This document shows positions 1 through 44,924 of a stretch of DNA of 44,924 nucleotides, in pieces (the first letter of the stretch is position 1; each line of letters starts with the position of its first letter). A program made the position numbers and the translations under genes. This DNA is from Myxococcota bacterium (GTDB lineage: Bacteria > Myxococcota_C > UBA6777): contig JAKLKB010000042.1 of the NCBI GenBank assembly GCA_023150835.1, positions 1 through 44,924 on the forward strand, given 5' to 3'. The notes under the pieces were generated by a model that was given only the letters and a program-made list of their open reading frames with translations, searched no databases and was not told where the DNA came from.

Positions 1-1
1 C

Positions 2-742
2 ACCCGACCCGCCCCAACCACCTCTCCAATCCGCCGTCCTCCCCAACCAACCCCCCCAACCACCCCTCCAACCAAGCCTTGCATCGAACCCGCCCAACAA
101 CAAAAACGCGATCAACTCCGCCAAAACAGCCGCTGTGGCGTTTTCTTCTCTCCGTCTCTCCCTGCCCTCCAGATATCTCAAGCCTTTGATCAAGCTGAAC
201 AATCTTACTCCACCTACAAAAACTTTCTCGCGACTTCTTCTCGCACCAAAACAGACCTTCAACGCCTCAACAAACTCTTCGAACAAGCCTACGCCGCCTA
301 TACTCCGTTCCAAAACCACCCAGAGATCGTCCACCGCACCGCCGCAAATATGCGCATCGCCGATCTTCACCTCCACCAACACGTCGCTTACTGCGAGTCC
401 ATCCAACAGATGCGACCCGTCTTCAAACAACAAGCCGAACAATCCGTTCTCGAAAAACTTGGCGAAGTCTTGCAAAAGCGCGGTGTGCCAGAACATTTGA
501 TCTCGCCGCTCTCGAAACGTTTCCTCAGCAAGCCTCACGGGCAGCAGCTGCTTTCCTGCATCGTCGAAAAAGTCAGCTTGTCTTTTGATACACAAATCTA
601 CCAAAACGCCATACCTTTCACGCAAAAAGCCCTCCAATACTACAAACTCGCGCTCTCTCTTCTGAAACAATCCCCGCCCTCTTTCCCCTCGTGGGTACAA
701 TACCTCCACAACAAGATCAAAAGCCTCGAAAAAAACCCGTAA
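2..742 (+). CDS. 5'-truncated helical protein of unknown function
   Basis: The reading frame is open from the left edge of the window to a TAA at 740-742, so about 246 C-terminal residues of a longer protein are visible. The first visible ~25 residues are Pro/Thr-rich and linker-like. The rest is hydrophilic and probably alpha-helical, with many Gln, Lys, Leu and Tyr residues and regularly spaced aromatic residues, as in TPR-like or coiled-coil proteins. The first in-frame ATG (350) lies deep inside a continuous frame and has no convincing ribosome binding site, so it is unlikely to be the true start. The gene is followed on the same strand by the DUF4175/MoxR/BatA block and may be its upstream member. 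I do not recognise a family. Confidence 0.6.
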   Translation, partial: TRPAPTTSPIRRPPQPTPPTTPPTKPCIEPAQQQKRDQLRQNSRCGVFFSPSLPALQISQAFDQAEQSYSTYKNFLATSSRTKTDLQRLNKLFEQAYAAYTPFQNHPEIVHRTAANMRIADLHLHQHVAYCESIQQMRPVFKQQAEQSVLEKLGEVLQKRGVPEHLISPLSKRFLSKPHGQQLLSCIVEKVSLSFDTQIYQNAIPFTQKALQYYKLALSLLKQSPPSFPSWVQYLHNKIKSLEKNP

Positions 743-1056
743 ATGCCGCCCCGATCCTCGCCCCCCCAAACACTTCGGAAAAAACAAGCGACCCAAGCAT
801 CCCACCGATCGTTCGACGACGGCCTCTTCTGTGCAGTGTAACGCAGTGGCAAAAACCGCGCTCGCGCCCCTGTTTGCGTATCTTCCGCATCTTCGGTATT
901 TTCCACCTGCACCGATCGCCCCCATTGCATCCAAAGACGGGGATGGGCATCATCCCTTGCACTTCCTCGGGCGCGGATGCACGCATCCCCACCCCATCCT
1001 GTCGATGGATACCGCTTTTGCGGATATCACCGACCCATCGGAGACACAAGACAAAG
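743..1056. other. 314-bp intergenic gap
   Basis: No gene is supported here. The frame of the downstream DUF4175 gene stays open back to about 691, but the peptide it would give is Pro/Arg-rich and overlaps the upstream gene. Two short inverted repeats are visible around 940-995 (GGGATG/CATCCC and GGATGC/GCATCC). They could be mRNA structure ahead of the DUF4175 start. I see no clear promoter. Confidence 0.4.
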
Positions 1057-4000
1057 ATGGCTTCTGCAACGCTCACCACCGAAAAACAAGTCCTTGAACG
1101 CTTTTTGCGCCGTGTGCGCCGCCGTTGCTGGACGCTTGGCATCGTTCGCGGTCTCACACTCCTTGGGATCGGCATCTGCGCACTTTTTCTGCTCCTTGGC
1201 TTGTGGCTTTGGCTGGCCCCTCCGTCCTACGGGTTAGAATCGATCTGGATCACAGCCTCACTGATCGCCCTTGCAACCGCGATCTTCTTCGCTTGGCGCT
1301 ATGCCAAACAACTCCACGATGAAGCCCTCTCCAAAGCCCTCGCACGATGGGCCCCCGAAACAGAGGGCCTTCTGACCGCTCTCGAACTGGCTCGGGCGCT
1401 CCATCAACCCGAACACACCAAACACTTCTCCCCCGCTCTCGCCGAAGCCCGCATCCAACAAGTCTACCAAAACCTCCGCGACCTTAACGCCCGTCAACTC
1501 GTCCCAAGCGAAACACTCAAACCCCAAGCCTACACCTTTTTCGCCCTTTCCGCCTTGATCTTTGGACTCTTTACCCTCGAAACTTCTTTTTCTTCTGATC
1601 TACTTCGCCGCATGTTCTTTCCCCAACCCAACAGCGCCGCCCACGTCTCGATGGATATCCGTGGAGAACTCTTGCTTGGCGACCTCGAAGTCCGTTATGA
1701 ATACCCCGCTTATACGGGCCTTCCACCCAAGACCATCCCCAACAGCGATGGCACCCTTACCGCACTCAAAGGTACCACCATCCGCCTCCACGGACGCGCC
1801 CTCTACGACACCAAAGAAGCCGAACTCAACTTAATCGGCAAAGGCGAACAACGCATCGCCATGAAAGTTGGAACCGACAAACGCACCCTCACCGCCGAGT
1901 TCACACTCCTTCACAACGGCGAATACCGCATCAAACACTTTGATACTCGTGGCCAACTGCGCTTTAGCCCCCTTCACACGCTACGCCGAATCGATGACGA
2001 ATACCCCAAACTTACCCTGCTCTCGCCCAAAGAAGACACCGAGATCCGAGAACGAGAAAAAGTTCGCCTCGTCTTTGAATCCGAAGATGACTTCGGACTG
2101 TCCAAGATCTCTATCGTCTATAAGAATCTTTCAAGCAAACGCTTCAAAAAAGAACAGCACTTGCCCCTCCAAGAATGGCGCGATATGCCCAAACAAAAAA
2201 CAGGCGAACTGATCTGGGATCTCGCAACGATGCCCTTTACACCGGGTGATCGCATCGCCTACCAACTCGAAGTCCTTGACAACGACACCATCAGCGGCCC
2301 CAAACGCACTCGCTCCAAAACCCTCCACCTCAAGATCTTTTCTCCCACCGAAGCGCACGAAAAATTGCTGGCCAAGCAAGAAGAGCTACTCAAACACATG
2401 ACGCTCTTTCTTGGCGACCTGATCGAACGACCCGATGCCCAAAAGTCCGAAGTACAAGCACTTCAACGCCAAATCAAACAGCTCGAAGGGACGGGCGATC
2501 GCATCCTCAACGACTTCCTCGCACTCCAGCGCGAGATGCAAAAAGACCCACTCACCAAGCCTTTTGCGCTTGTCGCCATGTCCACCCTCCGCCAACGCTT
2601 CCAACAACGCCACGACGAACGCGCTGCTTTTGCTCACCGCCTCACCATCAGCCAAATGGAACCCGCCCTTTTTCGCAGCGGCTACGAAGAGATCCAACGC
2701 GACGAAGTCGAACCCCAAGAAGACGATGTCCACGCCCTTTCTCTCTTGCTCCAACGCCAACGCCTCGATCTGATCGCCCAACTTAGCCAACAACTCAGCG
2801 AGTCCCAAAACCGCCTGCGCGAACTCCTCGACAAATACCGCAAAGACAAAGACCCCCAAACCAAAGCCGCCCTACTCCAAGAGATGCACCGCATCGAGCG
2901 CTTGATCGAACAGATCCGCCAACGCATGGCCCAACTCAACCACTACCTCCCCCACGAATACCTCAACCAAGCCGCCATCAAACAAAAAAACACCCTCGAT
3001 GCCCTCAAAAAAATGCAAAAGCACGTCCAAAGCGATAACCTCGAAAAAGCCGCCGAAGAACTCTCCAAGATCGCCCAAGATATCGAGCGCATGACCTCTC
3101 AACTCGACGAGATGTCCAAAGAAGCCGGTGGCTCCTCCTCCAAGATGAGCGAAGCCATGAAAAAAATGCTCGAAGATATCCACCAACTCGAAAAGCAACA
3201 GCGCCGACTTGGTCAACATACCGAAAAAATCCGCCAAGATATCGCCAAACGTATGCAAGCAGCCCTTGAGAAAAAAGTTCAACAAGCCATCCAAAAACAA
3301 CTCAAACGCCTCGCTGAACTCCGTAAACAGATCAAACAAGCTGAACAATCAACACAACCACTTAATCGCACTTATCGCTACGAAAATACCTACAAAGAAC
3401 TTCAAAAAGAAAGCGATAAACTTGAGCAACTCCTGAAAAATAAAGATCTTTTTGAGTCACAACGCACCGCTCGCAGGCTCCAACAAGACAGCGAACGCAT
3501 GGAGTCCAACTTCGAGATGCAAGAACGCTACAGTCAAATGCTCCGCGAAAATCTCCAAAATCTCCGCTCAAGCTGGCAAAGCCACCCCGAACACCAAACC
3601 CGCCTCCAACAACGCCAAAAGCAACTCGACGAACGCCTCCCCCAACTCCGCGAAGGACGCTCCAAACTCCAACGCGCCAGTCAGATCGCCGAACAGATCC
3701 GCAAAGATCTCGAAAACCTCTTCCCTTCCGAAAAACCTTATATCTCGCAACAACAACAACAACAACTCCGCGAAAACCGACAGGTTCAACAGCAACTCCG
3801 CGAACAAGCACAGCAACTCCAAGAAAAAATGCAGCGCATGGGCCAACGCCTCCCGATGTTCTCGCCCCAAATGCAACAACTTATGCGCGAAGCCAACGAA
3901 CAGATGGGCGAAGCCAAAGAACGCCTCGGACAACGCGAACCCCGCCCCGCACAACACGCCCAAGAACGCGCCTCCTCCAAGCTCCAACAACTCCGAAAAC

Positions 4001-4191
4001 AAATGCAAAAAGCCATGCAACAGCAAGGCTCCAAATCACAACCCAAACAAGATCCCGTCGAGATCCCCGACGCCTCCAAACACAAAGCCCCCAAAGCCCT
4101 CCGCCAAGATATCATGGACGCCATGAAAGAAAAAGTCCCCAAGCCGTATCGTGAACCTGCACAACGTTATTACGAAAAACTCATTAAATAA
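1057..4191 (+). CDS. DUF4175-family membrane-anchored coiled-coil protein
   Basis: A protein of about 1044 residues starting at ATG 1057 (MASATLTTEKQVL). This start is preferred over the longer frame because the upstream residues are low-complexity Pro/Arg. Three hydrophobic segments lie in the N-terminal ~230 residues (GIGICALFLLLGLWLWLAP, a second at SLIALATAIFF, a third at FFALSALIFGLFTLE). A beta-rich Ig-like region follows (EYPAYTGLPPKTIPNSDG). The last ~600 residues are an extremely Gln/Lys/Glu/Arg-rich coiled coil. This is the usual DUF4175 layout, often found beside MoxR and BatA genes. Inference: a membrane-anchored envelope scaffold, with the coiled coil outside the cytoplasm. It ends 59 bp before the next gene. 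The biochemical role of the family is unknown to me. Confidence 0.75.
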   Translation: MASATLTTEKQVLERFLRRVRRRCWTLGIVRGLTLLGIGICALFLLLGLWLWLAPPSYGLESIWITASLIALATAIFFAWRYAKQLHDEALSKALARWAPETEGLLTALELARALHQPEHTKHFSPALAEARIQQVYQNLRDLNARQLVPSETLKPQAYTFFALSALIFGLFTLETSFSSDLLRRMFFPQPNSAAHVSMDIRGELLLGDLEVRYEYPAYTGLPPKTIPNSDGTLTALKGTTIRLHGRALYDTKEAELNLIGKGEQRIAMKVGTDKRTLTAEFTLLHNGEYRIKHFDTRGQLRFSPLHTLRRIDDEYPKLTLLSPKEDTEIREREKVRLVFESEDDFGLSKISIVYKNLSSKRFKKEQHLPLQEWRDMPKQKTGELIWDLATMPFTPGDRIAYQLEVLDNDTISGPKRTRSKTLHLKIFSPTEAHEKLLAKQEELLKHMTLFLGDLIERPDAQKSEVQALQRQIKQLEGTGDRILNDFLALQREMQKDPLTKPFALVAMSTLRQRFQQRHDERAAFAHRLTISQMEPALFRSGYEEIQRDEVEPQEDDVHALSLLLQRQRLDLIAQLSQQLSESQNRLRELLDKYRKDKDPQTKAALLQEMHRIERLIEQIRQRMAQLNHYLPHEYLNQAAIKQKNTLDALKKMQKHVQSDNLEKAAEELSKIAQDIERMTSQLDEMSKEAGGSSSKMSEAMKKMLEDIHQLEKQQRRLGQHTEKIRQDIAKRMQAALEKKVQQAIQKQLKRLAELRKQIKQAEQSTQPLNRTYRYENTYKELQKESDKLEQLLKNKDLFESQRTARRLQQDSERMESNFEMQERYSQMLRENLQNLRSSWQSHPEHQTRLQQRQKQLDERLPQLREGRSKLQRASQIAEQIRKDLENLFPSEKPYISQQQQQQLRENRQVQQQLREQAQQLQEKMQRMGQRLPMFSPQMQQLMREANEQMGEAKERLGQREPRPAQHAQERASSKLQQLRKQMQKAMQQQGSKSQPKQDPVEIPDASKHKAPKALRQDIMDAMKEKVPKPYREPAQRYYEKLIK

Positions 4192-4250
4192 CCCTCTTGC
4201 AAAACACCTTGAACGAATACAAACACCCCCGCAGGTTCGGAGACCTACCG

Positions 4251-6062
4251 ATGATCGCGTCCGTTGACTCCTCAAAGACTCCCTCCCCACAACCTCAAAC
4301 CGTTCGTTCGCAGCCCAAAATGTCGCTCTCTTGCACAACCCGAGGACGAGGTATTTCTCCCGTCAAAAACCGCCCGCAGCCCGAAGCATTCTTCTCTTCC
4401 ACACGCTCCAAAAAAGCCGCACGCTCCAAAAAAGCCGCACGCTCCAAAAAAGCCGCACGATGGGCATGGACCACCAGCGTGTGGCTGTGGCTATGTGTCG
4501 TTGTAGGCGCTCCATCCACCGCGTACGCCGTCAATGCCGAAGAAGAACAATCCCTTAAGCGCGCCTTTCACTTTCTGGGTCGGTGGCTCCCCGATGCCGC
4601 CGAACCCCTGCTCCAACCGCTACTTAAACGCTACCCAAAGGAACCCACACTCTTGCGGGCGATGGCTCGCCTACGTTTCCTCCAAGGCCGCTACAGCGAG
4701 GCCAAGCAATTTTACGAGACCTCCACCTCAAAAGAGGCCCTCAAAGAAGATCCCAACTACACCTCCCTACTGTCCGCCCTCAAGATATCCCAAAGCTACG
4801 AATACTACGAGACCAAACACTTTCGCATCGGCTTTGTCAAAGGCTCTCAAGAAGCCGCCATCGCTCCCTACCTTGCCGATGCGCTGGAGCGCGCCCGCAC
4901 CCGCCTCGGAAAAGTCTTTGGCTACACTCCCCCCGACAAAGTCCGCGTCGATCTACTTAGCGAAGCCCTCGAATTGGCCGCCCTGTCCCCGCTCACCGAA
5001 GCCGATATCCTTCGCACGGGAACCATCGCCCTTTGCAAATACAACCGTATCATGCTCACTTCTCCGCGCTCGCTGTTCAAGGGCTACCGCTGGCTCGATA
5101 CCGCCGTCCACGAATTTACCCACCTCCTGATCAACCGCATCACCGACGGCGTCCCGATCTGGCTCCACGAAGGACTCGCCCGCTACGCCGAAACCCTCTG
5201 GCGGCAAGACTCCCCCGCCAAACTCGGCCCCTACTCCGAAAGCCTACTCGCCAAAGCCCTCGAAGACGAAAAGCTCGTTCCCTTCGAAAAGATGCACCCC
5301 TCGATGGCCAAACTCCCCAGCCAAGAGATGGCCGCCCAAGCCTACGCCCAAGTCTACACCGTGATCCTCTATCTCGTCCATCGCAAGGGCCAAATCGCGA
5401 TCCCCCAGCTACTTCAAACCATCCACCAAGGCTCCCCTGTCCCCGACGCAGTCGCTCGCACCGTTGGCCTGCCTTTTGACGACTTCCTCGAAGCGTGGAA
5501 ACGCTACATGAAACAGCAAAAACTCCGCTACATCGCAGGAATTATGCCCAAAAAGCACGTCATCAAAGGCCATGCCCCCCAAAAGTCCAAAGAACAAAAA
5601 GACCGCGAACGCAACCTTTGGTTCAAACCCACCACCGCAAAAGAACTTGGAGAGCGCCACCTTCGGCTCGGTGAGATGCTCCGACGATACGCACGCTACC
5701 AAGCCGCTCTCTTTGAATACCGCAAAGCCGAACACTACCTCAAAGATCGCGACCCAAGCCTGCAAAACAAGATGGCCCTCGCCCTCTTTGCCCTCCGACG
5801 CTACGAAGAGATCATCACCACCCTCAAACCCACCCTCGCCCTCTACCCAAGCGACGTGACGACCTACGTCCATCTCGGGCGCGCCTACTACCACCTCCAA
5901 CGCCTCAAAGAAGCCCGCCATGCCTTTGAACAAGCCGTCCAGATCAACCCCTTCCACCCCACCATCCACACCTACCTCGTCCGCCTCTACCAAACCCTCG
6001 GAGAACAAGCCCTCTTGCGCCAAGCACGCGATATCATCGCGATCTTGCGCAACAACAAATAA
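4251..6062 (+). CDS. TPR protein with gluzincin (peptidase MA-like) metallohydrolase domain
   Basis: About 603 residues. ATG 4251 is chosen because GGAG sits 8 bp upstream; a TTG at 4197 lacks this. An unusually long basic n-region (~70 residues) leads to a hydrophobic signal segment (SVWLWLCVVVGAPSTAYA), so the mature protein should be exported. The n-region holds three exact 18-bp repeats encoding RSKKAA. The centre carries HEFTH followed by WLHEGLARY, the HExxH plus downstream Glu zinc signature of peptidase-MA-like gluzincins. Helical TPR-like repeats flank it (for example YVHLGRAYYHLQRLKEARHAFEQAV near the C-terminus, positions 5866-5940). Context with DUF4175, MoxR and BatA suggests a periplasmic envelope role. 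The substrate is unknown. Confidence 0.75.
   Translation: MIASVDSSKTPSPQPQTVRSQPKMSLSCTTRGRGISPVKNRPQPEAFFSSTRSKKAARSKKAARSKKAARWAWTTSVWLWLCVVVGAPSTAYAVNAEEEQSLKRAFHFLGRWLPDAAEPLLQPLLKRYPKEPTLLRAMARLRFLQGRYSEAKQFYETSTSKEALKEDPNYTSLLSALKISQSYEYYETKHFRIGFVKGSQEAAIAPYLADALERARTRLGKVFGYTPPDKVRVDLLSEALELAALSPLTEADILRTGTIALCKYNRIMLTSPRSLFKGYRWLDTAVHEFTHLLINRITDGVPIWLHEGLARYAETLWRQDSPAKLGPYSESLLAKALEDEKLVPFEKMHPSMAKLPSQEMAAQAYAQVYTVILYLVHRKGQIAIPQLLQTIHQGSPVPDAVARTVGLPFDDFLEAWKRYMKQQKLRYIAGIMPKKHVIKGHAPQKSKEQKDRERNLWFKPTTAKELGERHLRLGEMLRRYARYQAALFEYRKAEHYLKDRDPSLQNKMALALFALRRYEEIITTLKPTLALYPSDVTTYVHLGRAYYHLQRLKEARHAFEQAVQINPFHPTIHTYLVRLYQTLGEQALLRQARDIIAILRNNK
4407..4460 (+). repeat. 18-bp tandem repeat, three copies
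   Basis: Three consecutive near-identical 18-bp units (core GCTCCAAAAAAGCCGCAC) encode a basic RSKKAA repeat directly before the hydrophobic core of the signal peptide of the gluzincin protein. The unit length is a multiple of three, so expansion or contraction keeps the frame and changes only the positive charge of the n-region. Confidence 0.85.
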
Positions 6063-6194
6063 CGCACCATCATACACTTCCCTTGTCGTCCGTTGCTTTC
6101 ATCCGTCGATCGGTGTATCAACCAATCCGCCACCCGACGCATACGCACGGATACAACGCACGCTCTGAACCTGTAGAAAGGAAGCCGTGTCCCG

Positions 6195-7226
6195 ATGGAG
6201 AAAGTATTGTCCCCCAACGAGTCCCCCTCGACTGCGCTCGATCCCAAAAAAGACCTCGAAGCTGTCCAAGAACTCCACACCATCTACCGACAGATCCACG
6301 CTGAACTCCACAAACGCATCGTCGGACAAGACCATGTGATCGAGTCTTTGCTCGTTGCTCTCTTTTCTCGCGGACACACCCTGATCGTCGGTGTCCCCGG
6401 CCTCGCCAAAACCCTCTTGATCGCCACCCTCGCCGAGATCCTCGACCTCGCCTTCAATCGCATCCAGTTCACCCCCGACCTCATGCCCTCCGATATCACA
6501 GGCACCGAGATCCTCGAAGAAGACCACAGCACGGGAAAACGCAGCTTTCATTTCGTGCGTGGGCCGATCTTCTGTAATCTCCTTCTCGCCGACGAGATCA
6601 ACCGCACTCCCCCCAAAACTCAAGCCGCTCTCCTCCAATCCATGCAAGAATACCGCGTCACCGCCGGCGGAAAAACCCACTCCCTCGATCTCCCCTTCCT
6701 TGTCATGGCCACCCAAAACCCCATCGAACAAGAAGGCACCTATCCCCTCCCCGAAGCCCAACTCGACCGCTTTATGCTCCAGATCCGCATCGGTTATCCA
6801 AGCGCCACCGAAGAAGAAGAGATCGTCCGCAGCACCACCAGCGACCACAAACCCAATGTCCAAAAACTCCTCAACGCCGACAAGATCCGCTCCCTCCAAG
6901 ATCTCGTCCGCCGCGTCCCTGTCCCCGATCACGCCACCCGCGCCGCTGTCCGACTTGTTCGCTCCACCCGCCCCGACGCCGAAGAAGCCCATCCCTTCGC
7001 CAAACAATACCTCACTTGGGGCGCTGGACCTCGCGCTTCCCAAAACCTCATCCTCGGAGCCAAAGCCCGCGCTATCCTCCAAGGCCGCTATTCGGTCGAA
7101 GTCGAAGACGTCCGCGCTCTCGCAAAAGAAGTCCTCTCTCACAGGATCCTTACCAATTACGAAGCTGAATCCGAAGAAATCCGACCCGAAGATATCATCG
7201 ACACGTTGCTCAAAGCTCACACCTAA
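6195..7226 (+). CDS. MoxR-family AAA+ ATPase
   Basis: A 343-residue cytoplasmic AAA+ ATPase of normal MoxR length. Visible motifs are Walker A GVPGLAKT, Walker B LLADEINR, the MoxR-typical TPPKTQAALL stretch and sensor 1 MATQNP followed by EGTYPLPEAQLDRFM. Members of this family act as chaperones that remodel or activate partners carrying von Willebrand A domains. Here the partners are encoded immediately downstream (DUF58 and BatA-like genes), as in classical moxR-DUF58-bat clusters. A purine-rich AAAGGAAG lies about 12 bp before ATG 6195. The gene follows the gluzincin gene by 132 bp on the same strand. Confidence 0.92.
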   Translation: MEKVLSPNESPSTALDPKKDLEAVQELHTIYRQIHAELHKRIVGQDHVIESLLVALFSRGHTLIVGVPGLAKTLLIATLAEILDLAFNRIQFTPDLMPSDITGTEILEEDHSTGKRSFHFVRGPIFCNLLLADEINRTPPKTQAALLQSMQEYRVTAGGKTHSLDLPFLVMATQNPIEQEGTYPLPEAQLDRFMLQIRIGYPSATEEEEIVRSTTSDHKPNVQKLLNADKIRSLQDLVRRVPVPDHATRAAVRLVRSTRPDAEEAHPFAKQYLTWGAGPRASQNLILGAKARAILQGRYSVEVEDVRALAKEVLSHRILTNYEAESEEIRPEDIIDTLLKAHT

Positions 7227-7333
7227 CTCCAACCCCAAAGGCCCTTGCTTCGGTCACAACCTCCAAAGCCCTTGTTTCGGTACATTTCCATCTGCCCGAT
7301 ACTTCGGCCACAGACCAAAAGGCCCACAAACGG

Positions 7334-8251
7334 ATGCGTCGTATCCCCTTTCTCGATCCCCAAGTCCTCACCAAGCTCCCTCCAATCGCGCTCAAAGCCT
7401 TGCGCGATGTCGAAGGAGCCCTCGCAGGACTCCACCAAAGCCCACATCACGGCCAAAGCATCGAGTTCACCGAACACAAAGAATACTCCCCGGGCGACGA
7501 GATCCGCCATATCGACTGGAAGCTCTTTGCCAAAAGCGATCGCTACTACGTCAAGCAGTTTGAAGATGAAACCAACTTACGCGGCTACATCTTGCTCGAT
7601 GCTTCGGCCTCCATGAACTACCCCCAACACCCCAAAGATCGCGAACAACGACCCACCAAATACCACTACGCCGCCTCCCTCGCCCTCGCGATCGCTTACC
7701 TTCTGCTCCGTCAACGCGATGCCATCGGACTCCTCGCCTTTAACAGCAAACAACAACACTACCTTCCCCCCAAAAGCCAACCCTCCTACCTCCTCCCGCT
7801 TGCCCAAGCCATCGACCAACCCGCCCAAGAAACCACCGCACTTCCCGAAAACCTCCGCCGACTCGCCGAAACCACCCGTCGCCGCAGCCTTCTGTTTTTG
7901 ATCTCCGACTTTTTTTCTGATCCAGATCAGATCGAAAGTCTCCTGAAACAACTCGTTCATCGAGGACATGATATCGTTCTTTTTCATCTACTCGATCCCG
8001 ACGAAGTCGAATTTCCTTTCCGCGATCAAACCCTATTTGAAGATCTTGAATCCCCGACCACACGACTCCAAATCGACGCCCAAGCCATTCGGCCTTATTA
8101 CCTCCAAGAGCTTCAACAATTCCTCGATCGCATCGAACACATCGCCAAACACAGCGGCATCACCTACCATCGGATCCGCACCGATACACCGATGATCCAA
8201 GTGGTCCGAGATATGATCCTGCGCCGCGCACGCGCAAAAAAACGCCCTTGA
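7334..8251 (+). CDS. DUF58 domain protein (VWA-like partner of MoxR)
   Basis: 305 residues. The DUF58 hallmark EYSPGDEIRHIDWKLFAKSD is followed by a degenerate von Willebrand A region (YILLDASASMNY, matching the DxSxS metal-ion site). There is no signal peptide or membrane segment, so it should act in the cytoplasm. It lies 107 bp downstream of moxR and 19 bp upstream of the BatA-like gene. Known family context: DUF58 proteins are coupled to MoxR ATPases, but their biochemical role is not settled. The 107-bp leader contains an imperfect direct repeat (GGCCCTTGCTTCGGT and AGCCCTTGTTTCGGT). Confidence 0.88.
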   Translation: MRRIPFLDPQVLTKLPPIALKALRDVEGALAGLHQSPHHGQSIEFTEHKEYSPGDEIRHIDWKLFAKSDRYYVKQFEDETNLRGYILLDASASMNYPQHPKDREQRPTKYHYAASLALAIAYLLLRQRDAIGLLAFNSKQQHYLPPKSQPSYLLPLAQAIDQPAQETTALPENLRRLAETTRRRSLLFLISDFFSDPDQIESLLKQLVHRGHDIVLFHLLDPDEVEFPFRDQTLFEDLESPTTRLQIDAQAIRPYYLQELQQFLDRIEHIAKHSGITYHRIRTDTPMIQVVRDMILRRARAKKRP

Positions 8252-8270
8252 GCCAAGACGGAGCCTCTGC

Positions 8271-10349
8271 GTGAACGCTATCTCTTTTCTTCAACCTGTC
8301 TTCCTCTACGGATTGCTCGCGATCAGCATCCCCATCTTGATCCACCTGATCAGCCGACGACGTGCGGTGCGTTGGCCCTTTGCCGCGATGGAATTTCTGC
8401 TGCGCTCGCATCGCCGCGTTGCCCGCCGTTTGCGACTCAAACAATTCTTGCTCTTGCTCCTGCGCTGCTTGTTGATCGCTGGGCTGGCCCTTGCCTTTGC
8501 CAAACCCTTCTTTCAACGCGCCCAAGGCTCCTCTCCTGCCCAACCTGCCGCTTACGTCTTCATCCTCGATGACTCCATGAGTATGCGCTACCGCGAAGCC
8601 CCCAACGCACCAACTCTCTTTGATCGCGCCCGCTCCTCCATGCAGCGATGGATTCGACGCAATGCTCGTGGCGAAGATCGCCTCGCCTTGCTGCGCGGTG
8701 CTGCCGTCACACAGCCCCAACGCAACGAGCAAACCGAACTCACCTTCGACAAAAACACCCTGCTCAACAAACTCGACGCTTGGCGCGTCACATACGAAAA
8801 CAGCGACCTCGCCGCCGCCATCCTTCGTGCCCAAACCATCCTCCAAAAACAACGCGGCGTACGCGCCCAGATCCTCGTATTCTCAGACTTTACACAACAC
8901 AGCCAGATCACCTACCCCCGCCTGACCGACCAAGATATCCTCGTGCGCTTTTTTCCGATCCGACCCACTCGACCCGCCGAAAATCGCGCCATCCTCTTCG
9001 TCGAAGTCTCTCCCGCCCCTGATATCGGCCAAGATGCGTACCAATTCGATGTGGTATTACGAAACTTTTCCGCAAAACCTTATAGCGACTTGCCCGTCAC
9101 GCTCGTCCTCAACGAGATGCCCCGCGCACGCGGCTTTGTTCACCTCCCCCCTTGGGGGACCGCCCAAAAACGCTTTGTCGTCCAACTCCCTCAAACCGGA
9201 AACTACGCTGGATACGCACAGATCGCTGCCGACGGACTAGACGCCGACGATCGCTACTTCTTCTCCCTGCGCACCCGCAAGCGGCCCTCCCTCTTGCTCG
9301 TCAACGGCGATCCTCGCCCGATCTCCTACCTCGACGAGATCTTCTACCTCACCAACGCCCTGCGCGATGATCAACTTCCCTTTCGCGTCGAGATCAAACA
9401 AGCCACCGCAGACCTCCCCCCCGCCAACAAGTTCGATGTCATCGCTCTCTCCAACATCGAACAGCTTCCCACCGCTTGGCAAGAACAACTCCCCGCTTAT
9501 GTCGCTCGTGGTGGTGGACTTTTTCTGTCGATGGGAAACCAAGTCCGCCCCGAAGCCTTTAACGTCGCCTTCGCCGACCTTTTGCCTCGCCAGTTGCGGG
9601 GTGTCGCTTTTGCAGCCCAACGCCCCGATGGTACGGGCGTGGCACTCTCTCGCTTTTTTGGCGAAGTCCAAGCCAATCACCCTATATTTCAGCGGATGTA
9701 CCGTGATGGCATTCTGTTTCAATCTGCCCGCGCCACCAAGCTCATGCTTGTTGAAACTCGCCGTGCCCAAGAAAGCGGCGAGATCCTTTGGCGCTTTAGC
9801 CACGGCCCACCTGCCCTCCTCGAACGAAAAGTCGGACAAGGTCGCGTCCTCCTCCTGACCACCACCATCGATCGCGATTGGACCGATCTCCCGATCCGAC
9901 CGTTCTTTCAGCCTTGGATACAACGCGTCTTTACCTACCTCGCAGGAGGAGCCCGCTTCCATCGGGGAAGAACCCTGCGCGTCGCCCAAAAAACCCACCT
10001 CCAACTCCCGGGACAAGAACCCCTCCGCATCCTCCCACCGAAAGGCGTCCCTTCCGTCCTCTTGCGCCCCGAAGAACGCGGTTTCCCTTTCCCCGGAGCC
10101 CCACAACCCGGGAACTATCACTTTGAACGCCAAGGCAAACAAATCGATTCCCTCCCTCTTTCCGCCAATATCGATCCCGCCGAGTCGGATCTTCGCCCTC
10201 TCTCTGATCAAGAAATGCAAAAAAGCGGACAGCTTACGCAAACTTCTCGCGCAGGATTCTCTTCGCAATCCGAACGGCTCTGGCCTTTTCTTTTGTTTGC
10301 ACTCTTGCTGTTTTTCTTCCTCGAAGCCATAGCCCTGCGCTTTCTTTAA
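8271..10349 (+). CDS. BatA-like membrane protein with VWA and GATase1-like domains
   Basis: 692 residues starting at GTG 8271, with GGAG 8 bp upstream. The N-terminus has the BatA signature double membrane segment (FLYGLLAISIPILIHLISRR and, after a basic loop, FLLLLLRCLLIAGLALAF). A von Willebrand A domain follows, with an intact metal-site motif (FILDDSMSM). Around residues 340-420 a segment resembles a class I glutamine-amidotransferase-like fold (FDVIALSNIEQLP, ARGGGLFLSMG) without an evident catalytic Cys. A C-terminal membrane helix (LWPFLLFALLLFFFLEAIAL) closes the protein, so the central domains should lie outside the cytoplasm. It is the last gene of the MoxR/VWA block. No further bat genes follow. 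Confidence 0.87.
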   Translation: MNAISFLQPVFLYGLLAISIPILIHLISRRRAVRWPFAAMEFLLRSHRRVARRLRLKQFLLLLLRCLLIAGLALAFAKPFFQRAQGSSPAQPAAYVFILDDSMSMRYREAPNAPTLFDRARSSMQRWIRRNARGEDRLALLRGAAVTQPQRNEQTELTFDKNTLLNKLDAWRVTYENSDLAAAILRAQTILQKQRGVRAQILVFSDFTQHSQITYPRLTDQDILVRFFPIRPTRPAENRAILFVEVSPAPDIGQDAYQFDVVLRNFSAKPYSDLPVTLVLNEMPRARGFVHLPPWGTAQKRFVVQLPQTGNYAGYAQIAADGLDADDRYFFSLRTRKRPSLLLVNGDPRPISYLDEIFYLTNALRDDQLPFRVEIKQATADLPPANKFDVIALSNIEQLPTAWQEQLPAYVARGGGLFLSMGNQVRPEAFNVAFADLLPRQLRGVAFAAQRPDGTGVALSRFFGEVQANHPIFQRMYRDGILFQSARATKLMLVETRRAQESGEILWRFSHGPPALLERKVGQGRVLLLTTTIDRDWTDLPIRPFFQPWIQRVFTYLAGGARFHRGRTLRVAQKTHLQLPGQEPLRILPPKGVPSVLLRPEERGFPFPGAPQPGNYHFERQGKQIDSLPLSANIDPAESDLRPLSDQEMQKSGQLTQTSRAGFSSQSERLWPFLLFALLLFFFLEAIALRFL

Positions 10350-10557
10350 GCACCCCATCCCTCTACCCAAAAACACGCAGGTGTGTAATGTTTCGCGCCG
10401 CCCTCTGTAATAGCGTTGCGATGCACAGCAGGGCTTGCTTGGGACAAAAGAGTTGACAACGCGATCAAGAATATCCAACCCCCCCCAATGCTTTACTCTC
10501 GTATAACATCGGGCTTTTTTGAACCAATCATCCCTGCCTCATTCATGGGTGGTCAAG
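10350..10557. other. Intergenic region before the WecA-like gene
   Basis: 208 bp separate the BatA-like gene from the polysaccharide genes. A perfect TTGACA lies at 10453-10458, but I see no good -10 hexamer at the usual spacing. A TATAAC lies at 10502-10507 without a good -35. A new transcript probably starts here, but I cannot assign the promoter. Confidence 0.3.
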
Positions 10558-12066
10558 ATGCTCTACATCGTCTCAACATTTAGCGGACTCTTTCTCACGT
10601 TGTTTTTGGTTTTTGGTGTGCAGAAACTAGCGCATCGCCTAGGGGCGATCTCTTACCCGGGTGGGCGATCCGTTCATCGCGAACCCACCCCACTCCTCGG
10701 CGGGATCGCGATCTATGTCGCTCTTTCCACCGTCAGTCTGCTCGCGCTCTTCTTCACACACGGACCGATCATCCAAGCACTTTGGCTCTACAAGTGGAAG
10801 TTGCTTGGCGTTTTTCTCGGCGCAACGTCTATCCTGATCGTCGGCATCATCGACGATATCGTCGCTCTCCGAGCGCGCACCAAACTTCTTGGACAACTCT
10901 TCTCTGCTTTGATCTGCGTTGCTTTTGGTTTTAGTATCCCCGCCGTAAGCATCCCCTATCTTGTCGATATACCCTTTGGCACGTTGGGAAGCATCGCTTT
11001 TGTCGTGTGGACCATCGCCATCATCAACGCCATCAACTTGATCGACGGCATGGATGGGCTGGCTTCTGTTGTATGCTTCTTTGCCGCCCTTGGCAACGGC
11101 CTGATCGCGCTGTGGCTTGGAAACCCCTTCATCGCCTTCTTTTCGTTTACCCTCGCGGGTTGTCTTGTCGGCTTTTTGTACCACAACTTCCCCCCCGCCA
11201 AGATCTTCCTCGGTGATACAGGAAGTATGCTGCTCGGCTTTTTGCTTGCCGTTGTCGTTGTCGGTGGCAATATGCAAAAACGCGATACTTCCTTGATGAT
11301 CTTGGCTCCTCTGCTCTTGCTTGCCTTTTCTTTGCTTGACGTCTTTCTCTCGATCATTCGCCGCTTTGTTCGTGGAAAGCCGATCATGTCCTCGGATCTT
11401 GGGCATATCCATCACCGACTCATGCGACGCTTCCGCAATCCTCGCCGTGTCCTTTTTATTGTTGGCCTGTTTTCGATGTTTATGACCTTCGTTTCGATCG
11501 GCACACACCTTTTTGCGGCCACTCCCGCGATCTTTTGGCTCCTGCTTTTGCTTGCAGCCTTCGTTTTGTTCTTTTTTGTTTTTATCTTGGGATACTTCCG
11601 CGTTGACCGCTTGCGCGATGTTCTCGACAACCGCAGCGAAGTCAAGTTCTTCTTCTCCGTAATCGCTTATCTCCCCGGTGTCATCGAGCCTATCAAAACA
11701 CAAGAAGACCTCCTCCAAGAACTTGATTGGGTTTGCCGCGCCCTCAAACCCTACCAAGTCACCCTCTACGACGCCCAAAAAACAACACTCTACCACCACA
11801 AAAATACACGCCCTGTCCATTCAGAATTCCCTGCCCATACAGAAACTTACGCGCTCACCAACGGCGACACCTTCACTTGGGAGATCCCAATCCAACACGC
11901 CGATCCAACAAGCTGTGATCTCCGTCTTGCTTGGCGCGAGATCATCGTCCTCTTTGGTCAACAACTTCAACACATCGAAAAAGTCAGCCTCCACACCCAC
12001 CACGCCCTATCCACCGAGTCTCATTTCCCGCCCCCATCCTCTCACAACTCCCTTCCTCTGGTCTGA
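10558..12066 (+). CDS. WecA/MraY-family polyprenyl-phosphate sugar-1-phosphate transferase
   Basis: About 502 residues from ATG 10558 (GTG 10549 or TTG 10519 are possible). Roughly ten or eleven membrane helices carry the family motifs: HREPTPLLGGIAIY near the N-terminus, GIIDD on the first catalytic loop, NAINLIDGMDGLA, KIFLGDTGSMLLG and the histidine cluster HIHHRLMR. This pattern is that of bacterial WecA-type enzymes, which transfer a HexNAc-1-phosphate from UDP-sugar to undecaprenyl phosphate to start O-antigen or exopolysaccharide synthesis. A soluble C-terminal extension of about 130 residues follows the last helix and has no motif I recognise. The neighbouring Wzy-like gene supports a role in surface polysaccharide. 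The sugar cannot be told from sequence. Confidence 0.85.
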   Translation: MLYIVSTFSGLFLTLFLVFGVQKLAHRLGAISYPGGRSVHREPTPLLGGIAIYVALSTVSLLALFFTHGPIIQALWLYKWKLLGVFLGATSILIVGIIDDIVALRARTKLLGQLFSALICVAFGFSIPAVSIPYLVDIPFGTLGSIAFVVWTIAIINAINLIDGMDGLASVVCFFAALGNGLIALWLGNPFIAFFSFTLAGCLVGFLYHNFPPAKIFLGDTGSMLLGFLLAVVVVGGNMQKRDTSLMILAPLLLLAFSLLDVFLSIIRRFVRGKPIMSSDLGHIHHRLMRRFRNPRRVLFIVGLFSMFMTFVSIGTHLFAATPAIFWLLLLLAAFVLFFFVFILGYFRVDRLRDVLDNRSEVKFFFSVIAYLPGVIEPIKTQEDLLQELDWVCRALKPYQVTLYDAQKTTLYHHKNTRPVHSEFPAHTETYALTNGDTFTWEIPIQHADPTSCDLRLAWREIIVLFGQQLQHIEKVSLHTHHALSTESHFPPPSSHNSLPLV

Positions 12067-12321
12067 TCCGCTTGCTTTCATTTTTCTCACCCCGACTCCA
12101 ACTCCTCTCTGCATTTTTCTTCGGACATGGGAATCGGTGGCCAACATCTTCTTGAGGACATCTTACGCTTTTGTGTACACTCTTTTCGCGTCGATCATCT
12201 GGCCCCTTTGGTTGGTTTGCACAACCAAGGCATCTTCTGTTCGGCGTTTTTTAAGGACGTTTATTCTGTGCATCCTCGATCCATGACACGACGAGCACAC
12301 AATACGACCGCAGTGAGGCAG
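12067..12321. other. Intergenic leader with a small hairpin
   Basis: 255 bp lie between the transferase and the polymerase candidate. An inverted repeat TTGGTTG (12208-12214) and CAACCAA (12222-12228) could form a 7-bp stem with a 7-nt loop in the mRNA leader. The frame is open back to 12127, but that extension is not membrane-like and lacks a good ribosome binding site, so I treat it as non-coding. Confidence 0.35.
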
Positions 12322-13773
12322 ATGATGAATCGTCATTCTCGGATCATTTTTCACCTCTGGCTGACAATCGCCGGTTTGTGCTTTCTTTGTTTTGCGCTTC
12401 TGTTGCTCGACGATCCAACGATGCTCTATTTCTGGAACGCATCGATCCTTTTCGCTATCTGCCTTTGCATCCTGATATCTGTGTATAAGCTTGTGCAAAA
12501 CGAACCAGAAATCGTGTGGACACCCATCCTTTGGTATACCTTTACCTTCGGCGTTTATTTTGGTTTCGGCTCCATGGTTATTCTCTTTGGCCCCCACCAA
12601 ACCATCGAATACATCAACGAGACATATCCGACCGATCAGAATACTCTGCTAAAAATCACCGCCCTCAATCTTACGGGCTTCTTGATCACCCTCTCTTCTT
12701 TTTTGGCTGTATCTTTTGTTCTGCCCCAAAACAACCCCACGCCGATCAACGAGGAGACAAACCTACGCCAAGCTCAATTTTTCGCCATACTTTTTCTCGT
12801 CATTGGGGTATCTGTTCGCTATGTTTTCGTTTTCCCTTACGTATTCGGCCTCACCAATTTCATCTTACCAAGCGCGATCAGCCAATTAGAAGTGCTTTTG
12901 TTGATAAGCATCGTTTTGATATCTTATTTGCGGGTCAAGACGCGAGGGTGGCTCTGGAGTAGCTTATTCGCTATATTGCTCCCGCTCGAAGCCGCTGCTT
13001 CTCTTCTTACCTACAGCAAACTCGCATTTCTTACGATGCCGATCGCTGCCGTGCTCGGCAGCTTTTTAGCCCACAAAAACATCTTCAAACTGTCCGTTTC
13101 AGGTATTTTTATCATAGTCGCTTATGCTTACATAAGCCCCCTAATCAGCGGCTCGCGCATCGAATTCGAAAACCATACCCAAGAAGCAGCCGCCTCGCCG
13201 TTCACCACGCGATGGAAGGTTTTGCAGATGGTCGCAACAAAGCAGGACGAGCAAAGCGAATTCGAAGAAAGTGAAGACAAGGTTCCCATGGGCTGGTGGT
13301 CTCGACTTTGCTACACAAACGTCCAATCCTTTGCATTGTATGAGATATCCGTGGGAAGCGAGTTCTACACCTATGAAAAATGGCCTTACTTTTTTATTCC
13401 CCGCCTTTTAATGCCCGACAAACCACAAATGACCGATGATGGGGCCGACTTTACAGAGAGGATCCATGGAACACGAACCAGCTCGACAGGTTTGGGCTTG
13501 TACATGGAGGGCTATTGGAACGGTGGGATCTTTGGGTTCGTTATCTTTTCGACTTATATGGGGCTGGTGCTGGCTTTTTTGTCTCGCCAATCCTTGTTCT
13601 TTGTCCTTCAACGCAAATGGCTCTATCTTCCGTTAAGCTTTATGTCCGTGCGGCTCGGCATAAACGGTCCGGTCGAGTGGTTTTTTTCTGGCTTTGTTGG
13701 CAGCATGGTTTTGTATTTCGGTTTCTATTGTATCTTTTGGTTTTTCGATAAATTAAAAATTATTCCTCAATGA
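12322..13773 (+). CDS. Polytopic membrane protein, Wzy-like O-antigen polymerase candidate
   Basis: About 483 residues. ATG 12322 or 12325 is preferred because TGAGG lies just upstream and the protein then begins with a short basic tail before its first membrane helix. Around twelve hydrophobic segments are visible. A large soluble loop (about residues 280-380) precedes YMEGYWNGGIFGFVIF, similar to the E-x-Y-x-N-x-G-x-x-G region of oligosaccharide repeat-unit polymerases. Wzy proteins diverge strongly, so the call rests on topology, this motif and the preceding WecA-like gene. The coding strand is AT-richer than its neighbours, as often seen in polysaccharide genes. An unrelated exporter remains possible. 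Confidence 0.6.
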   Translation: MMNRHSRIIFHLWLTIAGLCFLCFALLLLDDPTMLYFWNASILFAICLCILISVYKLVQNEPEIVWTPILWYTFTFGVYFGFGSMVILFGPHQTIEYINETYPTDQNTLLKITALNLTGFLITLSSFLAVSFVLPQNNPTPINEETNLRQAQFFAILFLVIGVSVRYVFVFPYVFGLTNFILPSAISQLEVLLLISIVLISYLRVKTRGWLWSSLFAILLPLEAAASLLTYSKLAFLTMPIAAVLGSFLAHKNIFKLSVSGIFIIVAYAYISPLISGSRIEFENHTQEAAASPFTTRWKVLQMVATKQDEQSEFEESEDKVPMGWWSRLCYTNVQSFALYEISVGSEFYTYEKWPYFFIPRLLMPDKPQMTDDGADFTERIHGTRTSSTGLGLYMEGYWNGGIFGFVIFSTYMGLVLAFLSRQSLFFVLQRKWLYLPLSFMSVRLGINGPVEWFFSGFVGSMVLYFGFYCIFWFFDKLKIIPQ

Positions 13774-13831
13774 GGCGAAATTCACGGATGTGCATTCGGA
13801 CATATCGTGTAAACCATAGCAGTTTGACTTC

Positions 13832-13944
13832 TACGAAATCCGTCCGTTGTGTTATCGTAAAATGTAGGGGTAGCCCCCTGCGGCTGCCCAACCACAGGGC
13901 GTCTACGCGCTATTCTTCGATCACAGATCATTCGGATATCGTAT
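13832..13944 (+). mobile_element. Family-1 short palindromic element, copy A
   Basis: About 113 bp. It begins TACGAAATCCG and ends CGGATATCGTA, so the ends are imperfect inverted repeats. The inside holds the hairpin core GTAGGGGTAGCC...GGCTGCCC. The same order of sequence blocks occurs in copies B (24037-24150) and C (25643-25756, reversed). There is no coding capacity, so it would be non-autonomous (MITE/REP-like). Confidence 0.7.
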
Positions 13945-13966
13945 CATACGAAATCCGAGTGATCTG
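13924..13966. terminator. Long hairpin between convergent genes
   Basis: Arms 13924-13944 and 13946-13966 are 21 bp each, separated by one base and differing at two positions. The left arm is the right end of element copy A and the right arm is a second inverted element end. It lies between the polymerase candidate (+) and the methyltransferase (-). It may terminate transcription from both sides; there is no long T-run, so this is inference. Confidence 0.45.
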
Positions 13967-13990
13967 TACACAAAGGGGAGTAATTTCGTA

Positions 13991-14734
13991 TCACCTCGGG
14001 CGAAGCTTCTCCAGAACAACCGTCAAATTGGGATCAAGGGGCAGTCGTCCAGAAAAATACAAATAACCAAGCATTTGCTCGGCGATCGTGCGCGCTTGAT
14101 AGATCAAACGCCAACGGATCCTCTTGTGCAACGGCCCAACCACTACACGCGCTGCGTTGTCGACGCTCTTGACAACAAACCCGGACATCAGGCCGATCTG
14201 CTTCATACTGTACGGTGTGAGCGTACTTTGGTGAGTGATATCGCCGTGTTGGTAGACTCGACCAAACGGGCTTTGGCCGTTTGGAAAACGCGCAAGAACT
14301 TCTCCGCCCTCCCGCAAGAGTCCTGAAAAAATTTGAAAATAGAGGATTAATTCGTCACGCGTCAAATGCTCGAATACATCAAATGCCACGATCAAATCAA
14401 AAGGCCCCACCAACATTCCTGCTTCTACGAGTTGTGGCAGGAATCCTTCGTACACAGCAGGATGGCGCTGTCTCGTATGTGCGCAAAGCTCGGGGATGAT
14501 CTCGATCCCTGTCACCTGCGCTCCTTGTTGATGCGCCCAGTCCAAAAAAAAGCCTTGCCCAAAGCCGATCTCCAGCACGCGAATCCCTGACCGAAACGCA
14601 ACACGCCGCATCTCCATCGTATAAAGCGCCGCCAACTCAGGGGAGAGCGTTTGTTCCATCGAAGAGAGCAACCATTCCTTTAGCGAAAGGTAATGCTCAT
14701 CATATCTCTTTTTTGGCTCCTGAGAAAAAGACAA
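13991..14734 (-). CDS. Class I SAM-dependent methyltransferase
   Basis: About 247 residues from TTG 14734, which has AAGGA 7-8 bp upstream; TTG 14755 would add seven residues. Motif I (VLEIGFGQGFFLDWA) and the acidic residue ending strand 2 (GIEI) show the SAM-binding fold. FDLIVAFDVFEHL matches motif II of the Methyltransf_11/UbiG-like group. The N-terminal part (KKRYDEHYLSLKEW) resembles methyltransferases found in polysaccharide clusters. The substrate is unknown. It is the last gene of a leftward block and converges on the Wzy-like gene, so a sugar-modifying role is possible but not shown. Confidence 0.8.
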   Translation of the reverse strand: MSFSQEPKKRYDEHYLSLKEWLLSSMEQTLSPELAALYTMEMRRVAFRSGIRVLEIGFGQGFFLDWAHQQGAQVTGIEIIPELCAHTRQRHPAVYEGFLPQLVEAGMLVGPFDLIVAFDVFEHLTRDELILYFQIFSGLLREGGEVLARFPNGQSPFGRVYQHGDITHQSTLTPYSMKQIGLMSGFVVKSVDNAARVVVGPLHKRIRWRLIYQARTIAEQMLGYLYFSGRLPLDPNLTVVLEKLRPR

Positions 14735-14950
14735 TTTTGTTTCCTTTCTTGGCAATTTTTGCGCAATTAAGCTGCATCAACAACGCAGAGATCGCAAACA
14801 TCAAAAGGTTTGCTCCTCTACCCGTAGCACGGCGTATCACCACAGCCGAGGTGTGGAGCGCACACCACCAAAAACGAAAAGGTTTGTTGCTTGTTGCGCC
14901 TCGTGTTCGTTGAGCGAAGCGGAACTCGCAAAGGCTGCGTTGCATCGCGC

Positions 14951-17815
14951 TCAACGACTCGGTGACCAAGCACAACGAAAGCCGATATCTCGTGCGCGCT
15001 TCCACACAGGTTCGTTGTCGCGTGCATAAGTGCGCAGCTTCCATTCTTCGCGTGCGGAAGAAAGCCATGATCCGCCTCGCACGACTCGCTCACGGCAGTT
15101 TGCAACTTCCTTGATCGGGTTGTGCAATGGCAGATAGCGATACGCTTCTTTTTCGAAGCAATCGGTGACCCACTCGCGCACGTTGCCCGCCATGTCATAA
15201 ACTTGATAAGGGCTTTTGCCTTCCTTTTGTTGCGCACGCACACTTGGCAACAAGCCCAACCGACAACGCCGATAATTGAGCCGCCGGCAATCCAGCGGCG
15301 CCTCTCCCCACGGAAAGCGCCGACCATCGATGCCCCGCGCTGCTTTTTCCCACTCGGCTTCGGTCGGCAAGCGCTTTCCTGCCCACCCACAAAAACGCCG
15401 CGCTTCTTCCCAAGTCACCCTTGTGATCGGCATTTCTGGCAGATCTTGCTCTGTGCGGATGCGACGGCAAGCCCCTGCGCTGACGCAACGATCATATTGT
15501 TGGATGGAAACCTCGTTGCGATCGAGCCAATAGCGATCCAAGGTGATCCGCTCACGCGGCGCATAAGAAAAGACATCATTGCGCGAGCCAAAGCCCCGCC
15601 AAAAGGGGCCTTCGGGGATCTCGATCATGATCATATCAGGGACTTTTTCTTGCGGATACGTCGTCGCGCTCTGCGGTGTGGATGAGGATGGCTGACTGCG
15701 CGGTTCGATCTTTTGCTGCACTTGGACCGAAAGCCGCCTCCAAGCACTCTGGATTCGACCCCACCCAAGCGCCCCTGCACCCGCCAAGATCAACAACAAA
15801 GCAAGCAGCACCAACCCCCACGGGATGGAGGAGCGGCGCTTTCTTGGGCGGCGCGTATGGTGTAGTGGAGGTGTATCCTCCATAGCGATCGGCAGCGCAC
15901 CCCCCGAAGATCGAGGAGTCAAGCGGTTCGACGAAGAGGACGGAGGACTGAATTGTGGGCCGGTCGGTTCCGATCGAGGCGTCAAGCGGTTTGGCGAAGA
16001 AGATGGAGGCCCGACTTGTGGGTCGGTCGGTTCGGATGGGATCGCGATCATCTCGGCAGGATGGGCCGTTTCTTCGTGGCTCAAAGGGATATCAAACGCG
16101 GTAGGTGCGCTCTCCACCACATCTAGCAACGAAGCAGGCCCCTCCCCCACAGGCGACACCAAAGAACGCGACGGAGCGATGGATTGCGGATCAACGGAAC
16201 GCCCTGAATCTTGCGCAGGATCGGAGCTTGGCTTGGCTTGCGCGGCAACGATGGCTGTCGGCAAAAGCGAAGGTCGTGAAGAAGGCCCCCCTCGTGAAGG
16301 CGAAGCGTCAAGCATCCCTGCGGCAGATTCGGCAGGTTCGATGGTTTGCGCAGAACGAAGCGCGGGAGAGATGTCTTGTTCGGAAACAACAGGCTCTGCG
16401 ATGCGATCTGGAACTCCCGTAGCCATTCGTTCCGAGACAGCCGAAGACAAGGCCGCTTTCGGTGCGCCGCTTTGTGCCGAAAAATCGATCGGCTCCCCCT
16501 CGCTCGGCGACACCGTTTCGGCGCTGTGGAGCGGTTCGTTGTATCCCTTCGGATGGAGCGATGCGTTGTCATCGTTGGAATCGACAGGCTGGCTTCCGCT
16601 CTTGGGATGGGTAGATTCGTAATGTCCCTTGGGATGAGTAGATTCGTAATATCCCTTGGGATGGGCAGGTTCGTGATGTCCCTTGGGATGGGCAGGTTCG
16701 TGATGTCCCTTGGGATGGTCAGATTCGTAATGTCCCTTGGGATGGTCAGATTCGTAATGTCCCTTGGGATGGGCAGGTTCGTGATGTCCCTTGGGAGGAT
16801 TCGATTCGTTCGGTGGGCGTAGTGGGATACGCTTGCGTGCGGGAATCAACGTAGCAGGAGAAGCCCCTTGTTTGGCGGGCTCCTCGGGCGAAACGGATGC
16901 GTAAAGCTGCGTGCTGGAGGACGGCGATGCAGACACAGGGGGCGGCGAAGACCACAAAGGATCTTCTTTGATGGCTTGAGAAAAGGCTTCGCGTAGCTCT
17001 TCGCAAGAAGCAAAGCGCTGTTCGGGATCTTTGGCGATGCTTTTGCGCAACACAGCATCCAGCGCATCGCCGATCGCAAGGCCCTTTTCACGCAAAGAAG
17101 GAGCTTCTTCGTAAAGTTGCTTGCGCATCATCTCAAACGGCGGCATCGGTCGGTTTGGATGTGCAAAAGGCGTAGCTCCCGACAACGTCTCATAGATCGA
17201 GGCTCCGACAGCGTAGATATCGGCTCGATGATCGACTTTGTGGCTGCGGACTTGTTCGGGGGCCATGTAGGCAGGTGTTCCCAAGACCACACCCGCCTCG
17301 GTGAGTCGTTTGTCTTGCATCGCACGCGCAAGACCAAAGTCCGCGAGTTTCACTTGGAGAGAGCCTGCCACCAAGATATTGGCAGGTTTGATATCGCGGT
17401 GGATCACGCCTTCTTTGTGCGCGTATCCAAGGGCCGAAAGCACTTGCTCGAAGATCCGCCATGTATCGGGGAAAGAAAAACGCGGTGTTTGCTGCGAGCG
17501 TTGGATCAGGCTCTGTAGATCGCGGCCTTCGATGTACTCCATGATGATGAAGAACTCGTCTTGATCTTCGATGATCGCTCGGATGCTCACGATGTTTTGA
17601 TGCACCAAGCGCGCTTGCGTGCGGGCTTCGCGCAAAAAACGCTGTGGATCGATCAGCCGCCCTGTGGCTTCTTTCTTCAGGCGCTTGATCGCGATCGGGA
17701 TCTCCATCAAGAGATCCCATCCACAAAATACCACCGACGGCCCACCTTCCCCAAGCAAGCGATCGATCCGATAGATATCTTTTAAGACGCGACCGACATA
17801 ATCCTCCGCCAACAT
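14951..17815 (-). CDS. Ser/Thr protein kinase fused to an FGE/SUMF1-like domain
   Basis: About 954 residues from ATG 17815, with TAGGAG about 11 bp upstream. The kinase domain (about residues 15-285) has the glycine loop GEGGPSVV, Lys44, HRDIKPANI and DFGLA, and should be active. A disordered linker of about 370 residues contains seven near-exact 9-residue repeats of the HPKGHYES type. A membrane helix (WGLVLLALLLILAGAGALGW) follows. The extracytoplasmic C-terminus is an FGE-sulfatase-type domain (GEVSIQQYD-like start, KRLPTEAEWEKAARG, VYDMAGNVREWV, VVRGGSW, GFRCA). The paired cysteines of true formylglycine-generating enzymes after RGGSW are absent (WLSSAREEW), so it is more likely a sensor or binding module. 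It follows the trigger-factor-like gene on the same strand. Confidence 0.92.
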   Translation of the reverse strand: MLAEDYVGRVLKDIYRIDRLLGEGGPSVVFCGWDLLMEIPIAIKRLKKEATGRLIDPQRFLREARTQARLVHQNIVSIRAIIEDQDEFFIIMEYIEGRDLQSLIQRSQQTPRFSFPDTWRIFEQVLSALGYAHKEGVIHRDIKPANILVAGSLQVKLADFGLARAMQDKRLTEAGVVLGTPAYMAPEQVRSHKVDHRADIYAVGASIYETLSGATPFAHPNRPMPPFEMMRKQLYEEAPSLREKGLAIGDALDAVLRKSIAKDPEQRFASCEELREAFSQAIKEDPLWSSPPPVSASPSSSTQLYASVSPEEPAKQGASPATLIPARKRIPLRPPNESNPPKGHHEPAHPKGHYESDHPKGHYESDHPKGHHEPAHPKGHHEPAHPKGYYESTHPKGHYESTHPKSGSQPVDSNDDNASLHPKGYNEPLHSAETVSPSEGEPIDFSAQSGAPKAALSSAVSERMATGVPDRIAEPVVSEQDISPALRSAQTIEPAESAAGMLDASPSRGGPSSRPSLLPTAIVAAQAKPSSDPAQDSGRSVDPQSIAPSRSLVSPVGEGPASLLDVVESAPTAFDIPLSHEETAHPAEMIAIPSEPTDPQVGPPSSSPNRLTPRSEPTGPQFSPPSSSSNRLTPRSSGGALPIAMEDTPPLHHTRRPRKRRSSIPWGLVLLALLLILAGAGALGWGRIQSAWRRLSVQVQQKIEPRSQPSSSTPQSATTYPQEKVPDMIMIEIPEGPFWRGFGSRNDVFSYAPRERITLDRYWLDRNEVSIQQYDRCVSAGACRRIRTEQDLPEMPITRVTWEEARRFCGWAGKRLPTEAEWEKAARGIDGRRFPWGEAPLDCRRLNYRRCRLGLLPSVRAQQKEGKSPYQVYDMAGNVREWVTDCFEKEAYRYLPLHNPIKEVANCRERVVRGGSWLSSAREEWKLRTYARDNEPVWKRARDIGFRCAWSPSR
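16601..16789 (-). repeat. 27-bp minisatellite inside the kinase linker
   Basis: Seven full 27-bp units starting with CTTGGGATGG on the + strand, each differing at a few positions, encode 9-residue repeats (HPKGHYEST, HPKGHHEPA) on the minus strand. The unit keeps the frame. Diverged single copies flank the array on both sides. Confidence 0.9.
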
Positions 17816-17899
17816 CCGCGATCTGCTCCTACAACAAGACTCCTTGGCTTTGCGGCGAATCCGCACACGCTCGCTGCTTCTGATGCGCGTGCGTGATGC

Positions 17900-17983
17900 T
17901 ACGGTCTTTGCGCGCCTCCTGCAAGTGTGGAGATGCCCCCCACTCCAAAAGAACGCATCTCTTCAACATCCGCAAAGACCGTA
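17900..17983. repeat. 13-bp inverted repeat between TF-like gene and kinase
   Basis: TACGGTCTTTGCG at 17900-17912 and its exact reverse complement at 17971-17983, 58 bp apart, occupy the 186-bp spacer between the trigger-factor-like gene and the kinase gene (both leftward). Two half-sites this far apart could bind a dimeric regulator or form an RNA stem. No T-run follows, so it is not a classical terminator. Confidence 0.4.
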
Positions 17984-18001
17984 TCTTCCGATACTTTCGC
18001 T

Positions 18002-19156
18002 TTAATTGCAGTGAAACGTCACTTTTTCGCTAAGATACGCCAAGGCTTTGGCATACACAAAATGATCGATCAAGATCTCGCGTTCCTTGAAGTCCCGAGA
18101 GAGGTTCTTTTCTCGGGCATCCAATGGTATCCCCAACGCTCCCGCAACTTCGCCCAAAAAGCCTTTGAGTTCTTTGCGATCACTCGCCAGATCGGCTTGT
18201 TTGGCGATCGCATACAAAAACAGCGCGCTTTTCAACCGAAATGTCGCATCCATCCGCAAGGTTGGATCCTCAAGCCATCCCTCCAACGAAGTCTCCAGAT
18301 CCTCCCGTTCCAAGCCTTTTTCGATCAAAAATCGCCCCTCCGTTTGTCGCCACCAGTTCTGGATCTCGGCTTCCACAAGCGCGGGAGACACATCAAACGG
18401 CGCACGCAATAGCAAGGTCTCCAACGTGATGCGCACCGCATCTTGCGCCATACGGCGCGCCCGTTGATCCAACAACAGCGCGATCACACCCTCCATCGTC
18501 TGCGCAAGATCCGTCCCCAACCCCATCCGCTGAAACAGCGATGGATCCGAAGCCTCTGGCACAACCAATCGAAACGCATCGCGCACTTCCACCGCAAACA
18601 CCGCCCCCATCCCCCGCGCCATCTCCACCCCAAAGTCGTCCGGTAAGACCACTTCGATCATCTTGGCCTGTCCCACAGGCGTACCGATCAGTTGCGCCCC
18701 AAAGCCCGGCAAAAACACGTCAGGTTCTACGATCAAGCGCATCCCTTCGTGCGCCGTCATCGGCAGCAAAAACCCACCCAGATAACCGACCAAGTCGACG
18801 ATCACTTCATCTCCTTGCTGCACCGCTTGGCCCGGGCCACGCGGATAACGCACCGCTGACTCATACGCCAACCGCTCAAAGGCTTCTTCGATCTCTTGCT
18901 CGCTCAACGCTGGCGGCGAAGGAACCTCGATCACTATCCCCTCCAAAGAAGGCAGGGATATCTCTGGAAACATCGATGGTTCTAAGCGTTGCTCCGTCAG
19001 CACTGACCTCGACTCCACAGCATGGCGGCGAAGGTTCGGCACGCCTCCTTGAAACGTCGGTATCTCGGTGAGATTGGACTTCGCCTCGGAAGCATTCGTC
19101 GCAGAAGGCGAGCCTTGTGTCAGATCAAAAGTCCCCTTGTTTCCGTGTTTGGTCAT
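18002..19156 (-). CDS. Trigger-factor-like peptidyl-prolyl isomerase lacking the ribosome-binding domain
   Basis: About 384 residues from ATG 19156, with GAGGG just upstream. Residues ~75-105 match the trigger-factor linker (LEGIVIEVPSPPALSEQEIE). Residues ~110-195 match the FKBP-like PPIase domain (QQGDEVIVDLVGYLGG, FLPGFGAQLIG, DDFGVEMARGMGAVFAVEV). The helical remainder matches the trigger-factor C-terminal chaperone domain. The first ~70 residues are Ser/Thr/Asn-rich and show neither the ribosome-binding fold nor its GFRxGK signature. There is no signal peptide. Housekeeping trigger factor is ~430-450 residues and usually sits with clpP/clpX, so this is probably a specialised paralogue. 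It starts 33 bp after the GGLLGG protein gene, which suggests a chaperone for that protein. Confidence 0.78.
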   Translation of the reverse strand: MTKHGNKGTFDLTQGSPSATNASEAKSNLTEIPTFQGGVPNLRRHAVESRSVLTEQRLEPSMFPEISLPSLEGIVIEVPSPPALSEQEIEEAFERLAYESAVRYPRGPGQAVQQGDEVIVDLVGYLGGFLLPMTAHEGMRLIVEPDVFLPGFGAQLIGTPVGQAKMIEVVLPDDFGVEMARGMGAVFAVEVRDAFRLVVPEASDPSLFQRMGLGTDLAQTMEGVIALLLDQRARRMAQDAVRITLETLLLRAPFDVSPALVEAEIQNWWRQTEGRFLIEKGLEREDLETSLEGWLEDPTLRMDATFRLKSALFLYAIAKQADLASDRKELKGFLGEVAGALGIPLDAREKNLSRDFKEREILIDHFVYAKALAYLSEKVTFHCN

Positions 19157-19189
19157 CACACCCTCAGTCTTTTTATCGGATCGTTGGAT

Positions 19190-20239
19190 CTACTGGGTGA
19201 GTTGCTGAAAGTTTCCAAGCAGTGAAGCCGCCAGCCCCAGACCCGGTGCAAAGGGCGCCGCCGCTTGAAGGGCATTTGCCACCGCACCCATCTTCTGTTG
19301 GGGTGTGCCGCCTTGAAAAGCGCTCGTCAAGCCCTGAAAGGCATCCATGATCCCGCCAAACTTGCCAAGCATCCCGCCGATCGGCGAGTTTCCAAGCAGG
19401 CCCCCCAACAAGCCACCCAGCGGCGACTTTCCAAGCGCTCCACCCAATGCCCCGCCAAGCGGTGACTGGCCACCGCCCAACAAGCCGCCCAACATCCCAC
19501 CAATCGGCGACTTTCCAAGCACTCCCTCCAACATCCCACCAATCGGCGACTTTCCACCCCCCAACAAACCACCCAACATCCCACCCAGCGGCGACTTTCC
19601 AAGCACTCCCTCCAACATCCCGCCAAGCGGTGACTTTCCACCTCCCAACAAGCCGCCCAACACCCCGCCCAGCGGCCCGCCCAAAGCCCCTCCCAACAAG
19701 CCACCCAACGGTGACTTTCCACCCCCCAACAAACCACCCAACATCCCCCCAAGCGGTGACTTTCCAAGCACCCCACCCAACAAGCCTTGCGCAGGATTCT
19801 GTCCCATCAATCCACCCAACAAACCGCCCAAACCTTTTCCTTGTGTCAATCCACCCAACAGTCCTCCAGCTTTTCCTCCCAGCAAGCCGGCCACCGCCTT
19901 GCCGATCCCACCGAGCGCGCCCCCCTGCGTCAACCCGCCCAAAGCCTTGCCGATCCCACCGAACAAACCTCCCGCCGCTCCCGCCCCTTTGGAAGCCGAC
20001 TTCGCTGCCCCTGAGATCCCACCGAGCGCGCTGCTGACGCCTTTGCCAAGCCCACCCAACGCACCGCTGATCCCCTTCCCAAACGAGTTGGCGATCCCAC
20101 CCAAACCTTTGCTCGCGCTGCTTTTGCTCGCGCTACTTTTGCTCGCGCTGCTTGCGCCGCTCACACCGCCGCGACTTGCTGCACCACTCGCACCACCACG
20201 ACCCGCACTACCCGCACCACCTGCACCGCCAACAGCCAT
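19190..20239 (-). CDS. Low-complexity GGLLGG/GGMLGG repeat protein
   Basis: 349 residues with a strong ribosome binding site (AAAGGAG, 7 bp before ATG 20239). The N-terminal ~60 residues are Gly/Ala/Ser (SASKSSASK repeats). Residues ~60-290 are a Gly-Leu-Met repeat with units such as KSPLGGMLGGLLGGG. The C-terminal ~50 residues are ordinary amphipathic sequence (MDAFQGLTSAFQGG, NALQAAAPFAPGLGLAASLLG). There is no signal peptide or clear membrane helix, despite the hydrophobic rhythm. I do not recognise the family. The regular Gly/Leu pattern suggests self-assembly (glycine-zipper, amyloid-like or structural protein); this is inference. It is the first gene of a leftward unit with the trigger-factor-like PPIase. 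Confidence 0.72.
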   Translation of the reverse strand: MAVGGAGGAGSAGRGGASGAASRGGVSGASSASKSSASKSSASKGLGGIANSFGKGISGALGGLGKGVSSALGGISGAAKSASKGAGAAGGLFGGIGKALGGLTQGGALGGIGKAVAGLLGGKAGGLLGGLTQGKGLGGLLGGLMGQNPAQGLLGGVLGKSPLGGMLGGLLGGGKSPLGGLLGGALGGPLGGVLGGLLGGGKSPLGGMLEGVLGKSPLGGMLGGLLGGGKSPIGGMLEGVLGKSPIGGMLGGLLGGGQSPLGGALGGALGKSPLGGLLGGLLGNSPIGGMLGKFGGIMDAFQGLTSAFQGGTPQQKMGAVANALQAAAPFAPGLGLAASLLGNFQQLTQ

Positions 20240-20588
20240 GATCGTCTCCTTTGTACCGCGCTTTGCGCTTTTTGGATGAATGGATCGAATTCGAGAAACC
20301 TATCGCCCCCTTTGTCTCTGTGATCTTCGACACATCTTCGACCGAGGTTGTGACTTTTTTCGCTCTTTGTGGTAGGCATCAATTGGTTTGGGTGGTTTTT
20401 GTGGGGCAAAGCCACCCCCCCCCCACAACCAAGGGCGCGGCCCCCTTGACCCCGTATCAGCGGGGTGAATAGACGTTTTTCAAATCAACAGCGCTGCCGC
20501 TTGATCTGCCGCGCACGCGGATTTTTTGGTAGCTGCATCAGTTCGATAACAAATCACTCCACACACCTGCACACAAAAGAGGTCTTTG
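20240..20588. other. Divergent intergenic region with a dispersed repeat
   Basis: 349 bp lie between the leftward GGLLGG gene and the rightward OsmC gene, so promoters for both are expected. A G/C-rich block at about 20420-20506 contains two hairpins: CAAGGG/CCCTTG and ACCCCG/CGGGGT. Read on the minus strand, it matches a segment at about 38167-38270 (shared stretches AAGCGGCAG, TGAAAAACGTCT, GCGGGGTCAAGGGG). I could not assign a promoter. Confidence 0.5.
20420..20506 (-). repeat. Dispersed hairpin repeat, copy 1
   Basis: Minus-strand copy of a repeat family whose second copy is at about 38167-38270. Shared blocks appear in the same order: AAGCGGCAG, then TGAAAAACGTCT, then GCGGGGTCAAGGGG, then an inverted CCCTTG. 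Both copies lie in intergenic regions between divergent genes. Confidence 0.6.
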
Positions 20589-21014
20589 ATGACAACACCA
20601 TCCTCCCCTATCCAAACACGTGTCCGCTGGATCGAGAAGACCACCTTCCTTGGGACGGATTCACGCGGCCACGGCGTCTTGATATCGAGCGCCGAAGACG
20701 AGCCGGGCGTGAGCGCGATGCAGATGCTTTTGCTCGGGCTCGGAGCCTGTTCGATGTACGACGTGATCAACATCCTCCAGAAACAACGCCAACCGCTCAA
20801 AGGTGCTGAGATCGCCGTCAACGGCGAACGCGGCGACGAACCTCCCCGCCCTTGGAAGCGCATCCACATGCAGTTCACCTTCACAGGCGAAGGACTCGAC
20901 ACCGAAAAGATCGAACGCGCCATCTCTTTAAGTATCGAAAAATACTGCGGTGTTCACGGAACCCTGCGCGAAAGTGCCGAGATTACACACGCCTTCAACG
21001 TCCTGCCCGAGTGA
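20589..21014 (+). CDS. OsmC-family protein (YhfA-like subgroup)
   Basis: 141 residues from ATG 20589, with AGAGG 7 bp upstream. It has the OsmC fold sequence with two conserved cysteines in GLGACSMYDV and IEKYCGVHGT. OsmC/Ohr proteins use such a Cys pair as a thiol peroxidase. The YhfA-like subgroup to which this sequence seems closest has no settled physiological role. It acts in the cytoplasm and has no signal peptide. It stands alone between a repeat-rich divergent region and the iron-transporter operon, whose first gene starts 149 bp downstream. Confidence 0.85.
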   Translation: MTTPSSPIQTRVRWIEKTTFLGTDSRGHGVLISSAEDEPGVSAMQMLLLGLGACSMYDVINILQKQRQPLKGAEIAVNGERGDEPPRPWKRIHMQFTFTGEGLDTEKIERAISLSIEKYCGVHGTLRESAEITHAFNVLPE

Positions 21015-21074
21015 TTTCAAGATGCTCTCGCACAAAAAGCCGAAGTGACGGGGAGATCACGACGCAAAAGCACT

Positions 21075-21103
21075 TTGACAGCCATGTGTTCTCGTGATAA
21101 GCG
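21075..21103 (+). promoter_or_regulatory. Candidate promoter of the iron-transporter operon
   Basis: A perfect TTGACA (21075-21080) is followed by TGATAAGCG about 15-17 bp downstream, a weak extended -10. A short palindrome CTCG-N7-CGAG overlaps the -10 area and could be an operator. No canonical Fur box is visible. The start codon of the binding-protein gene is about 60 bp further. Confidence 0.3.
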
Positions 21104-21163
21104 AGCCTCCGAAAAAGAACGCGAGGCGGATGCCTTGTTGCGTTGATGGAAACGGAGGATCGG

Positions 21164-22267
21164 ATGTACGCACGCACATCTCAGGGTTTTTTGTCGTGTT
21201 TTTCGGTGCGTTGGTGGTTTTTGTGGGCGGCTTGTTGCGGTTTGTTGTGGGCAGCAGGTTGTCAAAAACAAGACACGCTCTCTGCGACGGGGGCGGGGTT
21301 GGGAAAAGCTGCGGCTGGCGTGGTGAAGGTGTACACACACCGCCACTATCCGACAGACAAAGCGCTGTTTGCGCGGTTTGAGAAGGAAACAGGCATCAAG
21401 GTAGAAGTGGTACAAAATGCAGCGGATGCGCTGATCAAGCGGATCGAGTTGCAAGGAAAAAACACCGATGCGGATGTTTTGATTACGGTGGATGCGGGTC
21501 GTTTGGTTCGAGCGCAGCAAAAAGGGCTGTTGCAACCGATCAAATCGAAGGTACTCGAAGCAAATATCCCGAGTCCTCTGCGCGATCCGAAGGGGCATTG
21601 GTTTGGGTTGACGCGGCGAGCGCGGGTGATCGTGTACGCCAAGGATCGCGTGAAAGCTGCGGATCTACCGACGTATGAGTCCCTTGCAGAATCCCGTTGG
21701 AAAGGCAAGATCCTGATCCGTTCGTCGAACAACATCTACAACCAATCGTTGCTGGCGTCGCTCATCGCACATCACGGAAAAGAAAAAGCCCTTGCATGGG
21801 CCAAAGGCGTTGTCGCAAATATGGCGCGAACCCCCAAAGGCAGTGATCGCGGGCAGATGAAGGCGATCGCTGGCGGAGAAGGAGATATCGCGGTGGTCAA
21901 CACGTATTACATCGGTCTGATGCAGACCTCCGAGTCGGAAAAAGATCGCAAATTGGCGTCGATGCTTGGTGTGATCTTCCCGAACCAAGGAGATCGCGGT
22001 GCGCATATCAATATCAGCGGCGCAGGTGTGGTGCGTCACGCCCGAAACAAAGCCCATGCCGTGCGGTTTATCGAGTATCTATCGAGTCCTGCGGCCCAAC
22101 AGATGTTTGCCCAAGCCAATCACGAATACCCCGTCCATCCGAGTGTTCAGCCATCCAAGTTGGTGGCCTCGTGGGGAGATTTTCGTGCAGACACGATCCA
22201 CCTTTTTCAACTCGGGGACAAAAACAGCCAAGCTGTCGAAGTCTTTGATCAAGCAGGTTGGCGTTGA
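21164..22267 (+). CDS. Periplasmic iron(III)-binding lipoprotein (FbpA/FutA-type)
   Basis: 367 residues from ATG 21164, chosen because GGAGG lies directly upstream. The start gives a lipoprotein signal: basic n-region, hydrophobic core and a lipobox ending LLWAAGC. The mature part is a type 2 periplasmic binding fold. The N-terminal VYTHRHYPTDK and the paired tyrosines in NTYYIGL match the tyrosine ligands of ferric-ion-binding proteins. LYS-rich segments are typical of the family (RIELQGKNTDADVLITVDAGRL, positions 21437-21502). It delivers Fe(III) to the permease encoded next, whose start codon overlaps this stop (TTGA at 22264-22267). Codon use favours G-ending codons, unlike the C-ending choice in most other genes here. 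Confidence 0.88.
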   Translation: MYARTSQGFLSCFSVRWWFLWAACCGLLWAAGCQKQDTLSATGAGLGKAAAGVVKVYTHRHYPTDKALFARFEKETGIKVEVVQNAADALIKRIELQGKNTDADVLITVDAGRLVRAQQKGLLQPIKSKVLEANIPSPLRDPKGHWFGLTRRARVIVYAKDRVKAADLPTYESLAESRWKGKILIRSSNNIYNQSLLASLIAHHGKEKALAWAKGVVANMARTPKGSDRGQMKAIAGGEGDIAVVNTYYIGLMQTSESEKDRKLASMLGVIFPNQGDRGAHINISGAGVVRHARNKAHAVRFIEYLSSPAAQQMFAQANHEYPVHPSVQPSKLVASWGDFRADTIHLFQLGDKNSQAVEVFDQAGWR

Positions 22268-23919
22268 GCACCTTCGTTTCGTGGATGCGCGCACGTTTTC
22301 GTCGGCAAAGCCCGTGGGTTTGGTCCACAGCGTTGATCACGGGATTGATCGCGTTGCCGTTGTTGTTTGTATTGAGCCGTTTGGTGGAAGGCGGGACAGG
22401 CGGGTTATTTGGGGCGGTGTTTGGGCAGACGACACGAGGCTATCTGTGGAATACGTTGCGGTTGTTTTTGGGCGTGGGGGTGTTGTGTTTTGTGTGGGGC
22501 GTGGGGACGGCGTGGCTGGTGACGCAGTATGAATTCCCGGGGCGACGGGGGTTGAGTGGCGCGTTGATCTTACCGTTGGTGATCCCGACGTATATCTTGG
22601 CATACGCATACGCGGGGGCGTTGGATGTGACGGGGCCTGTGGAAGGTTTGTTGCGCTGGTGGTGGGGCGCACCGATGGGTCGGGCGCGTCGCGTCCCCTT
22701 CGAGATCATGAGTTTGTGGGGACTCACGCTGTTGCTTGCGCTGAACTTGTACCCGTATGTGTTGATGACATGCCGTGCGGCTTTTACGCGACAATCGGTG
22801 GGAGTTTGGGAGGTCGCAAAGAGCCTTGGGGTGGGGCCGTGGCGAACCTTTTTCACGGTGATCTTGCCGATGACACGGCCCGCTTGGGTGGGTGGATTGA
22901 CGCTTTGTCTGTTAGAAGTGGTCAATGACTACGGAGCCGCCGAATATTACGGTGTGGATACTTTTGCGACAGCGATCTTTCGGGCGTGGTTTGGCCGAGA
23001 CGATGCGCCGTTGGCGATCCGAATGGCTGCGTTGTTGATGCTACTGGTGTTGGTGTTGTTGGGTTTGGAGCGCTGGCAACGGGGCGAAGCGCGGTACCAC
23101 GAGGGCAAAAGTGTTCGCCCGATGTTGCGACAACCGCTTCATGGCGGATGGGCGTGGATGGCGACGTTGTTTTGTGTTGTGCCGTTTTTTTTCGGGTTTG
23201 TGTTGCCTGTGTTGCAGCTTGGGTGGTGGACTTGGCAGACGGGAAGCAAGCACCTCAACGCGGGCTTTGGTCGGTTGTTGATGAATAGCGTGTGGGTGGC
23301 GGGGAGCGTTGCGCTGTGCGCGGTGGGTGTAGCCTTGGTGATCGCCTACACGGTGCGGGTCTTTGAGGGGCCTTGGGTGCAACGGATGGCGCGGTTGGCG
23401 TTGGTGGGTTATTCGATCCCGGGGACGGTGATCGCGGTGGGAGTGATGGTCGTGGCCGCCCAAGTCGATCGGCTGTTGATGGGCTGGCGTTGGACGCATC
23501 AAACGATGCTGGGGGGGTCTTTTGGTTTGCTGCTTGCGGCCTTTGTGGTGCGCTTTCTGATGGTGGCGTACTCTCCGATCGAAACAGGCTTTCAAAAGAA
23601 TGGCCGCAACCTCAACGAAGCCTCCCGCTTGCTCGGGCATTCTCCTTGGCGGACCCTATGGCTTGTCGAACTTCCCTTGATGAAAAGCGCCTTGCTTGCG
23701 GCTTTTTTGTTGGTCTTTATCGACGCGCTCAAGGAGCTACCCTTGACGCTGTTTTTGCGTTGGGGGAACTTTCAAACCCTATCGACCGAGATCTACAACT
23801 ACGCAAAGCAGATGGAAGTCGCAGAAGAAGCCGGACTCTACGCGCTTTTTCTGGTGTTGGTCGGGATGCTCCCCGTGTTTTTCTTAGAAAAACTGCTCGG
23901 GCATCAGGGTGATCGATAA
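22264..23919 (+). CDS. Iron(III) ABC transporter permease (FbpB-type, two fused halves)
   Basis: About 551 residues. TTG 22264 overlaps the upstream stop codon and has AGG 7 bp before it; TTG 22258 or ATG 22285 are alternatives. About twelve membrane helices form two homologous halves, each with an EAA-type loop that contacts the ATPase (EVAKSLGVGPWR in the first half, EASRLLGHSPWR in the second). This fused layout is typical of FbpB/SfuB permeases. The codon use is strikingly rich in TTG, GTG, GCG and GGG. The stop codon TAA is followed at once by TACGACATCC, which resembles an end of the family-1 mobile element. Confidence 0.88.
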   Translation: MSTFVSWMRARFRRQSPWVWSTALITGLIALPLLFVLSRLVEGGTGGLFGAVFGQTTRGYLWNTLRLFLGVGVLCFVWGVGTAWLVTQYEFPGRRGLSGALILPLVIPTYILAYAYAGALDVTGPVEGLLRWWWGAPMGRARRVPFEIMSLWGLTLLLALNLYPYVLMTCRAAFTRQSVGVWEVAKSLGVGPWRTFFTVILPMTRPAWVGGLTLCLLEVVNDYGAAEYYGVDTFATAIFRAWFGRDDAPLAIRMAALLMLLVLVLLGLERWQRGEARYHEGKSVRPMLRQPLHGGWAWMATLFCVVPFFFGFVLPVLQLGWWTWQTGSKHLNAGFGRLLMNSVWVAGSVALCAVGVALVIAYTVRVFEGPWVQRMARLALVGYSIPGTVIAVGVMVVAAQVDRLLMGWRWTHQTMLGGSFGLLLAAFVVRFLMVAYSPIETGFQKNGRNLNEASRLLGHSPWRTLWLVELPLMKSALLAAFLLVFIDALKELPLTLFLRWGNFQTLSTEIYNYAKQMEVAEEAGLYALFLVLVGMLPVFFLEKLLGHQGDR

Positions 23920-23944
23920 TACGACATCCAATCTCTTATGATCC

Positions 23945-24413
23945 GTGATGTAAAGACTCTAGTTTGTGATGCAAAGCCTCTAGTTTGTGATGCAAAGCCT
24001 CTAGTTTGTGATGCAAAGCCTCTGGTTTGTGATGTAATACGAAATCCGCCCGCTGTGTGATCGTAAAGAGGTAGGGGCAGCCCCCTGTGGCTGCCCAACA
24101 ATCGGGCGTCTACGCAATACCTTACGATCACGGATCACTCGGATATCGTATAAAGCCTCTGGTTTGTGATGTAAAGCCTCTGGTTTGTGATGTAAAGCCT
24201 CTGGTTTGTGATACAAAGCCTCTGGTTTGTGATACAAAGCCTCTGATTTGTGATGCAAAGCCTCTGGTTTGTGATGCAAAGCCTCTGGTTTGTGATGCAA
24301 AGCCTCTGGTTTGTGATGCAAAGCCTCTGGTTTGTGATGCAAAGCCTCTGGTTTGTGATGCAAAGCCTCTGGTTTGTGATGCAAAGCCTCTGGCGTGTGA
24401 TGTAAAGTCTCTG
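23945..24413. repeat. 21-bp satellite array interrupted by a mobile element
   Basis: About 16 tandem units of 21 bp (unit start GTTTGTGATG, then CAAAGCC and TCTG) run from 23945 to 24413 with few substitutions. The array lies between the permease and the ATPase gene. It has no stop codon in at least two plus frames and several minus frames, because 21 is divisible by three. A plus-strand reading (KPLVCDA) is continuous with the ATPase frame, but the ATPase has its own start and ribosome binding site. I treat the array as non-coding. Element copy B splits one unit. Confidence 0.9.
24037..24150 (+). mobile_element. Family-1 short palindromic element, copy B, with TA target duplication
   Basis: 114 bp with ends ATACGAAATCCG and CGGATATCGTA. 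It is flanked by TA on both sides (24035-24036 and 24151-24152). Removing the element and one TA restores a perfect 21-bp unit of the surrounding satellite. This shows that it inserted into an existing array and duplicated TA, as IS630/Tc1-mariner-type elements do. It has no coding capacity. The hairpin core GTAGGGGCAGCC...GGCTGCCC lies in the middle. Confidence 0.85.
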
Positions 24414-24482
24414 GTAAAAAACACTGACCACCCAACCGATACGGGATCCATACCATACAACCGAGCGAAGATAGGGAGAGCG

Positions 24483-25643
24483 ATGTCTTTTTTTGAAGCG
24501 CAAGGCGTGACACGTCGGTACGCAGGGGCAAGCGAAGACGCGATCCATGCGATCGATATCTCGTTGGATGCAGGGGATTCTTTGGTGCTGGTAGGAGAAA
24601 GTGGCAGCGGCAAAACCACATTTCTTCGGTGTATCGCGGGTTTCGAGATCCCCGATCGTGGGACGATCCGTTGCCAAGGCAAAGCGTGGGTAAGTCCCAC
24701 CGAATGGCTGCCCCCTGAAAAACGGGGGATCGGTATGTTGTTTCAAGATTACGCGTTGTTTCCGCATCTACGGGTGGGAGCGAATATCGCGTTTGGGCTG
24801 CGGCATCTGACCCGCGCAGAGCAAGAACAAACGGTCACACGAACGCTTGCTCAAGTCCGATTGACGGGCTATGCGGAGCGCTATCCGCATCAATTGTCGG
24901 GAGGACAACAACAGCGGGTCGCGTTGGCGCGAGCGCTTGCGGCCCACCCACGCTTGCTACTGCTCGATGAACCCTTTAGCAACCTCGACGAGATGGTCAA
25001 AGCGGAGATCCGCGAAGAGATCTACGGCTTGTTGCGCACGCTTGGGATCGCGACGATCTCGGTCGTTCACGATAGCCGAGACGCTCTGCGTTGTGGCGAT
25101 CAGATCGCCTTGTTGCACCGAGGCCGCCTGCTCCAAGTCGCCTCCCCTCAAGATCTGTATCTCCGCCCAGCATCGTGTTATGCAGCCCGCTTTTTGGGAC
25201 CTGCCAATCTTGTTCCCGCCGAGCGCAAGGCTGGCGCGTATCATTGCGCCTTGGGTGTCCTCCCTGCCCCACACGATCCGCGCCCTCCCGCCCAAGGATG
25301 GCTGTGCATCCGCCCCGAACACCTTTCGATGGGCGGTGCGCAGATATCGGATATCCCGCTCATTGCGATCTCCTGCGCGATCCGCGCCTGCCACTTTCTC
25401 GGTCCGTACTGGGAGATCCATCTAACTCCACACCCCGCACATCCCCAAACCGCCCTTCTCTACGCCTCTTCGCCTGCGCCCATCCGCCCTGCTCTCTTCG
25501 GCGATCCCTCAAAAGACGCCGCCCCTCCGACACAAGGAGCAGAGACTTCATGGATCGCCCATCTTTCGACCCATGCGCCACCCACTCCCCACACCACCGC
25601 GACTTTTTATGTTTCCGCCCATCACCTCTGCTGGATCGAATAA
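24483..25643 (+). CDS. Iron(III) ABC transporter ATPase (FbpC-type)
   Basis: 386 residues from ATG 24483, with AGGGAG 5-7 bp upstream. It has a complete ABC signature set: Walker A GESGSGKTT, Q-loop LFQDYALFPH, signature LSGGQQQR, Walker B LLLLDEPFSNLD and switch His in SVVHDSRDA. A C-terminal regulatory (TOBE-like) extension of about 150 residues follows, as in FbpC, AfuC and CysA. The separation from the permease gene by 563 bp of satellite and mobile element is odd for an ABC operon and may affect read-through. The second half of the gene shifts toward C-ending codons. The TAA stop overlaps the end of element copy C. Confidence 0.9.
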   Translation: MSFFEAQGVTRRYAGASEDAIHAIDISLDAGDSLVLVGESGSGKTTFLRCIAGFEIPDRGTIRCQGKAWVSPTEWLPPEKRGIGMLFQDYALFPHLRVGANIAFGLRHLTRAEQEQTVTRTLAQVRLTGYAERYPHQLSGGQQQRVALARALAAHPRLLLLDEPFSNLDEMVKAEIREEIYGLLRTLGIATISVVHDSRDALRCGDQIALLHRGRLLQVASPQDLYLRPASCYAARFLGPANLVPAERKAGAYHCALGVLPAPHDPRPPAQGWLCIRPEHLSMGGAQISDIPLIAISCAIRACHFLGPYWEIHLTPHPAHPQTALLYASSPAPIRPALFGDPSKDAAPPTQGAETSWIAHLSTHAPPTPHTTATFYVSAHHLCWIE

Positions 25644-25756
25644 TACGATATCCGAGAGATCGAAGGGTCGGTGCGAGCCTCTGTATCCACCCTGTTTTTG
25701 GGCAGCCACAGGGGGCTGCCCCTACATATTGGCGACAGCATGGGCGGATTTTGTAT
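25643..25756 (-). mobile_element. Family-1 short palindromic element, copy C (reversed)
   Basis: About 114 bp, inverted relative to copies A and B. It begins ATACGATATCCG at the stop codon of the ATPase gene and ends GGCGGATTTTGTAT. The internal core is GGGCAGCCACAGGGGGCTGCCC read in reverse. The left flank is TA, as at copy B; the right flank is not, so that end has diverged. Confidence 0.7.
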
Positions 25757-25805
25757 CACCTCCACCCGCTCCTAGCTCTGTCTCCCCTCACCCAAAACAC
25801 CTGAA

Positions 25806-25832
25806 TGTAGGGCCTCTACAACGCGCCCTACA
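25806..25832. terminator. Hairpin between convergent ATPase and kinase genes
   Basis: TGTAGGGC (25806-25813) and GCCCTACA (25825-25832) form an 8-bp stem with an 11-nt loop that covers the stop codon of the leftward kinase gene. It is placed to end both converging transcripts, but no T-run follows. GTAGGG also echoes the core of the family-1 element just upstream. Confidence 0.4.
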
Positions 25833-28800
25833 GCAAACCCAAAAGTGAAAGCAGCCAACGCAAAAATTGAATCCCCCCAAAGAGACTTGATAGAGCGATC
25901 AAACCCAACAGGAAAACCGCCAAAACACGGTGACTGTCGAGAAAGTGGGCGTATCCCTGTACGCCGCGTTTGACGAACGTCGAAGTACAATAAATTCCGC
26001 TGCGTGCGTCGAGATAAGCTTCTAACTCGGCAGCCAACGGCTCCAAAGTCCCGTAGCGTTCGGCAGGATCGCGGGCCATCGCTTTGGCGATCATAAAGCC
26101 TAGCTCCCGAGGAACGCGGCCTTGCGCAGGATGCACGACCGACCACGCGGGCGCAGGATCCGTTTGGGTGATCGCTCCAAGCAAGGCTTCCAATGTTTCG
26201 CATGACTCAAACGGATGGCGCAACGTCGTCAACTCATAAAACAACACACCCAAGCTAAAGATATCACTGCGCTGATCCATCGCGTCATGCTTGCCATACG
26301 CCTGTTCTGGCGACATGTACGCAGGAGTTCCCACAAGAATGCCTTGTTGCGTCTCAAACAGCCGTTGCGGCGGGAGATCCAACGAAGGGATCGAGCCATC
26401 CAGCGTTTGCGCAAGAGTTCCTGCGTCGCGATGGAAAGGCTTACTCAAGCCCCAATCCATCACCATCACCTCACCATAAGCTCCGACGCGGATATTGCAG
26501 GGCTTGAGATCGCGGTGGATGATTTGTTTGTTGTGTGCAAAACGAACAGCCTCGACGATCTCCAAAAACATCCGCGCCCTTCGCTCGAAGGGATAGCGTT
26601 TGTGGTAGTCGGGATCGCCTTCGCGCAACTTGCCGATCAGGGTGCTTAAATCTTCGCCTTGGACGTACTTCATAACGAAGTAATACTGGCCCTCGTCATC
26701 CATCCCAACGTCGTGGAGAGGTACGATGTTGGGGTGTTCAAGCTGTCCTGTGTGACGGATCTCTTCAAGAAAACGCAGCAGCGCACTTTCGGCTTTACTG
26801 CCTTTCAGCCGCTTCATCGCCGCAAGCCGCAAGATATCGTGATCACGCACCAACAAGACCTGCCCAACACCACCTTCGCCAAGCATCTGCAACGGCTCAT
26901 AGCGTTGCTTTTCTTCGGAAGTGACCGCGACCCACAAGCCCTCTTGGTTTTTGCGCGGAAGCACCGTCCCTTTCACAAAGGTGCGCGTCACATCGTGCCG
27001 GATATTCGGCTTTTTTGATGTGCCGCTTTGTGTGACATGGCCCTCAGGCGACAAAGCATCCGCATCCCTCGCCACGACAGGGGGGGAGATCGCGTGTTGC
27101 GCAGAAGAAGGACTCAAAGCAGCGGAAGAAGGCCCATTCATCGGAAAAGAAGCGGGTCTCGAAGAGGAAACAGCAAGAGCAGCCGAAGACGAGATCACAG
27201 GCAACTTGGGAGAAGAAGAAAACACCGAAGAAGAGGGCGCGTTGGAGAGGGAAGGCATAGCAGGCACAGAAGAAGAAGGCGACACAGAAGAAGAAGGCGA
27301 CACAGAAGAAGAAGGCGACACAGAAGGAGAGGCCGAGAGTGCGTTGGCAACAGAAGAGGCCGAGGGTGCGTTGGCAACAGAAGAGGCCGAGGGTGCGTTG
27401 ACAACAGAAGAGGCCGAGGGTGCGAGGTTTCTCCCTGCGTCTGGTGTGGCCGCAGGGATCGTCACAACAGGTATCGCTGCGTCGCTTTGGTAATCTTTGG
27501 GGGTCAGCGAAGAAGCCCGAATGACCGTCGCTTCCCATGAAGGGGTTTGAGCGTCATCGGCGATCGTCTGACTTTGCGATGGATTCGGAGCAGTCGGCAT
27601 CTTAGAAGTGTTCGGAATCTGCGGGGGGGTCGGCATTTGCGGAGCAGATGAAACCTGCAAAGGGAGCGGCGCTCGCTCTGAAGCTTTCGCTTGGAGATCC
27701 CCGGATGTCGGCTCGTTTGTTTCAGTTTCAAGGTTTGGCCGCGACAGCTTCGGCTCATCAAGTACGGTCTGCTTCCAATCGCCCGCTGCGAGTCCATCGA
27801 CTTTTGTATCTTTGACGGGGTTGCGGATTTCTCTCGCAGATGGGGTGTGTTCAAGAGACGAAGGGGTAAACAAAGCGGAGAGAGAAGAATCAAGGGTGGG
27901 TTTTTCGGAAAAGAGAGGAAACGTATCGAGGACGGATGCTGCGTTCGAGTCGATCTCGGCAAGCAGATCGGGCCGCTTTTCTTTTGGCTCGGAAGGCGTA
28001 GAAAGAGGCTCCTCACGATGACGCGAGACCGAAGGAAGGGCCGCTTCGGCGGGTGGCACGGAAGGGGCCTGTCCAAGCGGTGCATGAGCCAAGGGCGGAG
28101 TGGATGGCTTACCGACCAAAGGAGGAAGAAGCGGCCTACCGAGCAAGGGAGGGAGCGGCTTGGTCTGTTCGGGTATCAGCGGGGGTAGCTTGTGCAAACC
28201 CATCTTCAAGGCATCTTGGAGAAGGATCTGTTGGGTTTCGGCATTATCGGACTCCTCGTCATAAAAAAGCGCAGGATGGACATCGACACGCGCCGAAGAG
28301 GGGCCCTCGCCGAAACGAAGCGATGCCACTTCAGCCGACGACATGTGTTGCGTACGTTCGGTTCCTGCATCGTCATCCTCGTAATATCCGCCCAAATCAG
28401 CGTCTGCGCTTTGGCTTGCATGGTTCGGGAAAGCCGATGTATCGGAAAAATTCAATGAATCATCTTGCTTTAGAGGGAGCGATATCGTGAGGAGATCGGT
28501 GGTTTGCGTAGGTCCGTCGTTGGGTGAGGGGGCTTGAAGCGATGCCATGTCGATACGAGGGCGAGTGTTTTCTTTGAGTCGGTGACGAAGCAGCGTGGGT
28601 TCTTCGGCACCTTTGATATCGATGGATCCGTCTTTTCGACGTTCGACACGGAACGAGCGGTTGGTGTTGTCCTCGTCGTCTTCGTCGTCCGTTGGGGGTT
28701 TGGTGGTTCTTTCGATCAAGTGATCGACGCGCCGCAAAAGTTCGGTTCCGATGGGCAAAGCAGAAGCCTCCATCTCGCCGACGCTACCCCCAAAAGCACC

Positions 28801-29115
28801 GTACCGAACGCCTTTTTGTTTGGGCTGTGTGTACGAAGACTCTTGAACGCCTTTTTGTTCGGGCTGTGTGTACGAAGACTCTCGAATGCTCGAAGGGTCA
28901 ACAAGTGTAAAGGGAGATTCTTGGACGCCCGTTTGATCGAGGGCTGTGTTTGCGGAGGCTTGGACGCCCGTTTGATCGAGGATCGTGTTCGGCGATTCTT
29001 GGATGCCGACTTGATCAAGGAGTGTTTGGTCTTTTGCGAGGGGGGGGTGTGCTGGTGCGTGTGTGGGATCTTGCGCAGCGAGACGTTCTGATTTGACCTG
29101 ATCGCTTTTTGCCAT
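25828..29115 (-). CDS. Giant Ser/Thr protein kinase with long disordered N-terminus
   Basis: About 1095 residues from ATG 29115, with GAAGG upstream. The first ~700 residues are low complexity: 12-13-residue repeats near the N-terminus (LDQTGVQESPNT-type), then Ser/Pro/Ala-rich sequence including SVSPSS and ANAPSAS repeats. The kinase domain (about residues 735-1035) has GEGGVGQV, catalytic Lys in AAMKRLKG, HRDLKPCNI and DWGLSK, where DWG replaces DFG, plus GTPAYMSPEQ. One or two hydrophobic segments end the protein (VLAVFLLGLIALSSLF), leaving almost nothing outside the membrane. Thus the usual order is reversed: the kinase is tethered by its C-terminus and the disordered arm is cytoplasmic. 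Possible role: a scaffold or phospho-switch. No neighbour identifies a substrate. Confidence 0.88.
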   Translation of the reverse strand: MAKSDQVKSERLAAQDPTHAPAHPPLAKDQTLLDQVGIQESPNTILDQTGVQASANTALDQTGVQESPFTLVDPSSIRESSYTQPEQKGVQESSYTQPKQKGVRYGAFGGSVGEMEASALPIGTELLRRVDHLIERTTKPPTDDEDDEDNTNRSFRVERRKDGSIDIKGAEEPTLLRHRLKENTRPRIDMASLQAPSPNDGPTQTTDLLTISLPLKQDDSLNFSDTSAFPNHASQSADADLGGYYEDDDAGTERTQHMSSAEVASLRFGEGPSSARVDVHPALFYDEESDNAETQQILLQDALKMGLHKLPPLIPEQTKPLPPLLGRPLLPPLVGKPSTPPLAHAPLGQAPSVPPAEAALPSVSRHREEPLSTPSEPKEKRPDLLAEIDSNAASVLDTFPLFSEKPTLDSSLSALFTPSSLEHTPSAREIRNPVKDTKVDGLAAGDWKQTVLDEPKLSRPNLETETNEPTSGDLQAKASERAPLPLQVSSAPQMPTPPQIPNTSKMPTAPNPSQSQTIADDAQTPSWEATVIRASSLTPKDYQSDAAIPVVTIPAATPDAGRNLAPSASSVVNAPSASSVANAPSASSVANALSASPSVSPSSSVSPSSSVSPSSSVPAMPSLSNAPSSSVFSSSPKLPVISSSAALAVSSSRPASFPMNGPSSAALSPSSAQHAISPPVVARDADALSPEGHVTQSGTSKKPNIRHDVTRTFVKGTVLPRKNQEGLWVAVTSEEKQRYEPLQMLGEGGVGQVLLVRDHDILRLAAMKRLKGSKAESALLRFLEEIRHTGQLEHPNIVPLHDVGMDDEGQYYFVMKYVQGEDLSTLIGKLREGDPDYHKRYPFERRARMFLEIVEAVRFAHNKQIIHRDLKPCNIRVGAYGEVMVMDWGLSKPFHRDAGTLAQTLDGSIPSLDLPPQRLFETQQGILVGTPAYMSPEQAYGKHDAMDQRSDIFSLGVLFYELTTLRHPFESCETLEALLGAITQTDPAPAWSVVHPAQGRVPRELGFMIAKAMARDPAERYGTLEPLAAELEAYLDARSGIYCTSTFVKRGVQGYAHFLDSHRVLAVFLLGLIALSSLFGGIQFLRWLLSLLGLL
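27263..27424 (-). repeat. 18-bp and 27-bp minisatellites in the giant kinase
   Basis: Two adjacent in-frame arrays: about 3.5 units of 18 bp (core ACAGAAGAAGAAGGCG, 27263-27330) encode SVSPSS. About 3.5 units of 27 bp (from 27332, unit start GCCGAGGGTGCGTTG) encode a 9-residue Ser/Ala/Asn repeat. Both lie in the disordered N-terminal arm. Confidence 0.85.
28808..29030 (-). repeat. 36-39-bp degenerate repeats near the start of the giant kinase
   Basis: Repeats of 36-39 bp encode LDQTGVQESPNT-like and EQKGVQESSYTQP-like units near the N-terminus of the kinase. Two 39-bp units around 28808-28885 are nearly identical; the others are more diverged, so the array looks older than the 18-bp and 27-bp ones. 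Confidence 0.7.
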
Positions 29116-29288
29116 CGTGTGTGCCTTCGTTTTGCAGCCCCGTTCCAAGGCGCGGAAACAACGAGAAAACCCTGCGCATCTCGGAGAATACCCACGCGCA
29201 AAGTACTACGCCACCGATCCCCCTGTCAACGTGCATTTCGCTTGGTCATTCGATGATTTAGGCTTGTTTGTGAAGGGCCTGTCCAAAA

Positions 29289-29855
29289 TTACGTACCTTG
29301 ACGGCAAGCCTCTTTCCAACATTGCCGACACATCGGCTCCCATGTGCCGCCCTCGTCTTCTCCATCTCCGACGCGTGCGGTGTGCGTCGCTTCACAATCA
29401 CAACGCCCGACAGCAGTCAGTTTGGTCACTTGTTCTGCGACCCCCATCGTCAGTGCCATCGGTAAAAAAGGGCGACCTGTGTAATCCATATCCAATCCCG
29501 CCACGATCACGCGATGACCTGCATTGGCCAACGCGACCGCAGCTTCGAGCAGATCGTCGAACCACTGCGCCTCATCAAAAGCAACCACGCCATAAGGTCC
29601 GCCCCAATCGTATTCTTGGATCATCTGCAACGCCGCACAAGCCCGCGATGAAGCAACAGCCGCCATCTGCTCACCTTGGCGCGATTCGATCTTGTCTTCA
29701 TACCGCCCACGCGGTGGGATCAAGACGATCGGGCGGCGTCCTGCGATCTGTTCTCGCCGCAAGCGCCGCAACATCTCCTCCGTTTTTCCCGAAAACATCG
29801 GCCCACAGATCACTTCGATTCGCCCCCCTCTCCTTTGGTTTCGCCACCCGTGCAT
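29289..29855 (-). CDS. tdk: Thymidine kinase, type II
   Basis: 188 residues, the usual length for bacterial type II thymidine kinase, with AAGGAG 8 bp before ATG 29855. It phosphorylates thymidine with ATP in the pyrimidine salvage pathway in the cytoplasm. Walker A is GPMFSGKT, the Mg-binding acidic motif is VVAFDEAQWF, and the lasso region is GLDMDYTGRPF. The structural zinc site is represented by the CDC pair and the later CRQC pair. The gene lies 173 bp upstream of the giant kinase on the same strand, with no functional link apparent. Confidence 0.95.
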   Translation of the reverse strand: MHGWRNQRRGGRIEVICGPMFSGKTEEMLRRLRREQIAGRRPIVLIPPRGRYEDKIESRQGEQMAAVASSRACAALQMIQEYDWGGPYGVVAFDEAQWFDDLLEAAVALANAGHRVIVAGLDMDYTGRPFLPMALTMGVAEQVTKLTAVGRCDCEATHTARVGDGEDEGGTWEPMCRQCWKEACRQGT

Positions 29856-29877
29856 CCTCGCTCCTTCTTCAATGTAT

Positions 29878-29995
29878 ATAGGACTTACGCAGTTGGATAC
29901 GAAAAAGGCCCATGTTCGGGCGCGGGCGGTTCGCGAACCGCCCCTACAACGCGTTGATTCTTCACGGTTTCCCTTTTCAACTGCGTAAGTCCTAT
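29878..29995. mobile_element. Family-2 MITE with 18-bp perfect inverted ends
   Basis: The ends ATAGGACTTACGCAGTTG (29878-29895) and its exact reverse complement (29978-29995) bound about 118 bp. Flanking direct repeats are GTAT (29874-29877 and 29996-29999). If the element is taken as 29879-29994, the flanks are TGTATA on both sides. The inside holds a perfect 20-bp palindrome GGGCGGTTCGCGAACCGCCC. There is no coding capacity. It lies just upstream of the tdk start, inside its probable promoter region. Confidence 0.82.
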
Positions 29996-30290
29996 GTATA
30001 GCTGCTTCAACCGACTACAGAACAAAAACGCACCTATCCTGCCACACGAGTCCTTTCGGTCAACACCCCCACCCTCACAACCTGTCTTTGCACTTGTTTT
30101 GCCAACACAAACCCACGCAACCTCCCCCCCTGCGTTGCTTTCCTGACACCTTCTTTTGCAACACTTTCGGAGGCGATCTCCTCGACAACATCGGGATGAT
30201 CGAACGGCGATAGACAAACCTTCCGAAACAAGCTACCACACCCCACGTTGTTTGTGTTGTTCATCTGCTCAAGACCGAGGAGCCCCGCTG
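29996..30290. other. Intergenic region between the MITE and hemB
   Basis: About 295 bp with no supported gene and no repeat. It should hold the promoter of hemB, but I see no confident hexamers. The frame of hemB is open back to 30156 but the extra residues are Arg/His/Ser-rich and unlike the family. Confidence 0.4.
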
Positions 30291-31289
30291 ATGACCGAAG
30301 ATATCGCCTTTTTTGATCTCATCCAACGTCCCCGCCGCAACCGCCGCAGCCCTGCCATCCGCAAGATGGTTCGCGAACATCGCCTCAGCCCTGATCATCT
30401 GGTACTACCGCTATTTTTGCGCGATGGAACAGATATCCAAGATCCGATCCACTCGATGCCGGGATACTTTCGACTGAGCATCGATCACATCGTGCGCGAA
30501 GCCAAAGAAGCCGTTGCGTTGGGCATTCCTGCGATCGCGCTGTTTCCACTGATCGACGATGCCAAAAAAGATCCCCGCGCCACCGAGTCGCTCAACCCAG
30601 ACGGACTTTTGCCCCGTTGTATCCGCGCTCTTAAAGATCAAGTCCCCGATATCGCCGTGATCACCGATGTGGCGATGGACCCCTACTCAAGCGACGGACA
30701 CGATGGCTACGTCGAACGTGGGCGCATCCTCAATGATGTGACCTTGGAGATCCTTGCACAAATGGCCGTAAATCAGGCCAAAGCAGGAGCCGATATCGTC
30801 GCTCCTTCTGACATGATGGACGGACGAGTGGGGGCGATCCGCAGCGCGCTTGATATCGAAGGATTCACCGATACAGGGATTCTCGCCTACTCGGCCAAGT
30901 ACGCTTCGGCCTTCTATGGGCCGTTTCGCGATGCGCTTGACTCCGCTCCGCGTGCGGGTGACAAAAAAACCTATCAGATGGATCCCGCCAACCTACGCGA
31001 AGCCCTGCGCGAAGTCCTGCTCGATATCGAAGAAGGTGCCGATATGGTCATGGTGAAACCCGCACTCGCTTATCTCGATGTGATCGCGGCGGTCCGACAG
31101 ATCGTCGATGTCCCTGTCGCCGCCTACCACGTCAGCGGTGAATTCGCCATGCTCAAAGCCGCCGCCGAACGCGGTTGGCTCAACCTCGAAGCCGCGATGA
31201 TGGAAACCACCCTCGCCATCCATCGTGCGGGCGCTTCGATCCTGCTGACTTATTTCGCTAAAGATATCGCTCGCATCCTCACCCGCTAA
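30291..31289 (+). CDS. hemB: Porphobilinogen synthase (delta-aminolevulinate dehydratase)
   Basis: 332 residues from ATG 30291, with GAGGAG about 8 bp upstream. It condenses two 5-aminolevulinate molecules to porphobilinogen in haem biosynthesis. The two Schiff-base lysines are in SAKYASAFYGPF (Lys203) and MVKPALAYLD (Lys256). The metal loop DVAMDPYSSDGHDG has Asp where zinc enzymes have Cys, so this is a cysteine-free, Mg/K-type enzyme. The usual SHGHDG reads SDGHDG here. It stands alone between the MITE and a convergent TM2 gene. Confidence 0.95.
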   Translation: MTEDIAFFDLIQRPRRNRRSPAIRKMVREHRLSPDHLVLPLFLRDGTDIQDPIHSMPGYFRLSIDHIVREAKEAVALGIPAIALFPLIDDAKKDPRATESLNPDGLLPRCIRALKDQVPDIAVITDVAMDPYSSDGHDGYVERGRILNDVTLEILAQMAVNQAKAGADIVAPSDMMDGRVGAIRSALDIEGFTDTGILAYSAKYASAFYGPFRDALDSAPRAGDKKTYQMDPANLREALREVLLDIEEGADMVMVKPALAYLDVIAAVRQIVDVPVAAYHVSGEFAMLKAAAERGWLNLEAAMMETTLAIHRAGASILLTYFAKDIARILTR

Positions 31290-31337
31290 TCCCCGCCCCA
31301 TGAGATTTTTTTCAGATCTTTTGTGAGCTCTGTCTAG

Positions 31338-31772
31338 CTACGGGCGCAGCGGCAAACCGTCCGCATCAGGGATCTCGCCCATCAAGATGCGAACGCCGTC
31401 CACAAGTCCCCATATCCCCGAGACGATCCCGAGGGTAAACACCGACAACAAGATCATCAACACACCCATCCCCGAATAACCGAGATAAAAACGGCCTGCT
31501 CCCAACCCCCCAAGAAAGATCTGCAATAGACCCGCCGCAACACGACTGCACGACGAATACGGCAAGCCTGTCATGGGATCGCGGCCATACGGAGCAGGAA
31601 GATCGCCCGCATACACCACAGGGTGATCATCCTCGTACACTTCGACCACCTCGACACGACGACCACCCCGACCTCGACGTGGACGCTCTTCGTATTCGAC
31701 TTCTTCATAACGTCCACGACCACGACCACGTCTCTCATCACGATCTGGATCAAAATCCCGATAACGCCCCAT
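31338..31772 (-). CDS. TM2-domain membrane protein with Arg/Glu-rich N-terminus
   Basis: 144 residues from ATG 31772, with a strong AAAGGAGG 6 bp upstream. The first ~65 residues are highly charged with RGRGR and EEVEYEERPRR stretches. The C-terminal ~60 residues are a TM2 domain: two membrane helices with the GGLGAGRFYLGYSGMG turn and a final GIWGLVDGVRILMG. TM2 proteins have no general known biochemical function. It lies 73 bp downstream of dps on the same strand and converges on hemB. Confidence 0.82.
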   Translation of the reverse strand: MGRYRDFDPDRDERRGRGRGRYEEVEYEERPRRGRGGRRVEVVEVYEDDHPVVYAGDLPAPYGRDPMTGLPYSSCSRVAAGLLQIFLGGLGAGRFYLGYSGMGVLMILLSVFTLGIVSGIWGLVDGVRILMGEIPDADGLPLRP

Positions 31773-31787
31773 CTTTGCCTCCTTTGT

Positions 31788-31862
31788 GTTCTTACTCGTT
31801 CGACAGCCAAAGTCTTCTTGCTCGTTCGACAGCCAAACCTTCTCGCTATTTCGACAACCAAG
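31788..31862 (-). repeat. About 26-bp tandem repeat across the dps stop codon
   Basis: Three repeats of about 25-26 bp (plus-strand core CTCGTTCGACAGCCAAA) fill the gap between dps and the TM2 gene. The third, diverged copy contains the TAG stop of dps (31846-31848). The last dps codons are therefore part of the repeat. Confidence 0.7.
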
Positions 31863-32289
31863 CGCGCAACATCCACAAGTGTACGCGCTGTTGATCACCG
31901 ATACCGTCCAACACATTCGTTGTTTTGCGATCTTTGTTTTCTTCGCTGATCTCGATCACAGCTTCCATCTGCTTGATCAACGCATCGAGATCTTCGGCCA
32001 AGTTCTGCACCATCGACCGTGACTCTGGGCGACCGATCTCTTCTTTCAACGTTGCCTTCGCCAAGATCGCCGACAGCGTTCCAAGCGGAGTCCCACCCAA
32101 CATCAAGATCCGCTCGGCCAACTCATCGACCACCAACGCCCACTCTGTATACAATTCCTCAAACTTCAGATGCAGCTCAAAGAACTTATCCCCACGCACA
32201 TTCCAATGATAATTGCGCAACTTTTGATAAAAAACGCTGGCGTTGGCCATCAAACCCACCAAAGCCTCGACAACATTTGTTTGACTCAT
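31846..32289 (-). CDS. dps: Dps-family ferritin-like DNA-protection protein
   Basis: 147 residues from ATG 32289, with AAGGA 9 bp upstream. Dps dodecamers oxidise and store iron and shield DNA during starvation or peroxide stress. The family signature is intact: NYHWNVRG with the ferroxidase His, then FEELYTEWALVVDELAERILMLGG, which carries the Asp/Glu ligands. The protein lacks the Lys-rich N-terminal tail used for DNA binding in E. coli Dps. It lies upstream of the TM2 gene; its own upstream region is the 58-bp repeat array. Confidence 0.92.
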   Translation of the reverse strand: MSQTNVVEALVGLMANASVFYQKLRNYHWNVRGDKFFELHLKFEELYTEWALVVDELAERILMLGGTPLGTLSAILAKATLKEEIGRPESRSMVQNLAEDLDALIKQMEAVIEISEENKDRKTTNVLDGIGDQQRVHLWMLRAWLSK

Positions 32290-32334
32290 GGTCTTTTTCC
32301 TTTCGCAGATGACACGGTTATCCAAGAGAAGCCA

Positions 32335-32834
32335 CGATTTGCTGTAACAGTCCTGTTCTTGGGCAGCCACAGGGGGCTGCCCCTACATCGGTCGATTTGC
32401 TGTAACAGTCCTGTTCTTGGGCAGCCACAGGGGCACTCGGACCAACTAATTCTATCCCATTGAAAAAGAAAGGGTATTGCGTCGACAAATCAATTCACAT
32501 CCCAACACATCGAAAAGCCACTCCCCTACAAGCGGGAGTTCACGAAAAAAGCTTCTGTTGCAACGAACAAGATTCGTTTAAATTGTCCAGCCTTTTTCGT
32601 GATTTGGCATTAGTTGGTCCAAGTGCCACAGGGGCTGCCCCTACATCGGTCGATTTGCTGTAACAGTCCTGTTCTTGGGCAGCCACAGGGGGCTGCCCCT
32701 ACATCGGTCGATTTGCTGTAACAGTCCTGTTCTTGGGCAGCCACAGGGGGCTGCCCCTACATCGGTCGAGAAGCCACGATTTGCTGTAACAGTCCTGTTC
32801 TTGGGCAGCCACAGGGGGCTACCCCTACATCGGT
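32335..32834 (-). repeat. 58-bp minisatellite upstream of dps, five units
   Basis: Five 58-bp units (starts 32335, 32393, 32651, 32709 and 32777; unit start CGATTTGCTGTAACAG). Each contains the hairpin core GGGCAGCCACAGGGGGCTGCCC also present in the family-1 elements. Unit 2 is split by a 192-bp insertion. A 10-bp spacer separates units 4 and 5. The array occupies the region upstream of dps. Confidence 0.9.
32434..32625. mobile_element. Family-3 MITE, 192 bp, nested in the 58-bp array
   Basis: The ends CACTCGGACCAACTAAT (32434-32450) and ATTAGTTGGTCCAAGTG (32609-32625) are inverted repeats matching at 16 of 17 positions. The flanks are a 9-bp direct repeat CCACAGGGG (32425-32433 and 32626-32634). 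Removing the element and one copy rejoins a unit of the 58-bp array with one G fewer than its siblings. The inside is AT-richer than the array and contains no supported ORF. Confidence 0.9.
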
Positions 32835-33172
32835 CGAGCACACTGTGGGCAGACACGACATTCGCTCTTGTTTGCACCAGCACAACGAACGTTTGCGTTC
32901 CCATGCGATCAACGCGGCGCAATATAATCTCTCCCCTTGCGCTGTGCAAACCCACCTCCGAAACCCCGCTCATGGCAAGGGTCTATGCGTTGCAGCACTT
33001 GGTGTGGTAGATCTGCACCCAAACCGTTCGATGACGGCCACAAACACATACACTCCACAGGCAAATACAAACACATACACTCCACAGGCAAATACAAACA
33101 CATACACTCCACAGGCAAATACAAACACATGCACTCCACAGAGTGCCACAACCCCAAAAAGGAGCCTTCGAG
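32835..33172. other. Intergenic region upstream of sqr
   Basis: 338 bp without a supported gene. The first ~200 bp are unique sequence that probably holds the sqr promoter. GG at 32980-32981 and TTGCA at 32990-32994 have the spacing of a sigma54 promoter but the rest of the consensus is poor. The last ~130 bp are the 27-bp repeat array followed by the ribosome binding site AAGGAG. Confidence 0.4.
33040..33142 (+). repeat. 27-bp tandem repeat in the sqr leader
   Basis: Three perfect 27-bp units (33040-33066, 33067-33093, 33094-33120; unit start ACAAACACATACACTCC) and a fourth diverged one lie 50-130 bp before the sqr start codon, so they are likely transcribed in its 5' leader. Confidence 0.88.
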
Positions 33173-34378
33173 ATGACCACCGCTCAGCAGTACAACATCT
33201 TGATCATCGGCGCAGGGACCGCAGGGATCGCGATGGCCGCTCGCCTTCGCAAACACTTCCCTGCTGGGCAGATCGCTTTGATCGATCCAGCAGAAAAACA
33301 CTATTATCAGCCGCTTTGGACACTTGTGGGGGCAGGCATCTGTCCGCGAGAAGAAAGCGAACGCAACACCGTCGATCTGATCCCCGATGGCGTCGAATGG
33401 CTCCGCGATGCAGTCGAATCTTTTCAACCCGAGCAAAACACCGTCACGACAAAAAAAGGCGATACCCTCGGATACAAGGTATTGATCGTCGCTCCCGGCA
33501 TCCAGATCAATTGGGGCGCGATCAAAGGACTCAAAGACACACTCGGAAAGAACGGGGTTGCCAGCAACTACGATTACAACCTCGTCCACAAAACATGGCC
33601 GATGCTCCAAGAAGTCCAATCCGGCAACGCCATCTTTACCTTCCCCAATACCTTGATCAAATGCGCGGGCGCTCCACAAAAGATCATGTGGCTCGCCGAA
33701 GAAGCCTTCCGTAAAGCCGGAAAACGCGACAAGATCAACGTCATCTACGCACCCGCGGGAGCCGCCATCTTCGGGGTTCCACGCTACGCCAAGCCCCTCA
33801 ACAAACTGGTCAAAGAACGCGATATCGAAGGCCGCTACAACCGCAACTTGATCGAGATCCGACCCGACAAAAAAGAAGCTGTCTTCGAGATCCTCAAAGA
33901 CAAGATCCCCACAGGCGATACCGAGACGCTTTCGTACAGCTTCCTCCACGTCACTCCCCCACAAAGCGCTCCTGACTTTGTCCGAAACAGCACACTCGCC
34001 GACAAAGACGGATGGGTCGACGTAGACAAACACACCCTCCAACACCACAAGTTCCCGAATATCTTTAGCCTCGGCGATGCAAGCAGCTTACCCTGCTCCA
34101 AAACGGGCGCAGCCATCCGCAAACAAGCCCACTTCCTCGAAGAAAATATCGTCGCCTTCTTTGCAAACAAGCCACTGACCGGCCACTACGACGGTTATGC
34201 GTCTTGCCCCCTTGTCACGGGATACAACAGCGTCATCCTCGCAGAGTTCGGATACGACGGAAAGATCATGGAAAGCTTTCCCTTCGAACAAGACCGCGAA
34301 CGCTTCAGTATGTACGCCCTCAAACGTTATGCCCTCCCTCCCCTCTACTGGCACGGGATGTTAAAAGGCCGCGCCTAA
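33173..34378 (+). CDS. sqr: Sulfide:quinone oxidoreductase, SQRDL-like
   Basis: 401 residues from ATG 33173, with AAGGAG 8 bp upstream. It oxidises sulfide and passes electrons to quinone at the cytoplasmic membrane. The FAD-binding GAGTAGIAMAARL is at the N-terminus; IFSLGDASSLP is the second FAD motif. The active-site cysteines are best assigned to Cys164 (IKCAGAPQK) and Cys345 (YASCPLVTGY). The CAGAPQK and CPLVTGY motifs are typical of the SQRDL (type II) branch also found in mitochondria. The C-terminal amphipathic tail suits membrane association. It converges on the sigma54 regulator gene, 58 bp away. Confidence 0.88.
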   Translation: MTTAQQYNILIIGAGTAGIAMAARLRKHFPAGQIALIDPAEKHYYQPLWTLVGAGICPREESERNTVDLIPDGVEWLRDAVESFQPEQNTVTTKKGDTLGYKVLIVAPGIQINWGAIKGLKDTLGKNGVASNYDYNLVHKTWPMLQEVQSGNAIFTFPNTLIKCAGAPQKIMWLAEEAFRKAGKRDKINVIYAPAGAAIFGVPRYAKPLNKLVKERDIEGRYNRNLIEIRPDKKEAVFEILKDKIPTGDTETLSYSFLHVTPPQSAPDFVRNSTLADKDGWVDVDKHTLQHHKFPNIFSLGDASSLPCSKTGAAIRKQAHFLEENIVAFFANKPLTGHYDGYASCPLVTGYNSVILAEFGYDGKIMESFPFEQDRERFSMYALKRYALPPLYWHGMLKGRA

Positions 34379-34436
34379 AAAAACCCCCACCATCCACCCG
34401 ACAATTCACCCGCACAACAGAGCGGATCGTTGAAGG

Positions 34437-35840
34437 CTAGAGATTGTAGCGTTTGCGTTTTCTCCACAGCGTAGCGCGACTGATCCCGAGGATCTCGGCG
34501 GTTTTGGCGACGTTTCCTTTGGCGGCGATCAAGGCCGTTCGGATGCGGTGAGGCTCCATCTCTTGAAGCGAAGAATGCCCGAGAGGAAGGGCTGTTGTGG
34601 GTTTCGGAGGATCGCGGAATTCGGGCGGCAGATCAGCCAAGATCAGTTCCGACGAGCGCCCCACAGCGAACGCATAGGCCACGACATTTTGCAGTTCTCG
34701 GACGTTTCCCGGCCACACGTGATCGAGCAACAAGCGCATCACCTCGGGCGCGATCTGCTCGATCTTTCGGGGGCCGCGCCGATTGTGCTCCTCGATAAAC
34801 CGCCACAACAACAACTCGACATCACCACGCCGCGCATGCAGCGGCGGTAAAAACAACGGCACCACACGCAAGCGATACATCAGATCCTCACGAAAACGCC
34901 CAAGACCCACCTGTTCGCGCAAAGAGCGGTGCGTCGCCGCCACGATCCGAACATCCACCGCCAAAGCCATCGTCCCACCGACAGGAACGACCTTGCGCTC
35001 TTCGAGTACCCGCAACAGCTTGGCTTGAAGATCCAAGGGCAGCTCTGCGATCTCATCAAGAAACAATGTCCCTCCGTCTGCTTGTCGAAAAAATCCCAAG
35101 CCTTCTTTGATCGCCCCCGTAAATGCGCCTTTGACATGGCCGAAAAGCTGGCTTTCCATCAAGGTCGGCGTCAGCGTTGCGCAATTCACCGCAACAAACG
35201 GCTTGTCACGTCGTGAACTTTCCAGATGTAGCGCACGCGCCACAAGCTCCTTTCCCGTCCCCGATTCTCCCCGAATCAAGACGCTCACCCCCATATCCGC
35301 GACTTGGCGGATCGTCACAAAGATGTGGTGCATCGCCGTATCGCGGCTTTGGATGCCATGAAACTCCACCACATCGAGCCTCTCCATCGCAGGAACACGT
35401 GAGGCCGCTGCTTCCGCTTCTTGTGCGGCCTGACGATCCAACACAAGCATCTCCACTCCCCCCGTCAATCGGCCCGCAAGATCAAACCACGCTTTCGCTG
35501 TCTTGCGCACATGGATCGCCTTCCCATCGGCACGGTGCATCACCAACGGGATATCCCGCATCTCGCCGATCTCTGCGATCCCACACGCCACCATACAGTT
35601 CGGACAACGCACCGTTTTTAAGCAATGATGCCCCACCGCTTCGGATGCTTGAAACCCCAACAATGCCTCTGCCGCTGGGTTCCAGTACAACACCGAACGC
35701 TCCGCATCGACCACAAAGACCGCTGTATCAGGCAACATCTCCATCGCCGCAACAAAAACATCCAAGCTGCCGTGTGCCGCAAACCATTGTGCCAATTTTT
35801 CCCGTTGAATCGAGGAAGTATCGTCTTGCTTTTTATCCAT
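34437..35840 (-). CDS. PAS-sigma54 activator with a Cys cluster
   Basis: 467 residues from ATG 35840, with AGGA about 7 bp upstream. Residues ~30-135 form a PAS domain with an added four-cysteine group (Cys73, 79, 82, 86; CLKTVRCPNCMVAC), which could bind an Fe-S cluster, haem or zinc. The AAA+ domain has Walker A GESGTGKE (191-198), GAFTGA (238-243, the sigma54 contact) and Walker B GGTLFLDE. The C-terminal Fis-type helix-turn-helix is NVAKTAEILGISRATLW. No phosphorylatable receiver is present, so the PAS domain should sense the signal directly. It is 67 bp downstream of the acylase gene, probably co-transcribed, and converges on sqr. Confidence 0.93.
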   Translation of the reverse strand: MDKKQDDTSSIQREKLAQWFAAHGSLDVFVAAMEMLPDTAVFVVDAERSVLYWNPAAEALLGFQASEAVGHHCLKTVRCPNCMVACGIAEIGEMRDIPLVMHRADGKAIHVRKTAKAWFDLAGRLTGGVEMLVLDRQAAQEAEAAASRVPAMERLDVVEFHGIQSRDTAMHHIFVTIRQVADMGVSVLIRGESGTGKELVARALHLESSRRDKPFVAVNCATLTPTLMESQLFGHVKGAFTGAIKEGLGFFRQADGGTLFLDEIAELPLDLQAKLLRVLEERKVVPVGGTMALAVDVRIVAATHRSLREQVGLGRFREDLMYRLRVVPLFLPPLHARRGDVELLLWRFIEEHNRRGPRKIEQIAPEVMRLLLDHVWPGNVRELQNVVAYAFAVGRSSELILADLPPEFRDPPKPTTALPLGHSSLQEMEPHRIRTALIAAKGNVAKTAEILGISRATLWRKRKRYNL

Positions 35841-35907
35841 GATCATCCTGCTGTGCTGCCCGTGTGATCGACATCGAAAAAGATCAGAAGCGGATGTGTG
35901 GTCGCGA

Positions 35908-38100
35908 TCACTTGGGGCGATCGGGTGGTTCGCCTTGGGGACGCCCAAACGGCAAAAAGCGGCCTTCGATCCATTCGTCGATGCCCGCCCCGTAGCCCGG
36001 GCCAAAGCGCCGTTCCGAAGCACCACCCGGCATATTGTACCAGCTTCCGTCCTGTTGCATATCCATCACCAGATGAAACGATGGCGCGCCGCGCATCGGA
36101 TGTTCGCGCAACTGCATCACACGAGTCTGAAACGGTGTGGTCGGACTGCCCGGCAAAGACACAGGGCGCTTATCCCATCCCCACCACGCAGGCGTCTGCC
36201 CTTGGGTGATCTGATTGGAAAAACCAAAACACGCAGGCAAGCTCCATGTCCCCGCATCTACGCGGGCTTTGGCTTTCGGCCACGCTTCGCGCAACCACGA
36301 CGCCATCTTCACAGCGTCCACCAGATGCGGCTTTTCGAGCGCAAACGCCTGATCGAAGTGAAACTGAAAACACAGCGTGAACGTGATATCATCAAGCAGA
36401 TGGTGCGCTTTGGGCGCTCCCACCGAGGCCGACAACACCACGCGCAAGATCTCTTGATGCAGCGCATGGAACAAGCCCATCTGCGCTCGATGGTTTGTGA
36501 TATCGGTGATCGGTTCTTGCGCCTCGGCCCACTGCACCAACGACTGAAACTCCGCATCTTCGGGCAACAGCGGCCCCCAAACTCGCATCATCCGCGCCGC
36601 GCACCGATCGACTTCATCATACGAAGCCGCCACCAACGACCGTAACGTATGTTTTTGTTGACGCCCCAAGATCTCTTCCAACCGTTCCCACCGGTAATGC
36701 GGCTCAGGAAGATTGATCCATCTTGTACCGCCCGCACCATCTCTTCGCTCATTCGCCGATATCACTACACCTTCGGGCGGATCGAACCACTGCGGCAGAT
36801 CGCTTTTGTCTAGCGGCAAGACTTCCCGCGTCTCGATATCCCAACCTTGCCTTGGATACGCGCCCGTCCATCCCGCAGGGCGCTGATCCACCGAACCTGA
36901 CTTGATCAAGCCGATCTTTCCGCCACGATCCGCCATCACGCACCACACCGACAACATCTGACCTTTGCGATGGATCGCCATCCCTTCTTCCACACTTCGA
37001 CAATCCATCATCTCCATGATCACGGCCACATCCAGCGCCGTTCTCTCTCGCATCCCCGCCCAGCGCAAACACGGATAATCCCCCTCCACCCAAGGATCGC
37101 CCAACAACGTGCCGTAGGCATGTTCATAAAACACCCATGTCTCGGCCTTTTTCCCTTTGATCCTCACCACCTCTTCACGCCGCAGCGCGAACTCACACCA
37201 CGTCCCACTCGCAAGATAACGCCCTTCCTTGCAGCGCTCGATCAACATATCGATGTTGTCGCCGTGAGCGTTGGTATAACTCCAACCCACCTGATCGTTT
37301 CGGCCTCCGCTCAAAAACGGCAGACCCGGGATACCCATCCCCTGATAAAATCTCCCATCTTCCGCCGTTTCGACATGCAGCGCATACAACAACGGCGGCA
37401 ACTGCCCTGTTTCCATGTGAAACTCGCCCATCAATAGGGCATGACCGCTCTCCGAACGCCCCGCCGAAACAGCAAACGCATTCGATCCTCCCAACCCCAA
37501 CGGAATCAAGATATTGTCCAGTTCCAACACCTTGACACGTCGCAACATCGCTTCGTCGATCCCCTCCACGCTGTCCCCAAGCAAGATCTCCAACAATCCG
37601 CGCTCCGCCCCCCCATGCACCAACTCCAACACCAACGCTTCCGCAAGATGTTGCACCGTCCCCAACGCCATGTACCCCGTGAATCGGTACATCCGCAACA
37701 CATCAAGCGCTGTATACGCACGCCGCTTCAGCCCCAACAACCGCAAGCTCCAAGGCCAACCCCGCGCCTTTGCCCCTGCCGCCACCCCCGCGCAGTACGC
37801 ATCAAAGATATCTTTCGCCCACCCCTCCAACTCTTCCCACGTCTCTTGCAGACGCGCCGAAAAATCCAACGAGCGCACACACCGATCCACCAACCGCGCA
37901 AAGGGTACATCCCCCAATATCTCCATCAATCGGCCTTCGGACGCCATCCGATTCAACTCGATCTGCACCAAACGATCATACGCATGCAAATAACCCCTCG
38001 CATACGCCGATTGCAACTGATCTCGCGCTCGGATCGACGGTGTCCCCCAAGCATCCCTCGTAAAAACAATTGTGCCGCCTTGATGTGCGATCTCTTCCAT
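35908..38100 (-). CDS. Penicillin acylase-family N-terminal nucleophile hydrolase without signal peptide
   Basis: 730 residues from ATG 38100 (GGAGG about 10 bp upstream). The family cleaves amide bonds such as those of beta-lactam side chains or acyl-homoserine lactones, after self-cleavage at Gly-Ser. The processing site and nucleophile are GLGGSNAFAVS with Ser206 at the new N-terminus. The oxyanion Asn is likely in VVISANERRDG. The N-terminal alpha-subunit region has TRDAWGTPSIRARD, as in the family. No signal peptide is visible (MEEIAHQGG), while most studied members are periplasmic, so this one may be cytoplasmic. Its substrate is unknown. It is 67 bp from the regulator on the same strand. 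Confidence 0.85.
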   Translation of the reverse strand: MEEIAHQGGTIVFTRDAWGTPSIRARDQLQSAYARGYLHAYDRLVQIELNRMASEGRLMEILGDVPFARLVDRCVRSLDFSARLQETWEELEGWAKDIFDAYCAGVAAGAKARGWPWSLRLLGLKRRAYTALDVLRMYRFTGYMALGTVQHLAEALVLELVHGGAERGLLEILLGDSVEGIDEAMLRRVKVLELDNILIPLGLGGSNAFAVSAGRSESGHALLMGEFHMETGQLPPLLYALHVETAEDGRFYQGMGIPGLPFLSGGRNDQVGWSYTNAHGDNIDMLIERCKEGRYLASGTWCEFALRREEVVRIKGKKAETWVFYEHAYGTLLGDPWVEGDYPCLRWAGMRERTALDVAVIMEMMDCRSVEEGMAIHRKGQMLSVWCVMADRGGKIGLIKSGSVDQRPAGWTGAYPRQGWDIETREVLPLDKSDLPQWFDPPEGVVISANERRDGAGGTRWINLPEPHYRWERLEEILGRQQKHTLRSLVAASYDEVDRCAARMMRVWGPLLPEDAEFQSLVQWAEAQEPITDITNHRAQMGLFHALHQEILRVVLSASVGAPKAHHLLDDITFTLCFQFHFDQAFALEKPHLVDAVKMASWLREAWPKAKARVDAGTWSLPACFGFSNQITQGQTPAWWGWDKRPVSLPGSPTTPFQTRVMQLREHPMRGAPSFHLVMDMQQDGSWYNMPGGASERRFGPGYGAGIDEWIEGRFLPFGRPQGEPPDRPK

Positions 38101-38166
38101 CTATCCGTATCCTCCACCTTCTTTTGTTCGGAGTGACGCAACTGGCAACAAAAGCCTGTGTTCACG

Positions 38167-38270
38167 GCATTTCAAGCGGCAGTGTTGCCTGATTGAAAAA
38201 CGTCTGATCGCTCCGCCAACGCGGGGTCAAGGGGACAAAGCTCCCTTGCGGGGCGTGGGGTAGCACCCCA
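38167..38270 (+). repeat. Dispersed hairpin repeat, copy 2
   Basis: Plus-strand copy of the repeat also found at about 20420-20506. It contains AAGCGGCAG, TGAAAAACGTCT, GCGGGGTCAAGGGG, then CTCCCTTG, and adds an inverted pair GTGGGGT/ACCCCAC. It lies upstream of the leftward acylase gene. Confidence 0.6.
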
Positions 38271-38305
38271 CAAAACCCAACCGTGCCGCTCCTCTCTTCT
38301 GTTGC

Positions 38306-38434
38306 TCAGAAAAATCCATAGCGCAACCCCAACGATGCAAACAAGCGCCCGGGCTGATTGCGCCCCATCTGTGAGACAAATACCCCTGAATCGACAAGAA
38401 CTTGCAGCGTCCAATGTGGCTCGAACGACCACGC
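38306..38434 (-). pseudogene. Fragment: copy of the 3' end of the porin-like gene
   Basis: The block 38293-38434 matches 42548-42689 with three mismatches in 142 bp. Read on the minus strand it encodes the last ~42 residues of the porin-like protein (AWSFEPHWTLQVL to GLRYGFF) with an intact stop at 38306-38308. Upstream of 38434 similarity stops at once. It is a recent partial duplication with no start of its own. Confidence 0.85.
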
Positions 38435-38538
38435 ACAGCGGTGTGCTCGTGTTGATGTCGATTTGTGCGAGGCCGCTCCGCAAATCGTCCGCCCCCTCGT
38501 CTTTACTCTCCTTCTTCCTGTCTTTCTAGCTAAAAAAG
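38435..38538. other. Remainder of the divergent acylase / lipoprotein spacer
   Basis: Together with the hairpin repeat, the pseudogene fragment and the two terminator-like hairpins, this completes the 562-bp gap 38101-38662. This part is unique sequence with no supported gene. Confidence 0.35.
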
Positions 38539-38584
38539 AAGCAGATAAGAAAAAAGATCAAGAGATCTTTTTTCTTATCTGCTT
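38539..38584. terminator. Perfect 21-bp hairpin upstream of the exported-protein cassette
   Basis: Arms 38539-38559 and 38564-38584 are exact reverse complements, separated by AAGA. The stem includes a run of A/T (AAAAAAGATC / GATCTTTTTT), so it ends in T6 from either direction. It lies 5' of the rightward cassette rather than 3' of a gene on that strand. Confidence 0.55.
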
Positions 38585-38593
38585 TACGTACGG

Positions 38594-38631
38594 ATCGTAC
38601 TTCTAAGAATTTTTAGAAGTACGATTTTTTT
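38594..38631 (+). terminator. Second terminator-like hairpin before the lipoprotein gene
   Basis: A 13-bp stem (ATCGTACTTCTAA and its complement, arms 38594-38606 and 38613-38625) with a 6-nt loop is followed by seven T on the plus strand, the form of an intrinsic terminator. The lipoprotein start codon is only 31 bp further. It may be an attenuator or insulate the cassette. Confidence 0.55.
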
Positions 38632-38662
38632 GTACCTAAGCCAAACAAAAAAGGAGAAGCAG

Positions 38663-39130
38663 ATGGAACTTCGAGATCGATCTTGGGAGAGAGTCACGAC
38701 AAACAAGGCAACAAGGCGTCTTTTTTCTTTTTACACGAAAGGCTTGTTCTTTTTTTCTTTTTTCTCTTCCCTGCTCGGATGCCAAGAAGCAGCCCCCCCA
38801 AACGGCAATTTCACGATGCACAAAACCAGCAAGCCGCTCATGATCCAAACAGCAGACAGCGCCTTGCATCAATGCTTACAGTTCCAATCTCCCTCCCTTT
38901 CTGGAAAAAGCTACCGCTTTCAAGTGAAAAATACTTGTGTAGATGCACTCAAGTGCAACGTGTTTCTCCATTATACTTGCACAACCAGCCACACCAAAAC
39001 GGCGATGACCTTCGTCCCGCTCCATCAGATCCAAGCCAACCAACAGATCTTACTTCAAAAAAACCTCCAGTCTTGCAAAGGCAGCGCTCAGGTTCTCGCT
39101 CATCGCGCTCGCTGTATGCGTAAATCCTAA
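38663..39130 (+). CDS. Small Cys-containing lipoprotein of unknown function
   Basis: 155 residues from ATG 38663, with AAGGAG 7 bp upstream. A basic n-region and hydrophobic stretch (LFFFSFFSSLLGC) give a lipobox whose Cys would be lipidated. The mature part (~115 residues) contains about six further cysteines (ALHQCLQF, KNTCVDALKCNVF, YTCTT, SCKGS, ARCMRKS), consistent with disulfides in the periplasm or on the outer membrane. I do not recognise the family. It is 18 bp upstream of the M4 protease gene and is the first gene of a three-gene exported cassette. Confidence 0.7.
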   Translation: MELRDRSWERVTTNKATRRLFSFYTKGLFFFSFFSSLLGCQEAAPPNGNFTMHKTSKPLMIQTADSALHQCLQFQSPSLSGKSYRFQVKNTCVDALKCNVFLHYTCTTSHTKTAMTFVPLHQIQANQQILLQKNLQSCKGSAQVLAHRARCMRKS

Positions 39131-39148
39131 CTTCCAAGGAGTCACCCT

Positions 39149-41188
39149 GTGAAAAAAAGAAGCCTCTCTCTTTTTCTCTTTTTCTTCGTACAACTTTCCG
39201 TCTTTTCTGCTTATGCTGCTGATCCAGAAGCCCCCTACAACAAACATTACTTGCTCAATCCCCAAGATCACCTTTATACTGTCAATGTTGATCCGTTGAA
39301 TCCGCCAAACTCGTTGGCTTCTTTGACGGAAATCCTCCTCACTCTCTCCGAAGGCGGTGTGATCGTGCATTGGGATCGTGAACAAGACAGGCCCGCAGAT
39401 ATCACTGTCGAGATCCCACTCAACACCGAGAACCCCCTTAACGGCCTCCTTTCCTTCCTTCACTCCGTCAAAACCATCTACGGCATCAACAACGTCACCG
39501 AAGACCTCGAACTTCAAAGCCACAACACAAACGTTGCGCGTGGCGACTCGGCCATCCTCCCCGATGTCGATGTGATCGTCCTCAAACAAGTGTGTCGTTT
39601 CAATGAAAACCAGATCATCGAAGTCGATGGTGGCCGCATCATCGCCACTTTGCGTTCAAGCGACAAACGACTCACTCGCCTTGTCAGCACCTTCCACACC
39701 CTCGAATGCATCAGCCCCACCAATCTCCTCACCGAAAGCCAAATCGCAGCCCTTCACGGCACTCCCAACAGCGAGATCATCCTCAAACTTGCGCCCCCAC
39801 GCCCTGAACTCGGCCACTCCACCCCCCTCTATGTCTACCAATTCATCGACAGCAACAACCAATTTCTCGAAGTCAAAGCCACCAACGGCGAGATCCTTCG
39901 CACACACAACACAACCATGAATGCTTTTGGCTTGGAACGTAGCATTTCCGAACGTTCTTGGCCCGGCGGACTCAAGTGCCGCGACTCCGATGTCGAAGGC
40001 CAGTACAATTCGCCCTCGCGAGGCTCCCTCTGCACCAACGATTATCTTGAAGTTTACAACTCGTTATACTACGCAATCTTACCCATGAAAGGAAAACACC
40101 ACCTGACACAAGCACTCGGCAACGGACAAAACGTCGGATGGGGTTCCGCTATCAACTTTCAGATTATCTTTAACTACAATACAGAAGGAGAACAGAGCGG
40201 CCCTGAGCATTTTGGCTCTTATGGGGGAACTCAAATCAACGTCTCCAAGTTTGCTTATGATTCGTCGAACGATTTTCGAACCTTGCAAACCTACCAAAAT
40301 AACCCTCTGCCTGGACTTGGCGGCGTAGTCGATCTCGTCGGTCATGAAGTTGGCCACGGCTATATCGCCTCTTTCATACAGACGAAAGGGCTTCCGACAG
40401 GTACGAATACCTTTGTGTCTCCATCCGCCAATTACCAGATCGGACGTGCGATAACGGAGGGCTTTGCAGACATATACGGACAACTAAGCGAAGTCAGAGC
40501 GCGTTATGTTCACGCCGCATGTGCAGGGAACTACGACCCTTCTTGCGGCGATCATGAGCTCCAAAGCTGCGGCTCAACCGTCTGTGAGCGAGGCGAATAC
40601 TGCGCATCCAACAACCATTGTGTGGCGTGCAATGAAGAATGCGGAGCCGATCAAACGCAGATCGCCCGCGCCACGCTCGACCCTAAGTTTGTACATACCT
40701 ACCACAAGACGGGCTATCCCGTGCTTGAGGACAACAAGTCCATCCGCGATCTTGGCCCAAATCCACACGGGGCCGACATCATTAGCTGTAACCAGCATGA
40801 GATAGTGCAGTATTACCACAATAGTCTTTTCTTGAGCCGTATGGCACTCAGCTATCATACAGCCCCTGACCGCCTCCGCAACATCAACGGATACATCCGT
40901 CATGTTGGTGACGTTTCCGTGGGAGAGGATTTTTTCAAACAAACGCTCTTGAACATACGCGGAGGCTCCACGGGGCCAAGCCGAAGAGATGCCGAGATCG
41001 CGTGGCTGGGAAGCGCAGGTTCTCTTATCAAAGATACCCCCAGCGCAGTTTGGAATGCTAGAAAATGGGACATCGTCACTCTAAGGGGACTTGGTATCAT
41101 CTTAAAGATGCTGACACCCGTACAAGGAAAATGCACGAATGGCTGCATCGCAGGTTCCAAATACGAGTGCCTCCGCCCCCACCCCTAG
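39149..41188 (+). CDS. Secreted M4 (thermolysin-like) metalloprotease with Cys-rich insert
   Basis: 679 residues from GTG 39149, with AAGGAG 8 bp upstream, and a Sec signal ending VFSAYA. An N-terminal propeptide of about 230 residues (FTP/PepSY-like) precedes the catalytic domain. Zinc ligands are in HEVGH (His399, Glu400, His403) and TEGFADIYG (Glu437), the thermolysin layout. Just after this, where thermolysins have the DWxxGE region, there is an insert of about 45 residues with nine cysteines (CGDHELQSCGSTVC, CASNNHCVACNEEC). The usual SIRDL-x-x-P follows (SIRDLGPNP). The usual catalytic HxNSG His region is poorly conserved (YYHNSLF). Likely an extracellular or periplasmic peptidase; activity should be tested. 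Confidence 0.85.
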   Translation: MKKRSLSLFLFFFVQLSVFSAYAADPEAPYNKHYLLNPQDHLYTVNVDPLNPPNSLASLTEILLTLSEGGVIVHWDREQDRPADITVEIPLNTENPLNGLLSFLHSVKTIYGINNVTEDLELQSHNTNVARGDSAILPDVDVIVLKQVCRFNENQIIEVDGGRIIATLRSSDKRLTRLVSTFHTLECISPTNLLTESQIAALHGTPNSEIILKLAPPRPELGHSTPLYVYQFIDSNNQFLEVKATNGEILRTHNTTMNAFGLERSISERSWPGGLKCRDSDVEGQYNSPSRGSLCTNDYLEVYNSLYYAILPMKGKHHLTQALGNGQNVGWGSAINFQIIFNYNTEGEQSGPEHFGSYGGTQINVSKFAYDSSNDFRTLQTYQNNPLPGLGGVVDLVGHEVGHGYIASFIQTKGLPTGTNTFVSPSANYQIGRAITEGFADIYGQLSEVRARYVHAACAGNYDPSCGDHELQSCGSTVCERGEYCASNNHCVACNEECGADQTQIARATLDPKFVHTYHKTGYPVLEDNKSIRDLGPNPHGADIISCNQHEIVQYYHNSLFLSRMALSYHTAPDRLRNINGYIRHVGDVSVGEDFFKQTLLNIRGGSTGPSRRDAEIAWLGSAGSLIKDTPSAVWNARKWDIVTLRGLGIILKMLTPVQGKCTNGCIAGSKYECLRPHP

Positions 41189-41210
41189 CCCCCAAGAAGC
41201 GAGTGCTTCC

Positions 41211-42470
41211 ATGCCAAACAAGCCCCTTTTCTTTTTTCTGCTTGCCTACTTTTTCTTTTCTTTTTCGGCTTGTGAGCACAATGTCTGGCTCCCAACAGAG
41301 GAAAGAAAAGAACCCCATGACGCCTCTTCTCTAGAAAAGCGAGTAGAACCTTTTTTTGAATCCGACAGCGAAACAACATTACAAGAAAGAGAAAGCGAGT
41401 TCTTGCCAGAGAACCCCTCGGAACCAACACCAGAACCAACATGCGTCCTGTCTTGCGCTGAACCTTTCCTTGGTGTGCGTGGGAAGCGCTTTGATGTCGA
41501 AGGCCCACCCGATCAACAATTGCTTGGCCTCCCCGCTTTCATCGCCCGCAACCAACAAGGCGACTACTTCATCGCTGAAGAACCCCACTTGAGCCACATC
41601 AAGAAATACACAAAAGAAAAAGGTTTGTTTGTTTTCGCAGGAACGACAGGGACGGAGCAAGAGGGGATCCGAGACGGACCAGCCCATCAAGCTCGTTTTT
41701 TCTGGCCCGTCTCTTTGGCCATTGATTCCAAAGGAAATCTCTTCGTCGGTGAAGGGTCGAACCGCGTGAGAAAAATCACTCCACAAGGTGAAGTTTCGAC
41801 TTTTGTGGGCAATGGCAAACCTGAAAGCAAAGACGGTATCGGTCAAGAAGCCCAAGTCAACGGCTTCAACCTGACCATCGATCAACAAGACAACCTTTAC
41901 TTATCGGATGGTCTTGTTAATCGAATCAGGAAAATCACCCCACAAGGCGAAGTGACCACGATCGCGGGAACTGGTGAGTCAGGTGACAGAGATGGCAAGG
42001 CGAATGAGGCCACTTTCTACTACCCGCGTGCGCTTGTCGTTGACAAACATGGAAACCTTTACATCAGCGATACAGGCAATTACAAGATCCGCAAACTCAC
42101 CCCCGATGGCCAAGTCTCTACTTTTTCCGGCAGCGGTACAGAAGGCTCCAAAGATGGCACAAAAGACCAAGCTCGATTTGGCTTCATCACGGGATTCGCT
42201 TTTCATCCTGATGGAGATCTCTACGCGATGGATCATGAAAATGGGCGCATTATCCGCTTCGATGCGCAAGGCACTGCCACCACCGTCGCTGGCACCGGAA
42301 AAGAAGGCTACCGCTCGGCTGGCTCTCTGCTCGAACTCGAATTTCATACCCCATCAAGCCTTCTCTTTGACTCTCCCACCACATTTCTCATCACAGAAAG
42401 ACTCCCTTCAACTGTTCGGCGCGTGTACCTCAAAAACTGCCCCTGCCTCCCGCCCCCCTCGAAGCCCTGA
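41211..42470 (+). CDS. NHL-repeat lipoprotein
   Basis: 419 residues from ATG 41211. A hydrophobic segment (LFFFLLAYFFFSFSAC) ends in a lipobox, so the protein is a lipoprotein. An acidic linker of about 60 residues (ESDSETTLQERESEFL) follows. The rest is five NHL-type beta-propeller repeats with the pattern IDSKGNLFVGEGSNRVRKI and GEVSTFVGNG. NHL propellers bind proteins or ligands. The gene is 22 bp downstream of the M4 protease gene, third in the exported cassette; no strong ribosome binding site is seen, so it may be translationally coupled. The C-terminal codons and the stop fall in a ~36-bp repeat. Confidence 0.82.
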   Translation: MPNKPLFFFLLAYFFFSFSACEHNVWLPTEERKEPHDASSLEKRVEPFFESDSETTLQERESEFLPENPSEPTPEPTCVLSCAEPFLGVRGKRFDVEGPPDQQLLGLPAFIARNQQGDYFIAEEPHLSHIKKYTKEKGLFVFAGTTGTEQEGIRDGPAHQARFFWPVSLAIDSKGNLFVGEGSNRVRKITPQGEVSTFVGNGKPESKDGIGQEAQVNGFNLTIDQQDNLYLSDGLVNRIRKITPQGEVTTIAGTGESGDRDGKANEATFYYPRALVVDKHGNLYISDTGNYKIRKLTPDGQVSTFSGSGTEGSKDGTKDQARFGFITGFAFHPDGDLYAMDHENGRIIRFDAQGTATTVAGTGKEGYRSAGSLLELEFHTPSSLLFDSPTTFLITERLPSTVRRVYLKNCPCLPPPSKP

Positions 42471-42537
42471 GCCTGCTCCTACCTCCCGCCTCTGTCGAAG
42501 CCCTGAGCCTGCCTCTGCCTCCCGCCCTGTCGCTTGA
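42437..42537 (+). repeat. About 36-bp tandem repeat across the NHL gene stop
   Basis: About 2.7 units sharing CTCCCGCC...TCGAAGCCCTGAGCCTG run across the 3' end of the NHL gene. The TGA inside CCCTGAGCC of the first unit is the stop codon (42468-42470). The reverse strand core CAGGCTCAGGGCTTCGA resembles a motif I have seen widely dispersed in proteobacterial genomes. Confidence 0.75.
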
Positions 42538-42560
42538 AGAAAGACCTTCTCTTCTGTTGC

Positions 42561-43493
42561 TCAGAAAAATCCGTAGCGCAACCCCAACGATGCAAACAAG
42601 CGCCCGGGCTGATTGCGCCCCATCTGTGAGACAAAGACCCCTGAATCGACAAGGACTTGCAGCGTCCAATGTGGCTCGAACGACCACGCCAACGATGCGC
42701 TCGCTCCCACATCCACACGCGAACTCTCCGCGATCCTCCGCTCTCCAAGCGCCAGATCATCTTCCCACAAAAACCGCAGATGCAACGCCAGCACAACAGT
42801 CTTCGCCATCTCGATCCCACCCGTCAACACCAACGGCACACCCACCCCAAAACGCTGCATCACCCCCAGATCCGCACGTTCCGCAGGCAACGGGATCTGT
42901 ACCCCGATATCCAATTGCAAAAATAGCGGATAAAAGGTCTTTTCCAGCACAGCACCTGCGCTTAATACCCACGCCCCACGCCCCGTCACATCCGCCCCGA
43001 TCGACTGACGAGAAGCATACGTGGCTCGCCCCGTCGGCGCTTGCACTCCCACGATCAACGCCAACGCCGGGATATGCGGATGCTGGCCCACACGGATCAG
43101 ATCAAATCGCGCACCGCCTTGGATATCACCAAACCACCCATCCCATGCTTCTTGATCCCCCACACGCCGATGATTCAAACTACACGGAACTCGCGCAAAC
43201 AACGAGATCTGCCGATGCACTCCCACCAATCCCCACACTTCCGAACGCCACTCATGCGCCAAATAATCACTCCCATACCCCGCCCAATCGCCCTTTGTAT
43301 CCCACTGACCCATCTCAAATAGGCCACCGCTGCGCAACCCCACCGCCGCTTTCTCCCAGTTCCTCAGACGCCCTACCCCCGACAAAGCCGAGGACATACA
43401 ACAGGCCCCTGCTTCCGCCTCTTGCACAAAAATCACACCTGCGAAACACCAGACCAACACTCCCACCCCACACCAGACAGTCCCATTTCGCAT
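42561..43493 (-). CDS. Outer-membrane beta-barrel (porin-like) protein
   Basis: About 310 residues from ATG 43493, chosen because GAGG lies 6 bp upstream and the signal peptide (VWCGVGVLVWCFAGVIF, cleavage near EAEAG) then has normal length. ATG 43601, which overlaps the upstream stop as ATGA, is a possible alternative. Alternating aromatic and hydrophobic strands and a C-terminal Phe (GLRYGFF) are typical of outer-membrane barrels. I do not recognise the precise family; it resembles the transporter-like barrels of DUF-type in Myxococcota. It is encoded downstream of the YtkA-like lipoprotein, and a copy of its 3' end lies at 38293-38434. Confidence 0.7.
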   Translation of the reverse strand: MRNGTVWCGVGVLVWCFAGVIFVQEAEAGACCMSSALSGVGRLRNWEKAAVGLRSGGLFEMGQWDTKGDWAGYGSDYLAHEWRSEVWGLVGVHRQISLFARVPCSLNHRRVGDQEAWDGWFGDIQGGARFDLIRVGQHPHIPALALIVGVQAPTGRATYASRQSIGADVTGRGAWVLSAGAVLEKTFYPLFLQLDIGVQIPLPAERADLGVMQRFGVGVPLVLTGGIEMAKTVVLALHLRFLWEDDLALGERRIAESSRVDVGASASLAWSFEPHWTLQVLVDSGVFVSQMGRNQPGRLFASLGLRYGFF

Positions 43494-43597
43494 CCACCCC
43501 CTCACAAACGCAGCCTTCGTGCAGGCGTCCACGCCACACCTTGTCAAAAGCCCGAAGAATACGGCTTTTTTGAAACCAAACACGCGCCAGATGCCGA

Positions 43598-43996
43598 TCA
43601 TTGAACATCCACAGGCAAGGTCTTTTCAGCAAAATCGCTACCTTTTTCTGCACGCACTTTGACTTCCCACGCACCTTTCATCTGAAAATAAACCTCGGCG
43701 TGGAAATGGCCTTTTTCCTCTTCCTTCAAGGTGACTTCTTTGGAAGAACCATGACCATGCGCGGGCATATTCGGAGAGATGGTCAGTTTGCATCCCTCCA
43801 ACATCTGGCCTTGCGCATCCTTGACGTGGACATGAAGGGTGTTTGCGCCCACTTTCGCTGGCGAGGCTTCGAGCGCAACGGTGAGCTGAAGTGTCCCTTC
43901 TTTGGGATCTGTCTTCGTAGGGGTTCCACATCCCACCCACGCCCACGCTCCAAAAAAACAAATCAAACCAACCATCCAACGCGATCTTTTCAACAT
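43598..43996 (-). CDS. YtkA/FixH-like periplasmic lipoprotein
   Basis: 132 residues from ATG 43996, with AAGGAG 9 bp upstream. The signal ends in a lipobox (WAWVGC). The mature domain has the YtkA-like immunoglobulin fold signature NTLHVHVKDAQGQML and ISPNMPAHGHGSS, then GHFHAEVYFQMKGAWEVKV. In other organisms this fold occurs with copper-handling or cytochrome-oxidase assembly genes. The Met/His pairs (MPAHGHG) could bind metal; this is inference. Its stop overlaps the alternative start of the porin-like gene. It is divergent from the ActR/RegA-type regulator, 148 bp away. Confidence 0.82.
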   Translation of the reverse strand: MLKRSRWMVGLICFFGAWAWVGCGTPTKTDPKEGTLQLTVALEASPAKVGANTLHVHVKDAQGQMLEGCKLTISPNMPAHGHGSSKEVTLKEEEKGHFHAEVYFQMKGAWEVKVRAEKGSDFAEKTLPVDVQ

Positions 43997-44014
43997 ACTT
44001 TTTGCTCCTTAATT

Positions 44015-44030
44015 TTGGCACCTGTTTTGG
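44015..44030 (+). promoter_or_regulatory. Sigma54-like promoter remnant upstream of the response regulator
   Basis: TTGGCACCTGTTTTGG has a perfect -24 element (TTGGCAC) but GG instead of GC at -12. It points toward the regulator gene 115 bp downstream. Without the GC it may not function. Confidence 0.25.
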
Positions 44031-44144
44031 GAAACCAAAGCCATGCTCTTGAGGTGGCCATGCAATACAAAAGATCGCGCTGTCAGGGAATGTGGCATAT
44101 TGTCGCAGCGCCCGTCTCCTCCACGAAAACAAGAAAGGATACTG

Positions 44145-44702
44145 ATGGATCCCTCCAACACAACGCTCCATCCGTCCGTTTTGGTGGTGGACGACCACGA
44201 TATCTTCCGAGAGCGGCTGGCCCGCGCCTTACGAGATCGTGGTTTTGAAGTCCGCACCGCCGCAACCCTCGAAGCCGCCCGCGCAATGGTCCTCGAAGAC
44301 TCCCCCGAAAAAGTCATCTTGGATCTCCGACTTCCCGAAGGATCGGGGCTTCAACTGCTTCAAGAGATCCATTCCTTCGATCCCACCGTCGAAGTCGTTG
44401 TCTTAACAGGCTACGGTAGCATCGCCACCGCTGTCGACGCCATGCGCCTCGGAGCCGTCAACTACCTCTCCAAACCCGCCGATGCTGACGAGATCCTCGC
44501 TGCCTTCGCAAGAAACCACACCCCACCGCTCGATCCACCCGAACCCACCTACCCCACCGCTTCCCTCGCTCGCGCCGAATGGGAACACATCCACCGCGTT
44601 CTCTCCGATTGTGGCGGCAACGTCTCCAAAGCCGCCCGTATCCTCGGAGTCCACCGCCGCTCCCTTCAACGCAAACTTCAAAAATATCCACCCATCACAT
44701 AA
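44145..44702 (+). CDS. ActR/RegA/PrrA-family response regulator
   Basis: 185 residues from ATG 44145, with AAAGGA 7 bp upstream, the usual length of the family. The receiver domain has the acidic pair in LVVDDHD, phospho-acceptor Asp60 (VILDLRLPEGSG), Thr in VVLTGYG and Lys in YLSKPAD. A short linker leads to a Fis-like helix-turn-helix (GGNVSKAARILGVHRRSLQRKLQ). RegA/PrrA proteins control redox-dependent genes (oxidases, electron transport) with the sensor kinase RegB/PrrB, which is not in the window. The divergent YtkA-like/porin pair are candidate targets. A 21-bp satellite begins at its stop codon. Confidence 0.92.
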   Translation: MDPSNTTLHPSVLVVDDHDIFRERLARALRDRGFEVRTAATLEAARAMVLEDSPEKVILDLRLPEGSGLQLLQEIHSFDPTVEVVVLTGYGSIATAVDAMRLGAVNYLSKPADADEILAAFARNHTPPLDPPEPTYPTASLARAEWEHIHRVLSDCGGNVSKAARILGVHRRSLQRKLQKYPPIT

Positions 44703-44924
44703 CCGCTCCTCTAAACAACACCACCTCTCCTCTAAACAACACTGCCACTCCTCTAAACAACACCACCTCTCCTCTAAACAACACCACCGCTCCTCTAAAC
44801 AACACCACCGCTCCTCTAAACAACACCACCGCTCCTCTAAACAACACCACCGCTCCTCTAAACAACACCACCGCTCCTCTAAACAACACCACCTCTCCTC
44901 TAAAACAACACCACCTCTCCTCTA
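44703..44924. repeat. 21-bp satellite after the response regulator, open at the window edge
   Basis: Ten full 21-bp units and a partial one (unit start CCGCTCCTCTAAACAACACC) begin directly after the TAA of the regulator and continue to the window end. The units differ mainly at positions 2-4 (CCG, CCT, CCA). One unit near the end has an extra A. The minus strand has an open frame (VLFRGAV repeats) but no ribosome binding site or flanking protein, so I treat it as non-coding. Confidence 0.9.

Follow-up and report, generated by a model that had tools for sequence, protein, structure and literature searches.

What is a trigger factor-like chaperone that has lost its ribosome-binding domain doing directly behind a gene for a glycine- and leucine-rich repeat protein? 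The window, by which we mean the whole stretch of 44,924 nucleotides that was analyzed (contig JAKLKB010000042.1), raises this question through two neighboring genes (Table 1). The initial annotation suggested that they may be a dedicated off-ribosome chaperone and its self-assembling Gly-rich client and knew of no described system of this form. Extra copies of trigger factor (TF) without the N-domain have been reported from a survey of 15,575 genomes, with multiple TF copies concentrated in the Cystobacterineae, and M. xanthus has three N-terminally defective homologues (MXAN_6153, MXAN_1178, and MXAN_1713) that do not cosediment with ribosomes (Wan et al. 2024, PMC11559001). According to the same study, these homologues refold GAPDH but, unlike full TF, do not prevent its aggregation. 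Deletion of two of them lowers sporulation to 63% and 56%, stress phenotypes are also known, and the knockouts are viable and grow normally at 30°C. Pulldowns recovered many, partly overlapping candidate substrates, and the authors concluded that the copies are subfunctionalized. The main text of that paper mentions no operon, adjacent gene, or partner. Hence, the truncated TF was already known, and, in the literature searched, only its coupling to a client gene appears not to have been described.

Table 1. Features of the window around the gene pair
Feature	Position	Strand	Basis or remark
Putative client ORF, 349 aa	19190-20239	minus	ATG start
Shine-Dalgarno-like AAAGGAGA of client gene	20245-20252	minus	Read from sequence
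Tandem repeat, 84 bp (28 aa), units KSPLGGMLGGLLGGG / KSPLGGMLEGVLG	19392-19782	minus	Tandem Repeats Finder
TF-derived chaperone: disordered N terminus, FKBP-like PPIase domain, Trigger_C cradle	18002-19156	minus	TIGR00115, Trigger_C, AlphaFold2
Shine-Dalgarno-like GAGGGT of chaperone gene, inside the 33-bp intergenic gap	19160-19165	minus	Read from sequence
Ser/Thr protein kinase with C-terminal FGE-sulfatase domain	14951-17866	minus	Pfam; neighbor, membership in the pair unsupported

The two genes of the window

The open reading frames confirm the layout first described, a Gly-Leu repeat protein with a Shine-Dalgarno-like site and, beginning 33 bp downstream on the same strand, the chaperone. 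The latter matches positions 100 to 409 of the 410 positions of the TIGR00115 (tig) profile at 129 bits, below the equivalog cutoff of 180.2 and short of a full-length TF, and it carries the substrate cradle (Pfam Trigger_C, 5e-10, 40 bits against a cutoff of 22.7). Pfam gave no match to Trigger_N, and in the alignment the GFRxGK motif columns of tig are not shared. The AlphaFold2 model (28 sequences, mean pLDDT 86) comprises the PPIase and C-terminal domains and contains no N-terminal ribosome-binding domain, residues 1 to 50 being disordered, in agreement with the suspicion that the N terminus would not fold as such a domain. Foldseek places this model with trigger factors at 3e-15, the best match being chloroplast TIG1 (PDB 7zgi), which differs from the window chaperone in being a plastid protein. 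Compared with canonical Tig, the chaperone thus has the same PPIase and Trigger_C domains and fold but lacks the ribosome-binding part and belongs to a separate clade: in a tree of 52 rows, 39 TF-like proteins form one group apart from tig with a support of 100/100, and the window chaperone falls among the myxobacterial TF-like copies. The TF-like rows of this tree come from two GTDB phyla, and the MXAN proteins are not placed in it by name.

A separate and complete tig gene with the motif GFRPGK, which the initial annotation had advised looking for, is present elsewhere in the genome of the window (G000:C235), so the window copy is not the housekeeping TF. The genome therefore fits the pattern of the N-terminally defective TF homologues of Myxococcales, which likewise consist of a PPIase and a C-terminal domain, lack the ribosome-binding domain, and occur as several paralogues beside one complete tig. 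It departs from them in that the lineage of the window is another GTDB phylum and the partner is a GGLLGG protein. In the complete tig (L046:5645-7237), GFRPGK is kept and the PPIase domain is shortened, with residues of other tigs missing there.

The upstream protein consists of 35% Gly, 17% Leu, and 12% Ala, has only 3 acidic residues in 349 (0.9%), and is basic (pI 10.9), as opposed to a pI of 4.8 for the chaperone. Its tandem repeat runs to 4.7 copies with 80% matches, and we counted 9 SP[LI]GG and 11 GG[LMI][LIM]GG motifs. Composition and hydropathy revealed neither a signal peptide nor a clear transmembrane segment; searches against Pfam and NCBIfam gave no match, and PHROGs gave a weak match alone (E value of 0.14). 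In a congeneric genome (G001), two contig pieces covering the repeat protein are 96 to 98% identical to it, and the chaperone is 92% identical. By comparison with that genome, both genes are under purifying selection: dN/dS is 0.13 in the chaperone gene and 0.03 over the final 116 codons of the repeat gene. These values indicate that both are constrained proteins and that the repeat is no coding accident.

Pairing across genomes

In a first look at relatives, the ORFs upstream of most TF-like genes proved to be low in complexity and rich in Ala and Gly, and most of these upstream genes end in a conserved C-terminal domain of about 85 residues (pattern GRFAPGxNVAIAAxDxA...DPxAS..KKVTSxITAxGSxAAATNIPVVSQxGAAVSxVSS). 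Using a profile of this partner domain, which was built on the relatives encountered first and may overlook divergent partners, we found that 112 of the 140 distinct hits scored as TF-like have the domain immediately upstream in the same orientation, at a distance of 34 to 333 nt (ORF starts in these high-GC loci are approximate). The rest are mostly contig edges, unrelated tigs not caught by the motif filter, or TF-like genes that have a different partner. Because these loci had been fetched around TF-like genes, whole genomes were then searched for the partner domain alone. In 18 such genomes, the domain gave 29 hits, of which 27 lie next to a TF-like gene, and among 27 TF-like genes of Myxococcaceae, 25 have the partner domain beside them. 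Co-occurrence was also counted among 195 genomes of the phylum of Citreicoccus inhibens (G032), whose named loci are Myxococcota: TF-like genes are found in 77, the partner domain in 72, and both in 71. The 6 genomes with TF-like genes only come from three further families; in those that were inspected, the TF-like gene has a different partner.

Distances between partners correlate with distances between chaperones (Mantel r of 0.88 for 112 pairs and 0.58 for 40 nonredundant pairs, with no permutation as high), which, as far as such distances can tell, fits duplication of the two genes as a unit; contact between the products does not follow, since linked genes share their history. Up to six copies of the unit occur per genome, the upstream protein diversifies faster than the chaperone, and one TF-like orthologue is kept at 76 to 94% identity over many Myxococcaceae. 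Matching two-gene units, often several per genome, are thus found across myxobacteria and in the lineage of the window itself, with adjacency to and co-occurrence with one upstream gene conserved, as would be expected of a dedicated pair. Two pairs in genome G176, at 1.44 and 7.69 Mb, are suggested by their positions to be MXAN_1178 and MXAN_6153. The genome of the window has a second TF-like gene (L028, G000:C113), and a second partner/TF-like pair was seen there (L043:12556-14685), the partner being rich in Lys, Thr, and Ala; the C terminus of this partner looks like a diverged common domain, a similarity that is not significant. Partner-domain proteins without a TF-like gene nearby also exist (L195, L196, L197, L198, L199, L200, and L202). 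Some of these orphans are only about 170 to 180 residues long, and those of L196, L197, L198, and L200 have poly-Pro N termini. A search for viral relatives found none.

The partner proteins

While the adjacent pair is conserved in relatives, the usual partner is an Ala/Gly-rich basic protein with its own C-terminal domain, the GGLLGG type being a variant of the window lineage (the window, L003, L005, L006, and L025). The shared string FAPGL notwithstanding, hhalign does not support the GGLLGG protein as a homologue of the common partner domain (probability of about 1%), and the similarity of the L028 and L181 partners to that domain is not significant either. From these comparisons, the GGLLGG protein is best explained as a lineage-specific client class that is not demonstrably homologous to the common partner. 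Other classes exist as well. One TF-like paralogue follows a long repeat protein of the SLAHGAASGHG/GPNGLMHG type (L168:740-1864 and L170:472-1860), and three loci have Gly/Pro-rich or helical partners with a C-terminal coiled coil (L179:377-1816, L182:1712-3187, and L180:1578-2324). These three and a partner at L095:9054-9866, all of other families, have a coiled coil in common that reads approximately IEFEMLKNxMQKLSQMQQAFSNVLNEMHxxAMNxIRxIK and is reminiscent of secreted helical translocator-type proteins. For the TF-like paralogues of L030 and L031, no convincing partner was found.

Trigger factor favors hydrophobic segments that contain basic residues and disfavors acidic ones, and this is what the partners of the common class offer. 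Their median pI is 10.4, as against 5.0 for the TF-like chaperones and 6.8 for background ORFs, and they contain 5.9% acidic residues; the partners of L095 and L180 are not basic. Hydropathy maxima of the partners lie just under the usual transmembrane threshold, none has a strongly hydrophobic N-terminal stretch, and the N termini are rich in Ser, Gly, and Asn. Searches of Pfam, PHROGs, and PDB profiles yielded no convincing family for the partner, weak matches to a tape-measure protein and to the nodavirus gamma-peptide being attributable to low-complexity stretches. A structure model of the partner is all helical at low confidence (pLDDT of 61) and has no match among PDB folds.

A probable chaperone-client module and its alternatives

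We consider it fairly probable that the two-gene unit is a module consisting of a chaperone that works off the ribosome and the one client to which it is dedicated. The product of the upstream gene would be basic, rich in Gly and Ala, devoid of a signal peptide, and probably prone to aggregation, and the downstream gene would encode an acidic TF-derived chaperone that retains the PPIase domain and the C-terminal cradle and, with the ribosome-docking domain lost, would be free in the cytosol. The two products would be made from one transcript or nearly so, and we infer that the chaperone binds the upstream protein as its single client during or after synthesis, mainly via the acidic cradle, and keeps it soluble until it is passed to a membrane, to an export machine, or into an assembly. 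Duplication would have copied the module as a unit, the GGLLGG protein being the client class of the window lineage. Taken together, the recurrent units suggest that old folding machinery has been put to a new use, with each copy privately escorting one difficult protein. The core of the initial proposal, an off-ribosome chaperone for a Gly-rich neighbor, has withstood the three checks that might have undone it (the state of the pair in relatives, the N terminus, and a second tig). Several points count against such a module: linked genes codiverge whether their products touch or not, the published pulldown substrates (PMC11559001) would fit a generalist, some partners are orphans, no homology between the GGLLGG client and the common domain is detectable, and there are the exceptions noted above, L030 and L031 lacking a convincing partner and L095 and L180 having nonbasic ones.

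If the module is real, it offers a reason why myxobacteria keep several TFs that do not bind ribosomes, namely that each has its own client gene, and a puzzle published in 2024 becomes testable. As far as our searches reached, it would be the first instance of a TF turned into a private chaperone, and it points to a large, uncharacterized family of basic proteins, rich in Ala and Gly, with a possible part in predation or sporulation. As to the final role, one might go further and propose, with much less confidence, that TF was turned, apparently in a single event, into a family of chaperones with one client each. Gene order would tie every one of them to a low-complexity protein that diversifies quickly, is membrane active or self-assembling, and is exported or assembled in predation or sporulation, and the GGLLGG protein would be one such structural polymer.

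A special case of the module, which we regard as possible rather than likely, is that a type III secretion system (T3SS)-like or other export machine takes the partner as a substrate (translocator, needle, or effector-like), with the TF-like protein as the secretion chaperone of the partner, by analogy with hydrophobic translocators and their chaperones. Dedicated secretion chaperones, such as the T3SS translocator chaperones and the EagR-type chaperones of the type VI secretion system (T6SS), are encoded beside one hydrophobic client. The resemblance to the present pair is limited to the way of working, a small chaperone gene beside a hydrophobic client gene, since the fold families are unrelated to that of the TF-like chaperone; for chloroplast TIG1, we know of no client gene pairing at all. 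The Ser/Gly/Asn-rich N termini without a signal peptide, the moderately hydrophobic segments just below the transmembrane threshold, and the low-confidence helical model of the partner would all suit such a substrate. An export gate of the FHIPEP family is present in 21 of 21 genomes tested, yet genomes that lack the pair have it too and it may be flagellar, which makes it uninformative here, and no secretion genes were recognized beside the inspected pairs. TssK is absent from G000 to G004, among which G004 and G002 are MAGs labeled Deltaproteobacteria and Myxococcales. This excludes the T6SS as a general export route, and an accessory T6SS role of the pair is ruled out for the lineage of the window.

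We find it unlikely that the TF-like proteins serve as general foldases away from the ribosome and were retained as such after duplication, with the upstream gene carried along as a neighbor. Such an explanation is in line with the subfunctionalization favored by Wan et al. (2024, PMC11559001), whose homologues refolded GAPDH and pulled down many proteins, although the same homologues have lost the ability to prevent aggregation of the model substrate. It is harder to reconcile with a same-strand neighbor that is kept for nearly every paralogue, in varied genomic surroundings and in two GTDB phyla, which argues against hitchhiking.

The fuller version of the initial annotation, a self-assembling GGLLGG polymer controlled by the downstream kinase, seems improbable. 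The low-complexity repeats would agree with a polymer, but the majority of partners are of other kinds than GGLLGG. Downstream of the chaperone, a kinase gene is found in G000 and G001, which belong to the same genus, and otherwise only at G002:C651, where it is a different one; most relatives have no kinase next to the pair, and kinase control is therefore unsupported. Least probable of all is a toxin-antitoxin-like pair in which a membrane-active, toxic partner is neutralized by the chaperone, as the basic, moderately hydrophobic partner and the strict linkage might suggest, given that loss of the antitoxin alone should be harmful whereas the M. xanthus knockouts grow normally (PMC11559001), that the orthologue is conserved over many Myxococcaceae in a manner unlike mobile toxin-antitoxin loci, and that orphan partners exist.

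Two further repeats were seen in the window. The linker of the kinase contains PKGHYESDHPKGHHEPAH-type repeats, and an in-frame tandem repeat (KPLVCDVKPLVCDT...) at positions 24087 to 24500 opens an ORF that runs into an ABC transporter ATPase; it is probably an intergenic minisatellite or an overextended ORF start.
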